Below, piece by piece: positions 1-43,870 of a stretch of 43,870 bases of DNA (positions are counted from its first letter, which is position 1; the number at the start of each line of letters is the position of its first letter). The notes beneath the pieces were generated by a model. That model was not told the DNA's origin, did no database searches, and saw nothing but the letters and a program-made list of their open reading frames with translations. Origin of the DNA: Patescibacteria group bacterium. GTDB taxonomy: Bacteria; Patescibacteriota; Minisyncoccia; RBG-13-40-8-A. The stretch is from NCBI GenBank assembly GCA_018897295.1, contig JAHILA010000003.1, positions 1 to 43,870 on the forward strand. Reading direction: 5' to 3'. A program made the translations under genes and the position numbers.

Positions 1-144
1 TGGCTTGTTTGGTACAATACTGATAGGGTGCATTATGCTTTTCAGAATAAATTATCTCCTGTACAGTTTATGTTATCGCTGACTAAATTACAATTACCAG
101 TTTTAATGCCTCAAAAGTGCAAAATTGGGTGGCCTCATACATAA
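1..144 (+). CDS. IS transposase, C-terminal fragment (cut by window start)
   Basis: Frame 1 is open from the first base to TAA at 142-144. It encodes 47 residues containing WYNTDRVHYAFQNKLSP and ending in GWPHT. The W-YNT-R-H--------SP pattern is the end of the catalytic core of rve/integrase-core DDE transposases: the region after the catalytic Glu, with the Y-N--R-H signature and the short aromatic tail. The N-terminal part lies outside the window. The matching start of such a transposase lies at the other edge (43802). Family membership rests on motif recognition; the exact IS family cannot be named from this fragment. Confidence 0.75.
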   Translation, partial: WLVWYNTDRVHYAFQNKLSPVQFMLSLTKLQLPVLMPQKCKIGWPHT

Positions 145-158
145 AGTTGCGAAAGGTA

Positions 159-171
159 GATAGATATGATA
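159..171 (-). repeat. Putative right terminal inverted repeat of the IS
   Basis: The reverse complement of this stretch is TATCATATCTATC. It matches 12 of 13 bases of TATCATATCTGTC at 43723-43735, just outside the transposase start at the other window edge. Similarity continues weakly inward. The position, 15 bp after the transposase stop, suits an IS end. Confidence 0.55.
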
Positions 172-180
172 TCCTAAACA

Positions 181-257
181 TATGCCCCGTAGTGAATCCT
201 CGACTGCTGCGGAGCAGTAAGATAATTAAATTAGTCGAGGATCTACTACGGGGTATG
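181..257 (+). repeat. Start-codon palindrome, copy 1 (upstream of holB)
   Basis: This is a 77-bp element with TATG at both ends. The left arm (181-205) and right arm (233-257) form a long stem with one conserved G.T wobble and one A.C mismatch. Between them lie a small hairpin (CTGCTGCGGAGCAG) and an AT-rich stretch. The right TATG contains the holB start codon at 255. The left TATG opens a 12-codon ORF, MPRSESSTAAEQ. Four other copies are at 2624, 6474, 23283 and 32280. A possible -10 (TATGAT) lies at 165-170, inside the IS end. Confidence 0.9.
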
Positions 258-995
258 CTAGAGTTTTTAAAAAATGCGGCCAAAAATGGAAAATTGGCCC
301 ACGGATATTTATTTTATGGCGGAACTGCCGAAGAGATGAAAAATACAGCCATTGGACTCGCTGATTTTTTAAAAACAGATCAAGTTGACGTTCATTGTAT
401 TGCACCCGAACAAGGTAAAAACGAAATCTCTATTGACCAAATCAGGAAAATTAAATTTTTTTTAAGCCTATCTCCGTATAATAGCCTTTATAAATTTGTC
501 ATTATAGATAATGCAGAAATAATGAGCCGTTCTGCAACAGACGCCTTGCTAAAAACATTGGAAGAACCGCAAGGGAATACGATTTTGATTTTAATCACGC
601 AAACTCCGGAATTATTACCAAAAACAATTCTTTCTAGATTGCAGGAAATCAGGTTTAAGTCAATTTCATTGAATAAAGTAGCGAAAGATTTTATCAACGA
701 AGAACACATCAATATTCTTAAAAAACCGTTAAATGATATTTTTAAATATATAGAGAAAGTAATTAAGCGGGACGATAATTCAGAAATTTTTGCAATTTTG
801 GATTCATGGATGTTTTGGTTCAGGGGAAAATTAATTCACCCTACGGCTGATCACCCGCAGGGTGACGACCACAATACACAACAATTATTAAATATTCTTA
901 AGGAAATTCAAAAAAGTAAAAGCATGATATCCGTGAGCAATGTTAATCCGCGGTTAGTATTAGAGAATTTAATTTTATGTATAAACAAATATTAG
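255..995 (+). CDS. holB: DNA polymerase III delta' subunit
   Basis: Clamp-loader AAA+ subunit that helps load the sliding clamp on DNA. The start is taken at ATG 255, inside the right end of the palindrome, giving 246 aa. The frame stays open upstream, but those codons lie in the repeat and IS end and have no family resemblance. Visible features are KLAHGYLFYGG near the N-terminus (Walker A region, degenerate as usual in delta'), IIDNAEIMSRSATDALLKTLEEP (Walker B/sensor region) and TILSRLQ (the SRC/SRL motif). The C-terminal domain is short. A palindrome at 836-865 adds an in-frame IHPTADHPQGDD segment. The end overlaps frr by 19 bp, which suggests translational coupling. Confidence 0.88.
   Translation: MLEFLKNAAKNGKLAHGYLFYGGTAEEMKNTAIGLADFLKTDQVDVHCIAPEQGKNEISIDQIRKIKFFLSLSPYNSLYKFVIIDNAEIMSRSATDALLKTLEEPQGNTILILITQTPELLPKTILSRLQEIRFKSISLNKVAKDFINEEHINILKKPLNDIFKYIEKVIKRDDNSEIFAILDSWMFWFRGKLIHPTADHPQGDDHNTQQLLNILKEIQKSKSMISVSNVNPRLVLENLILCINKY
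836..865. repeat. In-frame palindromic insertion in holB
   Basis: TCACCCT and AGGGTGA form a 7-bp inverted repeat around a 16-base loop within the coding frame. The encoded segment (HPTADHPQGD) is low in helix-forming residues and sits in the weakly conserved C-terminal domain. This is the least certain member of the coding-palindrome set. Confidence 0.45.
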
Positions 996-1531
996 ACAAT
1001 TTAAAACCGGAATTTGAAAAAACAATAGCTTTTTTAAAAATTGAGATGGCGAAAATTAAGACCAGCCGCGCAACGCCGGCAATGGTTGAAGATATTGAAA
1101 TCAGCTGCTACAACCAAAAATTCCCATTAAAACAACTTGCTTCTATAAGTATTCCCCAGTCGCGCTTAATCACTATCCAGCCATGGGACAAAGCGATTCT
1201 ACAGGATATAGAAAAAGGAATTAGGGCCAAGTCCGGCTTCAGTCCGATTGTTGATGGCGATTTAATCAGGATAAATATTCCTTCTTTAGACGAAGAGCAG
1301 AGAAAAGAATATGTGAAAATAGTTTCTGAAAAAGCCGAAGAAGCGAGAATTTCTATTCGTTTAAATCGGGAAAAAACCTGGAAAGAAATTCAGGAATTGG
1401 AGAAAAAGGGTGAAATTCGTGAAGATGATAAATTCCGCGCCAAAGACGAATTGCAGAAAATGATAGATGATTTCAACAGCAAAGTTGATGAGATGAAAAA
1501 AAACAAAGAATCTGAGATAATGACGGTTTAA
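977..1531 (+). CDS. frr: Ribosome recycling factor
   Basis: Splits post-termination 70S ribosomes together with EF-G. The 184 aa are the full family length. Family motifs are KTSRATPAMVEDI near residue 30, PLKQLASISIPQSRLITIQPWD in domain II, GDLIRINIPSLDEEQRKEYVK and the C-terminal helix DDKFRAKDELQKMIDDF. The start codon lies 19 bp inside the end of holB, so initiation probably depends on translation of holB. rseP follows after 4 bp. Confidence 0.97.
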   Translation: MYKQILDNLKPEFEKTIAFLKIEMAKIKTSRATPAMVEDIEISCYNQKFPLKQLASISIPQSRLITIQPWDKAILQDIEKGIRAKSGFSPIVDGDLIRINIPSLDEEQRKEYVKIVSEKAEEARISIRLNREKTWKEIQELEKKGEIREDDKFRAKDELQKMIDDFNSKVDEMKKNKESEIMTV

Positions 1532-1535
1532 TTTT

Positions 1536-2621
1536 ATGTTATTAACAATTATTGTTTTTATTTTAATATTAGGCGTGCTGATTTTTGCCCACGAGTTGGG
1601 GCATTTTATCAGCGCAAAAAAAGCCGGGGTAAAAGTCGAAGAATTCGGCTTTGGTTTTCCGCCCCGGATTTTTAGTTTTAAAAGAAAAGAAACAATTTAT
1701 TCTTTGAATCTAATTCCACTTGGAGGGTTTGTTAAAATTCTCGGCGAGACAAGCGAGGAAAAACGCAGCCGTAGTAAATTCGCTTTTCATAATAAACCAA
1801 TCTGGCAAAGAGCGCTAATTCTGGTAATGGGCGTATTAATGAATCTGTTGGTTGCCGTAATTCTGCTTTCTATTGTTCATGCTATAGGAATTCCGAGTTT
1901 CGTTGAGGGCAATGAGGCAAATTACAGGAACGTCCAGATTCAAATAGTTGATATTGCCAAAGATTCGCCAGCACAGGAGTCCGGAATCAAAATAGGGGAT
2001 GCGCTGTTATTTATGTCACACGGTAATGAGAAAGCGGAAATCAAGGAAGTTGAAGAAGTACAAAAATTTGTAGCTTTTCATGTGGGACAGGAAATCATTA
2101 TTGAAATTAAAAGAGGAAGTGAAATTTTACAGAAAAATATAGTGCCAAGAATCAATCCGCCAGAAGGTGAAGGCGCTTTAGGAGTCGCTATGTTAAAAAC
2201 CGGATTAATTTCTTATCCTTGGTATAAGGCAATTTTAAAAGGATTTGAAGCAACTGGCAGGATGTTTGTGACAATGATTGAAATGCTCTGGCTTTTATTG
2301 AAAACATTAATTCTTAAAGGCACCATGATCAGTGATGTTGCCGGGCCAGTGGGAATTGCAACCCTTACTTTTCAAATGGTGCAATTGGGCTGGGTTTATG
2401 TTTTGCAATTTACAGCAATTCTTTCAATTAATTTGGCGCTTTTAAATATTCTTCCGTTTCCGGCATTGGACGGCGGAAGATTATTATTTTTGTTGATTGA
2501 AAAAATAAAAGGCAAGCCGATAAAAGTCAGAACCGAAAGAATTGCCAATACCCTTGGCTTTGCAATTTTAATCGGTTTGATGTTAATCGTGACTTTAAGA
2601 GATGTAATAAAACTTTTTTAG
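1536..2621 (+). CDS. rseP: RIP metalloprotease RseP/site-2 protease family
   Basis: Intramembrane zinc metalloprotease of family M50B, which cleaves transmembrane anti-sigma factors and signal-peptide remnants in its characterised relatives. The 361 aa carry HELGH at residues 19-23 (two zinc His and the catalytic Glu) inside the first membrane helix. A single PDZ domain spans about residues 125-215, and LNILPFPALDGGR near the C-terminus supplies the third ligand Asp. Three further hydrophobic segments are visible. The gene follows frr by 4 bp and ends 2 bp before palindrome copy 2. The local substrate is unknown. Confidence 0.95.
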   Translation: MLLTIIVFILILGVLIFAHELGHFISAKKAGVKVEEFGFGFPPRIFSFKRKETIYSLNLIPLGGFVKILGETSEEKRSRSKFAFHNKPIWQRALILVMGVLMNLLVAVILLSIVHAIGIPSFVEGNEANYRNVQIQIVDIAKDSPAQESGIKIGDALLFMSHGNEKAEIKEVEEVQKFVAFHVGQEIIIEIKRGSEILQKNIVPRINPPEGEGALGVAMLKTGLISYPWYKAILKGFEATGRMFVTMIEMLWLLLKTLILKGTMISDVAGPVGIATLTFQMVQLGWVYVLQFTAILSINLALLNILPFPALDGGRLLFLLIEKIKGKPIKVRTERIANTLGFAILIGLMLIVTLRDVIKLF

Positions 2622-2623
2622 AA

Positions 2624-2773
2624 TATGCCCCGGTACTGAATTTTCGACTGCTCCGACTGAAGTCGGAGCGTATACGAGGCAAAAAATAAATAATAACTAA
2701 TCAATAATAATTATCTAAACTTGATATTTCGACAACTTAGTATAAATATGTCGAAAATCTAGTACGGGGTATG
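2624..2773 (+). repeat. Start-codon palindrome, copy 2 (long form, upstream of proS)
   Basis: Expanded 150-bp copy with TATG ends. The left arm contains GTACTGA where other copies have GTAGTGA, and the right arm has the compensating change (CTAGTAC instead of CTACTAC), so pairing is kept. One extra G sits in the left arm. The middle holds a hairpin (GCTCCGACT-GAA-AGTCGGAGC) and a second pairing (TTTCGACA with TGTCGAAA). The left-end ORF is cut to MPRY. The right TATG holds the proS start at 2771. No -10 box at the 7-nt spacing is seen here. Confidence 0.85.
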
Positions 2774-4198
2774 CTTACAAAACAATCAGAAGATTTTTCA
2801 AAATGGTATAATGACGTGGTTTTAAAAGCCGGAATGGCTGATTATTCGCCGGTAAAGGGTTGCATGATTATCAAGCCCTACGGCTATGCGGTTTGGGAAA
2901 ATATTCAAAAAGCAATGGATGTTAAAATCAAGGATTTGGGCGTGGAAAACGCTTATTTTCCTTTATTTGTACCTGAAAGATTTTTCAAAAAAGAAGCCAA
3001 GCACGTAGAGGGATTTAATCCGCAGGTTGCCTGGGTAACGCACGGAGGCGGGAAAAAACTTAAAGAAAAATTAGCAATCAGACCGACATCGGAAACTGTA
3101 ATGTATGATGCATTTAAGAATTGGATTCAATCATACAGAGATTTGCCTTTGAAAATAAATCAATGGGCGAATATAGTCAGATGGGAAATGAGAACAAGGT
3201 TATTTTTAAGAACAATGGAGTTTTTATGGCAGGAAGGCCATACAGCGCACGCAACAGAAAAAGAAGCAGACGAGATGGCGCAATCAGCTTTAAAAATGTA
3301 TAGTGATTTTGCTAAAGAGTATTTGGCAATTTATAGTATTTCTGGAAGAAAAACAGATACTGAAAAATTTCCCGGAGCAAAATATACGCTTTGTTTTGAA
3401 GCGCTTATGAAAGATTATAAGGCATTGCAAATGGGAACTTCGCACCAATTAGGGCAAAATTTTTCCAAATCATTTAATATAAAATTTTTAGATGAAAAAA
3501 GCAGAAAAAGAGATGTCTGGCAAACTAGTTGGGGAGTAAGTACAAGAATGATTGGCGCAGTAATTATGGCTCACGGCGATGATAAGGGATTGGTTTTGCC
3601 GCCGAAAATCGCCCAATACCAAGTTGTAATTATTCCTATTGGTTCTGACGCGAAACTTAAAAGTTTTATTTCCAAAATAGAAAAAATTCTTAAAGACAAA
3701 GGAATTAGGTTTCTAGTAGACAATAAAGATCAGAGTCCTGGATGGAAATTTAATGAATGGGAACTGAAAGGCGCGCCATTAAGATTGGAAATCGGGCCCA
3801 AAGAAGCGAAGGAAGACAAAATAACTTATGTTTTAAGGAACGAATTAAAAAAGAACAGCGTTTCTTTGAAACAATTTAATCCGGAAAAATTACTAGATGA
3901 AATGCAAAAAAGATTATTCGCAAAATCCAAAAAATTCACCGAAGATAACACTCGTGAAGTAAAATCATACGATGAATTCAAAAAAATATTAAAAGAAAAA
4001 GGCGGATTTATCAAAGCACATTGGTGCGGAGATGCGAAATGCGAGAAAAAAATCCAGGACGAAACAAAAGCTACGATTAGATGTATTCCCTTTGAAACAG
4101 GAAGACCCGCCTCGACTCGCGGCGAGTCGACGCGAGGCAGGTGTATAAAGTGCGGAAAGGAGGGTGGAATAGAAGTATTATTTGCTAAAGCGTATTAA
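2771..4198 (+). CDS. proS: Prolyl-tRNA synthetase, archaeal/eukaryotic-like type
   Basis: Charges tRNA-Pro. The 475 aa follow the ProS type 3 plan: class II core with RPTSETVMYD, WQEGHTAH and GTSHQLGQNF, an anticodon-binding domain (about residues 275-385) and a C-terminal zinc-binding-like domain with four Cys (WCGDAKC, IRC, CIKCG). It lacks the YbaK-like editing insertion of bacterial-type ProRS. The start codon is the right end of palindrome copy 2, and the N-terminus (SEDFSKWYNDVVLKAGMADYS) begins where the family normally begins. An in-frame palindrome at 4109-4138 adds RPASTRGESTRG within the zinc domain. Confidence 0.96.
   Translation: MLTKQSEDFSKWYNDVVLKAGMADYSPVKGCMIIKPYGYAVWENIQKAMDVKIKDLGVENAYFPLFVPERFFKKEAKHVEGFNPQVAWVTHGGGKKLKEKLAIRPTSETVMYDAFKNWIQSYRDLPLKINQWANIVRWEMRTRLFLRTMEFLWQEGHTAHATEKEADEMAQSALKMYSDFAKEYLAIYSISGRKTDTEKFPGAKYTLCFEALMKDYKALQMGTSHQLGQNFSKSFNIKFLDEKSRKRDVWQTSWGVSTRMIGAVIMAHGDDKGLVLPPKIAQYQVVIIPIGSDAKLKSFISKIEKILKDKGIRFLVDNKDQSPGWKFNEWELKGAPLRLEIGPKEAKEDKITYVLRNELKKNSVSLKQFNPEKLLDEMQKRLFAKSKKFTEDNTREVKSYDEFKKILKEKGGFIKAHWCGDAKCEKKIQDETKATIRCIPFETGRPASTRGESTRGRCIKCGKEGGIEVLFAKAY
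4109..4138. repeat. In-frame palindromic insertion in proS
   Basis: GCCTCG-ACTCGC-G-GCGAGT, then CGACG, then CGAGGC forms a nested inverted repeat. It encodes PASTRGESTRG between two cysteines of the C-terminal zinc domain, where a short surface loop is expected. It has much higher GC than the surrounding gene. Confidence 0.75.
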
Positions 4199-4199
4199 G

Positions 4200-5252
4200 A
4201 TGTTTGATAAAATTCTTGGAAAACTTTCTAAAGATATTGGCGTTGATTTAGGCACAGCTACCACCCTGGTTTATGTAAAGGGGCGGGGGATTGTGATTAA
4301 TGAGCCGTCAGTAGTGGCGGTTAACCAGAAAACAGGGCAGATATTAGCAATTGGCGATGAAGCAAAAAAAATGGTTGGTCGTACCCCGGCTCATATTTCT
4401 GCTACTCGGCCTTTAAGAGAGGGGGCGATTTCTGATTTTGAGGTGACTGAACAAATGCTTCGTTATTTTATTCATAAAGTTCACAAGGACTCTTTTACTA
4501 TTTTACCAAGGCCGAGAATTATTATCGGAATCCCATTAGGCATTACCGAAGTGGAAAAAAAAGCAGTCAGGGACGCTGCCTTAGGCGCTGGCGGTAGAGA
4601 GGTTTATTTAGTAGAACAAGCCATGGCTGCAGCAATTGGCGCTCGTTTGCCGGTTCAGGAGGCATTTGGCAATATGATAGTTGATATTGGCGGAGGAACA
4701 ACCGACATAGCTGTAATTTCTTTGGGCGGCATTGTATCCAGCCAAACTTTAAAAATAGCAGGAGACAAATTGAACCAAGATATAATAAATTATGCCCATG
4801 ACGAATTAAAGCTTGCTTTGGGAGAAAAAACTGCCGAGGATATCAAAATTGCTATTGGTTCGGCCTATGAATTGGAAGATATTTTGGAAGCGCCAATCAG
4901 AGGCAGGGATTTAATTACTGGTTTGCCAAAGGAAATTATGGTAAACAGCGACCAAATCAGGGAAGCGCTTTATGCTTCCAATGAAGCAATTGTAAGCGCC
5001 GTAAAAGATACAATTGAGCAGACGCCACCAGAATTGATTGCTGATATTATGGACAGGGGAATCGTTTTAGTCGGCGGAGGAAGTTTGCTTAGGGGCCTGG
5101 ATAAATTAATCCGAGAAGAAACAAAAATGCCTGTGAAAATTATAGATGATCCATTGACTGCAGTTGCGCGCGGCGCAGGAATTATTTTAGAGGATTTAGA
5201 TAAATTAAGAGAAGTTTTAATAGAGAGCGACTACGGAGAAGTTCCGAAATAA
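4200..5252 (+). CDS. mreB: Rod-shape-determining actin homologue MreB
   Basis: Bacterial actin that positions the elongation wall-synthesis machinery under the membrane. The start chosen is ATG 4200 (MFDKILGKLSKDIGVDLGTA), 1 bp after the proS stop. An upstream in-frame codon at 4182 would only add six residues inside proS. The 350 aa contain phosphate-1 (DIGVDLGTATTLVYVKG), phosphate-2 (NMIVDIGGGTTDIAVIS) and the adenosine motif (GIVLVGGGSLLRGLD). It opens the mreB-mreC-mreD-mrdA series. Confidence 0.97.
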   Translation: MFDKILGKLSKDIGVDLGTATTLVYVKGRGIVINEPSVVAVNQKTGQILAIGDEAKKMVGRTPAHISATRPLREGAISDFEVTEQMLRYFIHKVHKDSFTILPRPRIIIGIPLGITEVEKKAVRDAALGAGGREVYLVEQAMAAAIGARLPVQEAFGNMIVDIGGGTTDIAVISLGGIVSSQTLKIAGDKLNQDIINYAHDELKLALGEKTAEDIKIAIGSAYELEDILEAPIRGRDLITGLPKEIMVNSDQIREALYASNEAIVSAVKDTIEQTPPELIADIMDRGIVLVGGGSLLRGLDKLIREETKMPVKIIDDPLTAVARGAGIILEDLDKLREVLIESDYGEVPK

Positions 5253-5253
5253 A

Positions 5254-6036
5254 ATGAAAAAGATTTTTTTAATATTTTTAATTTTAATAATTGCTTTGAT
5301 TATATTAAATATCATCCCTGGCCTTACAAAAGGATTGGGGAATTTTGTTTACAAAATATTTTCGCCAATAGGGAGGTTTTTTTCTAATATCGGAGACGGA
5401 ATAAGCGGTTTTTTTCAGGTTATATTTTCAATCGGCGATTTAAATAAGGAAAATCTTACATTAAGGCATGGAAATTTAATTTTAGAAGCCGAAATTGCCG
5501 CATTGAAAGAAATGAAAAGGGAAAATGATATTTTAAGGGAGGCATTGAACATTTCCAAATCCGGACAGCAGATTCTGGAAGTAGCCTCGGTTGTGGGGAA
5601 AGATGTTCAGGGAATCCAGGATTGGATTTTAATAAATAAAGGTTTAAAGCACGGCGCAATCAAGGATATGATTGTAATTTCGCCGGAAAACGCATTAGTG
5701 GGCAAAATCAGCGAAGTTAATGAGAATTTTTCAAAAGTAATATTGATTATTCAAAAAGATTCGGTTGTTGCCGGGATTATAGAAAAAAATCGCATCGAGG
5801 GATTGGTAAAAAGAGACGACAAAGGCGGATTATTTATAGATTTCATACCGAAGAGCGAAAATCTGGAAATCGGCGAAAGGATAATTACTTCTGGCATGGA
5901 TAATCTTTATCCTAAAGGGATTTTAATCGGTAAAATCGAAAGCATTGATACATCGGACAACCAGATTTTTAAAAAAATAACCATTACTTCGGCTGTTGAT
6001 TTTTCAAAACTTGAAAGTGTTTTTATAATAAAATGA
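5254..6036 (+). CDS. mreC: Rod-shape-determining protein MreC
   Basis: Periplasmic scaffold of the elongasome linking MreB/MreD to PBP2. The 260 aa have one N-terminal membrane helix (residues 3-20), a coiled-coil-prone stretch (about 68-95, LRHGNLILEAEIAALKEMK) and the beta-barrel domain with ISPENALVGKISEV and GDNxxPKG-like ITSGMDNLYPKGILIGKI. The start is 1 bp after the mreB stop. The end overlaps mreD by 4 bp. Confidence 0.93.
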   Translation: MKKIFLIFLILIIALIILNIIPGLTKGLGNFVYKIFSPIGRFFSNIGDGISGFFQVIFSIGDLNKENLTLRHGNLILEAEIAALKEMKRENDILREALNISKSGQQILEVASVVGKDVQGIQDWILINKGLKHGAIKDMIVISPENALVGKISEVNENFSKVILIIQKDSVVAGIIEKNRIEGLVKRDDKGGLFIDFIPKSENLEIGERIITSGMDNLYPKGILIGKIESIDTSDNQIFKKITITSAVDFSKLESVFIIK

Positions 6037-6485
6037 GAATTATTTTGGTTATAATTTTTATTCTTGTCGTGTTGTTTTTACAGATTGGAATTTTTCCGCA
6101 TCTGAAAATTGTTGGCGTTTATCCTAATTTGATTTTTTTAGCTGTTGTAAGTTTAGCCATTACAAAAGACTGGAAAAAGAATCTTGGCTGGATAATTGTA
6201 TCTGGATTATTTCTGGATTTTTATTCCCTGCAGAATATTTTAGGAATTTCCGTTCTTGTTCTGCTTTTAACGTGCCTCTTGTCTCGATTTCTAAACAAGG
6301 AATTTTTAAAAGAAGAAAATAAATTATCGCTTATTTTAATTTTTTTGATTTCTTCTTTGTTTTACGAATTATTATTATTCATAATTGGTTCAAATCTATC
6401 ATTGCTTGGCTTAGTTGCTAAAATTATTTATAATTCGATTTTAGCGCTACCAATCTTTTATATAGTAAAATCTTATGCCCCGTAG
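6033..6485 (+). CDS. mreD: Rod-shape-determining protein MreD
   Basis: Small polytopic membrane partner of MreC. The 150 aa are almost entirely hydrophobic, with about five helices. YPNLIFLAVVSLAITKDWKKNLGWIIVSGLFLDF is the recognisable family region. The last residues (Ala, Pro) and the TAG stop are read from the left end of palindrome copy 3 (TAT GCC CCG TAG), so the element has replaced or capped the native 3' end. A -10-like box for the next gene lies inside this gene at 6461-6466. Confidence 0.88.
   Translation: MRIILVIIFILVVLFLQIGIFPHLKIVGVYPNLIFLAVVSLAITKDWKKNLGWIIVSGLFLDFYSLQNILGISVLVLLLTCLLSRFLNKEFLKEENKLSLILIFLISSLFYELLLFIIGSNLSLLGLVAKIIYNSILALPIFYIVKSYAP
6461..6466 (+). promoter_or_regulatory. 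Predicted -10 box (TATAGT) for mrdA leader
   Basis: TATAGT matches the sigma-70 -10 consensus at 5 of 6 bases. It lies exactly 7 nt before the TATG that opens palindrome copy 3, the same spacing as at 23270 and 32370. The -35 region is weak (TTTTAG at 6439). Transcription would begin at the first bases of the element. Confidence 0.5.
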
Positions 6486-6552
6486 TGAATTTTTGACTGA
6501 TGCGGGGCATCAAGATAATTTTTAATTAGTCAAAAATCTACTACGGGGTATG
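6474..6552 (+). repeat. Start-codon palindrome, copy 3 (upstream of mrdA)
   Basis: 79-bp element with TATG at both ends. The right TATG contains the mrdA start at 6550. The left end supplies the mreD stop and opens a 16-codon ORF, MPRSEFLTDAGHQDNF. The internal GATGCGGGGCATC can form its own hairpin or pair with the left arm ATGCCCCG, competing with the right arm CGGGGTAT. The arm bases TTTTTGAC are matched by GTCAAAAA in the right arm, a covariation against the other copies. Confidence 0.92.
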
Positions 6553-8424
6553 TGGGTAAATTCAGGGAAATTTAAAGTAAAACGCAAATTCAGCGAGGAT
6601 ATTGAAACCGAAGAGATTCTGATGGATTCAAAAAGGTTGAAGGAATCGCCTGACAGCGAACGGGAAAAACTGGAAAAACCAATCAAGGAAAATATTCTGA
6701 AGATTTTTCTGGTTTTTATTATTGTTGTTTTAATTCTGCTTTTTGCCAAGAGTTTCCATTTGCAGATTCTCAATGGAGTTTATTGGCGCAATCTGGCTGA
6801 AGGAAACAGGATGCGTTCTTATCCCATAGAACCGTTAAGGGGTATAATTTATGACAAGAATAAAATTCCGCTAACCACGAATATTCCCAAACTTGATTTG
6901 GCGATTATTCCGGCAGATTTGATAAAAGAAGCCAATTACAAGGAAATAATAAAAGAATTATCTGAAGTAATAGGCATACCGGAGAATATAATTCAGGACA
7001 AAATAGAGCAAAACAAGGGAATTTCTTATCCTATTATTATTGCCGAGGACATAGAAAAAGAAAAAGCGATTTTTCTGGAATCGGAATTCAACGCTATCCC
7101 AGAAATAAAAATTCAGAAGAATAGCCGGAGATATTATGAAGACGGCGCTGTATTTTCTCATATCTTGGGTTATATTGGAAAAGTTGCTCCTAAAGAAGTT
7201 AAAGAAAAAAAATACTTTCTCGACGATTATATCGGGAGAACCGGACTCGAAGAATATTATGAAAACCGGCTTCGCGGAACTTATGGAGAAGAGCTTACCG
7301 AGATAAATAATATAGGGAAAACCCAAAAAATATTAGCAGTTAAAGACCCGATTCCTGGAAATGATTTGATTTTATCTATAGATGCAGAATTGCAGAAAAT
7401 TCTTTATCAGTCTTTAAAATCCAGATTAAGCGAAATGTCTACTTCAAGGGCAGCGGCAGTTGCCATGAATCCGCAAAATGGCAAAATCTTGGCTCTGGTT
7501 AGTTTTCCGATTTTTGACAACAATAATTTTATTAAAGGTGATTCAGAATATATCCAAAAAATATTTCAGGATAAAAATAATCCCTTGATTAATAGGGTGA
7601 TTTCCGGCAGATACCCTCCAGGTTCAACCATAAAACCAATGATTGCTTCAGCTGCATTGGAAGAAAATACAATAAGCCCTGACGAAATAATCAATTGTCC
7701 TGGTTTGATAAATTTATTCGACAGCCGCGGAAATATTTATTGGACTTTCAGGGATTGGAAGACTCATGGCGCAGTAAATATGATAAAGGCCATTGCTGAA
7801 TCCTGCGATGTTTATTTTTATACTGTCGGTGGCGGTTATGGAAATCAGGAAGGATTAGGAATAGACAGAATTAAAAAATATTTAGGATTATTCGGGTGGG
7901 GAGAGAAAACCGGAATCGATTTACCTGGGGAAATTGCTGGATTTTTGCCTGATGCAGAGTGGAAAAAAGAAACCAAGAATCAACAGTGGTTTATCGGTGA
8001 TACCTATAATACTTCAATTGGCCAAGGCGATGTTTTAATGAATCCATTACAACTTACATCAGCTATTGCGGCAATTGCCAATAATGGGAAATTATATCAG
8101 CCACAATTAATAGAATCGACCCAGCCGAAATTAATCAGGGAAAATTTTATTAAAGAAAAAAATCTCGAAATTATCAGGCAGGGAATGCGAGAAACGATTA
8201 TTTCAGGAACAGCTATGTCATTAAATAACTTACCTGTTAAAGTAGCCGGAAAAACAGGGACTGCCGAAACATCTAATAGGTTTCCTCATGCTTGGTTTAC
8301 TGCTTTTGCGCCATATGAAAATCCGGAAATAGTTATTACTGTGTTGATTGAGAACGGCGCAGAAGAAGGGGGTGTGTCGGTTGCAGTAGTTAGGGAAGTT
8401 TTAAATTGGTATTTTTCAAAATAA
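6550..8424 (+). CDS. mrdA: Penicillin-binding protein 2 (transpeptidase)
   Basis: Elongasome D,D-transpeptidase that crosslinks peptidoglycan outside the membrane. The 624 aa have a cytoplasmic tail, a membrane helix at about residues 49-68 and a dimerisation/pedestal domain (PLRGIIYDKNKIPLTTNIP). The transpeptidase domain has active-site S359-T-I-K362, S418-C-D420 and K568-T-G. The normal family length and N-terminus indicate that ATG 6550, at the end of palindrome copy 3, is the native start. It follows mreD, as is usual for this set. Confidence 0.96.
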   Translation: MWVNSGKFKVKRKFSEDIETEEILMDSKRLKESPDSEREKLEKPIKENILKIFLVFIIVVLILLFAKSFHLQILNGVYWRNLAEGNRMRSYPIEPLRGIIYDKNKIPLTTNIPKLDLAIIPADLIKEANYKEIIKELSEVIGIPENIIQDKIEQNKGISYPIIIAEDIEKEKAIFLESEFNAIPEIKIQKNSRRYYEDGAVFSHILGYIGKVAPKEVKEKKYFLDDYIGRTGLEEYYENRLRGTYGEELTEINNIGKTQKILAVKDPIPGNDLILSIDAELQKILYQSLKSRLSEMSTSRAAAVAMNPQNGKILALVSFPIFDNNNFIKGDSEYIQKIFQDKNNPLINRVISGRYPPGSTIKPMIASAALEENTISPDEIINCPGLINLFDSRGNIYWTFRDWKTHGAVNMIKAIAESCDVYFYTVGGGYGNQEGLGIDRIKKYLGLFGWGEKTGIDLPGEIAGFLPDAEWKKETKNQQWFIGDTYNTSIGQGDVLMNPLQLTSAIAAIANNGKLYQPQLIESTQPKLIRENFIKEKNLEIIRQGMRETIISGTAMSLNNLPVKVAGKTGTAETSNRFPHAWFTAFAPYENPEIVITVLIENGAEEGGVSVAVVREVLNWYFSK

Positions 8425-8431
8425 GGTCTTG

Positions 8432-8447
8432 CCCCGCAGCTGCGGGG
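8432..8447. terminator. GC hairpin after mrdA
   Basis: CCCCGCAG-CTGCGGGG is a perfect 16-bp palindrome 7 bp after the mrdA stop. There is no T-run directly after it, so it may be a weak terminator or a copy of the same palindrome core found at 40376-40391. Confidence 0.5.
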
Positions 8448-8475
8448 TTGACAATCGTTTTATTTAAGTTATTAT
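8448..8475 (+). promoter_or_regulatory. Predicted greA promoter
   Basis: TTGACA (8448-8453) and TATTAT (8470-8475) are separated by 16 nt. The predicted transcription start lies only a few bases before the greA ATG at 8487, leaving no room for a Shine-Dalgarno site. Confidence 0.65.
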
Positions 8476-8486
8476 TAAATATAAAA

Positions 8487-8936
8487 ATGAAATATATAAG
8501 TTCAGAAAAATTTAAAGAACTCCGCGAGACACTTAAAGAACTAAAAGAAAACAGAAAAGAAATTTCCAAACAAATCCATGAAGCTCAGGAAAGAGGGGAT
8601 ATTAGCGAGAGCGCAGAATATGCCGAGGCAAAAGAATCCCAGGCATTCAACGAAGGCAAGATAAAAGAATTGGAACAGTTGCTGGGCGAGGCAGTAATTA
8701 TTTCCAAAGATCGGAAATGCGATAAAGCAGAAGTCGGATGCAGGATAATTGTGAAAAACAGCGAGGCAAAAAGGGAGTTCATACTTGTGGGGTCGGAAGA
8801 AGCTGACCCATTATCCGGAAAAATATCAAATGAATCGCCATTAGGGCGAGCTTTTTTAGGCAAAGAAAAAGGCGATGAGGTAATTGTGCACACGCCCAGC
8901 GGCAAAGTCCACTACAAAATCCTGGAAATTAAATAA
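8487..8936 (+). CDS. greA: Transcription elongation factor GreA
   Basis: Stimulates transcript cleavage by backtracked RNA polymerase. The start is placed at ATG 8487 (MKYISSEKFKELRETLKEL), because the upstream in-frame codons overlap mrdA, the hairpin and the promoter. The 149 aa have an N-terminal coiled coil with the acidic tip GDISESAEYAEAKE and a C-terminal FKBP-like domain ending in GKEKGDEVIVHTPSGKVHYKILEI. It has its own predicted promoter and terminator, so it is probably a single-gene unit between mrdA and aspS. Confidence 0.95.
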   Translation: MKYISSEKFKELRETLKELKENRKEISKQIHEAQERGDISESAEYAEAKESQAFNEGKIKELEQLLGEAVIISKDRKCDKAEVGCRIIVKNSEAKREFILVGSEEADPLSGKISNESPLGRAFLGKEKGDEVIVHTPSGKVHYKILEIK

Positions 8937-8954
8937 TTTTTGGCATTAGTATTC

Positions 8955-8979
8955 AAAAAGCGGTTGACCCCGCTTTTTT
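8955..8979 (+). terminator. Rho-independent terminator of greA
   Basis: AAAAAGCGG, loop TTGACC, then CCGCTTTTT and a further T: a stable short stem followed by a T-run, 18 bp after the greA stop. Confidence 0.8.
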
Positions 8980-8980
8980 G

Positions 8981-9009
8981 TTTACTCAAGAAAATATTTA
9001 TGGTAAAAT
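8981..9009 (+). promoter_or_regulatory. Predicted aspS promoter (leaderless mRNA)
   Basis: TTTACT (8981-8986) and TAAAAT (9004-9009) are 17 nt apart. The start point about 7 nt downstream coincides with ATG 9017, so the message would begin at or next to its start codon. Confidence 0.6.
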
Positions 9010-9016
9010 TATGCAT

Positions 9017-10420
9017 ATGGAAAGGATTGCCGTATTAGATACAATTAAAAAAACAGGGGAGAAAGTAAAGGTGTGCGGATGGGTGCATTCCCGCAGGGAC
9101 CATGGGAAGCTTATTTTTATCGACCTCCGCGATCGTTCTGGTTTATTGCAGGTTGTTTTTTCTCCGGAAATGTCAGACCAGGCCGGAGAACTGCGTTCGG
9201 AATGGGTGATTTCAATCGAAGGCAGGATAAATGAGAGGCCAGGAAAGATGATCAATAAAAACCTGAAAACTGGAACAGTAGAAATGCAGGCGGAAAAATT
9301 AGAGATTCTCAATAAAGCCCAGACCCCGCCATTTGCATTAGATACTGATGGTTATGAAGTAAATGAAGAAGGCAGATTGAAATACAGATATTTGGATATA
9401 CGCAGACAGAGAATGAAAGAGAACCTAATTCTGCGCCATGAAATTGCCCAGTTTATGAGAAATTTTTTATCAGGCAAAGAATTTATTGAAATCGAAACCC
9501 CAATTTTAACAAAATCAACTCCTGAAGGAGCAAGGGATTATATTGTGCCTTCACGAATTTCACAGGGAAATTTTTATGCTTTACCGCAATCGCCTCAGCA
9601 ATATAAACAATTGCTGATGGTGGCTGGAATAGAAAAATATTTTCAGATTACCAGATGCTTCAGGGATGAAGATAGCAGGGGAGACAGGCAGCCGGAATTT
9701 ACCCAGATGGATTTAGAAATGAGTTTTTCCGAGCAAGAAGATATTTTGAGCTTGATTGAAGAATTATATATAGAAACAGTTAAAAAACTCGTTCCGGAAA
9801 AACATATTACTAAAATTCCGTTTCCGCGATTAACCTATAAAGAAGCAATGAAAGAATATAAAAGCGATAAGCCGGATTTGAGAAAGGACAAAGAAGATAA
9901 AAATGAACTGGCATTTGCATTTATTGTTGATTTTCCGGCTTTTGAATGGAAGGAAAGCGAAAAACGGTGGGATGCAGTGCATCATCCATTTACAAAGGTT
10001 CAAAACCTAAAAGATCTGTCGGAAAAAGAATTTATCAAAGAGCTGGGAGAAAATCCCGATAAATTTTTAGCCCATCAATATGATTTTGTCTGCAATGGCT
10101 ATGAAATCGCCGGTGGTTCAATTAGAGAGCATAATCCTAGAATACTTGAGGCGGTATTTGAAATAATGGGCAATAAAAAAGAAGACATTAAAGAAAAATT
10201 CGGGCATTTACTTGAGGCCTTTGAATACGGAGTTCCGCCGCATGGCGGTATTGCTGCCGGTATTGATAGATTTATAATGATTTTAAGAAATGAACCGAGC
10301 ATCCGCGAAGTAATTGCTTTCCCTAAAACTGGCGATGGTAGAGATTTAATGATGAACGCGCCAAGTGGAATCGACAAAGAGCAGCTAAAAGAACTAGGAA
10401 TAAGTATAAAGAAAAAATGA
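9017..10420 (+). CDS. aspS: Aspartyl-tRNA synthetase
   Basis: Charges tRNA-Asp, or also tRNA-Asn if non-discriminating. The start is taken at ATG 9017 (MERIAVLDTIKKTGEKVKVCGWVHSRRDHG). ATG 9011 is two codons upstream and cannot be excluded, but 9017 fits the promoter spacing. The 467 aa have the OB-fold anticodon domain, motif 2 (FRDEDSRGDRQPEFTQMDLEMSF) and motif 3 (GGIAAGIDRFIMIL). The length, shorter than the roughly 590 aa of E. coli AspRS, reflects a reduced GAD insertion domain, as in other short bacterial/archaeal-size AspRS. The end overlaps the next gene by 4 bp. Confidence 0.95.
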   Translation: MERIAVLDTIKKTGEKVKVCGWVHSRRDHGKLIFIDLRDRSGLLQVVFSPEMSDQAGELRSEWVISIEGRINERPGKMINKNLKTGTVEMQAEKLEILNKAQTPPFALDTDGYEVNEEGRLKYRYLDIRRQRMKENLILRHEIAQFMRNFLSGKEFIEIETPILTKSTPEGARDYIVPSRISQGNFYALPQSPQQYKQLLMVAGIEKYFQITRCFRDEDSRGDRQPEFTQMDLEMSFSEQEDILSLIEELYIETVKKLVPEKHITKIPFPRLTYKEAMKEYKSDKPDLRKDKEDKNELAFAFIVDFPAFEWKESEKRWDAVHHPFTKVQNLKDLSEKEFIKELGENPDKFLAHQYDFVCNGYEIAGGSIREHNPRILEAVFEIMGNKKEDIKEKFGHLLEAFEYGVPPHGGIAAGIDRFIMILRNEPSIREVIAFPKTGDGRDLMMNAPSGIDKEQLKELGISIKKK

Positions 10421-11385
10421 TTAAGAAATATTTTCTGCAAATATTGGTTGTTTTACTGTTAATTCTTATAGCTTGGGGTTTATATTTGGTTGGTAAAGTT
10501 GAAAATGGCAAAAACAATCCAATCCAAGCTTCAATTAAACAAACAGAAGGTGATGCCACGCCGATAAAACTTCCGACAGCGGAAAATATAGATACAGTAT
10601 TTTTTCCGGTTAGAAACTGGATTATTCCAGAACCGGAAATTTTGGCCAAATCGGCAATTGTTTTCAATTTCAAACAAGACAATAGCAATAATGTTTTATT
10701 CAAAAAAAACGCAGAACAAGTTTTACCTATTGCTAGTTTAACTAAATTGATGACCGCAATCATTGCTTTGGAAAATTATAATCCTGAGGATATTATTAAA
10801 ATTTCTAAAAACTCGGTTGACATCAATGGCAATAATGGAGGATTGATTAATGGCGAGGAACTAAAAGTAAAAGACCTGCTTTATATTATGCTGGTTGAAT
10901 CTTCCAATGATGCGGCAATGGCTTTAGCTGGGGATGGCATAAAAATAGATTTTGATACTTTTATTTATCTGATGAATAGAAAAGCGCAGGAGATAAATTT
11001 AAAAAACACTTATTTTGTCGAGCCAGTCGGATTGGATTCCTTAAACCAATCAACTGCTTCAGAAATGGCTATAATTGCCGAACGTACTTTAAAAATCCCA
11101 TTGATATTGGAAATATTAAAAACTCCGCAAACAACTATTTTCTCGATTGATAAAAAATTCATTCATAATATAACCAACACCAATAAACTGCTGGGCAAGA
11201 TCCCGCAATTAATCGGCGGGAAAACTGGCTTCACTGACGAAGCGGGCGGATGCATGGTAACTATTTCCAATATTTCTAATGTTTCCGATAATTATTTAAT
11301 TACAGTAATTTTGGGCTCATCTCAGCGCGAGGACGATACTTCAAAACTGATAGATTGGGCGCAAAAAGCATGGATATGGCAATAG
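10417..11385 (+). CDS. D-alanyl-D-alanine carboxypeptidase (S11 family)
   Basis: Trims the terminal D-Ala from peptidoglycan stem peptides outside the membrane. The 322 aa have an N-terminal membrane anchor (about residues 7-25) and no obvious cleavage site. The penicilloyl-serine fold shows S107-L-T-K110, S-N-D in VESSNDAAMALA, and K-T-G in IGGKTGFTDEAGG. The C-terminal beta domain of classical DacA is absent. It is coupled to aspS by an ATGA overlap and overlaps mraY. Confidence 0.92.
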   Translation: MIKKYFLQILVVLLLILIAWGLYLVGKVENGKNNPIQASIKQTEGDATPIKLPTAENIDTVFFPVRNWIIPEPEILAKSAIVFNFKQDNSNNVLFKKNAEQVLPIASLTKLMTAIIALENYNPEDIIKISKNSVDINGNNGGLINGEELKVKDLLYIMLVESSNDAAMALAGDGIKIDFDTFIYLMNRKAQEINLKNTYFVEPVGLDSLNQSTASEMAIIAERTLKIPLILEILKTPQTTIFSIDKKFIHNITNTNKLLGKIPQLIGGKTGFTDEAGGCMVTISNISNVSDNYLITVILGSSQREDDTSKLIDWAQKAWIWQ

Positions 11386-12434
11386 ATATATTTCCGGTTA
11401 TAAAAATTTTGACTATCACGGCTCTTTCTTTTGTTGTGGCATTATTTTCTACGCCGATTCTTACTCATTTTTTATATAAATATAAAGTGGGCAAAGGAAT
11501 CAAAGATGAAGGTAATACTCCTATTTTTACTGCCTTACATAAGAAAAAAGAGGGCACGCCAACAATGGGAGGAATTTTAATTTGGGTGGTTGTTGCTGTT
11601 TTGGCTGTCGGAATTTTGCTGTTGACCAAATTATTGGGTCCAAACTCGATTTTTTCTGATTATAATTTCCTTACCAGAAAACAGACTCTTCTGCCCCTGG
11701 GAGTTTTAATCTTCGCTGCCATTATTGGTTTAATTGATGATTTATTGGGAATTTCCAAAATCGGGAAATACGGGAAAGGCCTGAAAATGAGGTATAAGAT
11801 AATCATTTATACAGTTATTGCTGCCATTGCCGGCTATTGGTTTTATTTTAAACTGGATTGGGATTTGCTCCATGTTCCGTTTTTTGGAGATTTTAATATT
11901 GGCTTGTGGTATATTCCGATTTTTATTTTTGCAATTGTTGCGTCAGCATTTTCAACTAATGAAACAGACGGCTTGGACGGATTGGCAGGAGGAATACTCC
12001 TAATCGCGTTTTCCGCTTTTGCCGCAATTTGTTTTTACCAGGGCAAAATTGAATTGGCGGCTTTTTGCGGGGCAATTGTCGGTGCGCTTCTGGCATTTTT
12101 ATGGTTTAATATAAATCCTGCGCGGTTTTTTATGGGCGATACTGGTTCGATGTCATTAGGGATTACGCTTGGCGTTATTGCCATGCTTACTAATTGCTTG
12201 TTTTTTCTGCCTTTTATCGGGTTTATCCTGGTAATGGAATCACTTTCGGTGATAATCCAAGTGGCTTCCAAAAAAATCAGACATAAAAAGGTATTTTTGT
12301 CGGCCCCGATTCATCATCATTTTGAAGCTAAGGGCTGGCCGGAAACAAAAGTAACCATGCGTTTCTGGATTATTGCTGGCGTGGCAGCAGTAATAGGATT
12401 GATTTTATTTTTTATCGATAAAAATTTGTTTTAA
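11370..12434 (+). CDS. mraY: Phospho-MurNAc-pentapeptide transferase
   Basis: Forms lipid I from UDP-MurNAc-pentapeptide and undecaprenyl phosphate at the inner face of the membrane. The start is ATG 11370, or ATG 11376 two codons later (MAIDIFPVIKIL); both lie inside the end of the carboxypeptidase gene. The roughly 354 aa contain about ten membrane helices, GTPTMGG, the Asp pair in IGLIDDLLG, TDGLDGLAGG, FMGDTGSMSLG and the His cluster HHHFEAKGWPE. The loop before TDGLDGLA reads STNE instead of the usual NAVNL. Confidence 0.95.
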   Translation: MDMAIDIFPVIKILTITALSFVVALFSTPILTHFLYKYKVGKGIKDEGNTPIFTALHKKKEGTPTMGGILIWVVVAVLAVGILLLTKLLGPNSIFSDYNFLTRKQTLLPLGVLIFAAIIGLIDDLLGISKIGKYGKGLKMRYKIIIYTVIAAIAGYWFYFKLDWDLLHVPFFGDFNIGLWYIPIFIFAIVASAFSTNETDGLDGLAGGILLIAFSAFAAICFYQGKIELAAFCGAIVGALLAFLWFNINPARFFMGDTGSMSLGITLGVIAMLTNCLFFLPFIGFILVMESLSVIIQVASKKIRHKKVFLSAPIHHHFEAKGWPETKVTMRFWIIAGVAAVIGLILFFIDKNLF

Positions 12435-12437
12435 TCC

Positions 12438-12454
12438 ACCCCGTCAAACGGGGT
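12438..12454. repeat. Intergenic hairpin ACCCCGT/ACGGGGT
   Basis: A perfect 7-bp stem with loop CAA lies between mraY and the deacylase, ending 8 bp before the next ATG. It recalls the CCCCGTA/TACGGGG tips of the start-codon palindromes and may be a minimal relic. It could also act as a weak terminator. Confidence 0.5.
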
Positions 12455-12462
12455 AAAAAATT

Positions 12463-14061
12463 ATGTATGATATTTTAATAAAAAATTCCATCATTATTGA
12501 TGGCGCGAAAAACAGCAAATACAAAGCTGATGTGGCAATTTACGATGGCAGAATAGAAAAAATCAAAAGAGAGATAAATCCCGCAAGAGCCAAAAAAGTT
12601 ATCAATGCCGAAGGATTGTATTTAACCCCGGGATTTATAGATTTAAATAACCATTCCGATACATATCTGACGCTTTTTACAATGCCTGGATTAGAAAGTT
12701 TGTTAAGACAAGGCATAACCACAATTTTGGGAGGAAATTGTGGTTCTTCTTTAGCTCCATTGATTTCCGCAGAAGCATTAAAAGCAATCCAGAAATGGAC
12801 GGATACCGCTCAGATAAATTTAAATTGGCTGACTTTTGAAGAATTCATTAATGTTTTAGGGAGAGTCAAGTTAGGAGTTAATTTTGCCAGTTTAGTCGGC
12901 CATTCGACATTGAGAAGGGGATTACTGGGAGACGAATACAGAGAAATCAAATCCAGGGAATTGAAAATAATGGCGAATATGCTGAAAATAGCAATGAAGC
13001 AGGGCGCTTTCGGATTATCAACCGGATTGGTTTACAGCCACGCAAAAGTCGCTACAACTAAAGAAATTATTGAATTGGCAAAAATAGTTAAAAGTTTTGA
13101 CGGGCTTTACACAACTCATGTCAGGGGAGAAGCTGAAGAATTGATTCCAGCAATCGAGGAAACTATTCTTATTGCCAGGAAAACCGGAGTGAATACTGAA
13201 ATATCCCATCTTAAAGCAATGGGCGAGAATCATTGGCCGAATATGAAAAAGGCAATCGATTTAATAGAAGCTGAGAACCTACCTGCCGGCAAGACAGGAA
13301 AAGCAAATATAAATTTTGATACTTATCCGTATACTGTAACCGGTTCCGTCCTATATATTCTTTTGCCAGATTGGGTCGCAGAGGGAGGAAAGGCTCAGCT
13401 TTTAAAAAGATTAAAAGATCCGGTAATCAAAGCAAAGGTTATTAAAGAAATGCAGGAGAAAAAAGCTTATGAATATGATAAAATTATTGTGGCAATGTCG
13501 CCGATAAGCAAATCATTTATCGGCAGGAAAATTACCGAGATCGCCAAGGCCCAGGAAACAAGTATCGAAGAGGCAATAATCAATATGCTTTTAATCTCCC
13601 AAGCAAGGATAAATGTCTTTATAGATACCCTAAGCGAGAAAAACGTAAAAATGGGAATTTCAAGCAGTTTAAGTTTTATTGCTTCTGACGGCGCTGGTTA
13701 TGACATCAATTACTCGAAGACGAAAAACGATTTAGTTCACCCGCGTTGCTTTGGTGCTTTCCCGAGATTTTTAAGAAAATATGTTGAGGATGAGCATGTA
13801 ATATCCTGGGAAGAAGCAATTTATAAAATTACTGGCGGTCCTGCCCAAAAATTAGGACTAAAGGACAGGGGATTGATTAAAAAGAATTATTGGGCTGATT
13901 TGGTCCTGATTGATTCGGAAAAAATCAGGGACAAGGCAACCTTTGAAAATCCGTACCAGTTTCCGGAAGGCATAGAATATGTGCTCGTTAATGGCGAAAT
14001 TGCCGTTGAAACCGGCCTTCCTACTGGCAAAAGAACAGGAAAAGTTTTAAAAAGAACATGA
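12463..14061 (+). CDS. N-acyl-D-amino-acid deacylase family amidohydrolase
   Basis: Metal-dependent amidohydrolase of the D-aminoacylase group, which releases D-amino acids from N-acylated forms. The 532 aa start with the beta-sandwich strand MYDILIKNSIIIDG. They continue with LTPGFIDLNNHSD (H-x-D type metal motif, with N before H), LRQGITTILGGNCGSS, EISHLKAMG, SDGAGYD and the C-terminal GLIKKNYWADLVLID, as in the family. It lies between mraY and ftsW, where murD often sits in division/cell-wall clusters, so wall recycling is a reasonable inference. An in-frame palindrome at 13282-13298 encodes LPAGKTG. The stop overlaps the ftsW ATG. Confidence 0.85.
   Translation: MYDILIKNSIIIDGAKNSKYKADVAIYDGRIEKIKREINPARAKKVINAEGLYLTPGFIDLNNHSDTYLTLFTMPGLESLLRQGITTILGGNCGSSLAPLISAEALKAIQKWTDTAQINLNWLTFEEFINVLGRVKLGVNFASLVGHSTLRRGLLGDEYREIKSRELKIMANMLKIAMKQGAFGLSTGLVYSHAKVATTKEIIELAKIVKSFDGLYTTHVRGEAEELIPAIEETILIARKTGVNTEISHLKAMGENHWPNMKKAIDLIEAENLPAGKTGKANINFDTYPYTVTGSVLYILLPDWVAEGGKAQLLKRLKDPVIKAKVIKEMQEKKAYEYDKIIVAMSPISKSFIGRKITEIAKAQETSIEEAIINMLLISQARINVFIDTLSEKNVKMGISSSLSFIASDGAGYDINYSKTKNDLVHPRCFGAFPRFLRKYVEDEHVISWEEAIYKITGGPAQKLGLKDRGLIKKNYWADLVLIDSEKIRDKATFENPYQFPEGIEYVLVNGEIAVETGLPTGKRTGKVLKRT
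13282..13298. repeat. In-frame palindromic insertion (LPAGKTG) in deacylase
   Basis: CCTGCC-GGCAAGACAGG encodes LPAGKTG within the segment EAENLPAGKTGKAN. It belongs to the CCTGCCGGCAGG palindrome family also present at 16075, 22186, 27999 and 36245. Confidence 0.8.
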
Positions 14062-15137
14062 AAACGCGCAGACCAGATAAAGGATTGGTAATTACCATTT
14101 TTCTTTTACTGATTTTTGGGCTGGCAATGCTTTTTAATGCCTCAATAGTGATTTCTCAGGAGCAAACCGGAAAACCGTATTATTATTTTTTCCACCAATT
14201 AATTTATGGCGTAGGCGTGGGATTAATTGCTTTTTTTATTTGCCAAAAAATAAATTACAGGATTTGGAAGAAATTTTCTTTGTTGATATTTTTTGCTGCT
14301 TTAGTTCTCTCGGCTTTGGTTTTTGTTCCTCAGTTAAGTTATGGGCACGGCGGAGCGCATCGTTGGATAGCAGTAGGCCAGATAACTTTTCAGCCATCGG
14401 AATTTCTGAAATTGGCTTTGATTATTTATTTAGCTGCATTTCTCAGCAAACGCGGGAATCAGCCCACATTAATTCCGTTTCTGGCTATTGCCGCAGTTAT
14501 TGTCGGATTAATGACTTTGCAAAAAGACCTTGGAACTCTTGTTTTGATTATTATCGTCGGCTCAATCATGTATTTTTTAGGTGGGGCGAGAATCCGTGAT
14601 TTGGCAATTATGGTTATCTGCTACGCAATTACGCTTTTTTCCCTGATAAAGTTTTTTCCGCACAGAATACAAAGATTTATCACATTTCTTAATCCATCCA
14701 TAGATCCGCAGGGCATCAGTTATCAGATAAACCAAGCATTGCTGGCAATCGGTTCTGGGGGATTATTCGGCAGGGGACTGGGTCATAGTATCCAGAAATA
14801 CAGTTATCTGCCAGAACCAATGGGGGATTCTGTTTTTGCGATTATTGCTGAGGAAATTGGTTTTGTCGGGAGTATAGGTTTCATATTTTTAATAATTTTC
14901 CTGATTTTTAAAGGCTTTAGAATCAGTAAAAACCTGCCTGATGATTTCGGGAAATTGCTGGCAATCGGTATTGTTTGCTGGTTCGGATTTCAGGCATTAA
15001 TCAATATTGGTGCTATTTCAGGCTTGATTCCTCTTACCGGAATTCCCTTGCCATTCGTCAGTTACGGCGGTTCAGCATTAATCATAACTTTGGCTGGAGC
15101 CGGCATCTTGACTAATATATCTAAGTATCAAAATTAA
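14058..15137 (+). CDS. ftsW: SEDS glycosyltransferase FtsW/RodA family
   Basis: Polymerises lipid II into glycan strands together with a class B PBP. The 359 aa have about ten membrane helices. Diagnostic segments are HGGAHRWIAVGQITFQPSEFLKLALIIYLA (catalytic Asp region and the PSE motif), LNPSIDPQGISYQINQALLAIGSGGLFGRGLG, YLPEPMGDSVFAIIAEEIGF and LTGIPLPFVSYGGSA. The position next to murG favours FtsW, but RodA cannot be excluded because mrdA lies 6 kb away and no second SEDS gene is in the window. It is coupled to the deacylase by ATGA. Confidence 0.93.
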   Translation: MKTRRPDKGLVITIFLLLIFGLAMLFNASIVISQEQTGKPYYYFFHQLIYGVGVGLIAFFICQKINYRIWKKFSLLIFFAALVLSALVFVPQLSYGHGGAHRWIAVGQITFQPSEFLKLALIIYLAAFLSKRGNQPTLIPFLAIAAVIVGLMTLQKDLGTLVLIIIVGSIMYFLGGARIRDLAIMVICYAITLFSLIKFFPHRIQRFITFLNPSIDPQGISYQINQALLAIGSGGLFGRGLGHSIQKYSYLPEPMGDSVFAIIAEEIGFVGSIGFIFLIIFLIFKGFRISKNLPDDFGKLLAIGIVCWFGFQALINIGAISGLIPLTGIPLPFVSYGGSALIITLAGAGILTNISKYQN

Positions 15138-15153
15138 CCTAATTATTCTAATT

Positions 15154-16275
15154 ATGAGAATATTATTTACCGGCGGAGGAACAGGAGGTCATATATTTCC
15201 AATAATTGCCATTAAGGAGTCTTTTCAAGACGCACAAGAATTTTATTATTTGGGGCCGGATGGTTTTGCCAGAGAAAATTTAAAAGACATCAAAGCCAAA
15301 TTTATTACTGCAGGAAAATTCAAAAGATATTTTGACCCGTTTTTCCCAGTAGAGCTTGCAAAAACGATTGTCGGAATAATCCAGTCATTCTGGCACTTGT
15401 TTCGTTGGATGCCGGATGTTGTTTTTTCAAAAGGCGGTTACGGCAGTTTTCCGGTTGTTTTTGTTGCTTGGATTTATCGCATCCCCATAGTAATTCATGA
15501 TTCGGACGCTGTGCCGGGCTTAGCCAATAAAAAAATGGCTAAATTCGCAAAAAGAATTATCCTTTCGTTTGAAAACAGCAAAAAATATTTTAAAGCAAAA
15601 TACCAGAGCAAGATTATTGTTATTGGTAATCCTGTGCGTAAAGAACTGCTTAACGGTGATAAGATAAAAGCACGGGAAATTTTCAAAATATCAAATCCCT
15701 CGACTTCGCTCGGGACAAGTAAGTCATTGGTTCTGATTCTAGGCGGGTCGCAAGGAGCGCAGAAAATAAATGAAATTATCACGAATTTTCTACCTCGTAT
15801 CTTGGAAATAGCTGAAGTTATACATTGCTGCGGCCGCGAAAATTTTAAAGATTTAGAAAAAAATACTCCAAAATCTCCTGATTACCATCTTTATCCATTT
15901 TTAAATGCTGAACAATTGAAGCATGCTTATGCTGCTGCTGATTTAATTATTAATAGGGCAGGGGCAGGCAGTATTTTCGAAATTGCCGCCGTAGCCAAGC
16001 CGTCAATTTTAATTCCTCTGCCTAATGCTGCAGCTGACCACCAGCAAGAAAATGCTTTTAAATTCGCTAACTTGCCTGCCGGAGAGGCAGGAACTGGACG
16101 GGCGATTGTTTTAGACCAAGAAAATCTCACCCCGAACATTTTATTGGAGCAGATTTCTAATTTATTATCCAACCCGCAAAAACTTTTTGAAATGGGCCAA
16201 AAGGCCAAATCTTTTTATAATTCCCAAACGCCGGAATTAATCCGCGACGAAATCCTAAAATTTGCTAAAATATAG
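15154..16275 (+). CDS. murG: UDP-GlcNAc:lipid I N-acetylglucosaminyltransferase MurG
   Basis: Makes lipid II from lipid I on the cytoplasmic membrane face. The 373 aa are a GT-B fold starting MRILFTGGGTGGHIFPIIAI. SKGGYGSFPVV, HDSDAVPGLANK, LILGGSQGAQKINE and INRAGAGSIFEIA are the acceptor and UDP-GlcNAc motifs. Two palindromic insertions are present: PSTSLGTS at 15696-15715, at the linker between the two domains, and LPAGEAG at 16075-16091. Both sit in loops and leave the motifs intact. gltX follows after 2 bp. Confidence 0.94.
   Translation: MRILFTGGGTGGHIFPIIAIKESFQDAQEFYYLGPDGFARENLKDIKAKFITAGKFKRYFDPFFPVELAKTIVGIIQSFWHLFRWMPDVVFSKGGYGSFPVVFVAWIYRIPIVIHDSDAVPGLANKKMAKFAKRIILSFENSKKYFKAKYQSKIIVIGNPVRKELLNGDKIKAREIFKISNPSTSLGTSKSLVLILGGSQGAQKINEIITNFLPRILEIAEVIHCCGRENFKDLEKNTPKSPDYHLYPFLNAEQLKHAYAAADLIINRAGAGSIFEIAAVAKPSILIPLPNAAADHQQENAFKFANLPAGEAGTGRAIVLDQENLTPNILLEQISNLLSNPQKLFEMGQKAKSFYNSQTPELIRDEILKFAKI
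15696..15715. repeat. In-frame palindromic insertion (PSTSLGTS) in murG
   Basis: TCCCTCGA and TCGCTCGGGA form an imperfect inverted repeat encoding PSTSLG on + (the other strand reads VPSEVEG). It is located just before LVLILGGSQGAQ, i.e. in the interdomain linker. It is a different palindrome family from the CCTGCC type. Confidence 0.75.
16075..16091. repeat. In-frame palindromic insertion (LPAGEAG) in murG
   Basis: CCTGCC-GGAGA-GGCAGG encodes LPAGEAG near the C-terminal helix region. It is the second insertion in the same gene. Confidence 0.78.
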
Positions 16276-16277
16276 AT

Positions 16278-17714
16278 ATGTTAAAAAACTCTAAAATCAG
16301 AGTTCGGTTTGCGCCGTCGCCAACGGGATTTTTACATATTGGAAGTTTACGTATGATTATGCTCAATTATCTTTTTGCGAAAAAAGAAAAGGGCATTTTT
16401 ATTTTACGTATTGAAGACACCGACCAAGAGAGATTTGTTAAAGGCGCTGTTGAATCATTATTGAAAACTTTAAAAATCCTTAAAATAGATTTTGACGAGG
16501 GGCCATATTATCAGTCAAAACGCTTAAAAATCTACAAAAAATATGCTGACCAACTAATTAAAGAAGGAAAAGCATATTATTGTTTTTGTACAGAAGAAAG
16601 ATTAGAGAAAATGAGGCAGGAACAAATTGCCAAGAAACAAGCGCCGATGTACGACAAACATTGCCGTAATTTAGACCCAAAAATAATTGCAGAAAAATTA
16701 AAAAACAAAGAGACATATACTATACGGCTTAAAATTCCAGAAGGGGAGACAATCAAATTTAACGACCTTTTGCATGGAGAAATTAAATTTGATTCTAATC
16801 TTATTGATGACCAGGTTTTAATTAAATCAGATGGATTCCCGACTTACCATTTTGCGAGCACAATTGACGACCATTTGATGGAAGTTTCTCATGTTATCAG
16901 GGGAGAGGAGTGGCTTTCGTCAACGCCGAAGCATGTTTTACTTTACAAATATCTCAATTGGGAGCCGCCTGTTTTTGTCCATCCATCTTTAATGTTAAGC
17001 AAAGAGGGCGGAAAATTAAGCAAAAGAAAAGGCGATGTGGCTGTAGAGGATTTTCTAGAAAAAGGATATTTGCCCGAAGCATTACTTAATTTTATCGGGC
17101 TTTTAATCCTAAGCGTGCCGGATAATGCAAATGAAGTTCTGAGTTTAAAAGAATTAATCCAGATGTTTGATTGGAATAAAGTTCATAGAAATCCGGCTAT
17201 TTTAAATATTGAGAAACTTGATTGGATAAACAGCCGATATATCCGCAAGATGTTGATAAAAGATTTAACAAAATTATGTTTGAAATATCTGCCAGAGAAA
17301 ATAGATTATAAACAAAAAGATTTAGAGAAAATTATTGCTTTAGAAAAAGAAAGAATAACCAAGCTGTCCGAAATAGGTGAGGCGACTGAGTTTTTCTTTA
17401 AGGATTTAAAATATGACCAGAATTTGCTAAAATGGAAAGACGCGGATAAAACAGAAACCAAAACATCTCTGGATGAATCCTATTCTATATTGCGCGACGT
17501 TAAGGAAAAGGATTTTCAGGCAGATAAACTAAAAGCAGTTCTTATGCCAGTAGCAGAGGAATTTGGCAATAACGACAGAGGAAAACTGCTTTGGCCATTA
17601 AGAGTTGCCTTAAGCGGACGCGATAAATCTCCGGGCCCGTTTGAAATTGCAGAAATTTTAGGTAAGAAAAAAACATTAGAGAGAATTAAAAAGGCGATTG
17701 AGCTTATAAAATGA
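16278..17714 (+). CDS. gltX: Glutamyl-tRNA synthetase
   Basis: Class I synthetase for tRNA-Glu, often also tRNA-Gln in bacteria lacking GlnRS. The 478 aa contain the HIGH-type motif (RFAPSPTGFLHIGSLR), LRIEDTDQERF and KLSKRKGDVAVEDF (KMSKS-type). The C-terminal all-helical anticodon domain ends in IAEILGKKKTLERIKKAIEL. The length is typical. It overlaps the next gene by 4 bp. Confidence 0.97.
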   Translation: MLKNSKIRVRFAPSPTGFLHIGSLRMIMLNYLFAKKEKGIFILRIEDTDQERFVKGAVESLLKTLKILKIDFDEGPYYQSKRLKIYKKYADQLIKEGKAYYCFCTEERLEKMRQEQIAKKQAPMYDKHCRNLDPKIIAEKLKNKETYTIRLKIPEGETIKFNDLLHGEIKFDSNLIDDQVLIKSDGFPTYHFASTIDDHLMEVSHVIRGEEWLSSTPKHVLLYKYLNWEPPVFVHPSLMLSKEGGKLSKRKGDVAVEDFLEKGYLPEALLNFIGLLILSVPDNANEVLSLKELIQMFDWNKVHRNPAILNIEKLDWINSRYIRKMLIKDLTKLCLKYLPEKIDYKQKDLEKIIALEKERITKLSEIGEATEFFFKDLKYDQNLLKWKDADKTETKTSLDESYSILRDVKEKDFQADKLKAVLMPVAEEFGNNDRGKLLWPLRVALSGRDKSPGPFEIAEILGKKKTLERIKKAIELIK

Positions 17715-18934
17715 GAAAAATAATTTCCATAATTTGTCTTTTATTGCTTGTTTCAACTCTTTTACCCCAAATCAGCCGGGCCAGTTTAGTTAATGATTTA
17801 AAAGTGCAAATCGAACAAAAAGAGCAAGAAATAAAGCAATTGGAAGCGCAGGCAGCGGCTTATAAAAAGGAATTGGAAACAACCCAAAGCGCGAAGAACA
17901 CACTTAATAACCAACTTGCCACAATTGCGAGTAGGATTAAAAAACTCCAGAATGATATTTATATCACTTCAGCTAGAATATCATCCACTACTTTAAAAAT
18001 TGAAGAATTATCTCTGGATATTGATGAAAAACAGGACGAAATTGACAAAAAGAAAAAGGAAATATCGGATGTAATTCAGGTATTGGCAGAATATGACAAT
18101 GAATCATTAATGGAAATAGTTTTAACCAAAGCAAGTTTTTCTGATTTTCTGAATCAGGTCCGCTATCTTGAATCTCTTCAAGAAAGTATTCAAGAAAATC
18201 TGACAGCTCTCCAATCGATTAAAAAAGATATGGAAAGCCAGAAAACAACCACAGTTCAGCAAAAGAATCAACTTGCTGCATTACAAGGTCAGCTGAGCGG
18301 ACAAAAGCAGGTTGTTGATAAAGAAAAGGAAGAAAAAAATTATCTTTTAGTGCAGACCAAAGGACAGGAAAAACAATACCAGACGCTTTTAAATGATACT
18401 CTGCGAAAACAGCAGGAAGTTGAACAACAGATATTCGACTTAGAAGACAAGATAAAGCTGACCCTAGACCCCAATTCCATGCCAGAAGCGCGTTCTGGGG
18501 TGCTTAGTTGGCCTTTAGACGGAGTTTTGACCCAGTCCTATGGTTATACCGCCTATAGCAAAAAATTATACACAAGTGGCTTCCATAATGGCATAGATAT
18601 AGCTTCAAGCTACGGAGAGGCTATACGAGCGGCCAGAGACGGAAAAGTGTTGGCAATAGGGAATTGCGGCAGTTATGCTTATGGCAAATGGATAATGATT
18701 GAACATGACAATAAATTAACAACCCTTTATGGCCATATGTCCGGTTATGGCGGATTTAAAGCAGGGGATTCAGTCAAAAGAGGGGATATTATCGGGTATG
18801 AAGGTAGTACGGGTTATTCTACTGGTCCGCACTTGCATTTCGGGGTATATGCATCAGAAACAGTGGAAATACAGAAAGTTTGGTATGGAACAGTACCAAT
18901 TGGCGCGCATTTAGACCCGCAGAAGTATTTATAA
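17711..18934 (+). CDS. EnvC-like murein hydrolase activator (coiled coil plus M23 domain)
   Basis: Secreted wall-remodelling factor. The 407 aa have a signal peptide (residues 1-24, ending QISRA). A long coiled coil with heptad-like Lys/Glu/Gln pattern spans about residues 27-250. A C-terminal LytM/M23 domain starts near residue 265. Catalytic-type motifs are present (HNGIDIA for H-x3-D, LYGHMSGY, GPHLHFGVY), so unlike E. coli EnvC it may itself be an active endopeptidase. It ends the + strand wall block, and a new promoter begins 10 bp after its stop. Confidence 0.92.
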   Translation: MRKIISIICLLLLVSTLLPQISRASLVNDLKVQIEQKEQEIKQLEAQAAAYKKELETTQSAKNTLNNQLATIASRIKKLQNDIYITSARISSTTLKIEELSLDIDEKQDEIDKKKKEISDVIQVLAEYDNESLMEIVLTKASFSDFLNQVRYLESLQESIQENLTALQSIKKDMESQKTTTVQQKNQLAALQGQLSGQKQVVDKEKEEKNYLLVQTKGQEKQYQTLLNDTLRKQQEVEQQIFDLEDKIKLTLDPNSMPEARSGVLSWPLDGVLTQSYGYTAYSKKLYTSGFHNGIDIASSYGEAIRAARDGKVLAIGNCGSYAYGKWIMIEHDNKLTTLYGHMSGYGGFKAGDSVKRGDIIGYEGSTGYSTGPHLHFGVYASETVEIQKVWYGTVPIGAHLDPQKYL

Positions 18935-18944
18935 GGGGAGAGTA

Positions 18945-18974
18945 TTGACAGCCACATTTTAGGCTGGATATAAT
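18945..18974 (+). promoter_or_regulatory. Strong promoter with inverted repeat in the spacer
   Basis: TTGACA (18945-18950) and TATAAT (18969-18974), both perfect, are spaced by 18 nt. CAGCC and GGCTG (18949-18953, 18962-18966) form an inverted repeat over the spacer that could be an operator. It drives the recombinase operon starting at 19070. The predicted transcription start is next to the inverted repeat at 18983. Confidence 0.78.
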
Positions 18975-18982
18975 AATATAAA

Positions 18983-19014
18983 GGACTCAGTATAATATCC
19001 CTTACACTGAATCT
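18983..19014. other. Recombinase-site-like inverted repeat (13-6-13)
   Basis: GGACTCAGTATAA, centre TATCCC, then TTACACTGAATCT: two 13-bp arms matching at 10 of 13 positions around a 6-bp centre. This is the geometry of Xer/dif-type core sites. It lies 55 bp upstream of the first of two tyrosine-recombinase genes. Because it begins where transcription should start, it could instead be a 5' RNA hairpin. A wider pair, AGGGGAG (18934) and CTCCCCT (19051), brackets the whole intergenic region. Confidence 0.45.
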
Positions 19015-19069
19015 TTATACTAGAACTTCCAGAGACAACCAAATCGACGACTCCCCTAATAAATAAAAT

Positions 19070-19864
19070 ATGAAAAATAATAACAAATCATTAATAGAAT
19101 ATATATCAGATTTTTCCCGATACTGTAAAACTGACAGAGATTTTTCTAACAAAACTATCGAAAACTATGGCCGGTATCTTAATCGTTTTATATCTTGGCT
19201 AAAAACCTCTAATTTAGCCCATCTTACTCCACAAGAACTATCAATTAAACACATAAGTGATTACCAGGAATACTTATCGAAACAAAACATTAAAAAAATT
19301 ACCCAAAATTATTACTTAATTGCCCTGAGGATGTTAATTTCCTATTTTATCGAAAAAGAAATTCCCTGCTCTATATCCACAGAAAAAATAAAACTATTGA
19401 AAACGGAAAAACAGAGGTTAAAAGATATTCTAACGCCAAAACAATTAGAAATATTATTGTTAGCGCCAAATGTGTCGCACAATATCGGCCTACGAGATAG
19501 AGTTATATTAGAAATTATCTCTTCAATCGGTCTAAAGGTCACAGAATTAACAAGGATAAATAAAAAGGATGTAAAAATAGATGATTTTACCAATAGAGCA
19601 ATTATAAATATTTTTGATAGAAAGAATAATATGCGATCGGTCTATTTGCCACATAAAACTACCGAATGGCTTATAAAATATTTAAAAAATAGAAAGGATA
19701 ATAATGAGGCGCTTTTAATAAACTACAAACCCAGAAAACAAAATGACCAGTCCCCTACCCGGCTTACGGCTAGGTCAGTCGAAAGAATAGTTCAAAAATA
19801 TGGAAATATAATAAATTTTTCGCAATCAATAACTCCAGAAATTTTGAGAAATGCTTATATGTAG
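19070..19864 (+). CDS. Degenerate tyrosine recombinase, lacks catalytic Tyr
   Basis: The 264 aa have a recognisable SAM-like core-binding domain (about residues 5-110, SNKTIENYGRYLNRFISWL) and the start of the catalytic domain (GLRDRVILEIISSIGLKVTELTRI). Key residues are changed: Lys156 replaces the first catalytic Arg, and Glu257/Asn261 replace the His residues around Arg260. The protein stops at 264, before the second His and the Tyr nucleophile. It is probably a non-catalytic partner or DNA-binding subunit. It overlaps the next gene by 14 bp. The codon choice is very AT-rich. No continuation of the recombinase domain is found in other frames, so it is not a simple frameshift. Confidence 0.8.
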   Translation: MKNNNKSLIEYISDFSRYCKTDRDFSNKTIENYGRYLNRFISWLKTSNLAHLTPQELSIKHISDYQEYLSKQNIKKITQNYYLIALRMLISYFIEKEIPCSISTEKIKLLKTEKQRLKDILTPKQLEILLLAPNVSHNIGLRDRVILEIISSIGLKVTELTRINKKDVKIDDFTNRAIINIFDRKNNMRSVYLPHKTTEWLIKYLKNRKDNNEALLINYKPRKQNDQSPTRLTARSVERIVQKYGNIINFSQSITPEILRNAYM

Positions 19865-20264
19865 AGATAATTTTATCACTTGCGAGGAATGTGTTTTGCG
19901 AAAATTGGCGTTTTTAATCGTTTCTGGGAAAATTAAAGCTCAAAAAATAAAATTTGAGAAACTGCCATGGAAATACGACCCTGAATTATATAAAAATCAT
20001 GCACACGGAGAAGAATGGCACAGAAAAATGATGAACGCTGTAGCAAATTATTTTAAGAAAAAAGGATATCAAACTTCATTAGAACCTATAATAAATTTTG
20101 GAAGAGCTGATGTAGGTGCTTTTTCTAAGTCTTCAAAGCCATCTATTTATATAGAAGTCGGGACAACTTCTTTGTGTAAACTTCTATATAATCTTTCAAC
20201 CATGGAAAATTCTATATTTTTGATTATCCCGGTCGAGGAATATATGATAGAATTTAGAACATAA
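19851..20264 (+). CDS. Unknown protein, possible PD-(D/E)XK-like fold
   Basis: 137 aa, not recognised with confidence. The first third has a CEEC pair and basic residues. The C-terminal half has HGEEWHRKMMNAVANYFKKKGYQTSLEP (a helix with a downstream Glu), then GRADVGAF and IYIEVGTTS, followed by a hydrophobic strand. The E...D...ExG order resembles the core of PD-(D/E)XK nucleases, but the usual catalytic Lys after the second Glu is Gly/Thr here, so it may be inactive or bind DNA only. It starts within the end of the degenerate recombinase gene and is 2 bp before the intact one, so the three are almost certainly one operon. Confidence 0.6.
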   Translation: MLICRDNFITCEECVLRKLAFLIVSGKIKAQKIKFEKLPWKYDPELYKNHAHGEEWHRKMMNAVANYFKKKGYQTSLEPIINFGRADVGAFSKSSKPSIYIEVGTTSLCKLLYNLSTMENSIFLIIPVEEYMIEFRT

Positions 20265-20266
20265 AT

Positions 20267-21211
20267 ATGGAAAAAAATATTACACTCCCCTATTTTGATG
20301 ATTTTCTATTAAATCTTCAAACAAATAATTTATCTCAAGAAACTCTCTACAACTACGAAAGAGATTTAAATGTATTTCAGGATTTCTTAAGTGAAATAAA
20401 TACAGAATTTAAAAATATTAATAAAAAAACAATACTTAATTATAAAGCTTATCTTACTTCTATAGACAGGAAGACAGCCGAGCATCAACATGGAGAAAAA
20501 AAACTTAGCAGTTATTCAATAAATAGAATGTTGTCTGTCTTGCGCTCGTACGTTAAATACTTGATAGATATGGACTATAATTCACCCATAGCCCCAGAAT
20601 CTATCAAGTTATTGAAAACCGAAAAAAAACATCCCAGAGTATCAGAATTTGAAGAAATCAAAAAATTAATAGAATCCCCCACTCAATTAGAAAAAAATAA
20701 AATTATTGGCTTAAGAAATCGTGCAATGCTAGAACTATTATTTTCAACTGGCATGAGAATCTCTGAACTTTTGAATTTTAAACAAGAACAAATAGATAAA
20801 AATGGCAGAATATTTATTCTAGGTAAGGGCAAAAAAGAAAGATTCGTATATCTTACTCATCGCGCTCAAAAACATTTAGGAGAATATTTAAAAGAAAGAA
20901 TGGACGACTCTTCTTTTGTGTTTATACCATTTTCTGGAAGTAACATGGACGAGAAAAATAGGAGGATAACACCCAGTTATTTGCAAAGAAAAATTAAAGA
21001 GTACAGAGAATTATTAGGAATTAATATTCCTCTATCTGCGCATTCAATCCGTCATGGATTCGCTACTTATTTAGCTGAACAGGGCGCTAACCCGGCCGCT
21101 ATCCAAATTTTATTAGGTCATGAATCATTAAATACTACCACTCGTTACGTTCACGCATCTGACCGCTATGCCCAAAAAACTCATCAAAAATTCCATCCAT
21201 TGAAAGAATAA
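20267..21211 (+). CDS. Xer-type tyrosine recombinase, intact
   Basis: The 314 aa contain all six catalytic residues: R164 (GMRISEL), K187 (GKGKKER), H259 and R262 (HSIRHGF), H285 (LGHESL) and Y294 (TTTRYVH). An N-terminal core-binding domain covers about residues 5-110. It could be the chromosome dimer resolvase of the cell or an element integrase. The nearby 13-6-13 inverted repeat and the degenerate paralogue upstream suggest a dedicated two-subunit recombination unit. The N-terminal domains of the two are alike in layout and share the IKLLKTEK segment. Confidence 0.93.
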   Translation: MEKNITLPYFDDFLLNLQTNNLSQETLYNYERDLNVFQDFLSEINTEFKNINKKTILNYKAYLTSIDRKTAEHQHGEKKLSSYSINRMLSVLRSYVKYLIDMDYNSPIAPESIKLLKTEKKHPRVSEFEEIKKLIESPTQLEKNKIIGLRNRAMLELLFSTGMRISELLNFKQEQIDKNGRIFILGKGKKERFVYLTHRAQKHLGEYLKERMDDSSFVFIPFSGSNMDEKNRRITPSYLQRKIKEYRELLGINIPLSAHSIRHGFATYLAEQGANPAAIQILLGHESLNTTTRYVHASDRYAQKTHQKFHPLKE

Positions 21212-21290
21212 TCAACAAACGCCTCCGCGACATCCACAGGCAGTTCCATAGTGGGAAAAATTTGAAGGAATAAAAATAAAAAATAAATTT

Positions 21291-21554
21291 ATGTCAGAAA
21301 AATTTCCAAAAAATTCATTGGAGAAAATAGAAAATAAGGAGAATATAGAAGGGCCTCCGCGATATCGGACGATTAAGCTTGAAGTACTGGAGACACACGA
21401 GGATGGCTCAAAAACAGAGCGTGTTCTTGAATGCAATGGCTTGCTTCATAGGCGTTGTGTTGATAAAGTTTTCTATGGTGAAAATGATGAAATTATATTC
21501 GTTGATCAGCTATCTCGAGAAGAATTAGGACCGTGTGATTGCAAGCATTCTTGA
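21291..21554 (+). CDS. Hypothetical protein with four Cys
   Basis: 87 aa, not recognised. Highly charged at the start, then RTIKLEVLETHEDGSKTERVLECNGLLHRRCVDKVFYG and ending LGPCDCKHS. Cys and His spacing (CNGLLHRRC and CDCKH) could bind a metal. No membrane segment. It stands alone between the recombinase and the following gene. The reverse-strand reading of the same DNA is less protein-like. Confidence 0.55.
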   Translation: MSEKFPKNSLEKIENKENIEGPPRYRTIKLEVLETHEDGSKTERVLECNGLLHRRCVDKVFYGENDEIIFVDQLSREELGPCDCKHS

Positions 21555-21622
21555 TATTATCTCTTGCAAAAATTAAAGGGATTTGGTAAGATGGATTTAT
21601 CTTAAAATAAGGAGGTCACAGG

Positions 21623-21925
21623 ATGCCAAAAATTGAATTACAACATCGGACGAGTTTATTAGCCAGTCAAATCAAGGAAAGGGCTGAGAATCTGATCCAA
21701 GGCGCCGAAAAGGATTTTAAGGGCATCATTACAGAAGTGCAGCAGCACTGGGAAGGAAACACCTTGTTCTTCTCTTTCAAGGCCATGGGCTTTTCGGTCT
21801 CGGGCGAAGCAACGGCTGAAGATTATCTGGTCGTCGTCAAGGCCAAGCTTCCATTCGCCGCGGTAATATTCAAAGGCAAAATCGAAGCCATTTTCAAGGA
21901 AAAAGCCCAAGAACTTTTTCCATGA
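21623..21925 (+). CDS. Polyhydroxyalkanoic-acid-system-like small protein
   Basis: 100 aa with QHRTSLLASQIKERAENLI, HWEGNTLFFSFKAMGFSVSGEATAEDYLVVVKAKLPFAAVIFKGKIE and a C-terminal EKAQEL helix. This layout matches the PHA_gran_rgn family (putative polyhydroxyalkanoic acid system protein), whose function is not established. No PHA synthase is nearby, so a PHA role here is doubtful. It has a strong Shine-Dalgarno (AAGGAGGT, 21609-21616), rare in this window, and visibly higher GC with C-ending codons. It also has its own terminator. Recent acquisition is plausible. Confidence 0.7.
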   Translation: MPKIELQHRTSLLASQIKERAENLIQGAEKDFKGIITEVQQHWEGNTLFFSFKAMGFSVSGEATAEDYLVVVKAKLPFAAVIFKGKIEAIFKEKAQELFP

Positions 21926-21935
21926 ACCGAAGCCA

Positions 21936-21980
21936 AGCGGGTGAAGATGGAATTTAAATTCCCTCCCCCGCTCTTTTTTT
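21936..21980 (+). terminator. Rho-independent terminator
   Basis: AGCGGG (21936-21941) pairs with CCCGCT (21967-21972), with GAATTTAAATTC as an inner hairpin, followed by CTTTTTTT. It closes the small gene at 21623. Confidence 0.75.
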
Positions 21981-22008
21981 ATTTCCAGCGATAAGTTATG
22001 ATTAAAAC

Positions 22009-23142
22009 ATGGAAGAAACAAAGATTGTCAAAACTTCATACTCTGCTCTGGATACTTTTAAGCAGTGTCCGTTGAAGTATAAATTTCAAGCAATTGATAG
22101 AATTAAAGCCCCGAAAACAAAAGAGGCGGTTTTTGGCGACAGAATTCATAAAACGCTTCAATTCCTGCATTCAAAAGAGTTCTCCCCTGCCTCGCCGGCA
22201 GGCGGGCCTACTCTTGATGAAATGTTGAATTATTTTAAGGAGATTTGGAACTCGGATGTTTTCCAGGATGAACAGGAGGATATGATTTATTTTTCAGAAG
22301 CAATAAAAATCCTTAAACATTATTACGAACATTATTTGCTGATTAAGGACAAATTGACTGTTCTGGGCACTGAAACCAGATTTGAGGTCTTGCTGGAAAA
22401 TCCCCAAAGCAAAAATGAAAAATGCCTTTTGGCCGGAATTGTGGACAGAATCGATAAAACCAAAACAGGTATTGAAATTGTTGATTACAAAACAACAAAA
22501 AAACTTCCTTCGCAGGAAGATGTCAATAATAGCATGCAAATGTCGCTTTATTGTTTGGGCATTATCAATCGCTGGCCCCAATTCGCCAAATCCGGAATAG
22601 AAAATATCAAACTCACCTTTTATTATCTAAAACACCAGGAATCTATTTCCACATTCAGAACAAAGCAGCAATTAGACCATATTCAGACGCAAATATGGAA
22701 TCAGCTGAAACAAATTGAAACCAGTAAATTCGAACCAATGCCTTCTGCTCTGTGCGACTGGTGCGGATACAAAAAAATCTGCCCCATGTGGAAGCATCTT
22801 TATAAAGAGCAGATAACCATTGATGATGAACAGGCAAAAAAAGTGGTTGATGAGTATTTTTCTTTGAAAGGGCAGAACAGCCAGAATACCAAAAAATTGA
22901 AAGAATTACAGGGAGTTATTGAGATTTATTTAAACAGGGAAAAAATTGAAAGAGTTTTCGGCAGTTCAGGATACATTACCCGTTTGATTCAAGTCAGGAA
23001 AGGCAATTATGATATAAAAAAATTGGAGGAGATTATTAAGATACTCCCACAACCTATCCAGGAACAATTGCACCAGGCGAAAACTGCTGATAAGCAGTAT
23101 AAAATAATCAAAACTAGCGCGAAGAGGATTCCAAACCCTTAA
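22009..23142 (+). CDS. RecB/Cas4-like PD-(D/E)XK nuclease family protein
   Basis: Probable DNA-end-processing or repair nuclease with an iron-sulfur cluster. The 377 aa begin TSYSALDTFKQCPLKYKF with C20 of the cluster. GIVDRIDKTKTGIEIVDYKT carries the nuclease core (Asp of DRID, then D-Y-K). CDWCGYKKICPMW supplies three more Cys, as in AddB, Cas4 and RecB-family exonucleases (PDDEXK_1). No cas or addA gene is adjacent. An in-frame palindrome at 22186-22206 encodes SPASPAGGP. The 3' end overlaps a small opposite-strand gene by 29 bp. Confidence 0.88.
   Translation: MEETKIVKTSYSALDTFKQCPLKYKFQAIDRIKAPKTKEAVFGDRIHKTLQFLHSKEFSPASPAGGPTLDEMLNYFKEIWNSDVFQDEQEDMIYFSEAIKILKHYYEHYLLIKDKLTVLGTETRFEVLLENPQSKNEKCLLAGIVDRIDKTKTGIEIVDYKTTKKLPSQEDVNNSMQMSLYCLGIINRWPQFAKSGIENIKLTFYYLKHQESISTFRTKQQLDHIQTQIWNQLKQIETSKFEPMPSALCDWCGYKKICPMWKHLYKEQITIDDEQAKKVVDEYFSLKGQNSQNTKKLKELQGVIEIYLNREKIERVFGSSGYITRLIQVRKGNYDIKKLEEIIKILPQPIQEQLHQAKTADKQYKIIKTSAKRIPNP
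22186..22206. repeat. In-frame palindromic insertion in nuclease gene
   Basis: CCTGCC-TCG-CCGGCAGGCGGG encodes PASPAGG in a loop after the first conserved His. Same core (GCCGGCAGG) as the other CCTGCC-type insertions. Confidence 0.75.
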
Positions 23143-23275
23143 TCAGAACCGGTTCTTTGTCAGGAACAGTCAATCTGCCTAAGCCGAAGAAAATCAAAGC
23201 AGTCAGAATAATGGTTAAAATAATAAATAAATCTGACTGGTTTTTTTTGACAAAGTTTTTTATTTTTGCTAACAT
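23114..23275 (-). CDS. Small single-pass membrane protein
   Basis: A 53-aa ORF starting ATG at 23275 and ending TAG at 23114. The N-terminus is basic (MLAKIKNFVKKNQSD), followed by one hydrophobic helix (LFIILTIILTALIFFGLG, residues 16-33) and a short charged tail with LTVPDKEPVLIKG. The layout (KNQSD then a helix) resembles small proteins found in other CPR genomes; function unknown. It overlaps the nuclease gene convergently, and its start codon coincides with the -10 box of rpmA, so the two are divergent neighbours. Confidence 0.7.
   Translation of the reverse strand: MLAKIKNFVKKNQSDLFIILTIILTALIFFGLGRLTVPDKEPVLIKGLESSSR
23247..23275 (+). promoter_or_regulatory. Predicted promoter for the rpmA leader
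   Basis: TTGACA (23247-23252), 17-nt spacer, TAACAT (23270-23275), then 7 nt to the TATG opening palindrome copy 4. The predicted start is therefore the left end of the element. Confidence 0.6.
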
Positions 23276-23282
23276 AAAAATC

Positions 23283-23361
23283 TATGCCCTGTAGTGAATT
23301 TTCGACTGATGCAGGGCATCCCTATAAATTTTAATTAGTCGAAAATCTACTACAGGGTATG
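23283..23361 (+). repeat. Start-codon palindrome, copy 4 (upstream of rpmA)
   Basis: 79 bp with TATG ends. The left arm CCCTG, the internal GCAGGGCATC and the right arm CAGGG all carry the same change relative to copies with CCCCG/CGGGG, so three strands covary. The left TATG opens MPCSEFSTDAGHPYKF. The right TATG contains the rpmA start codon at 23359. Confidence 0.92.
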
Positions 23362-23631
23362 GCAACAACTAAATCTGCGGGCTCGACTAAGTTAGGACGC
23401 GACTCGCAGCCACAATATTTAGGAGTTAAATTATACCAGGGCCAAAAAGCCAAATCTGGAAGCATTATAATTCGCCAGAGAGGGACAAAATTTGTCCCCG
23501 GCAAGAATGTCCGCCGAGGAAAAGATGATACGCTTTATGCAATTAAAGACGGAGTGGTTAAATTTAAAACTAAAACTAAAACGAATTTTGACGGCAATAA
23601 AAGGCTTATTAAAGTTGTTGAGGTGGCTTAG
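23359..23631 (+). CDS. rpmA: 50S ribosomal protein L27
   Basis: Component of the large ribosomal subunit near the peptidyl transferase centre. The 90 aa begin [19 protein letters not shown], which is the normal mature-type N-terminus, so ATG 23359 at the end of the palindrome is clearly native. [24 protein letters not shown] is the conserved core. The 3' end overlaps the convergent rplI gene by 23 bp. It is separate from rplU, its usual neighbour, which is not in the window. Confidence 0.97.
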
Positions 23632-24079
23632 ATGCAGTTTCATCAATTATAATCAGTTTTACTTCCGCTTCCAGTCCGTGGTCGAATGAAATTATTACAG
23701 AATGTTCTCCAATCTCTTTTATGGGTTGGAGAATTTTTATTTGGCTTTTCTTTATATTGAATCCCCTGTTTTTGAAAAGCTGGCTGATTTTAACGTCATT
23801 CATGGAACCGAATAATTTTCCTGTTTCATCTGCTTTTTCCGGAACTTCTATTTCCAGGCCGTCAATCTGTGAAACAATTTCCTCCACTACTTTTAATTCT
23901 TGTTCTGCTTTTTGGATTTCAGTTTCTTGTTGCGCTGTAAGTTCTTTCATTGCCTTTTCTGTGGCAGGTATTGCCAATTTTCCAGGAATCAGAAAATTTC
24001 TGGCATGGCCATTAGCAACGTTTTTCACATCGTTTTTTTTGCCCAGATTTTCCACGTCTTTTAATAAAATTACCTTCAT
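23609..24079 (-). CDS. rplI: 50S ribosomal protein L9
   Basis: The 156 aa start [36 protein letters not shown] (signature of L9), with a central helix ([19 protein letters not shown]) and a C-terminal RNA-binding domain. The C-terminal extension ASKPPQQL is added beyond the usual end and lies in the overlap with rpmA. L9 is missing from several CPR groups (known from comparative work), so its presence is a taxonomic hint toward Parcubacteria. It is the last gene of the long - strand unit. Confidence 0.95.
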
Positions 24080-24084
24080 AATTG

Positions 24085-25299
24085 TTATTGGTTTAATAAT
24101 TCAATTGCTTTATCTAATTGAGGATCTTCGCCATTACTATAATTATCTTCAGTCAGTTCAATTTTAACATCCGGTTTTAATCCTTCATCAGCAATAGATG
24201 TGCCTGACGGAGTAAGCCATTTGGCAACTGTGATTTTTAAGGACGAATCATCGCTGAATGTTTCCATTTCTTGGACCGAGCCCTTGCCAAAAGTTTTCTC
24301 GCCTACTAATTTTATTCCCTTAATATCCCTTAATGCGCCTGCCATAATTTCCGAAGCAGAAGCAGAGCCCCCATTCACCAGAACCACAACAGGGAAATTC
24401 TGGATACCGCTGTATCCTTTGCTGTAATATTCTTCTGTTTCCCCGTTTTTAAATTCTTCTTTTAATACTATTGAACCTTTGGGTAGGAACCAGCTGCTTA
24501 TATCAACTGCTGTTTCCAGATATCCTCCGGGATTATTTCTTAAATCAATAATTATTTTTTTTGCATTGCTTTTCAAAACTTCGGAAATAATATCCTTAAA
24601 TTTAGAGGGAAGATTGCCTGCAAATTGGTAGATTTTTATATAAGCAATGTCATTATTTTTTATTTCTAATTTTATAATCGGCACCTGAATTGTATCTCTG
24701 GTAATAGTAAATGCTTTCGGCTCGTTAAGCCCTTTCCTATTAATAGTTAAAGTCACCTGTGTCCCCTTTTTGCCTCTGATTAAATCCACGGCCTCTTCAA
24801 CCTGCATATTATCAGTTGAGGTATCGTTTATTTTTATAATTTGGTCTCCGGCTTTTATTCCTGCTCGATATGCAGGTGTTCCTTCAATCGGTGCGACTAC
24901 TGTCAATATTTTTTGCTTTAATCCCAGCTCCATACCCACTCCTTCAAAACTATCATTTCCGCTTACGCTTTTTATAAACGATTCGGTCTTTTCTGGCCTC
25001 ATAAAAACCGTATAATCATCGCTTAAAGAATCAGTCATGCCTTCTATTGCGCCGTAGAGGATTTCCTTATAATCAATTTTCTCGCTGTTAACATATTTTT
25101 CCTCAATGGTCCTTAATGCCTGCCAGAACAAACTGAAGTCAATTGGTTCCGGCTTTCCCAATTCGCGGTTAAAAAATACTCTATTCGAGGTTGTTGATTT
25201 TTCCGTAATTTTACCGCCAATGAAAAATCCCGCACCGAACAATAATCCGGCTGCGATTATTACAATGATTATTTTTATATATTTTCTGTTAAAAATCAT
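24085..25299 (-). CDS. S41 family C-terminal processing peptidase
   Basis: Serine protease acting outside the membrane on protein C-termini. The 404 aa have one N-terminal membrane anchor (about residues 9-27), a PDZ domain (about 115-190, GVGMELG to RGKKGTQVTL) and the peptidase domain. Its Ser cluster is GGSASASEI (residues 311-318) and its catalytic Lys is in TFGKGSVQ (K339). The start overlaps the preceding GT2 gene by 11 bp and rplI follows after 5 bp. Confidence 0.95.
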   Translation of the reverse strand: MIFNRKYIKIIIVIIAAGLLFGAGFFIGGKITEKSTTSNRVFFNRELGKPEPIDFSLFWQALRTIEEKYVNSEKIDYKEILYGAIEGMTDSLSDDYTVFMRPEKTESFIKSVSGNDSFEGVGMELGLKQKILTVVAPIEGTPAYRAGIKAGDQIIKINDTSTDNMQVEEAVDLIRGKKGTQVTLTINRKGLNEPKAFTITRDTIQVPIIKLEIKNNDIAYIKIYQFAGNLPSKFKDIISEVLKSNAKKIIIDLRNNPGGYLETAVDISSWFLPKGSIVLKEEFKNGETEEYYSKGYSGIQNFPVVVLVNGGSASASEIMAGALRDIKGIKLVGEKTFGKGSVQEMETFSDDSSLKITVAKWLTPSGTSIADEGLKPDVKIELTEDNYSNGEDPQLDKAIELLNQ

Positions 25300-26080
25300 A
25301 TTTCTTGAAATATTTTATTGCGCTGATAATATGCGTTCTCGCGTATTTATTAAATATTATATCAAAAATTGCTCCAAATTTCTTGCTGCTGCGGTGGTAA
25401 TAATGCGCCATTTTAGTAGAGGGAAGATAAATTACTTTATATTCCTTTTGCCAGAATCTCCTGCACCAGTCAGCATCATCGAAATACATAAAGAACTTTT
25501 CATCAAATAATCCAACTTTTTCTATTGCTTCGCGCCTGACGAGCATTGCCGAGCCCTGGGTCCAATCAACTTCCTTGATGGAATTTTTATCCCAATCAGC
25601 CATTGTGAATTTATCGAGAATCTTTTTACCCCACTTCGTTTTTCCTAAAAATGTGCGCCTGGCGATTACGGTTTTTAGATTCGGGTTTGAAAAACAGGAT
25701 GTCTGGATATTATTTGTAAAATCCAGAAGCTGCGGGGCAACAATGCCTACTTTTGGGTTTTTATCCATAAAATCAACCATTTCCGATATAGCGTTTCCTA
25801 ATATTATAATATCAGCATTTAGGATTAAAACATAATCCCCTTCCGATGCCTTAATTCCCGCATTAACTGTTTTAGAATAACCAAGATTTTTTGCGAAGGC
25901 AATAAATTCAACTTTTGGATGTTTTTCTTTTATAAAATCTCGATTGTCCTCTTTTGATTCGCTGTCAGCAACAAATACTTCATAATCCAAATCTTTTATA
26001 GTTTCCTCAATTGATTTAATGCAAAGATCCAGTAATTCGTGGGTATCATGATGGCTTATAATTATTGAAAGCTTTTTCAT
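25289..26080 (-). CDS. Family 2 glycosyltransferase
   Basis: Cytoplasmic GT-A transferase adding a sugar to a lipid-linked glycan. The 263 aa begin MKKLSIIISHHDTHELLDLCIKSI, with DSESKEDNRDF (nucleotide binding), LILNADIIIL (DxD-like) and WTQGSAMLVRREA/FFMYFDDADWC (acceptor region). No membrane helices. It resembles rhamnosyl-type GT2 enzymes, but the sugar cannot be told. It starts in a TAATG overlap with the LCP gene stop, inside the polysaccharide locus. Confidence 0.9.
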   Translation of the reverse strand: MKKLSIIISHHDTHELLDLCIKSIEETIKDLDYEVFVADSESKEDNRDFIKEKHPKVEFIAFAKNLGYSKTVNAGIKASEGDYVLILNADIIILGNAISEMVDFMDKNPKVGIVAPQLLDFTNNIQTSCFSNPNLKTVIARRTFLGKTKWGKKILDKFTMADWDKNSIKEVDWTQGSAMLVRREAIEKVGLFDEKFFMYFDDADWCRRFWQKEYKVIYLPSTKMAHYYHRSSKKFGAIFDIIFNKYARTHIISAIKYFKKYDF

Positions 26081-27165
26081 TATTCGAAAATTTTCTGGCA
26101 GACCTCCCTGATTTTATCAAAATTGCCATTTGTCGGCAAAAGAACATAAATTCCGTTAATCTTTGTTTCATAAAGCAGGCCTTCAGGCGAATTTTCAAAA
26201 ACTTTCCTGATAATATTATCTGTTTTTGCTCTTTTTGCCAGTTTTAGCAATTCTGGAATCTGCCACGGACTGACGTCAGTTCTTACATTTTTTTCCAAAA
26301 CATCTATTATTCCCCCGACCTTTAGCGGGTCGCTTAATATTCCCAAAGACAGGACTTTATCTTTTATTGCCATTAAAACCTGTTGCTGTCTGCGCGCGCG
26401 GTCAAAATCATTACTTGAAAATCTGGAGCGCACATAAAGCAAAGCAGCTTCGCCATTCAACGTCTGCTGGCCTGCCGGCACTCCGAACGGCTTGCAATTC
26501 TGGCCATTACCATCGCATCCCCATTGCTTATCCTCGATAAAAGGATGGTCTAAATAAATAGTTATCCCGCCCAATAATTCAATAATATCCTGAAAAGCAT
26601 TAAAATTTACTGATGTTGCATAATCAATATAAAGCCCAGTGGCATAAGCAATGGTTTTTTTGGCATAATCAAGTCCATTATCATATTTTTTAAATCCGAC
26701 TGCATAGGCGGCATTAATTTTTTCATAATTTGTTTCGCCGGGCAATTGCAAATAAAGGTCTCGTGGAACAGAAATCAGAGCAACTTTGCCGGTGCTTTTT
26801 TGGAAACTGATAACCATTAAGCCATCAGTAAGAAACCCTCCATCAGGGTCGCCTTCTCCCCTGATTCCCAAAAGCAGAAAATTTATTCTGTCTTCGTCTT
26901 TTGGCGGATTATATTCCGCTGTAGGCAGTTTTCCAAAAATCTTTTCCCAGGCAATGTTTTTAATCGTAATAATCTTACTTAAAGCAGAACTTGTTTTAAA
27001 AACATAAAAGACCGGGACAATCAAAATGATTATTATTAAAATCCAAATTACCAATTTTTTCTTATTGGTTTTTTTCGGCAGCTGCGACTCATCCCCTATT
27101 TCCACAGGATTATGTCTTCTGAATATTTTTTTGAAGCTTCTCGGCGGCCTAATCGAGTCTAACAT
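26080..27165 (-). CDS. LytR-CpsA-Psr (LCP) family protein
   Basis: Ligase that transfers lipid-linked glycopolymers onto peptidoglycan in characterised relatives. The 361 aa have a cytoplasmic N-terminus, a membrane helix at about residues 35-52 and the LCP domain with LLLGIRGEG, VALISVPRDLYLQLPG, KINAAYAVG, ELLGGITIYLDHPF and YVRSRFSSNDFDRARRQQQVL (conserved Asp and Arg residues that bind pyrophosphate lipid). With four glycosyltransferases and an O-antigen ligase around it, it likely anchors the surface polysaccharide to the wall. Confidence 0.94.
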   Translation of the reverse strand: MLDSIRPPRSFKKIFRRHNPVEIGDESQLPKKTNKKKLVIWILIIIILIVPVFYVFKTSSALSKIITIKNIAWEKIFGKLPTAEYNPPKDEDRINFLLLGIRGEGDPDGGFLTDGLMVISFQKSTGKVALISVPRDLYLQLPGETNYEKINAAYAVGFKKYDNGLDYAKKTIAYATGLYIDYATSVNFNAFQDIIELLGGITIYLDHPFIEDKQWGCDGNGQNCKPFGVPAGQQTLNGEAALLYVRSRFSSNDFDRARRQQQVLMAIKDKVLSLGILSDPLKVGGIIDVLEKNVRTDVSPWQIPELLKLAKRAKTDNIIRKVFENSPEGLLYETKINGIYVLLPTNGNFDKIREVCQKIFE

Positions 27166-28216
27166 AATTTACTTTTTTATTTTTCATTATCAATTTTCTT
27201 TTCTTTAGCATTCTGGGAAATAATTTTATGATTTCGAATTTCGCCAGTAATACCCGTGGTTCGAAAAACAATAAATATAATCCGAATTTAATCTGTCTTT
27301 TTAAAAACTGTGGATTTAAAAATGACTTAAATGGAAGGTTTTTGATAAATACAAGCCAAGTATTGCGCCAGCTGATTTTACGCATCCATAATGATTGGGA
27401 TTTTCTTGTTTTTCTGAATTCTTTCCATCCTTTGCCTACTGATTTTGAGCTTGTCCTGTCGTGCCAGACAACTGCATTCGGGTTGAAAACAACTAGCCAT
27501 CCGCGCCAATTCAAGCGCCAAGCCAGATCAACATCCTCGCAATAACAAAAAAAGTCTTTATCCAAGTACTCGTCTTTTAATTTTATATCATTTAAAGCAA
27601 TTCGTCTATATGCAGGGGCTACGCCATTCACGCCGAAGACTTTACGAAGCCCTGAACCTGTTGAAGAATATTGGTCAATGTCTTCTGTCCCTTGTCCGGC
27701 ATCAATTATGCGACCTGATTTAAAAACAGTAAAGCCGAAGGTATCTATAATTTTGGTTTTTCTTGCCTCGCTAACAGGCGGGTGGTTATTGTTAAGCTGG
27801 TAAACTTTTCCCTGCACTGAGCCGATTTTTGAATCTTTTTCGAAACTACCGGCTATTTCCTGGACAAAATCTTTATCTAAAATAGTGTCAACATTCAATA
27901 AAATAATATATTCTCCTCTGCTTTCCCTGATTCCGACATTATTTCCTTCAGCATAGCCGAAATTTTTATTATTTAAAATTACCCTGTCCGCCGTAGCCCC
28001 TGCCTTGCCGGCAGGCAGGTTGGCAAAGGCGGATTGACCCCTTTTGTATTCCCTTAGGATTTTCCTTACTATCTCAACACTCCTATCTTTTGAATTATTA
28101 TCAACCACTACAATCTCAATATTTTCATATGTCTGCTCTAAAACTGATTGCAAACAATCCTCAATATATTTCTTTGAGTTGAAAGTTAAAATAATTATTG
28201 ATATAAGTTTATTCAT
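27149..28216 (-). CDS. Family 2 glycosyltransferase, rhamnosyltransferase-like
   Basis: The 355 aa contain ISIIILTFNSKKYIEDCLQSVLEQTY, VVVDNNSKDRSVEIV, NFGYAEGNNVGI and ILLNVDTIL (DxD-like). EDVDLAWRLNWRGW is also seen, the ED-x-x motif of dTDP-Rha:GlcNAc-type rhamnosyltransferases. A hydrophobic patch near the C-terminus may touch the membrane. A palindrome at 27987-28033 adds FANLPAGKAGATADR between the first two motifs. It overlaps LCP by 17 bp and the O-antigen ligase gene by 8 bp. Confidence 0.9.
   Translation of the reverse strand: MNKLISIIILTFNSKKYIEDCLQSVLEQTYENIEIVVVDNNSKDRSVEIVRKILREYKRGQSAFANLPAGKAGATADRVILNNKNFGYAEGNNVGIRESRGEYIILLNVDTILDKDFVQEIAGSFEKDSKIGSVQGKVYQLNNNHPPVSEARKTKIIDTFGFTVFKSGRIIDAGQGTEDIDQYSSTGSGLRKVFGVNGVAPAYRRIALNDIKLKDEYLDKDFFCYCEDVDLAWRLNWRGWLVVFNPNAVVWHDRTSSKSVGKGWKEFRKTRKSQSLWMRKISWRNTWLVFIKNLPFKSFLNPQFLKRQIKFGLYLLFFEPRVLLAKFEIIKLFPRMLKKRKLIMKNKKVNYVRLD
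27987..28033. repeat. In-frame nested palindrome in GT2 gene
   Basis: Outer pair TCCGCC (27987) and GGCGGA (28028), with inner CCTGCCTTGCCGGCAGGCAGG at 27999-28019. It encodes SAFANLPAGKAGATAD on the - strand. It is the largest of the coding palindromes in the window. Confidence 0.8.
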
Positions 28217-29708
28217 TTTCTAAAACAATTTCGGGCTTATTTTTAATCGCATAAATTATGCCTAAAATTGTTAAAAATATTAAAAATACCCGTTCGTCCA
28301 GCAGAGCAATATCAAATAAACTGTAACCGAAAGCCCAAACTAGATAAATAAACAGCCCCGTGATTAAAATTCTTGTTTTTTGCGGCAAATTCAATTTTAA
28401 TACAGAAAAAACCACTGATAGAATTTCCCAGACCATAAAAACAATCAGAATAAAAGCGAATAAGCCGTTTTCAACCAAGAAGTTAAGGTAGAGATTATGG
28501 GCCGAAGAGCCAGCCTTGGCCATGACTATTTCCTGTTCAAGCACTACTGGAAAATTTCCTGCTCCGATTCCTAATATTGGATGTTCTTTAAAACTTTCCA
28601 AAGAACGCTTCCAGATATAAATCCTGCCCTGATTTGATAATTCGTCCAAATTGAGAATAGAGGCCAATCTTTTCAATATCAATGCTGCGTCGCTTTGTCC
28701 TGCACGTTCTCTGAATTGTGGAATTGTGGTGAAAATTGAGGTAATAGGTATTAAAAAAACAAAAATCACCAAGGTTGCAAGAATACAGGAAACGCAGCGA
28801 TTAATATTAATTTTTTTAATCAATAAGTAAATAGCCGCCAAAAAACCAAAAGTAATGCCGAACCAGATTCCTCTGGTGCCGGACAAAATAATAAAAAACA
28901 AAGAAAGAATCAGCCAAATCCATTCTTTGTGGAATTTTTCCTTGATTTGTGTGATAGCCAGAGAAATAATGAACGGCAGAGTCAGTAACAAATATAAAGC
29001 AAAACTGTGTGGGTCAGTAAAAGAACCGAAAAGACGGATAACTGACGGACCGCTGGGAGAATTGACAAACCAAGCATTATTGGTTTTAACAATCTGTCTT
29101 AAATTCTCGCCGTAAAATCCCAGAGAAACGTGGTCAGACCACCAATCCCAGAAACTGCCGATAGTGAAAAAATAAGCGCTAATTAATTGCCCAAAACCAA
29201 TGAGAAAGACAATTGCAGAAGAAATTAATACGGCTTTTACTGCTCTTTTGAAAATAATTTTATCCTTAATAGTGTCCCTGACAATAAGAAATATTACTGC
29301 CAGGTTGACTAAATAAATAATTTTTTTGATTGCTGCTATTTTATCAATTGCCGGAAATATAGAAAGAATTAAAACCAGCAGCAATAAGATAGATAAAATT
29401 TCCAAGCGTTTTAATTTTATAAATTTTATCTGTTTTTGGGAAAACAGCCACTTTAAAAACAATATTAGAACAAATAATCTCCCTGCGCTCAAAGAATCAA
29501 AACTTTCAGTAATTGGTAAAGCGACAAAAATCGGAATCGAGACAATAAAAAGAATCAAACCATCCTCTAGTTTGCTGAAGATAAAATAAAAGACCATTAT
29601 TCCGGACATAATCAAAGCTGCTTCCCGTGGAATCAGCCCCAGCGCAACAAACAGTACAACCAGAATCTCGAGTCCCAAAACAACATAAAAAATATTTTTA
29701 TTTTGCAT
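28209..29708 (-). CDS. O-antigen ligase/Wzy-type membrane protein
   Basis: Membrane enzyme that polymerises or ligates lipid-linked glycan repeats. The 499 aa have about eleven hydrophobic helices. A large periplasmic loop before HPILGIGAGNFPVVLEQE contains the usual Wzy_C/WaaL pattern, followed by SSAHNLYLNFLVENGLFAFILIV with the conserved HN. Whether it acts as polymerase or ligase cannot be decided from sequence. It overlaps both neighbours by 8-11 bp. Confidence 0.9.
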   Translation of the reverse strand: MQNKNIFYVVLGLEILVVLFVALGLIPREAALIMSGIMVFYFIFSKLEDGLILFIVSIPIFVALPITESFDSLSAGRLFVLILFLKWLFSQKQIKFIKLKRLEILSILLLLVLILSIFPAIDKIAAIKKIIYLVNLAVIFLIVRDTIKDKIIFKRAVKAVLISSAIVFLIGFGQLISAYFFTIGSFWDWWSDHVSLGFYGENLRQIVKTNNAWFVNSPSGPSVIRLFGSFTDPHSFALYLLLTLPFIISLAITQIKEKFHKEWIWLILSLFFIILSGTRGIWFGITFGFLAAIYLLIKKININRCVSCILATLVIFVFLIPITSIFTTIPQFRERAGQSDAALILKRLASILNLDELSNQGRIYIWKRSLESFKEHPILGIGAGNFPVVLEQEIVMAKAGSSAHNLYLNFLVENGLFAFILIVFMVWEILSVVFSVLKLNLPQKTRILITGLFIYLVWAFGYSLFDIALLDERVFLIFLTILGIIYAIKNKPEIVLENE

Positions 29709-30807
29709 AATTTGATAATACTTTTAATGTTTCTTCAGCGGTTTTGCGCCAGGAAAATTCGGATGCCCGATATAGACCCATTTCAATCATCTTTTTCCTT
29801 AAATTTTCATCTTTTAAAGTTTTAATCATTTTTTCTTTAATTTCTTCTACATTACCAGGATCATTAACCCATATTGGATAATCTCCCACAACCTCGGTCA
29901 AAGAAGTCATTTCTGTGGTGAGAACAGGCGTGCCGCAAGACATTGCCTCCAAAATCGGCAAGCCAAATCCTTCGTATTCAGACAGCCAGACAAAAAGTTC
30001 TGCACCTTGATAAATATTTTTCAGGTCATTTTTATCAATATAGCACACTCTTTTAACAATATTATTTTTATCAATGTTTTGTGCTGGATGGGTTAAATCC
30101 CTGCCGCTGATTAAAAATTGGTAATAGGGATTTTTTTCTGATATTACTTCAAAAGCTTTTATGGACTCCAAAACATGCCGTCTGTTAAATATGCTGCCGG
30201 CATAAAACAAATATTTTCCGTCAATTCCGTATTTTTGTTTTGATTTTTGTATTTCCTGTTCATTCCTCTGATTATTAAAATTCTCATCAGCCGCCAAATA
30301 AATGGTATGGATTTTTTCCGGAGAAATTTTATAATTTTTAATAATTTCCTTTTTAGTGTATTCTGAACAGGCTAAAATTGCCCTGGATGTTTTAATTGCC
30401 AGCCGCGACAATAATCTGAATGGCAATTTGTAATTCCACTTAATCCATTCAGGATGAACTTTAAAAGAAATATCGTGAATAGCTGTAATTGTGGGAGTAA
30501 AGCAAAAAAACGGCCGCATATAAAACGGCAGGAATAAAATATCCAACTTATCTTTTCTCGCCATTAAAGGCATAAAGATATTGTAAAATAAAGCAGTGCT
30601 TTTAATCGGGGTTCTGACTAATTTTTTAGTGAATACAGGAGAATCCAATAATTTTTCCTGCGGAATTCTGTCTTTAAAATACAAAATAAACTGATATTCA
30701 TCAGGATTTAATTTACTCCACTCTTTTAAAATCTGGCTCAAATAATTGCCGCCAGCTCCTAATTTTTCCTGTTTCTCGATTGTGTGGGCTTCTATTCCTA
30801 TTCTCAT
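29698..30807 (-). CDS. Family 4 glycosyltransferase (GT-B)
   Basis: The 369 aa begin MRIGIEAHTIEKQEKLGAGGNYLSQIL. The C-terminal half has YLFYAGSIFNRRHVLESIKAF, ELFVWLSEYEGFGLPILEAMSCGTPVLTT (E-x7-E motif, EGFGLPILE) and VNDPGNVEEI, typical of Glycos_transf_1 enzymes such as mannosyl- or rhamnosyltransferases. It is the first gene of the - strand polysaccharide unit: a predicted promoter lies directly upstream (30820-30848). Confidence 0.93.
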   Translation of the reverse strand: MRIGIEAHTIEKQEKLGAGGNYLSQILKEWSKLNPDEYQFILYFKDRIPQEKLLDSPVFTKKLVRTPIKSTALFYNIFMPLMARKDKLDILFLPFYMRPFFCFTPTITAIHDISFKVHPEWIKWNYKLPFRLLSRLAIKTSRAILACSEYTKKEIIKNYKISPEKIHTIYLAADENFNNQRNEQEIQKSKQKYGIDGKYLFYAGSIFNRRHVLESIKAFEVISEKNPYYQFLISGRDLTHPAQNIDKNNIVKRVCYIDKNDLKNIYQGAELFVWLSEYEGFGLPILEAMSCGTPVLTTEMTSLTEVVGDYPIWVNDPGNVEEIKEKMIKTLKDENLRKKMIEMGLYRASEFSWRKTAEETLKVLSNYAK

Positions 30808-30819
30808 CTTTATTTTCTA

Positions 30820-30848
30820 ATTCTATCAAAATTAAGCTGAATGGTCAA
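30820..30848 (-). promoter_or_regulatory. Predicted promoter of the polysaccharide operon
   Basis: On the - strand TTGACC (30848-30843), 17-nt spacer, TAGAAT (30825-30820). The leader to ATG 30807 is only about 5 nt. The -35 touches the end of the upstream terminator hairpin. Confidence 0.65.
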
Positions 30849-30880
30849 AACCCAGCTTCCTATATAGGAGCTGGGTTTTT
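30847..30880 (-). terminator. Terminator between the 41-aa gene and the polysaccharide operon
   Basis: AAAACCCAGC, TTCCTATATAGGA, GCTGGGTTTT: a long stem with flanking A and T runs, usable in both directions. It follows the small membrane-protein gene by about 24 bp. Confidence 0.8.
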
Positions 30881-30903
30881 GATGTTGTTCTATGTAATTC
30901 TGA

Positions 30904-31029
30904 TTATTGTTCTCCGGTCGGAGGTTCATTAGTTGGTTCTTCTGATTTTGGCTCTGATGGTCCTTTTTTTCTGACAACCAACAATAGAACAATTACTACA
31001 ACAACGATTATTCCGATAATCCACCACAT
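30904..31029 (-). CDS. 41-aa membrane-anchored peptide
   Basis: ATG at 31029 to TAA at 30904. MWWIIGIIVVVVIVLLLVV forms one membrane helix, followed by RKKGPSEPKSEEPTNEPPTGEQ, a positive stop-transfer patch and a Pro/Glu-rich tail. Function unknown. The helix, the charge pattern and a strong terminator right behind it support a real gene. It lies 22 bp after the WecG-like gene, probably in the thpR transcription unit. Confidence 0.65.
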   Translation of the reverse strand: MWWIIGIIVVVVIVLLLVVRKKGPSEPKSEEPTNEPPTGEQ

Positions 31030-31051
31030 AATATTTTTTATTAATTATTAT

Positions 31052-31735
31052 TTATTTCTTTAAGTATAGCACATTTTTAAATGTCAAGTAAATAAGCCCG
31101 CCTACTCCATGAAAAATTCTGTTAATTCTCTGTGGTTTAAGGATTAATCTCCACAGCCATTCCAGGCCGATTTTCTGAACAATTTTTGGGGCGCGCCTGA
31201 CGTGCCCGGAAATAAAATCAAATGCCCCACCGACTCCTATTGCCAATTTTACGCTTGGCATTTTGCTTAAATTTTCATAAATAAACTCCTCTTGCTTCGG
31301 GCTACCCAATCCTACAAGAAGAATATTCGGCTGAATTGAGTTTATTTTTTGGATTACATGATTATAATTTTGATATCCATTCTCAAAACCAACAATTTTC
31401 TCCCCTAATTTTTCTGTGGTTTTCGTAATTACATCTTGAGTTGCGCCAAAGAGGAAAATTCTTGGAAATTGGAAGTTTTTAATTATATTATGAATCAAGT
31501 CTACTCCATATATATTTGTATTTATTTTTTTACCTAAAATTTTAGCAGATAAATATAATCCCCTACTCTCGCATAAACAAAAATCAGCTGAATTTAAAAT
31601 CTCTCTGAATTTTTCGTCTTTTTGCGCCCTGACCACAAATTCCGAATACGGCAAAACCACAAATCCTTTTATTTGCTTAATTGCTTCATCCATTGTCAGG
31701 TTGTCGAATTTTATCCCGAACAAATCAATTTTCAT
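31052..31735 (-). CDS. WecG/TagA/CpsF family glycosyltransferase
   Basis: GT26 enzyme, in relatives adding ManNAc or ManNAcA to an undecaprenyl-linked acceptor. The 227 aa show FVVRAQKDEKFREILNSADFCLCESRGLYLSAKIL (T/N-x-D region), GVDLIHNII, RIFLFGATQD, PNILLVGLGSPKQEEFI and IGVGGAFDFISGHVRRAPKIVQKIGLEWLWRL, all family signatures. It belongs functionally with the polysaccharide genes downstream, though a terminator separates them. It overlaps thpR by 11 bp. Confidence 0.93.
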   Translation of the reverse strand: MKIDLFGIKFDNLTMDEAIKQIKGFVVLPYSEFVVRAQKDEKFREILNSADFCLCESRGLYLSAKILGKKINTNIYGVDLIHNIIKNFQFPRIFLFGATQDVITKTTEKLGEKIVGFENGYQNYNHVIQKINSIQPNILLVGLGSPKQEEFIYENLSKMPSVKLAIGVGGAFDFISGHVRRAPKIVQKIGLEWLWRLILKPQRINRIFHGVGGLIYLTFKNVLYLKK

Positions 31736-32282
31736 TTCCTTCTAAATTAATACTTTCCAGAATTGTGTATTCTGGGCCGGTTCTTTTTAAATTGCTCTGC
31801 ATTACTTCAATTGTCTCAACTGGAATTGAATATGCAAAATTATCATTAATCTCAGGTAGATCTCTAGCAATCTGATTTTTAAATCTCGCCAAAGTAATAT
31901 GGGGCTTAAAAACTCTAGTATTTGACCCATTTTCCAAATCATTTTGCAAATTCGCCAATTCCTGGCTTTCTTCTCCTTCAGCCCAGAACATTCTTGGTGT
32001 TGTGCCCGGAGGCCCAATGGTTATTCTTTTTAAATTAATAAAAAATGGCTGGTGTTTTTTTGCTACTTCTTTGGTCATTTTGCAAATTTCGTAAGTTTCA
32101 TCATCAGTAACATAGCCGATAAAAATAAGAGTGATATGAAGGTTTTCTTTTCTCACCCAGTTTATTTTATCCCCTGCCTTCGCTAAAGCTTCGGCGGGCA
32201 AGCATTTTCTCTGCCAATCTACCAATTTCTTTTTTATTCCGTCCGGCAAATTTATAGCAATAAATATTCTGCGTTTGTTCAT
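31725..32282 (-). CDS. thpR: RNA 2',3'-cyclic phosphodiesterase (2H family)
   Basis: The 185 aa contain RRIFIAINLPDGIKKKL at the N-terminus and two catalytic H-x-T-L motifs, HITLIFIG and HITLARFK. This is the hallmark of ThpR/LigT enzymes, which open 2',3'-cyclic phosphate RNA ends. The native-looking N-terminus shows that ATG 32282, inside palindrome copy 5, is the start. An in-frame insertion at 32176-32199 encodes CLPAEALAKAGD between the N-terminal helix and the first catalytic motif. Confidence 0.93.
   Translation of the reverse strand: MNKRRIFIAINLPDGIKKKLVDWQRKCLPAEALAKAGDKINWVRKENLHITLIFIGYVTDDETYEICKMTKEVAKKHQPFFINLKRITIGPPGTTPRMFWAEGEESQELANLQNDLENGSNTRVFKPHITLARFKNQIARDLPEINDNFAYSIPVETIEVMQSNLKRTGPEYTILESINLEGNEN
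32176..32199. repeat. In-frame insertion (LPAEALAKAG) in thpR
   Basis: A GC-rich segment with imperfect dyad symmetry around AAAGCTT, opening GCC and closing GGC. It encodes LPAEALAKAG on the - strand, where the family has a short loop. Symmetry is weaker than in the CCTGCC type. Confidence 0.6.
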
Positions 32283-32362
32283 ACCCCGTAGTAGATTCTC
32301 GACTAATTAAAATTATTTATTTGTGCTGCTCCGCAGCAGTCGAGAATTCACTACGGGGCATA
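32280..32362 (-). repeat. Start-codon palindrome, copy 5 (upstream of thpR)
   Basis: 83 bp, oriented with thpR on the - strand. The left TATG (32362-32359) opens MPRSEFSTAAEQHK. The right TATG (32283-32280) contains the thpR start. The arms read ATTCTCGACT and AGTCGAGAAT, a further covarying variant. The inner hairpin is GCTGCGGAGCAGC, as in copy 1. Confidence 0.92.
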
Positions 32363-32369
32363 CGCCTTT

Positions 32370-32375
32370 ATTATA
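32370..32375 (-). promoter_or_regulatory. Predicted -10 box (TATAAT) for thpR leader
   Basis: A perfect TATAAT on the - strand, exactly 7 nt (AAAGGCG) before the TATG that begins palindrome copy 5. The -35 is weak (TTCATT). Confidence 0.55.
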
Positions 32376-32393
32376 ACATTTTGAAGTGATAAA

Positions 32394-32645
32394 ATGAAAA
32401 ATATGTTAATTAAACCAATTCGGGGCATACATTCGGAAATACATGCTATTACCAAAGATATCAGTGAATATTGCAAAGAGCCGAAAAAGTTCGCGCTTTA
32501 TTTGGGAGTAATAAAAAGAATTGGCAAGAACAGGGCGTACCAAATACTTTCAGAGATAAAGCAGTCAAAAGACATAGAATCGCGGGCAAAACTCTTTATG
32601 TATCTATCTAAAAATAAAAATGATTCTAAAAATCCGAAAAAATAA
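32394..32645 (+). CDS. Hypothetical small helical protein upstream of def
   Basis: 83 aa, no assigned function. KFALYLGVIKRIGKNRAYQILSEIKQSKDIESRAKLFMYLSKNK suggests a compact all-helical, basic protein. I believe similar short ORFs occur in other CPR genomes, but this is from memory. The start could be ATG 32394 or 32403. It overlaps def by 26 bp, so translation of the two is likely coupled. Confidence 0.65.
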   Translation: MKNMLIKPIRGIHSEIHAITKDISEYCKEPKKFALYLGVIKRIGKNRAYQILSEIKQSKDIESRAKLFMYLSKNKNDSKNPKK

Positions 32646-33063
32646 AAATAATCCCATATTAAGAAAAAAAACAGAACCAGTTGCAGAAATAACCGGCGAG
32701 GTCTTAAATTTAATAAAAAATATGAGCAAAACAATGGCTGAAAACAAAGGGGTCGGATTATCAGCCAATCAAGTAGGAAAAAGCATTCGTTTGTTTGTAA
32801 TCAGTCCGGGGTTGTCTAAAAAGCAGGTATTTATAAATCCGGAAATAATCAAGCTGTCTAAGAAAACCGAAACAATAGAAGAGGGATGTTTGAGTTTGCC
32901 GGATGTTTTTGTTCCAATAGAAAGGGCAAAATCATTAAAAATAAAGGCCATTGATGAAAATGGTAAGGAATTTAAACTAAAAGCTAAAGATTTATTAGCG
33001 CGTGCAATCCAACACGAATTCGACCATTTAAACGGAATCCTAATTTGCGATAATGCCAAATAA
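32620..33063 (+). CDS. def: Peptide deformylase
   Basis: Removes the formyl group from nascent proteins. The 147 aa have all three motifs: GVGLSANQ (residues 44-51), EGCLS with metal ligand C89, and HEFDH (H131, E132, H135). Slightly shorter than E. coli Def, with a minimal C-terminus. It overlaps fmt by 11 bp. def-fmt is a common pair because the enzymes act on the same formyl-Met cycle. Confidence 0.96.
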   Translation: MILKIRKNKNNPILRKKTEPVAEITGEVLNLIKNMSKTMAENKGVGLSANQVGKSIRLFVISPGLSKKQVFINPEIIKLSKKTETIEEGCLSLPDVFVPIERAKSLKIKAIDENGKEFKLKAKDLLARAIQHEFDHLNGILICDNAK

Positions 33064-34027
33064 AATACGCACAATTTTGATGGGCACGCCGGAGTTTGCG
33101 GAGAACATTTTCTCTAAATTTTATATTGCCTTAAATAATCAATTTGAGATCATTTCCGTTATAACTGCCCCTGATAAGCCAGTTGGCAGAAAGCAGGTAC
33201 TTACTCTCTCCCCAGTCAAAAAATGGGCCCTGGAGGCCAATTTAAGCGTCCTGGAACCAGACAAGATTAGGAAGCCGGAATGGGTGGCTAAAATCAGGGA
33301 TTTAGCTCCAGAATTGGTCATTTTGTGTGCCTATGGCCAGATTATTCCGCAGGAGATTTTGGATATCCCGAAATACCATGCTCTTAATATCCATCCCTCG
33401 TTTTTGCCTAAATATCGCGGAGCATCCCCTATTCAGTCGGTTATCCTGAATGGTGAAACAGAAACCGGGGTTTGTTTAATGATTATGGACGCAGAAATGG
33501 ACCATGGACTAATAATAGAAAAATCCAAAATCCAAATTACAAATCCGAAAATCACCTACAAAGAATTATCAAAACAATTATCCGATGCAGGCGCAGAATT
33601 ATTAATTAAAACCTTGCCGGATTATATTGATGGCAAAATTCAACCACAGGAACAAGACCACGCGCAAGCAACTTTTTGCAAACTGATTAAAAAAGAAGAC
33701 GGGAAAATTGACTGGAATAAGTCGGCACAAGAAATTGAAAGGCAGATTCGGGCATTTCAAGAATGGCCCGAAAGTTATACGAGTTTTAATGATAAAAATT
33801 TAAAGATTATTGAAGCAGGAATAATGATAAACCCCCGCATACTTCAACAAGTTGAAGTGCGGGGCAAGGTCGGTGAAGTATTCCTTGATGACAATAAAAA
33901 TCTTTGTGTACAAACCGGCAACGGCATTTTAATTTTAAAAACCCTCCAACTTGAGGGTAAAAATTCAATGTCAGCTAAAGATTTCTTAAATGGTCATAAA
34001 GAAATTATCGGAACAGTACTAAAATAA
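33053..34027 (+). CDS. fmt: Methionyl-tRNA formyltransferase
   Basis: Formylates initiator Met-tRNA. The 324 aa start with IRTILMGTPEFAENIF. They contain HALNIHPSFLPKYRGASPIQSVILNGETETGVCLMIMDAEMDHG (catalytic Asn, His, Asp and the SLLPxxRGxxP folate-site loop) and a C-terminal OB-like domain. An in-frame palindrome at 33833-33864 encodes PRILQQVEVRG in the C-terminal domain. It is followed by a terminator. Confidence 0.96.
   Translation: MPNKIRTILMGTPEFAENIFSKFYIALNNQFEIISVITAPDKPVGRKQVLTLSPVKKWALEANLSVLEPDKIRKPEWVAKIRDLAPELVILCAYGQIIPQEILDIPKYHALNIHPSFLPKYRGASPIQSVILNGETETGVCLMIMDAEMDHGLIIEKSKIQITNPKITYKELSKQLSDAGAELLIKTLPDYIDGKIQPQEQDHAQATFCKLIKKEDGKIDWNKSAQEIERQIRAFQEWPESYTSFNDKNLKIIEAGIMINPRILQQVEVRGKVGEVFLDDNKNLCVQTGNGILILKTLQLEGKNSMSAKDFLNGHKEIIGTVLK
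33833..33864. repeat. In-frame palindromic insertion in fmt
   Basis: CCCCGC, AT, ACTTCAAC, AA, GTTGAAGT, GCGGGG: a 14-bp stem with a 2-nt bulge and 2-nt centre. It encodes NPRILQQVEVRGK, inserted in the C-terminal domain loop. Confidence 0.82.
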
Positions 34028-34075
34028 AATTATCCCTCATTTATTACGATAGTATAAAATGAAGGATAATTTTTT
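34028..34075 (+). terminator. Terminator after fmt
   Basis: AATTATCC-C-TCATTT pairs with AAATGA-A-GGATAATT, followed by TTTTT; it begins directly after the fmt stop. It also stands at the end of the convergent gene at 34082. Confidence 0.75.
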
Positions 34076-34081
34076 AACACA

Positions 34082-34657
34082 TTATTTTAAATCTTTTAAA
34101 TTGATGGTTTGCCTTAATTCAATCGGGGCATGCTTTCCATTATCGTGTTGTGGTTTTAAAAATATTGATACAAGCAACTCATCACTATCAGGCGCTCTGA
34201 ACACGGTCGCATTTATCACTCTATAGTAATACCATATATGATTTTCACCCGGAAATTTACTATCGCATTCAATATATTCCTTATCATATTCTGGATCATT
34301 AGAGTCTTCTTGTTTGTCTGGATCATTGTCAGATTCCCTATAATTACTTTTTGAGTACAACCACATTCCCTCCATTGGAATTTTTAACGTTTCGCCGTTT
34401 TTACTTTTTTCTGGAATTGGTATTAAAATATTTTCAGTTATTGCAATATTTTCTTTAGAATTTTCAGTTGCATCTGATGCAAACTTCTTCCATTCGATAA
34501 ATTCTCTTTCCACTTTTTCTATTCTGTTTTCAGTTAAATCATTATTAAAATGATGATCTTTCTCATTGTTACTCCATAGTTCTCCTTTTGACTCAAAAAA
34601 TCCTTTTTTTATTTTTTCTTTTTGTTCGGGTGTTGGTATATTTATTTTTTCCTTCAT
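34082..34657 (-). CDS. Hypothetical acidic soluble protein
   Basis: 191 aa, not recognised. It starts MKEKINIPTPEQKEKIKKGFFESKGELW. The middle has a strongly acidic linker (DNDPDKQEDSNDPEYDKEYIE), then IWYYYRVINATVFRAPDSDELLVSIFLKP, probably a beta-rich C-terminal domain. No membrane helix, no Cys cluster. It lies downstream of hypA on the same strand but 66 bp away, so a link to the hydrogenase is not shown. Confidence 0.6.
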   Translation of the reverse strand: MKEKINIPTPEQKEKIKKGFFESKGELWSNNEKDHHFNNDLTENRIEKVEREFIEWKKFASDATENSKENIAITENILIPIPEKSKNGETLKIPMEGMWLYSKSNYRESDNDPDKQEDSNDPEYDKEYIECDSKFPGENHIWYYYRVINATVFRAPDSDELLVSIFLKPQHDNGKHAPIELRQTINLKDLK

Positions 34658-34723
34658 AATTTTATTAATTAATGGTTATTATTAATATAATATGGACCTT
34701 TATTTATAATAATATACGAAAAT

Positions 34724-34978
34724 TTATTCTTCGTCAATAGAAACCAGTTTCCAGCTATCACCCTTTATTTGCTTGATTTGCAAATCTGCGTTTTCGGCAA
34801 TGGTGTTTTTTGAAAGAAGTTTAAAATTAAAAATCAGGTTTTCTGGAGAAATTACTTCACCATGCTCCAAAATCGAACCCAGTTCCAGTTCGATTTTTTT
34901 AATACTTTTAAAACCGTTCTTCTGCGCATATTCAAGAACGGTTTTTATTATTGTATCTGCTAAATGAAAATCATGCAT
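34724..34978 (-). CDS. hypA: HypA-like hydrogenase nickel-insertion protein without zinc finger
   Basis: The 84 aa begin MHDFHLADTIIKTVLEYAQKNG (His2 being the nickel ligand of HypA), with KIELELGSILEHGEVISPENLIFNFKLLS as the usual beta sheet. Classical HypA is about 113 aa with two CxxC pairs forming a zinc finger. Here there is no Cys at all and the protein ends soon after where the finger would start. Its position 1 bp after the large-subunit gene fits a maturation role. A divergent or shortened HypA is the best reading. Confidence 0.78.
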   Translation of the reverse strand: MHDFHLADTIIKTVLEYAQKNGFKSIKKIELELGSILEHGEVISPENLIFNFKLLSKNTIAENADLQIKQIKGDSWKLVSIDEE

Positions 34979-34979
34979 A

Positions 34980-36236
34980 TTAATGTACTGCGCACGTCAC
35001 GCATGGGTCGTAAGCGCGGATTAACATTTTGATTTTATCCTCTTTTTCTTTGATATTTAATTTATCAAACCCTCCAAGGTGTTCAATTTCTTCCAAGTCC
35101 GCTTCCAGATTTGCTAAATTCTGGGCAGTAGGCGTAATGATATTTACGTCCTCAATAATACCGTCTTTTACATTAGTTTTGTAGAACAATAATCCTCTCG
35201 GCGCTTCAATAACTCCAATCCCCTGACCTGTCCTATCTGGAACAACGCTCTCAGAAACTTCAATTTTTTGATTAACTAATTCACTCATAATTTTAATTGC
35301 TTCTTCCAAACAATGAATTAATTCCACTGCTTGCGCTAAAATATTGTAAAACGGATTATAACAAGGGAATTTTAGTTTGGATTCTTCTAATAATTCTTTT
35401 GCCTGGGAATTTAATTGTTCTCTATGATTGTTTAATCTCGCCAAAGCTCCGACCATGTAGGTCTGATTATTAAAATATGCTTTCTTTACAACATCGCTAT
35501 TATGCTGGACTTCTTTAATTAATCGATAAAATTCTTCCAATTCCATTATTTTTCCATCAACTTTGATTTTGCCGTCATAAATCGCATATTCATCAGGATG
35601 ATACAAAGAAACAAAAGTTGTTTTGCGCTGAAAATCCGGATATTTCAAACCAGCAAACAATTCTCCAAATTTGATTGCCAATTCGAGATTATTCTGGCAA
35701 TCGTTCAGAAGCTGTTTTAATTCATTTACATCTGGCGTTTTCCTGATTCCGCCGATGCACGGAGTTAAAGGATGAATTGACCTGCCGCCGATTATTTCAA
35801 CCAATCTGTTGCCAATGTCCCTTATTTTCACAGCATCATGAGTTTTTTCCGGATAAGCATTAATTAATTGCAAATCGCTTTTAAATCCAAAAAAATCCGA
35901 TAGGGAAAAGAAAAACAAATGCAAAGAGTGGCTGTTTATCAGTTGCCCGAGCATCATCAATTTTCTTAAAGACAGAGATGGCTCTTTAACCTCAATATGA
36001 TAGGCGTTTTCCAGTGCCTTGAAACCAGTTAAATTATGCACAACCGGGCATACTCCGCAGATTCTGGAAGCTATTTCCGGCAGTTCCTCGTCTTTCCTGT
36101 CTTTTATTATTCCTTCAAACAATCGCGCTCCTTCCTCGATTTTGATTTTTGCACTCTTAACATCACCCTGAACAATATTAGCAGTAAAACTCGCATGTCC
36201 TTCAATTTTTGCAATATGATCTATGCGTAATTTCAT
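34980..36236 (-). CDS. NiFe hydrogenase large subunit, group 3-like
   Basis: Catalytic subunit holding the NiFe(CN)2CO site. The 418 aa show the L1 motif RICGVCPVVH (C60, C63, H67), GGRSIHPLTPCIGGIRK and the L2 motif DPCVTCAVH at residues 410-418 (C412, C415). The reading frame stops directly after the final His. Most large subunits carry a C-terminal peptide that an endopeptidase removes; here there is none. Similarity in motif style is to cytosolic group 3 (3b/3c) enzymes. The gene lies 1 bp from the small subunit and hypA. No diaphorase genes are present. Confidence 0.9.
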   Translation of the reverse strand: MKLRIDHIAKIEGHASFTANIVQGDVKSAKIKIEEGARLFEGIIKDRKDEELPEIASRICGVCPVVHNLTGFKALENAYHIEVKEPSLSLRKLMMLGQLINSHSLHLFFFSLSDFFGFKSDLQLINAYPEKTHDAVKIRDIGNRLVEIIGGRSIHPLTPCIGGIRKTPDVNELKQLLNDCQNNLELAIKFGELFAGLKYPDFQRKTTFVSLYHPDEYAIYDGKIKVDGKIMELEEFYRLIKEVQHNSDVVKKAYFNNQTYMVGALARLNNHREQLNSQAKELLEESKLKFPCYNPFYNILAQAVELIHCLEEAIKIMSELVNQKIEVSESVVPDRTGQGIGVIEAPRGLLFYKTNVKDGIIEDVNIITPTAQNLANLEADLEEIEHLGGFDKLNIKEKEDKIKMLIRAYDPCVTCAVH

Positions 36237-36237
36237 G

Positions 36238-37017
36238 TTATTTTCCTGCCTGCCGGCAGGCAGGTATTAATTCATTTTTCTTACCAAATCTTTGTAAAAT
36301 CATTTCTATGTCTTTATCATTTAATCTGGCTTTTATTTTTAATGCTTTTTTCATTGCTTCTAAGTTGATGCCTTTTCTCGGGCCACGACAGCCGTCGCAT
36401 GGAAAATCACTTTTCGGGCAGGGCGCACCGCATCCAGCTAAGCTAATTGCGCCCAAACAAGGCTTTCCTATTAATAATAAGCATGTATTGTTTTTCCTGA
36501 TGCATTCCTCGCAAACCGGTTTTTGTTCGATTTTTGGCTTTTTGTTGTCAATGATTTTATTGATAATATCAAAGAATTCTTCTTTATTTATCGGACAGCC
36601 AGGAATTTCGTAATCAACTTTAATCATCTCTTTTACTGATTTGATATTTGGATTATCAATTCCCCTGATATTGGGATAAATTTGCCTGATGAGTTGATTT
36701 TTGTCTCCCCTGTAATCTTTTATTTCCTGAGGCCCTCCGAGCAAAGCGCATGCGCCAATAGCAATCACTATTTTGGATTTTTTTCTGATAATTTTTAACC
36801 GCCTTTCCTGCTCTTTGGTAATCGCTGTTCCTTCAACAACCGCAATGTCGTATTTATCAACATCAGGCAGTTCTTCTGCCAGACGGAAATCGCCGATATT
36901 TACTCTAGTTAAAAAGTCCAGAAACCTCTCTCCTAAATCGAAAATCGCCACCTGGCATCCTTCGCAGCAGGTTAAAGAAAGAATAGCAAGAACTGGTTTT
37001 TGTTTTATTTCCGGCAT
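36238..37017 (-). CDS. NiFe hydrogenase small subunit (HydD/MvhG-like)
   Basis: Electron-transfer subunit. The 259 aa have proximal-cluster ligands LTCCEGC (C18, C21), AIGACALLGG and IPGCPINK. A C-terminal set, CEECIRKNNTC and KPCLGAISLAGCGAPCPKSDFPCDGCRGP, fits two further FeS clusters, as in sulfhydrogenase delta and Mvh G subunits. No Tat signal, so it is cytoplasmic. The natural C-terminus is replaced by PACRQAGK, encoded by a perfect palindrome at 36245-36264. It has a predicted near-leaderless promoter at 37027. Confidence 0.9.
   Translation of the reverse strand: MPEIKQKPVLAILSLTCCEGCQVAIFDLGERFLDFLTRVNIGDFRLAEELPDVDKYDIAVVEGTAITKEQERRLKIIRKKSKIVIAIGACALLGGPQEIKDYRGDKNQLIRQIYPNIRGIDNPNIKSVKEMIKVDYEIPGCPINKEEFFDIINKIIDNKKPKIEQKPVCEECIRKNNTCLLLIGKPCLGAISLAGCGAPCPKSDFPCDGCRGPRKGINLEAMKKALKIKARLNDKDIEMILQRFGKKNELIPACRQAGK
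36245..36264. repeat. Perfect 20-bp palindrome at the 3' end of the hydrogenase small-subunit gene
   Basis: CCTGCCTGCC and GGCAGGCAGG, without loop. It encodes PACRQAG as the last residues before Lys and the stop codon, only 9 bp ahead of the large-subunit start. Confidence 0.85.
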
Positions 37018-37026
37018 AATAAATAT

Positions 37027-37032
37027 ATTATA
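37027..37032 (-). promoter_or_regulatory. Predicted -10 box of the hydrogenase operon
   Basis: TATAAT on the - strand, 9 nt before ATG 37017. The -35 is not obvious in the T-rich sequence upstream. The leader would be about 2-3 nt. Confidence 0.5.
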
Positions 37033-37050
37033 ACAAATAAAAATTAAAAT

Positions 37051-37076
37051 AAAAAAGGGCCGCGCCTACGGCCCTT
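37051..37076 (-). terminator. Terminator between the 122-aa gene and the hydrogenase genes
   Basis: On the - strand AAGGGCCG, TAGGCG, CGGCCCTT followed by TTTT. The stem begins at the stop codon of the 122-aa gene. It separates hypC and its partner from the hydrogenase structural genes. Confidence 0.8.
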
Positions 37077-37443
37077 ATAATTTCGGCGTCTTGTCCTTGA
37101 TTGTTTTTGCTTCTGCGCTGGTTATCGGACAAACAGGTTTTCCGCCATGAAAACAATATTGCTCACCTTGATAATTTTCCACAGAAACCATGCAATTTTC
37201 AGCTTCTTCTTTCTTAATAAAACCAAGTCCTATGTCATACCTTTGTTTGACAAGATTGTTGTGCACGGCAAACCAATACCGTTTCACTGTCTCTGTGCTT
37301 ATTTCAAAAAGACCTTGCTTCTTAGCAATTTCATTAAGCCAAAACCAAAACATGGTACCCTGTATATTGCTAAAATCTACTTCACAAGGGGCGCCAGCAG
37401 CGAATTTTTTAAGCAGATTGAGCGCTTTCTTGCTTATTTTCAT
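37075..37443 (-). CDS. Unknown protein coupled to HypC
   Basis: 122 aa, not recognised. KKALNLLKKFAAGAPCEVDF, then a Trp-rich middle (TMFWFWLNEIA, VKRYWFAVHNNLV) and a Cys/His-containing end (AENCMVSVENYQGEQYCFHGGKPVCPITS). YCFHGGKPVC could bind a metal. It overlaps hypC by 4 bp (ATGA) and is followed by a terminator, so it is in the hypC unit. A hydrogenase accessory role is suggested only by position. Confidence 0.7.
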   Translation of the reverse strand: MKISKKALNLLKKFAAGAPCEVDFSNIQGTMFWFWLNEIAKKQGLFEISTETVKRYWFAVHNNLVKQRYDIGLGFIKKEEAENCMVSVENYQGEQYCFHGGKPVCPITSAEAKTIKDKTPKL

Positions 37444-37664
37444 TTTTTCCCTCCTCTTAAAATTTTTTTGAAAAGAGCATTAATTTCTTTTGCTTGTTGA
37501 TTGGAAATTTTTTTAATAATAAAACCGTTACTTACTAAACAATAATCACCTTTTTTAATTCCGCTTACCAGACGAGTTCCCACTTCTTTTTTCTTTCCGC
37601 TCATTTCAACAACAGCTTTATCATTTTTAATCTTTAAAATTTTTGTCGGATTGCTTAAACACAT
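37440..37664 (-). CDS. hypC: Hydrogenase maturation chaperone HypC
   Basis: Carries the Fe(CN)2CO moiety with HypD and delivers it to the large subunit. The 74 aa begin MCLSNPTKIL (the essential Cys2 in the M-C-L/x motif), with KDYC-like GDYCLVSNGFIIKKI forming the OB-type barrel and a C-terminal helix. HypB, HypD, HypE and HypF are not in this window. It starts 6 bp after the stop of the 805-aa membrane protein. Confidence 0.9.
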   Translation of the reverse strand: MCLSNPTKILKIKNDKAVVEMSGKKKEVGTRLVSGIKKGDYCLVSNGFIIKKISNQQAKEINALFKKILRGGKK

Positions 37665-37670
37665 ACTTTA

Positions 37671-40088
37671 TTAATCAATGGGAATATTCTCTGGCTGTTC
37701 TGGCGGGCCTAATTCTGGAGAACCTAGTGCTGGTTTCCCGCTTCTTAAATTGGCAAGAATCTGCTTGACTTGTTCATTATCCGGATTAAGTTCAGCGATT
37801 TTCTCAAATTGTTTAATAGCTTCATCTCCCTTACCATCCTTGTCGTAAAGTAAACCAAGGAAATATCTGGCATTAGAAAAATTATCCTCAATGCTTATTG
37901 CTTTTATGAATGCTGCCTTAGCTTTGTCGTATAGTTCATTTTTATAATAGAGAACTCCTAACTGGAAAGCAGCTCCACTATCATTGGGAAGTAGTTTAAG
38001 ATTGATTTCCATTTTGGCAATAGCTTCTTGCGATTTTCCTTGTTTATCATAAATTACTGCTTCTTCGAAATGCGCAGGCGCATAATTGGATTTTAAAGCA
38101 ATCGCTTTATCAAGGTTCTTTAAAGCATTAATTAAATATTCATTTTTTTGCGCATTATCTTCGGTTGCATCTGCCCTGTTTACATCAAGTCGGCCCAATT
38201 CGAGATAAGTGAATGGATTAGATGGTTCAATTTTCAGGGCTTCATTATATGCATTTTCTGCCCAATCTGCGGCACCATTAACAATACTCATTAATCCCCG
38301 GTAAACTCGACCTCTTAAAAGCCAATTTGATGCGTCTTTAGGAGATAGTCTAGTTGCCTGAACAACCGAATTAATGGCATTTGCTGCATCAACCTGAACG
38401 AGATTTACCTTTTCTTCCTGTGTTATATCGGTTAGAGCAGCGTCGCGGTTCAATTTTAAAACAAATAATTGCGACAAAGCTTTGTATGTGTTGTCTTCAT
38501 AGGGATTGATTATTGTAGATCTGATTATTTTGTTTATACCATTATCGATATCCCCTTTTGCCTGGATTAAATTAACCCCGTTTTTATAGATTACCTCGGC
38601 TACAAATCTTGTCCCTTCAACATAAAGGAAACTGATTATCAGAATTATAATAACTATAAATGAGAAACTGACTGCAAGCAGGATTTTCGGCGATTTTCTT
38701 AAGTCAAAAACCTTCTCTTTTAGAGGTAATCCTCCAGCCACATACAGAGCAAATAATAACCAAAACGTGAACATAAGAACAAAATTCTGAGGGTAAATAA
38801 ACCAACCAACAGCTAATCCCATCCAACCGGAAAGAAGTCCCAAATTCAAGAATCTTTTTAAACCATTGTTTTCTTCTTTTTCTTTAATTGTGTTCGAAAT
38901 AATTTTAAATATAAATATAATTATTACTGCGAGAAAAGATATCAATCCTAAAATTCCAGACTCGGATGCTATGGAATAGATTTCCGCAGGAGGATTGGTA
39001 AATTTAACATTCCAAAAAGCCGTCTGATTAATTCCTTCTGGCTTGTATTTGGCGTAGTCAAAAATAAATGTTTCAAGACCGCTTCCCAAAATTGGTTTAT
39101 TTTTAATAGTATTCTCTACAACCGATAATCCCCCTTTATAACTTAATCCCACCTCAATGGGTAAATTTGGCTGGAAAGAAAATGCCGGCTTAAATAAAAT
39201 AAATATCAGGGCTATAGCCAACAAAATTATCGGCAACGCAATCCAGCTTACATCTTTACTTGATTGAACTATCTGCATCAAACCGAACACCAATATAAAA
39301 ACCATTCCGACTGCCAAAATAACCCAAAGCGCCCAAAAATTAATATTAATTAAAATTATTAGATTTAATAAGCCTAGTAATAATAAAAATAATTTTATAC
39401 CCCTTCTTTTTACAACAAATAATAGTGATGTAACCAATGTTAGAATAGTAGACGAGAAAATTCCGAAAAAATTTATTGAACCAACAGTGTTAAAGGATAT
39501 CGTTTTGGTAAAATCCCATGGGAAAATAAACTTTCCCCAAATCTGAAGCAAACCAATTATTCCTATCAGAACCGAAGAAGCCAGAAAAGCAAATAATAAA
39601 CCAAACACTTCTTTTGACCCTTTAAAGTTATTAACAATCAGGAAATACAGGGCGACAAAGCACAAAATATTTATTAAGCTACCGCTTAAATGATCTGGCC
39701 ATCCCATCAAGCTGCTGTATGGCCTAATTGAGAAGAAAGTGGCGAGAATGCAAATAATAGCAAAAACTCCTAATGAAATATTTAGTATACTGCTTCTCCA
39801 TCTTATTTCTCCGCGATTAAGAATTTTTACGGACCACAGGATTAAAGCAATTACCACCAATAAAACCATCAGCGCCTGTTTGTTCAACTCAATTGCGTCA
39901 AGAGTAATCGGCAGAAACCATAAAGGAATAAGCACCACCAAGATATAAATTACTTTCTTAATTGCTTTATCTAATATATCCCCGTCAGCCATTGATTTAA
40001 AAATATTGATTTTGTTTATAATCAACTTTAGAGAAAATTTTGGTTTCTCTTTCCTTATTTCTATTTGCGTTTCTTCTATGTTTTCCAT
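37671..40088 (-). CDS. O-antigen ligase-like membrane protein with TPR domain
   Basis: 805 aa. After a cytoplasmic tail (about 35 aa) come roughly thirteen hydrophobic helices up to residue 485, with KPILGSGLETFIFDYAKYKPEG and ASESGILGLISFLAVIIIF, the Wzy_C pattern of O-antigen ligase/pilin glycosidase families. From about residue 500 the rest is soluble and contains TPR units (e.g. PFTYLELGRLDVNRAD, APAHFEEAVIYDKQGKSQEAIAKME, SNARYFLGLLYDKDGKGDEAIKQFE). Ligase-TPR fusions are known in CPR and Gram-negatives; the substrate (glycan to protein or wall) is unknown. Confidence 0.88.
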   Translation of the reverse strand: MENIEETQIEIRKEKPKFSLKLIINKINIFKSMADGDILDKAIKKVIYILVVLIPLWFLPITLDAIELNKQALMVLLVVIALILWSVKILNRGEIRWRSSILNISLGVFAIICILATFFSIRPYSSLMGWPDHLSGSLINILCFVALYFLIVNNFKGSKEVFGLLFAFLASSVLIGIIGLLQIWGKFIFPWDFTKTISFNTVGSINFFGIFSSTILTLVTSLLFVVKRRGIKLFLLLLGLLNLIILININFWALWVILAVGMVFILVFGLMQIVQSSKDVSWIALPIILLAIALIFILFKPAFSFQPNLPIEVGLSYKGGLSVVENTIKNKPILGSGLETFIFDYAKYKPEGINQTAFWNVKFTNPPAEIYSIASESGILGLISFLAVIIIFIFKIISNTIKEKEENNGLKRFLNLGLLSGWMGLAVGWFIYPQNFVLMFTFWLLFALYVAGGLPLKEKVFDLRKSPKILLAVSFSFIVIIILIISFLYVEGTRFVAEVIYKNGVNLIQAKGDIDNGINKIIRSTIINPYEDNTYKALSQLFVLKLNRDAALTDITQEEKVNLVQVDAANAINSVVQATRLSPKDASNWLLRGRVYRGLMSIVNGAADWAENAYNEALKIEPSNPFTYLELGRLDVNRADATEDNAQKNEYLINALKNLDKAIALKSNYAPAHFEEAVIYDKQGKSQEAIAKMEINLKLLPNDSGAAFQLGVLYYKNELYDKAKAAFIKAISIEDNFSNARYFLGLLYDKDGKGDEAIKQFEKIAELNPDNEQVKQILANLRSGKPALGSPELGPPEQPENIPID

Positions 40089-40096
40089 GTATTATA

Positions 40097-40125
40097 TTGT
40101 CCTATGATTAATTTTTATCTATAAT
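40097..40125 (+). promoter_or_regulatory. Predicted promoter of the HTH gene
   Basis: TTGTCC (40097-40102), 17-nt spacer, TATAAT (40120-40125). The leader to ATG 40151 is about 19 nt, longer than at most other promoters here. A - strand TATAAT (40096-40091) lies just before the divergent 805-aa gene. Confidence 0.6.
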
Positions 40126-40150
40126 AGTATTATTATAGCATATAATTATT

Positions 40151-40372
40151 ATGCAACAAAAATATTATACAATTAAACAAGCATCCAGGATTTTGGGGGT
40201 CACTCCCCTAACTTTAAGGAATTGGGATAAAAACGGGAAACTAAAACCTTATCGCCATCCATTGAATAACTACAGAGTATACAAGTCAGATCAATTGGAG
40301 ATGTTTTTGAGAAAGATGGGGATCAGCCGTGAAAGCAGAAATAAAAGGAAAATAGATGTTTATCAAATATGA
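40151..40372 (+). CDS. MerR/excisionase-type helix-turn-helix protein
   Basis: 73 aa with YYTIKQASRILGVTPLTLRNWDKNGKLKPYRHPLNNYRVYKSDQLEMFLRKMG, the winged HTH of MerR and phage excisionase/BldC types: helix-turn-helix, then the R-x-Y wing. No effector domain. It may regulate the divergent surface-glycan gene or the convergent surface protein, or act as a recombination directionality factor. The target is not shown by sequence. Confidence 0.88.
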   Translation: MQQKYYTIKQASRILGVTPLTLRNWDKNGKLKPYRHPLNNYRVYKSDQLEMFLRKMGISRESRNKRKIDVYQI

Positions 40373-40399
40373 AAACCCCGCAGCTGCGGGGTTTTCATA
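40368..40399. terminator. Bidirectional terminator, perfect 32-bp palindrome
   Basis: TATGAAAACCCCGCAG and its exact complement CTGCGGGGTTTTCATA. It lies between the convergent HTH and surface-protein genes; the HTH stop is inside its left arm. The core CCCCGCAGCTGCGGGG is identical to the hairpin after mrdA (8432-8447). Confidence 0.85.
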
Positions 40400-40420
40400 T
40401 ATTAAATTGTAATTAACTTA

Positions 40421-43400
40421 TTAGAGATAAACTTGCCTAAATCGAACATTCGCCAGTTTAAATCTAAGTTTAATCTTAAAGTATAATCTTATAAGGAATT
40501 TCATAAACTTGTTTCCCTTTTCCTTATTAAGATAATCCAGTATTTTTTCCTCTCTTAATCTGCAGTAGATAAAGAAAGCAATAATCAAGCTCATAGTCAT
40601 CGGCACAAACAAGAACGGCGTAAGCCCCATGCCAGTAACAACACTTGCTCCTAAAACTTCTCCGGACTGACCACTAATAACAACCGATGCCTGGTCATAA
40701 ATCTGGGAAATATTATCAGCATTGGCATAAGCAATATTATTCAATACGCCAGAAGCAACATTATAAGTTCCGCCAACAACAGTAACTCTGAATTTAATGG
40801 TTCTGATTTGTCCATTTGTCATCGTTCCTAAGTTTATACCATTGATTATATCGCCACTCCAAGAACCTCCATCAACAGTTGTGCTACCAGAAATCAATGA
40901 AAGACTAGATGGCAGAATTTCCTTAACAGTAATATTATTTACAGTGCTACCGCTGTTATTAGTAGCTTGAATTGAGATTTCTAAAGTATCGCCATAATAA
41001 GCCGGGACTGTATATGACCAGACGGTCTGATTTTGAGTAACGTTTCTTCCCATTTTACTGACAGATATATTACCTGATATTTGGACATTTTGATTTCCAA
41101 CATCTACTGTAATGATCTCGGAAGTGCCGGAAATGGAACCGACTTTTGTCCTAAATCTTACTTCTTTATTGGCTCCAGCAACGATTGTTCCAATGTAGAT
41201 TCCATTGCTGACGATTCCGTCTCCGAAATATGAACCATTGATGGTTGTACTGCCGGAAATATAAGTTAATCCAAAAGGCAAAGTGTCCCAAACCTTGACA
41301 TTATTGGCTTCTTTGTTGCCAATTGAACTTAAATCAATCGAAAATTCAACTTCATCTCCGGGTTTAGCATTAACGCTATCGTAAAATCCAGTGCCATTGG
41401 TGATATTGCGGACCAATTTATTGATTCTTATATTTGCAGTGCCGTATTCCCCGCCTTCAAGTATGACTAAAGCAGTATTATAAACATAATTAGCATTATC
41501 AGCACTTGCATAGCCGTAATTGGTTAAGGTGATCTCGTTGTTATAGTTTTGTGAACTTACTCTTACTTTGAATTTTATTGTTTTGGTCTGGCCAGAATGT
41601 AAATCGCCAATGTAAATACCGCCAGTGGTAATTCCATCTCCACGGTATGAACCGTCAAGAGTTGTGCTGCCGGAAATATAGGTTAAATAACTAGGCAGAT
41701 TGTCCCAAACCCTGACATTTTCAGCTGTGCCGTTTCCGTTTGAATGGACTTCCAAAGAAAATTCTAATTCATCATTATAATCAGCATGGACAGAGTTTGA
41801 GAACCAATTTCCATCGCTGATATTTCTTACTAATTTATTAATTTCAAGTTCAGCATTATCTTCTTCCCTTACTAAAATATAAGTGGAGCAAGAAACCGAT
41901 ACGCTTGAATTATGACAAGTAAGTGCATATATGGAATCATCGTCTGGTGAAACGGACTGAGTTCCAGAGAGTGATTTTGAACCACTCCACGCATTAGAGG
42001 CAGTACAAGAAGTCGCATTTTGCGATGTCCAGTTTAATGTTGAATATTCATCTTCTGAAATAGTTGTTGGATTTGCGGCAATTGAACAAGTTGGCGCAGG
42101 ATTTGGAGTTACCGCAACAGACGCAGAACAAGTAGCTGTCCCACCAGGGCCAGAACAGTTTAATGTATATGTGGAGTCATAAGTCGGTGAAACTGATTGA
42201 GTTCCAGAGAGTGATTTTGAACCACTCCACGCATTAGAGGCAGTACAAGAAGTCGCATTTCGCGATGTCCAGTTTAATGTTGAATATTCATCTTCTGAAA
42301 TAGTTGTTGGATTTGCGGCAATTGAACAAGTTGGCGCAGGATTAGAAGTTATATTAACCGAAGTTCTGCATTCAGTAGCCAATCCTTCTCTTTCCACAAT
42401 TAGCTTGCCAGTATAAATACCACTTAACGAATAATCACAGATATCAACAGCTGTATAAGGATTTTGGTTTGTCCCATCTTTTTTGTGATTATATGGATAA
42501 GTAATATTTGTGCCTGAATCATTACGATTACAATAAAAAGTATAATTAATTGTTCCTGTGGCTGTGCCACTGATTATAGCTTTTAAATCTACTCCATTTA
42601 AAGGTGCTGTACCTGAAGATGGATTAGCGGAAAGAGAACAAGAAAGAGTAGGAGCAGGATTTACCGTAACAGACGCAGAACAAGTAACTGTCCCGCCAGG
42701 ACCAGAACAATTTAATGTATAAGTTGAATATGAAGTCGGTGAAACTGATTGAGTTCCAGAGAATGATTTTGAACCACTCCACGCATTAGAGGCAGTACAA
42801 GAAGTCGCATTTCGCGATGTCCAGTTCAATGTTGAATATTGCCCAGCTGAAATAGTTGTTGGATTTGCGGCAATTAAACAAGTTGGCGCAGGATTTGGAG
42901 TTACCGTAATGATATTTGTGCAGGTTGCTGAAACCCCTTGTCTTGTTGCTTTAGCTTTAACTGTATAAGTTCCGGCTGATGCATAATCGCATAAATTAGC
43001 AATAGTATAAGGGTTGATAGTGGTCGCAGCTGAAACATGCTCCCATGTTCCATTATTGGTACAATCAAAAGAATAAGTAATATTACCTGTGGCTGTACCT
43101 GATACATTGGCAGTTAAATCCACGTCATTTAAAGGAGATGTTCCCGAAGACGGATTTGTTGAAAGAGAACAAGAAAGAGTAGGAGGCGGAGGCGAACTAC
43201 AGTCCACGCCATAATTAATCACATCACCAATGAATACCGTCGTACCGCCAGTGCCATCTTTGGCATAATAACCAGCATCATACTGAACACTGCCGCAATC
43301 GTGCCTATTAACGTCATATTGAAGAACTAATGTTCCTTTTTGACCAGGAGCATAAGTTTGTTCACCGGATATCACCTGCCAAGCAGCAGTCCCAGCGGGA

Positions 43401-43711
43401 CCGTCACCACAAAAACCGCAACGAGCTGTTTTACAGAGAAAAGCAGCTTTATTAATTCTATACACTTTATCTGAATTATTTTCTACACTAATGGTATAAG
43501 TAAAATATCTGCTTCCTGTGTTGGAAAAAGGAGGCATATCTTTGCAAGCCCTTCTTCCGCCTGTCTCTACAACTGAAACTTCAAAATTACCAGTAGCGGA
43601 AGCTGTATTAATTATGCTTCCTGAAATTGTTAAACCTATACCAAAAATAACGGCAACTGTAATAAGAGTTCCGCTTATTGAAATAATCAAATTTTTATTT
43701 AAGTTTTTCAT
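40421..43711 (-). CDS. Large repeat-rich surface protein
   Basis: 1096 aa from ATG 43711 (MKNLNKNLIISISG); a GTG at 43768 would extend into the IS end and is rejected. The N-terminal helix (about residues 7-29) is a signal or anchor. There are Ig/PKD-like segments (LSCSLSTNPSSGTSPLNDVDLTA) and three copies of an about 75-residue Ser/Thr/Cys-rich unit (IAANPTTIS, LNWTSRNATSCTASNAWSGSKS). Three DUF11-like units follow (LPSYLTYISGSTTLDGSYRGDG). A membrane helix near residues 1033-1055 and a basic tail end it. Probably exposed on the cell surface for adhesion or as an S-layer-like part. Confidence 0.88.
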   Translation of the reverse strand: MKNLNKNLIISISGTLITVAVIFGIGLTISGSIINTASATGNFEVSVVETGGRRACKDMPPFSNTGSRYFTYTISVENNSDKVYRINKAAFLCKTARCGFCGDGPAGTAAWQVISGEQTYAPGQKGTLVLQYDVNRHDCGSVQYDAGYYAKDGTGGTTVFIGDVINYGVDCSSPPPPTLSCSLSTNPSSGTSPLNDVDLTANVSGTATGNITYSFDCTNNGTWEHVSAATTINPYTIANLCDYASAGTYTVKAKATRQGVSATCTNIITVTPNPAPTCLIAANPTTISAGQYSTLNWTSRNATSCTASNAWSGSKSFSGTQSVSPTSYSTYTLNCSGPGGTVTCSASVTVNPAPTLSCSLSANPSSGTAPLNGVDLKAIISGTATGTINYTFYCNRNDSGTNITYPYNHKKDGTNQNPYTAVDICDYSLSGIYTGKLIVEREGLATECRTSVNITSNPAPTCSIAANPTTISEDEYSTLNWTSRNATSCTASNAWSGSKSLSGTQSVSPTYDSTYTLNCSGPGGTATCSASVAVTPNPAPTCSIAANPTTISEDEYSTLNWTSQNATSCTASNAWSGSKSLSGTQSVSPDDDSIYALTCHNSSVSVSCSTYILVREEDNAELEINKLVRNISDGNWFSNSVHADYNDELEFSLEVHSNGNGTAENVRVWDNLPSYLTYISGSTTLDGSYRGDGITTGGIYIGDLHSGQTKTIKFKVRVSSQNYNNEITLTNYGYASADNANYVYNTALVILEGGEYGTANIRINKLVRNITNGTGFYDSVNAKPGDEVEFSIDLSSIGNKEANNVKVWDTLPFGLTYISGSTTINGSYFGDGIVSNGIYIGTIVAGANKEVRFRTKVGSISGTSEIITVDVGNQNVQISGNISVSKMGRNVTQNQTVWSYTVPAYYGDTLEISIQATNNSGSTVNNITVKEILPSSLSLISGSTTVDGGSWSGDIINGINLGTMTNGQIRTIKFRVTVVGGTYNVASGVLNNIAYANADNISQIYDQASVVISGQSGEVLGASVVTGMGLTPFLFVPMTMSLIIAFFIYCRLREEKILDYLNKEKGNKFMKFLIRLYFKIKLRFKLANVRFRQVYL
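41951..42891 (-). repeat. Near-identical repeat units within the surface protein gene
   Basis: Units of about 150 bp at 41951-42102, 42191-42342 and 42750-42891 differ at only a few bases. The first two are exactly 240 bp apart. The third is separated from them by an Ig-like segment. High DNA identity in the repeats points to recent duplication or gene conversion. Confidence 0.85.
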
Positions 43712-43722
43712 AATCCTAATTG

Positions 43723-43735
43723 TATCATATCTGTC
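43723..43735 (+). repeat. Putative left terminal inverted repeat of the IS
   Basis: TATCATATCTGTC, 12 of 13 bases matching the reverse complement of 159-171. It lies 66 bp upstream of a transposase start and just outside the surface-protein start codon. Confidence 0.55.
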
Positions 43736-43801
43736 AATTTTTGTCAAGTACTTGGGTAATGTATACACACATATTGCACTTTCCTGTTAATCTGGGAGCA
43801 T

Positions 43802-43870
43802 ATGAAAACTATGCCCAAATCAACCAAAGAAGAAAAGTTTAGATGGATTAAACCAATCTTGGATGAAGAA
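43802..43870 (+). CDS. IS transposase, N-terminal fragment (cut by window end)
   Basis: ATG 43802 opens MKTMPKSTKEEKFRWIKPI and runs off the window after 23 codons. GGGAG at 43795-43799 may be its ribosome binding site, although it is close to the start. The pattern (basic start, then a helix leading into an HTH) fits transposases with an N-terminal HTH and an integrase core. Together with the fragment at 1-144 it suggests the contig ends in copies of the same IS. Confidence 0.65.
   Translation, partial: MKTMPKSTKEEKFRWIKPILDEE

Follow-up and report, generated by a model that had tools for sequence, protein, structure and literature searches.

Palindromes at start codons in a Patescibacteria genome are probably MITE-like copies of a small element encoding a GIY-YIG nuclease

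In the window analysed here, i.e., a stretch of 43,870 nucleotides of Patescibacteria DNA, five genes begin at the right-hand end of a palindrome, which raises the question of what these palindromes are and why they end at start codons. The original prediction described five copies with TATG on both ends, the right TATG including the ATG of the downstream gene. All five are present with both TATGs in place, and the genes concerned are holB, proS, mrdA, rpmA and thpR (Table 1). As was also proposed, the left TATG is paired with the right one in the RNA fold, through two G-U and two A-U pairs.

Copies at gene starts in the window and in the genome

The interior of the holB copy is made of 21-nt arms, an inner hairpin and an AT-rich part. 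The proS copy represents a longer, 150-bp subtype, with arms CCCCGGTACTGAAT/ATCTAGTACGGGG, and it is the mrdA copy that obtains the top score of the family covariance model. A mini-ORF like that of the mrdA copy is carried by most short copies, with a stop located 19–33 nt before the right end, and could possibly serve as a leader for re-initiation.

Table 1. Palindromes of the window and the mini-ORF of the mrdA copy
Feature	Coordinates	Strand	Details
Short-type palindrome, holB	181..257	+	TATG 181-184, element 185-253, TATG 254-257; gene ATG 255
Long-type palindrome, proS	2624..2773	+	TATG 2624-2627, element 2628-2769, TATG 2770-2773; gene ATG 2771
Short-type palindrome, mrdA	6474..6552	+	TATG 6474-6477, element 6478-6548, TATG 6549-6552; gene ATG 6550
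16-codon mini-ORF in the mrdA copy	6475..6525	+	MPRSEFLTDAGHQDNF, then stop; begins at the left ATG; its stop lies 23 nt short of the element's right end
Short-type palindrome, rpmA	23283..23361	+	TATG 23283-23286, element 23287-23357, TATG 23358-23361; gene ATG 23359
Short-type palindrome, thpR	32280..32362	-	left TATG 32362-32359, element 32358-32284, right TATG 32283-32280; gene ATG 32282

Upstream of mrdA, the TAG stop of a mreD-like ORF (window 6033-6485) falls in the left arm (CCCCGTAG) and so is supplied by the insertion. Elsewhere in the window (19070-21211), two tyrosine-recombinase-like (Xer-like) ORFs flank a small gene, with no palindrome adjacent. The scan of the window gave no Rfam match, to a group I intron or any other known RNA, at gathering thresholds, and no integron attC core (GTTRRRY/RYYYAAC) was seen by eye at the palindrome ends.

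The survey of the source genome, by pattern search of its whole 611 kb followed by inspection of 304 kb around the matches, yielded 29 scored copies: short ones of 69–100 bp, long ones of 131–143 bp (most with arms CCCCGTAC or CCCGGTAC), two nested composites and one copy with a gene inside. Like MITEs, the copies of 69–150 bp among these 29 are short, numerous, bounded by terminal inverted repeats and devoid of coding capacity. Two more copies, outside the 29, are cut by contig ends (C4, C5). The assembly (G000) is broken at identical nested 140-bp composites (contig ends C4, C5, C9, C10), so the true copy number may exceed the scored count.

We found that the relation to start codons holds well beyond the window. 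Indeed, 27 of the 29 scored copies adjoin the start codon of an intact ORF and are oriented in its sense, in agreement with the orientation rule first proposed. All 20 copies flanked by TATG lie at starts, against only 31% of the non-coding TATG sites called as starts in the 304 kb once copies are removed (p = 5e-11). Conversely, none of 359 intergenic TATG sites (element-borne ones excluded) bears a copy, vs 20 start TATG that do (p = 1e-10). The hosts include rpmA, proS, yebC (MSGHNKW...), hrcA (MDKLTERQQK...) and nusG, the copy of the latter (C21:1154) lying on the minus strand. The two exceptions are a copy with a TTGA repeat (C6:18619), whose right repeat opens a TTGACA...TATAAT promoter, and one with a CCAG repeat (C21:17069).

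Target duplications, empty sites and choice of target

Judged from their sequences, the palindromes are insertions, as they are flanked by 4-bp direct repeats and as empty sites exist at three related loci. The idea of a mobile palindrome with a TATG target duplication stands as regards mobility and duplication (the 4-bp repeats vary, empty sites exist at three loci, some copies are nested, and identical ones occupy several sites) and fails as regards a fixed TATG. Indeed, TATG is not a fixed part of the element, since the flanking 4-mer varies between copies: mostly TATG in the source genome, with also ATGA, TGAA, TGGA, TTGA and CCAG, and CTTG, TCAA, TAAA, TTTA, CTGG and others in other genomes. 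In the TGAA and TGGA copies, the original ATG ends up on the upstream side of the insert, and the new start is a GTG made of the last G of the element and the TG of the repeat.

The search for empty orthologous sites that the original prediction had called for returned three of them, each with a single start codon (G160/G195, G125/G220 and G065/G159). The first, in G195, keeps the same upstream TATAAT...ATG stretch at the gene that bears the element in G160. The other two concern the longer, nuclease-encoding form described below, present at the MSSTKIINV... gene of G125 and absent in G220, and present at lysS in G065 and absent in G159. Three further candidates (L154, L155 and L099) were left out, their concatenated flank queries having matched one-sided or a shared insertion.

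Copies are also inserted in one another. A 65-bp copy lies inside the inner hairpin GATGCGGGGCATC of another one and is flanked by a duplication of CGGGG. The same composite is met again at several contig ends, at breaks of the assembly, which suggests recent copying. A second subfamily, with CCCCGTAGTGAAAT arms, is repeatedly found inside the first one's inner hairpin, at the same position and with a CTGG duplication (L187, L190, L194, L199; G160, G195). At the site occupied by a nuclease element in G125 and G012, genome G319 has 16 nt of left arm (CGGGTAGTGAAACTTC) between two copies of TATATGTC (L328). This remnant would be either an aborted insertion or an excision scar and could inform on the mechanism. 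An rplL identity once considered for MSSTKIINVLKDD (L140, L141, L316, L321) was dropped, and we refer to it as a conserved protein.

Insertions in other genera (n = 91) fall into 47 at starts, 18 at TTG sites (of the −35 kind), 4 nested and 22 others, the latter matching neither starts nor −35 boxes. At the TTG sites, a −10-like hexamer is found 15–19 bp past the TTG hexamer in 14/18 cases vs 18% for TTGA generally (p = 5e-8, like the next two values only a guide), and TTGAC is read in 12/18 vs 17%. From this spacing and the TTGAC excess, the right duplication of the TTG class is a −35 box. At start-codon insertions (n = 107), TANNNT stands 5–9 nt before the ATG in 60% vs 33% of other leading genes (p = 4e-6) and Shine–Dalgarno-like motifs are rarer (10% vs 24%, p = 0.002); the −10 controls come from naive start calls, which dilutes them, and common descent explains some of the shared sites (L100/L109, L160/L181, C9:49270/L087), so that the p-values only serve as guides. 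In leaderless genes, transcription begins at or beside the ATG. A −10 box 5–9 nt before the ATG, together with fewer Shine–Dalgarno motifs, corresponds to the geometry of such genes.

Conserved arms and a longer form with a nuclease gene

The covariance model was built on the element without its flanks, and the start-codon link is therefore not built into it. It matches in 4 of the 6 genomes of the family; across the class, members occur in 65 of 384 genomes, from 55 of 294 genera. Across 87 copies, two-sided changes affect 20 of the 25 stem pairs, with 275 cells vs 76 in shuffles, a value reached in none of 500 shuffles; slid controls of the same test collapse. An old copy common to the source genome (C9:49270) and to another genus (L087) is decaying.

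The two arms are alike except at positions 10-11, where one side reads GA and the other AG. This swap is present in 53 of 54 nuclease elements and in all readable copies of the source genome. Arm-to-arm identity at these positions is 0.00 in the source-genome copies and in the nuclease elements and 0.02–0.05 in other MITEs, against about 0.9–1.0 at nearly all other positions (at least 0.96 in nuclease elements). As the difference is invariant, the hairpin always bears the same G-T/A-C double mispair. The swap is probably a recognition feature, since simple palindrome homogenisation would erase it.

One copy of the source genome (C16:715-1009) carries a GIY-YIG ORF between its arms, without its own ATG. 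Having lost it, this copy is probably dead, and current mobilisation in this genome would then need another source. Five further GIY genes of the genome lie outside such elements. Among the 384 genomes, the closest relatives of the C16 nuclease are mostly found in elements of about 300–350 bp with the same arms. A named scan for relatives found 391, of which the best 80 were analysed. These 80 come from Patescibacteria or from metagenome-assembled genomes labelled only bacterium (Parcubacteria lineages, Gottesmanbacteria, Daviesbacteria, Kazan, Berkelbacteria, Uhrbacteria). Viral contigs contained none, and phage carriage was rejected for that reason.

By a fixed end pattern, element ends were clear in 58 of these best 80 of 391; the pattern gave none in the other 22, a few of which have ends visible by eye. 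With clear ends, 42/58 adjoin a start codon. Judging by their N-termini, the host genes include groES, hrcA, proS, dnaE, recR and topA, and the nuclease gene is in the sense of the host gene in 39 cases and opposed to it in 0. In elements ending T...A, TGNN is duplicated in 7/10 cases, so that the A of the element and TG rebuild an ATG; a 5-bp duplication with an unpaired T would be an equivalent reading. Many nuclease elements also have a short ORF that stops close to the nuclease ATG. An in-frame fusion, with the left ATG as start of the nuclease ORF, was rejected as a rule, only 4 of 40 being in frame.

The protein, of about 85 residues, matches the Pfam GIY-YIG domain (PF01541, E about 1e-17) with invariant Y, G, R, H and E columns. 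Its structural model has a pLDDT of 93, the nearest solved structures being UPF0213 (1zg2), SLX1 and I-TevI, and a median dN/dS of 0.15 indicates purifying selection. No known transposase was seen between the arms, where the GIY-YIG ORF is the only one. MITEs are commoner in genomes with close nuclease relatives (13/21 vs 51/362, p = 2e-6), an association only and not a proof of mobilisation. The MITEs have their ends in common with the nuclease elements, the GA/AG swap included, and the latter would be the autonomous form. In Daviesbacteria (L262), a nuclease element lies after codon 2 of its host gene, with ends CCATG...CATGG, and its right end gives a new in-frame ATG.

Mobility, rival explanations and known systems

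We consider it probable that the palindromes are MITE-like non-autonomous copies of a Patescibacteria mobile element, the full form of which (about 300–350 bp) has inverted repeats of about 20 bp around a single gene for a GIY-YIG nuclease of about 85 aa, and we infer the following mechanism of mobilisation and targeting. The nuclease, with a fold near those of UPF0213 and SLX1, would mobilise both forms through a hairpin or cruciform of the arms, and would make staggered cuts in the target. The target would be promoter DNA, probably the melted or junction DNA of an initiation complex, held open or kinked. In leaderless genes, +1 would coincide with the ATG, so that the cut would fall on it, and one lineage would use the −35 edge as target. 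The insertion would be tolerated by regeneration of the start codon at the right junction, where it is either kept in the duplication or formed by the last base of the element and TG. The host promoter would drive the nuclease, and ribosomes would begin the host gene at its right-hand start, either directly or by re-initiating once they have read the left mini-ORF or the nuclease ORF. Re-initiation is possible given where the mini-ORF and the short ORF of the nuclease elements stop; direct initiation and skipping of the hairpin are the alternatives.

A bolder proposal, in which our confidence falls a little short of even, is that of a previously unknown minimal class of transposon. The 85-residue GIY-YIG nuclease would be its whole mobility enzyme, would recognise hairpin ends marked by the GA/AG mispair and would target promoter complexes or leaderless starts, essential genes surviving because their start codon is rebuilt. 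If true, this would be a very small insertion system with a sharp target rule and a class of mobile elements without recognised transposase, relying on a nuclease domain that elsewhere is known from homing and repair. Its insertions would naturally flag leaderless promoters in bacteria that are not in culture, and sequence data would allow the existence of leaderless gene starts in Patescibacteria to be tested. The annotation of start sites and small ORFs would also be affected, 27 scored genes of the 611-kb genome starting at an element.

Other explanations have to be weighed against this one. A weak preference for short motifs (TATG, TTGA, TGAA), combined with selection that removes insertions not leaving promoter and start in working order, would suit a compact genome (about 16% non-ORF) and copies placed exactly at promoter edges (−35, start), where the duplication restores function. 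Purifying selection in a compact genome may indeed contribute part of the start-codon bias. On its own, however, selection accounts neither for the emptiness of the harmless intergenic TATG sites nor for the fixed sense orientation of the MITEs, and we regard it as an unlikely explanation of the whole. The GIY-YIG gene could also be a passenger that invaded an existing palindrome, movement being ensured by some other enzyme, of the host or not: most copies per genome are without the nuclease gene, the five other GIY genes of the source genome lie outside such elements, and GIY-YIG proteins are known mainly from homing and repair. This is rather improbable, because nuclease elements of different genera are alike in arm structure, size and target rule, and because they are found at many different genes with no other gene between the arms.

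A regulatory leader, which the original prediction had envisaged, would be a cis-regulatory RNA (a start-sequestering hairpin or a start-codon bypass) kept for gene control and copied around. The stem conserved by compensatory changes, the start codon paired in the fold and the mini-ORF ahead of the gene start in most short copies would all fit with it, and T4 gene 60, where a bypass goes along with a homing nuclease, offers a precedent. However, a DNA hairpin substrate would equally show a stem, the host genes are unrelated, in other genera many copies precede promoters or have inserted into one another, orthologous genes exist without the element, the old copy shared by C9:49270 and L087 decays, and Rfam has no match in the window. 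We reject this role as the main function and give the leader explanation little chance of being correct. The GTAG of the arm had also evoked the tag of REP palindromes moved by a RAYT (Y1 tyrosine) transposase. The motif is present, and a Y1 protein is encoded in 7 of 9 tested genomes, yet the copy-rich G160 and G322 are without Y1 transposase, and no such arms occur within about 1.5 kb of the Y1 gene of the source genome or of three others examined. Y1 enzymes should leave no target duplication, and the 4-bp ones observed here are at odds with their chemistry. The REP/RAYT system (PMC3733652) likewise has small palindromes with GTAG, as an unpaired tag, whereas here GTAG is paired inside the stem, no Y1 gene is linked, targets are duplicated and the elements lie at gene starts, REP being downstream of genes. 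A RAYT origin is hence hardly credible.

The mobile element that we favour shares with MITEs and insertion sequences (DDE transposases) its inverted repeats, a target duplication of fixed length and short non-autonomous copies beside a longer coding form. It differs from them in that the coding form has only the GIY-YIG nuclease and no DDE, HUH, serine or tyrosine recombinase, that the arms bear an invariant GA/AG mispair, and that the target is a start codon or a −35 box. The bypass cassette of T4 gene 60 and the mitochondrial byp elements are also hairpin insertions flanked by matching codons, with a linked homing nuclease in T4. They lie inside coding sequences and are skipped in elongation, whereas our elements occupy the start codon, and their bypass is only conjectural. 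The closest solved folds to the predicted nuclease, the UPF0213/YhbQ-like and SLX1 GIY-YIG nucleases, belong to cellular proteins, SLX1 acting on branched DNA, and we know of none that is the enzyme of a mobile element.

If our reading is correct, this would be, to our knowledge, the first mobile element that targets translation start codons. The original prediction knew of no described element with a fixed relation to them, and the open-access literature searched (subscription journals and preprints aside) yielded no earlier description of a start-codon-targeting element or of a bacterial GIY-YIG gene with inverted repeats. GIY-YIG homing endonucleases (I-TevI, T4 seg genes; PMC2988022) have the same catalytic domain and are likewise selfish nuclease genes whose host gene survives. 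Homing genes occupy one homologous site, with neither inverted repeats nor target duplication, whereas our elements have both, with 4-bp duplications at many unrelated sites. A homing endonuclease gene was rejected, the elements lying at dozens of unrelated host genes and not at a single conserved homologous site.

In the portions of a J Bacteriol 2024 article considered here (PMC11270868), GIY-YIG insertions in CPR rRNA genes are described as unlike introns, as lying at sites of poor conservation and as departing from the homing pattern. They come from the same bacteria and have the same domain as the palindrome-linked nuclease. Those portions report them only in rRNA genes and mention neither inverted repeats nor a target duplication nor a rule on start codons. 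The rRNA-gene insertions may be of the same family as our nuclease elements. The mobile element, if real, would help account for the abundance of small GIY-YIG genes in the genomes of CPR bacteria.

Genes of neighbouring types were also observed. The source genome has two adjacent GIY-YIG genes of another type (G000:C2:6197-6821; L071, L072), without clear inverted repeats. Related GIY-YIG genes at four other loci (L143, L145, L149, L150) are without the ends described here and have a C-terminal LKSGWGxRTI-like motif; they possibly represent a different type of element.
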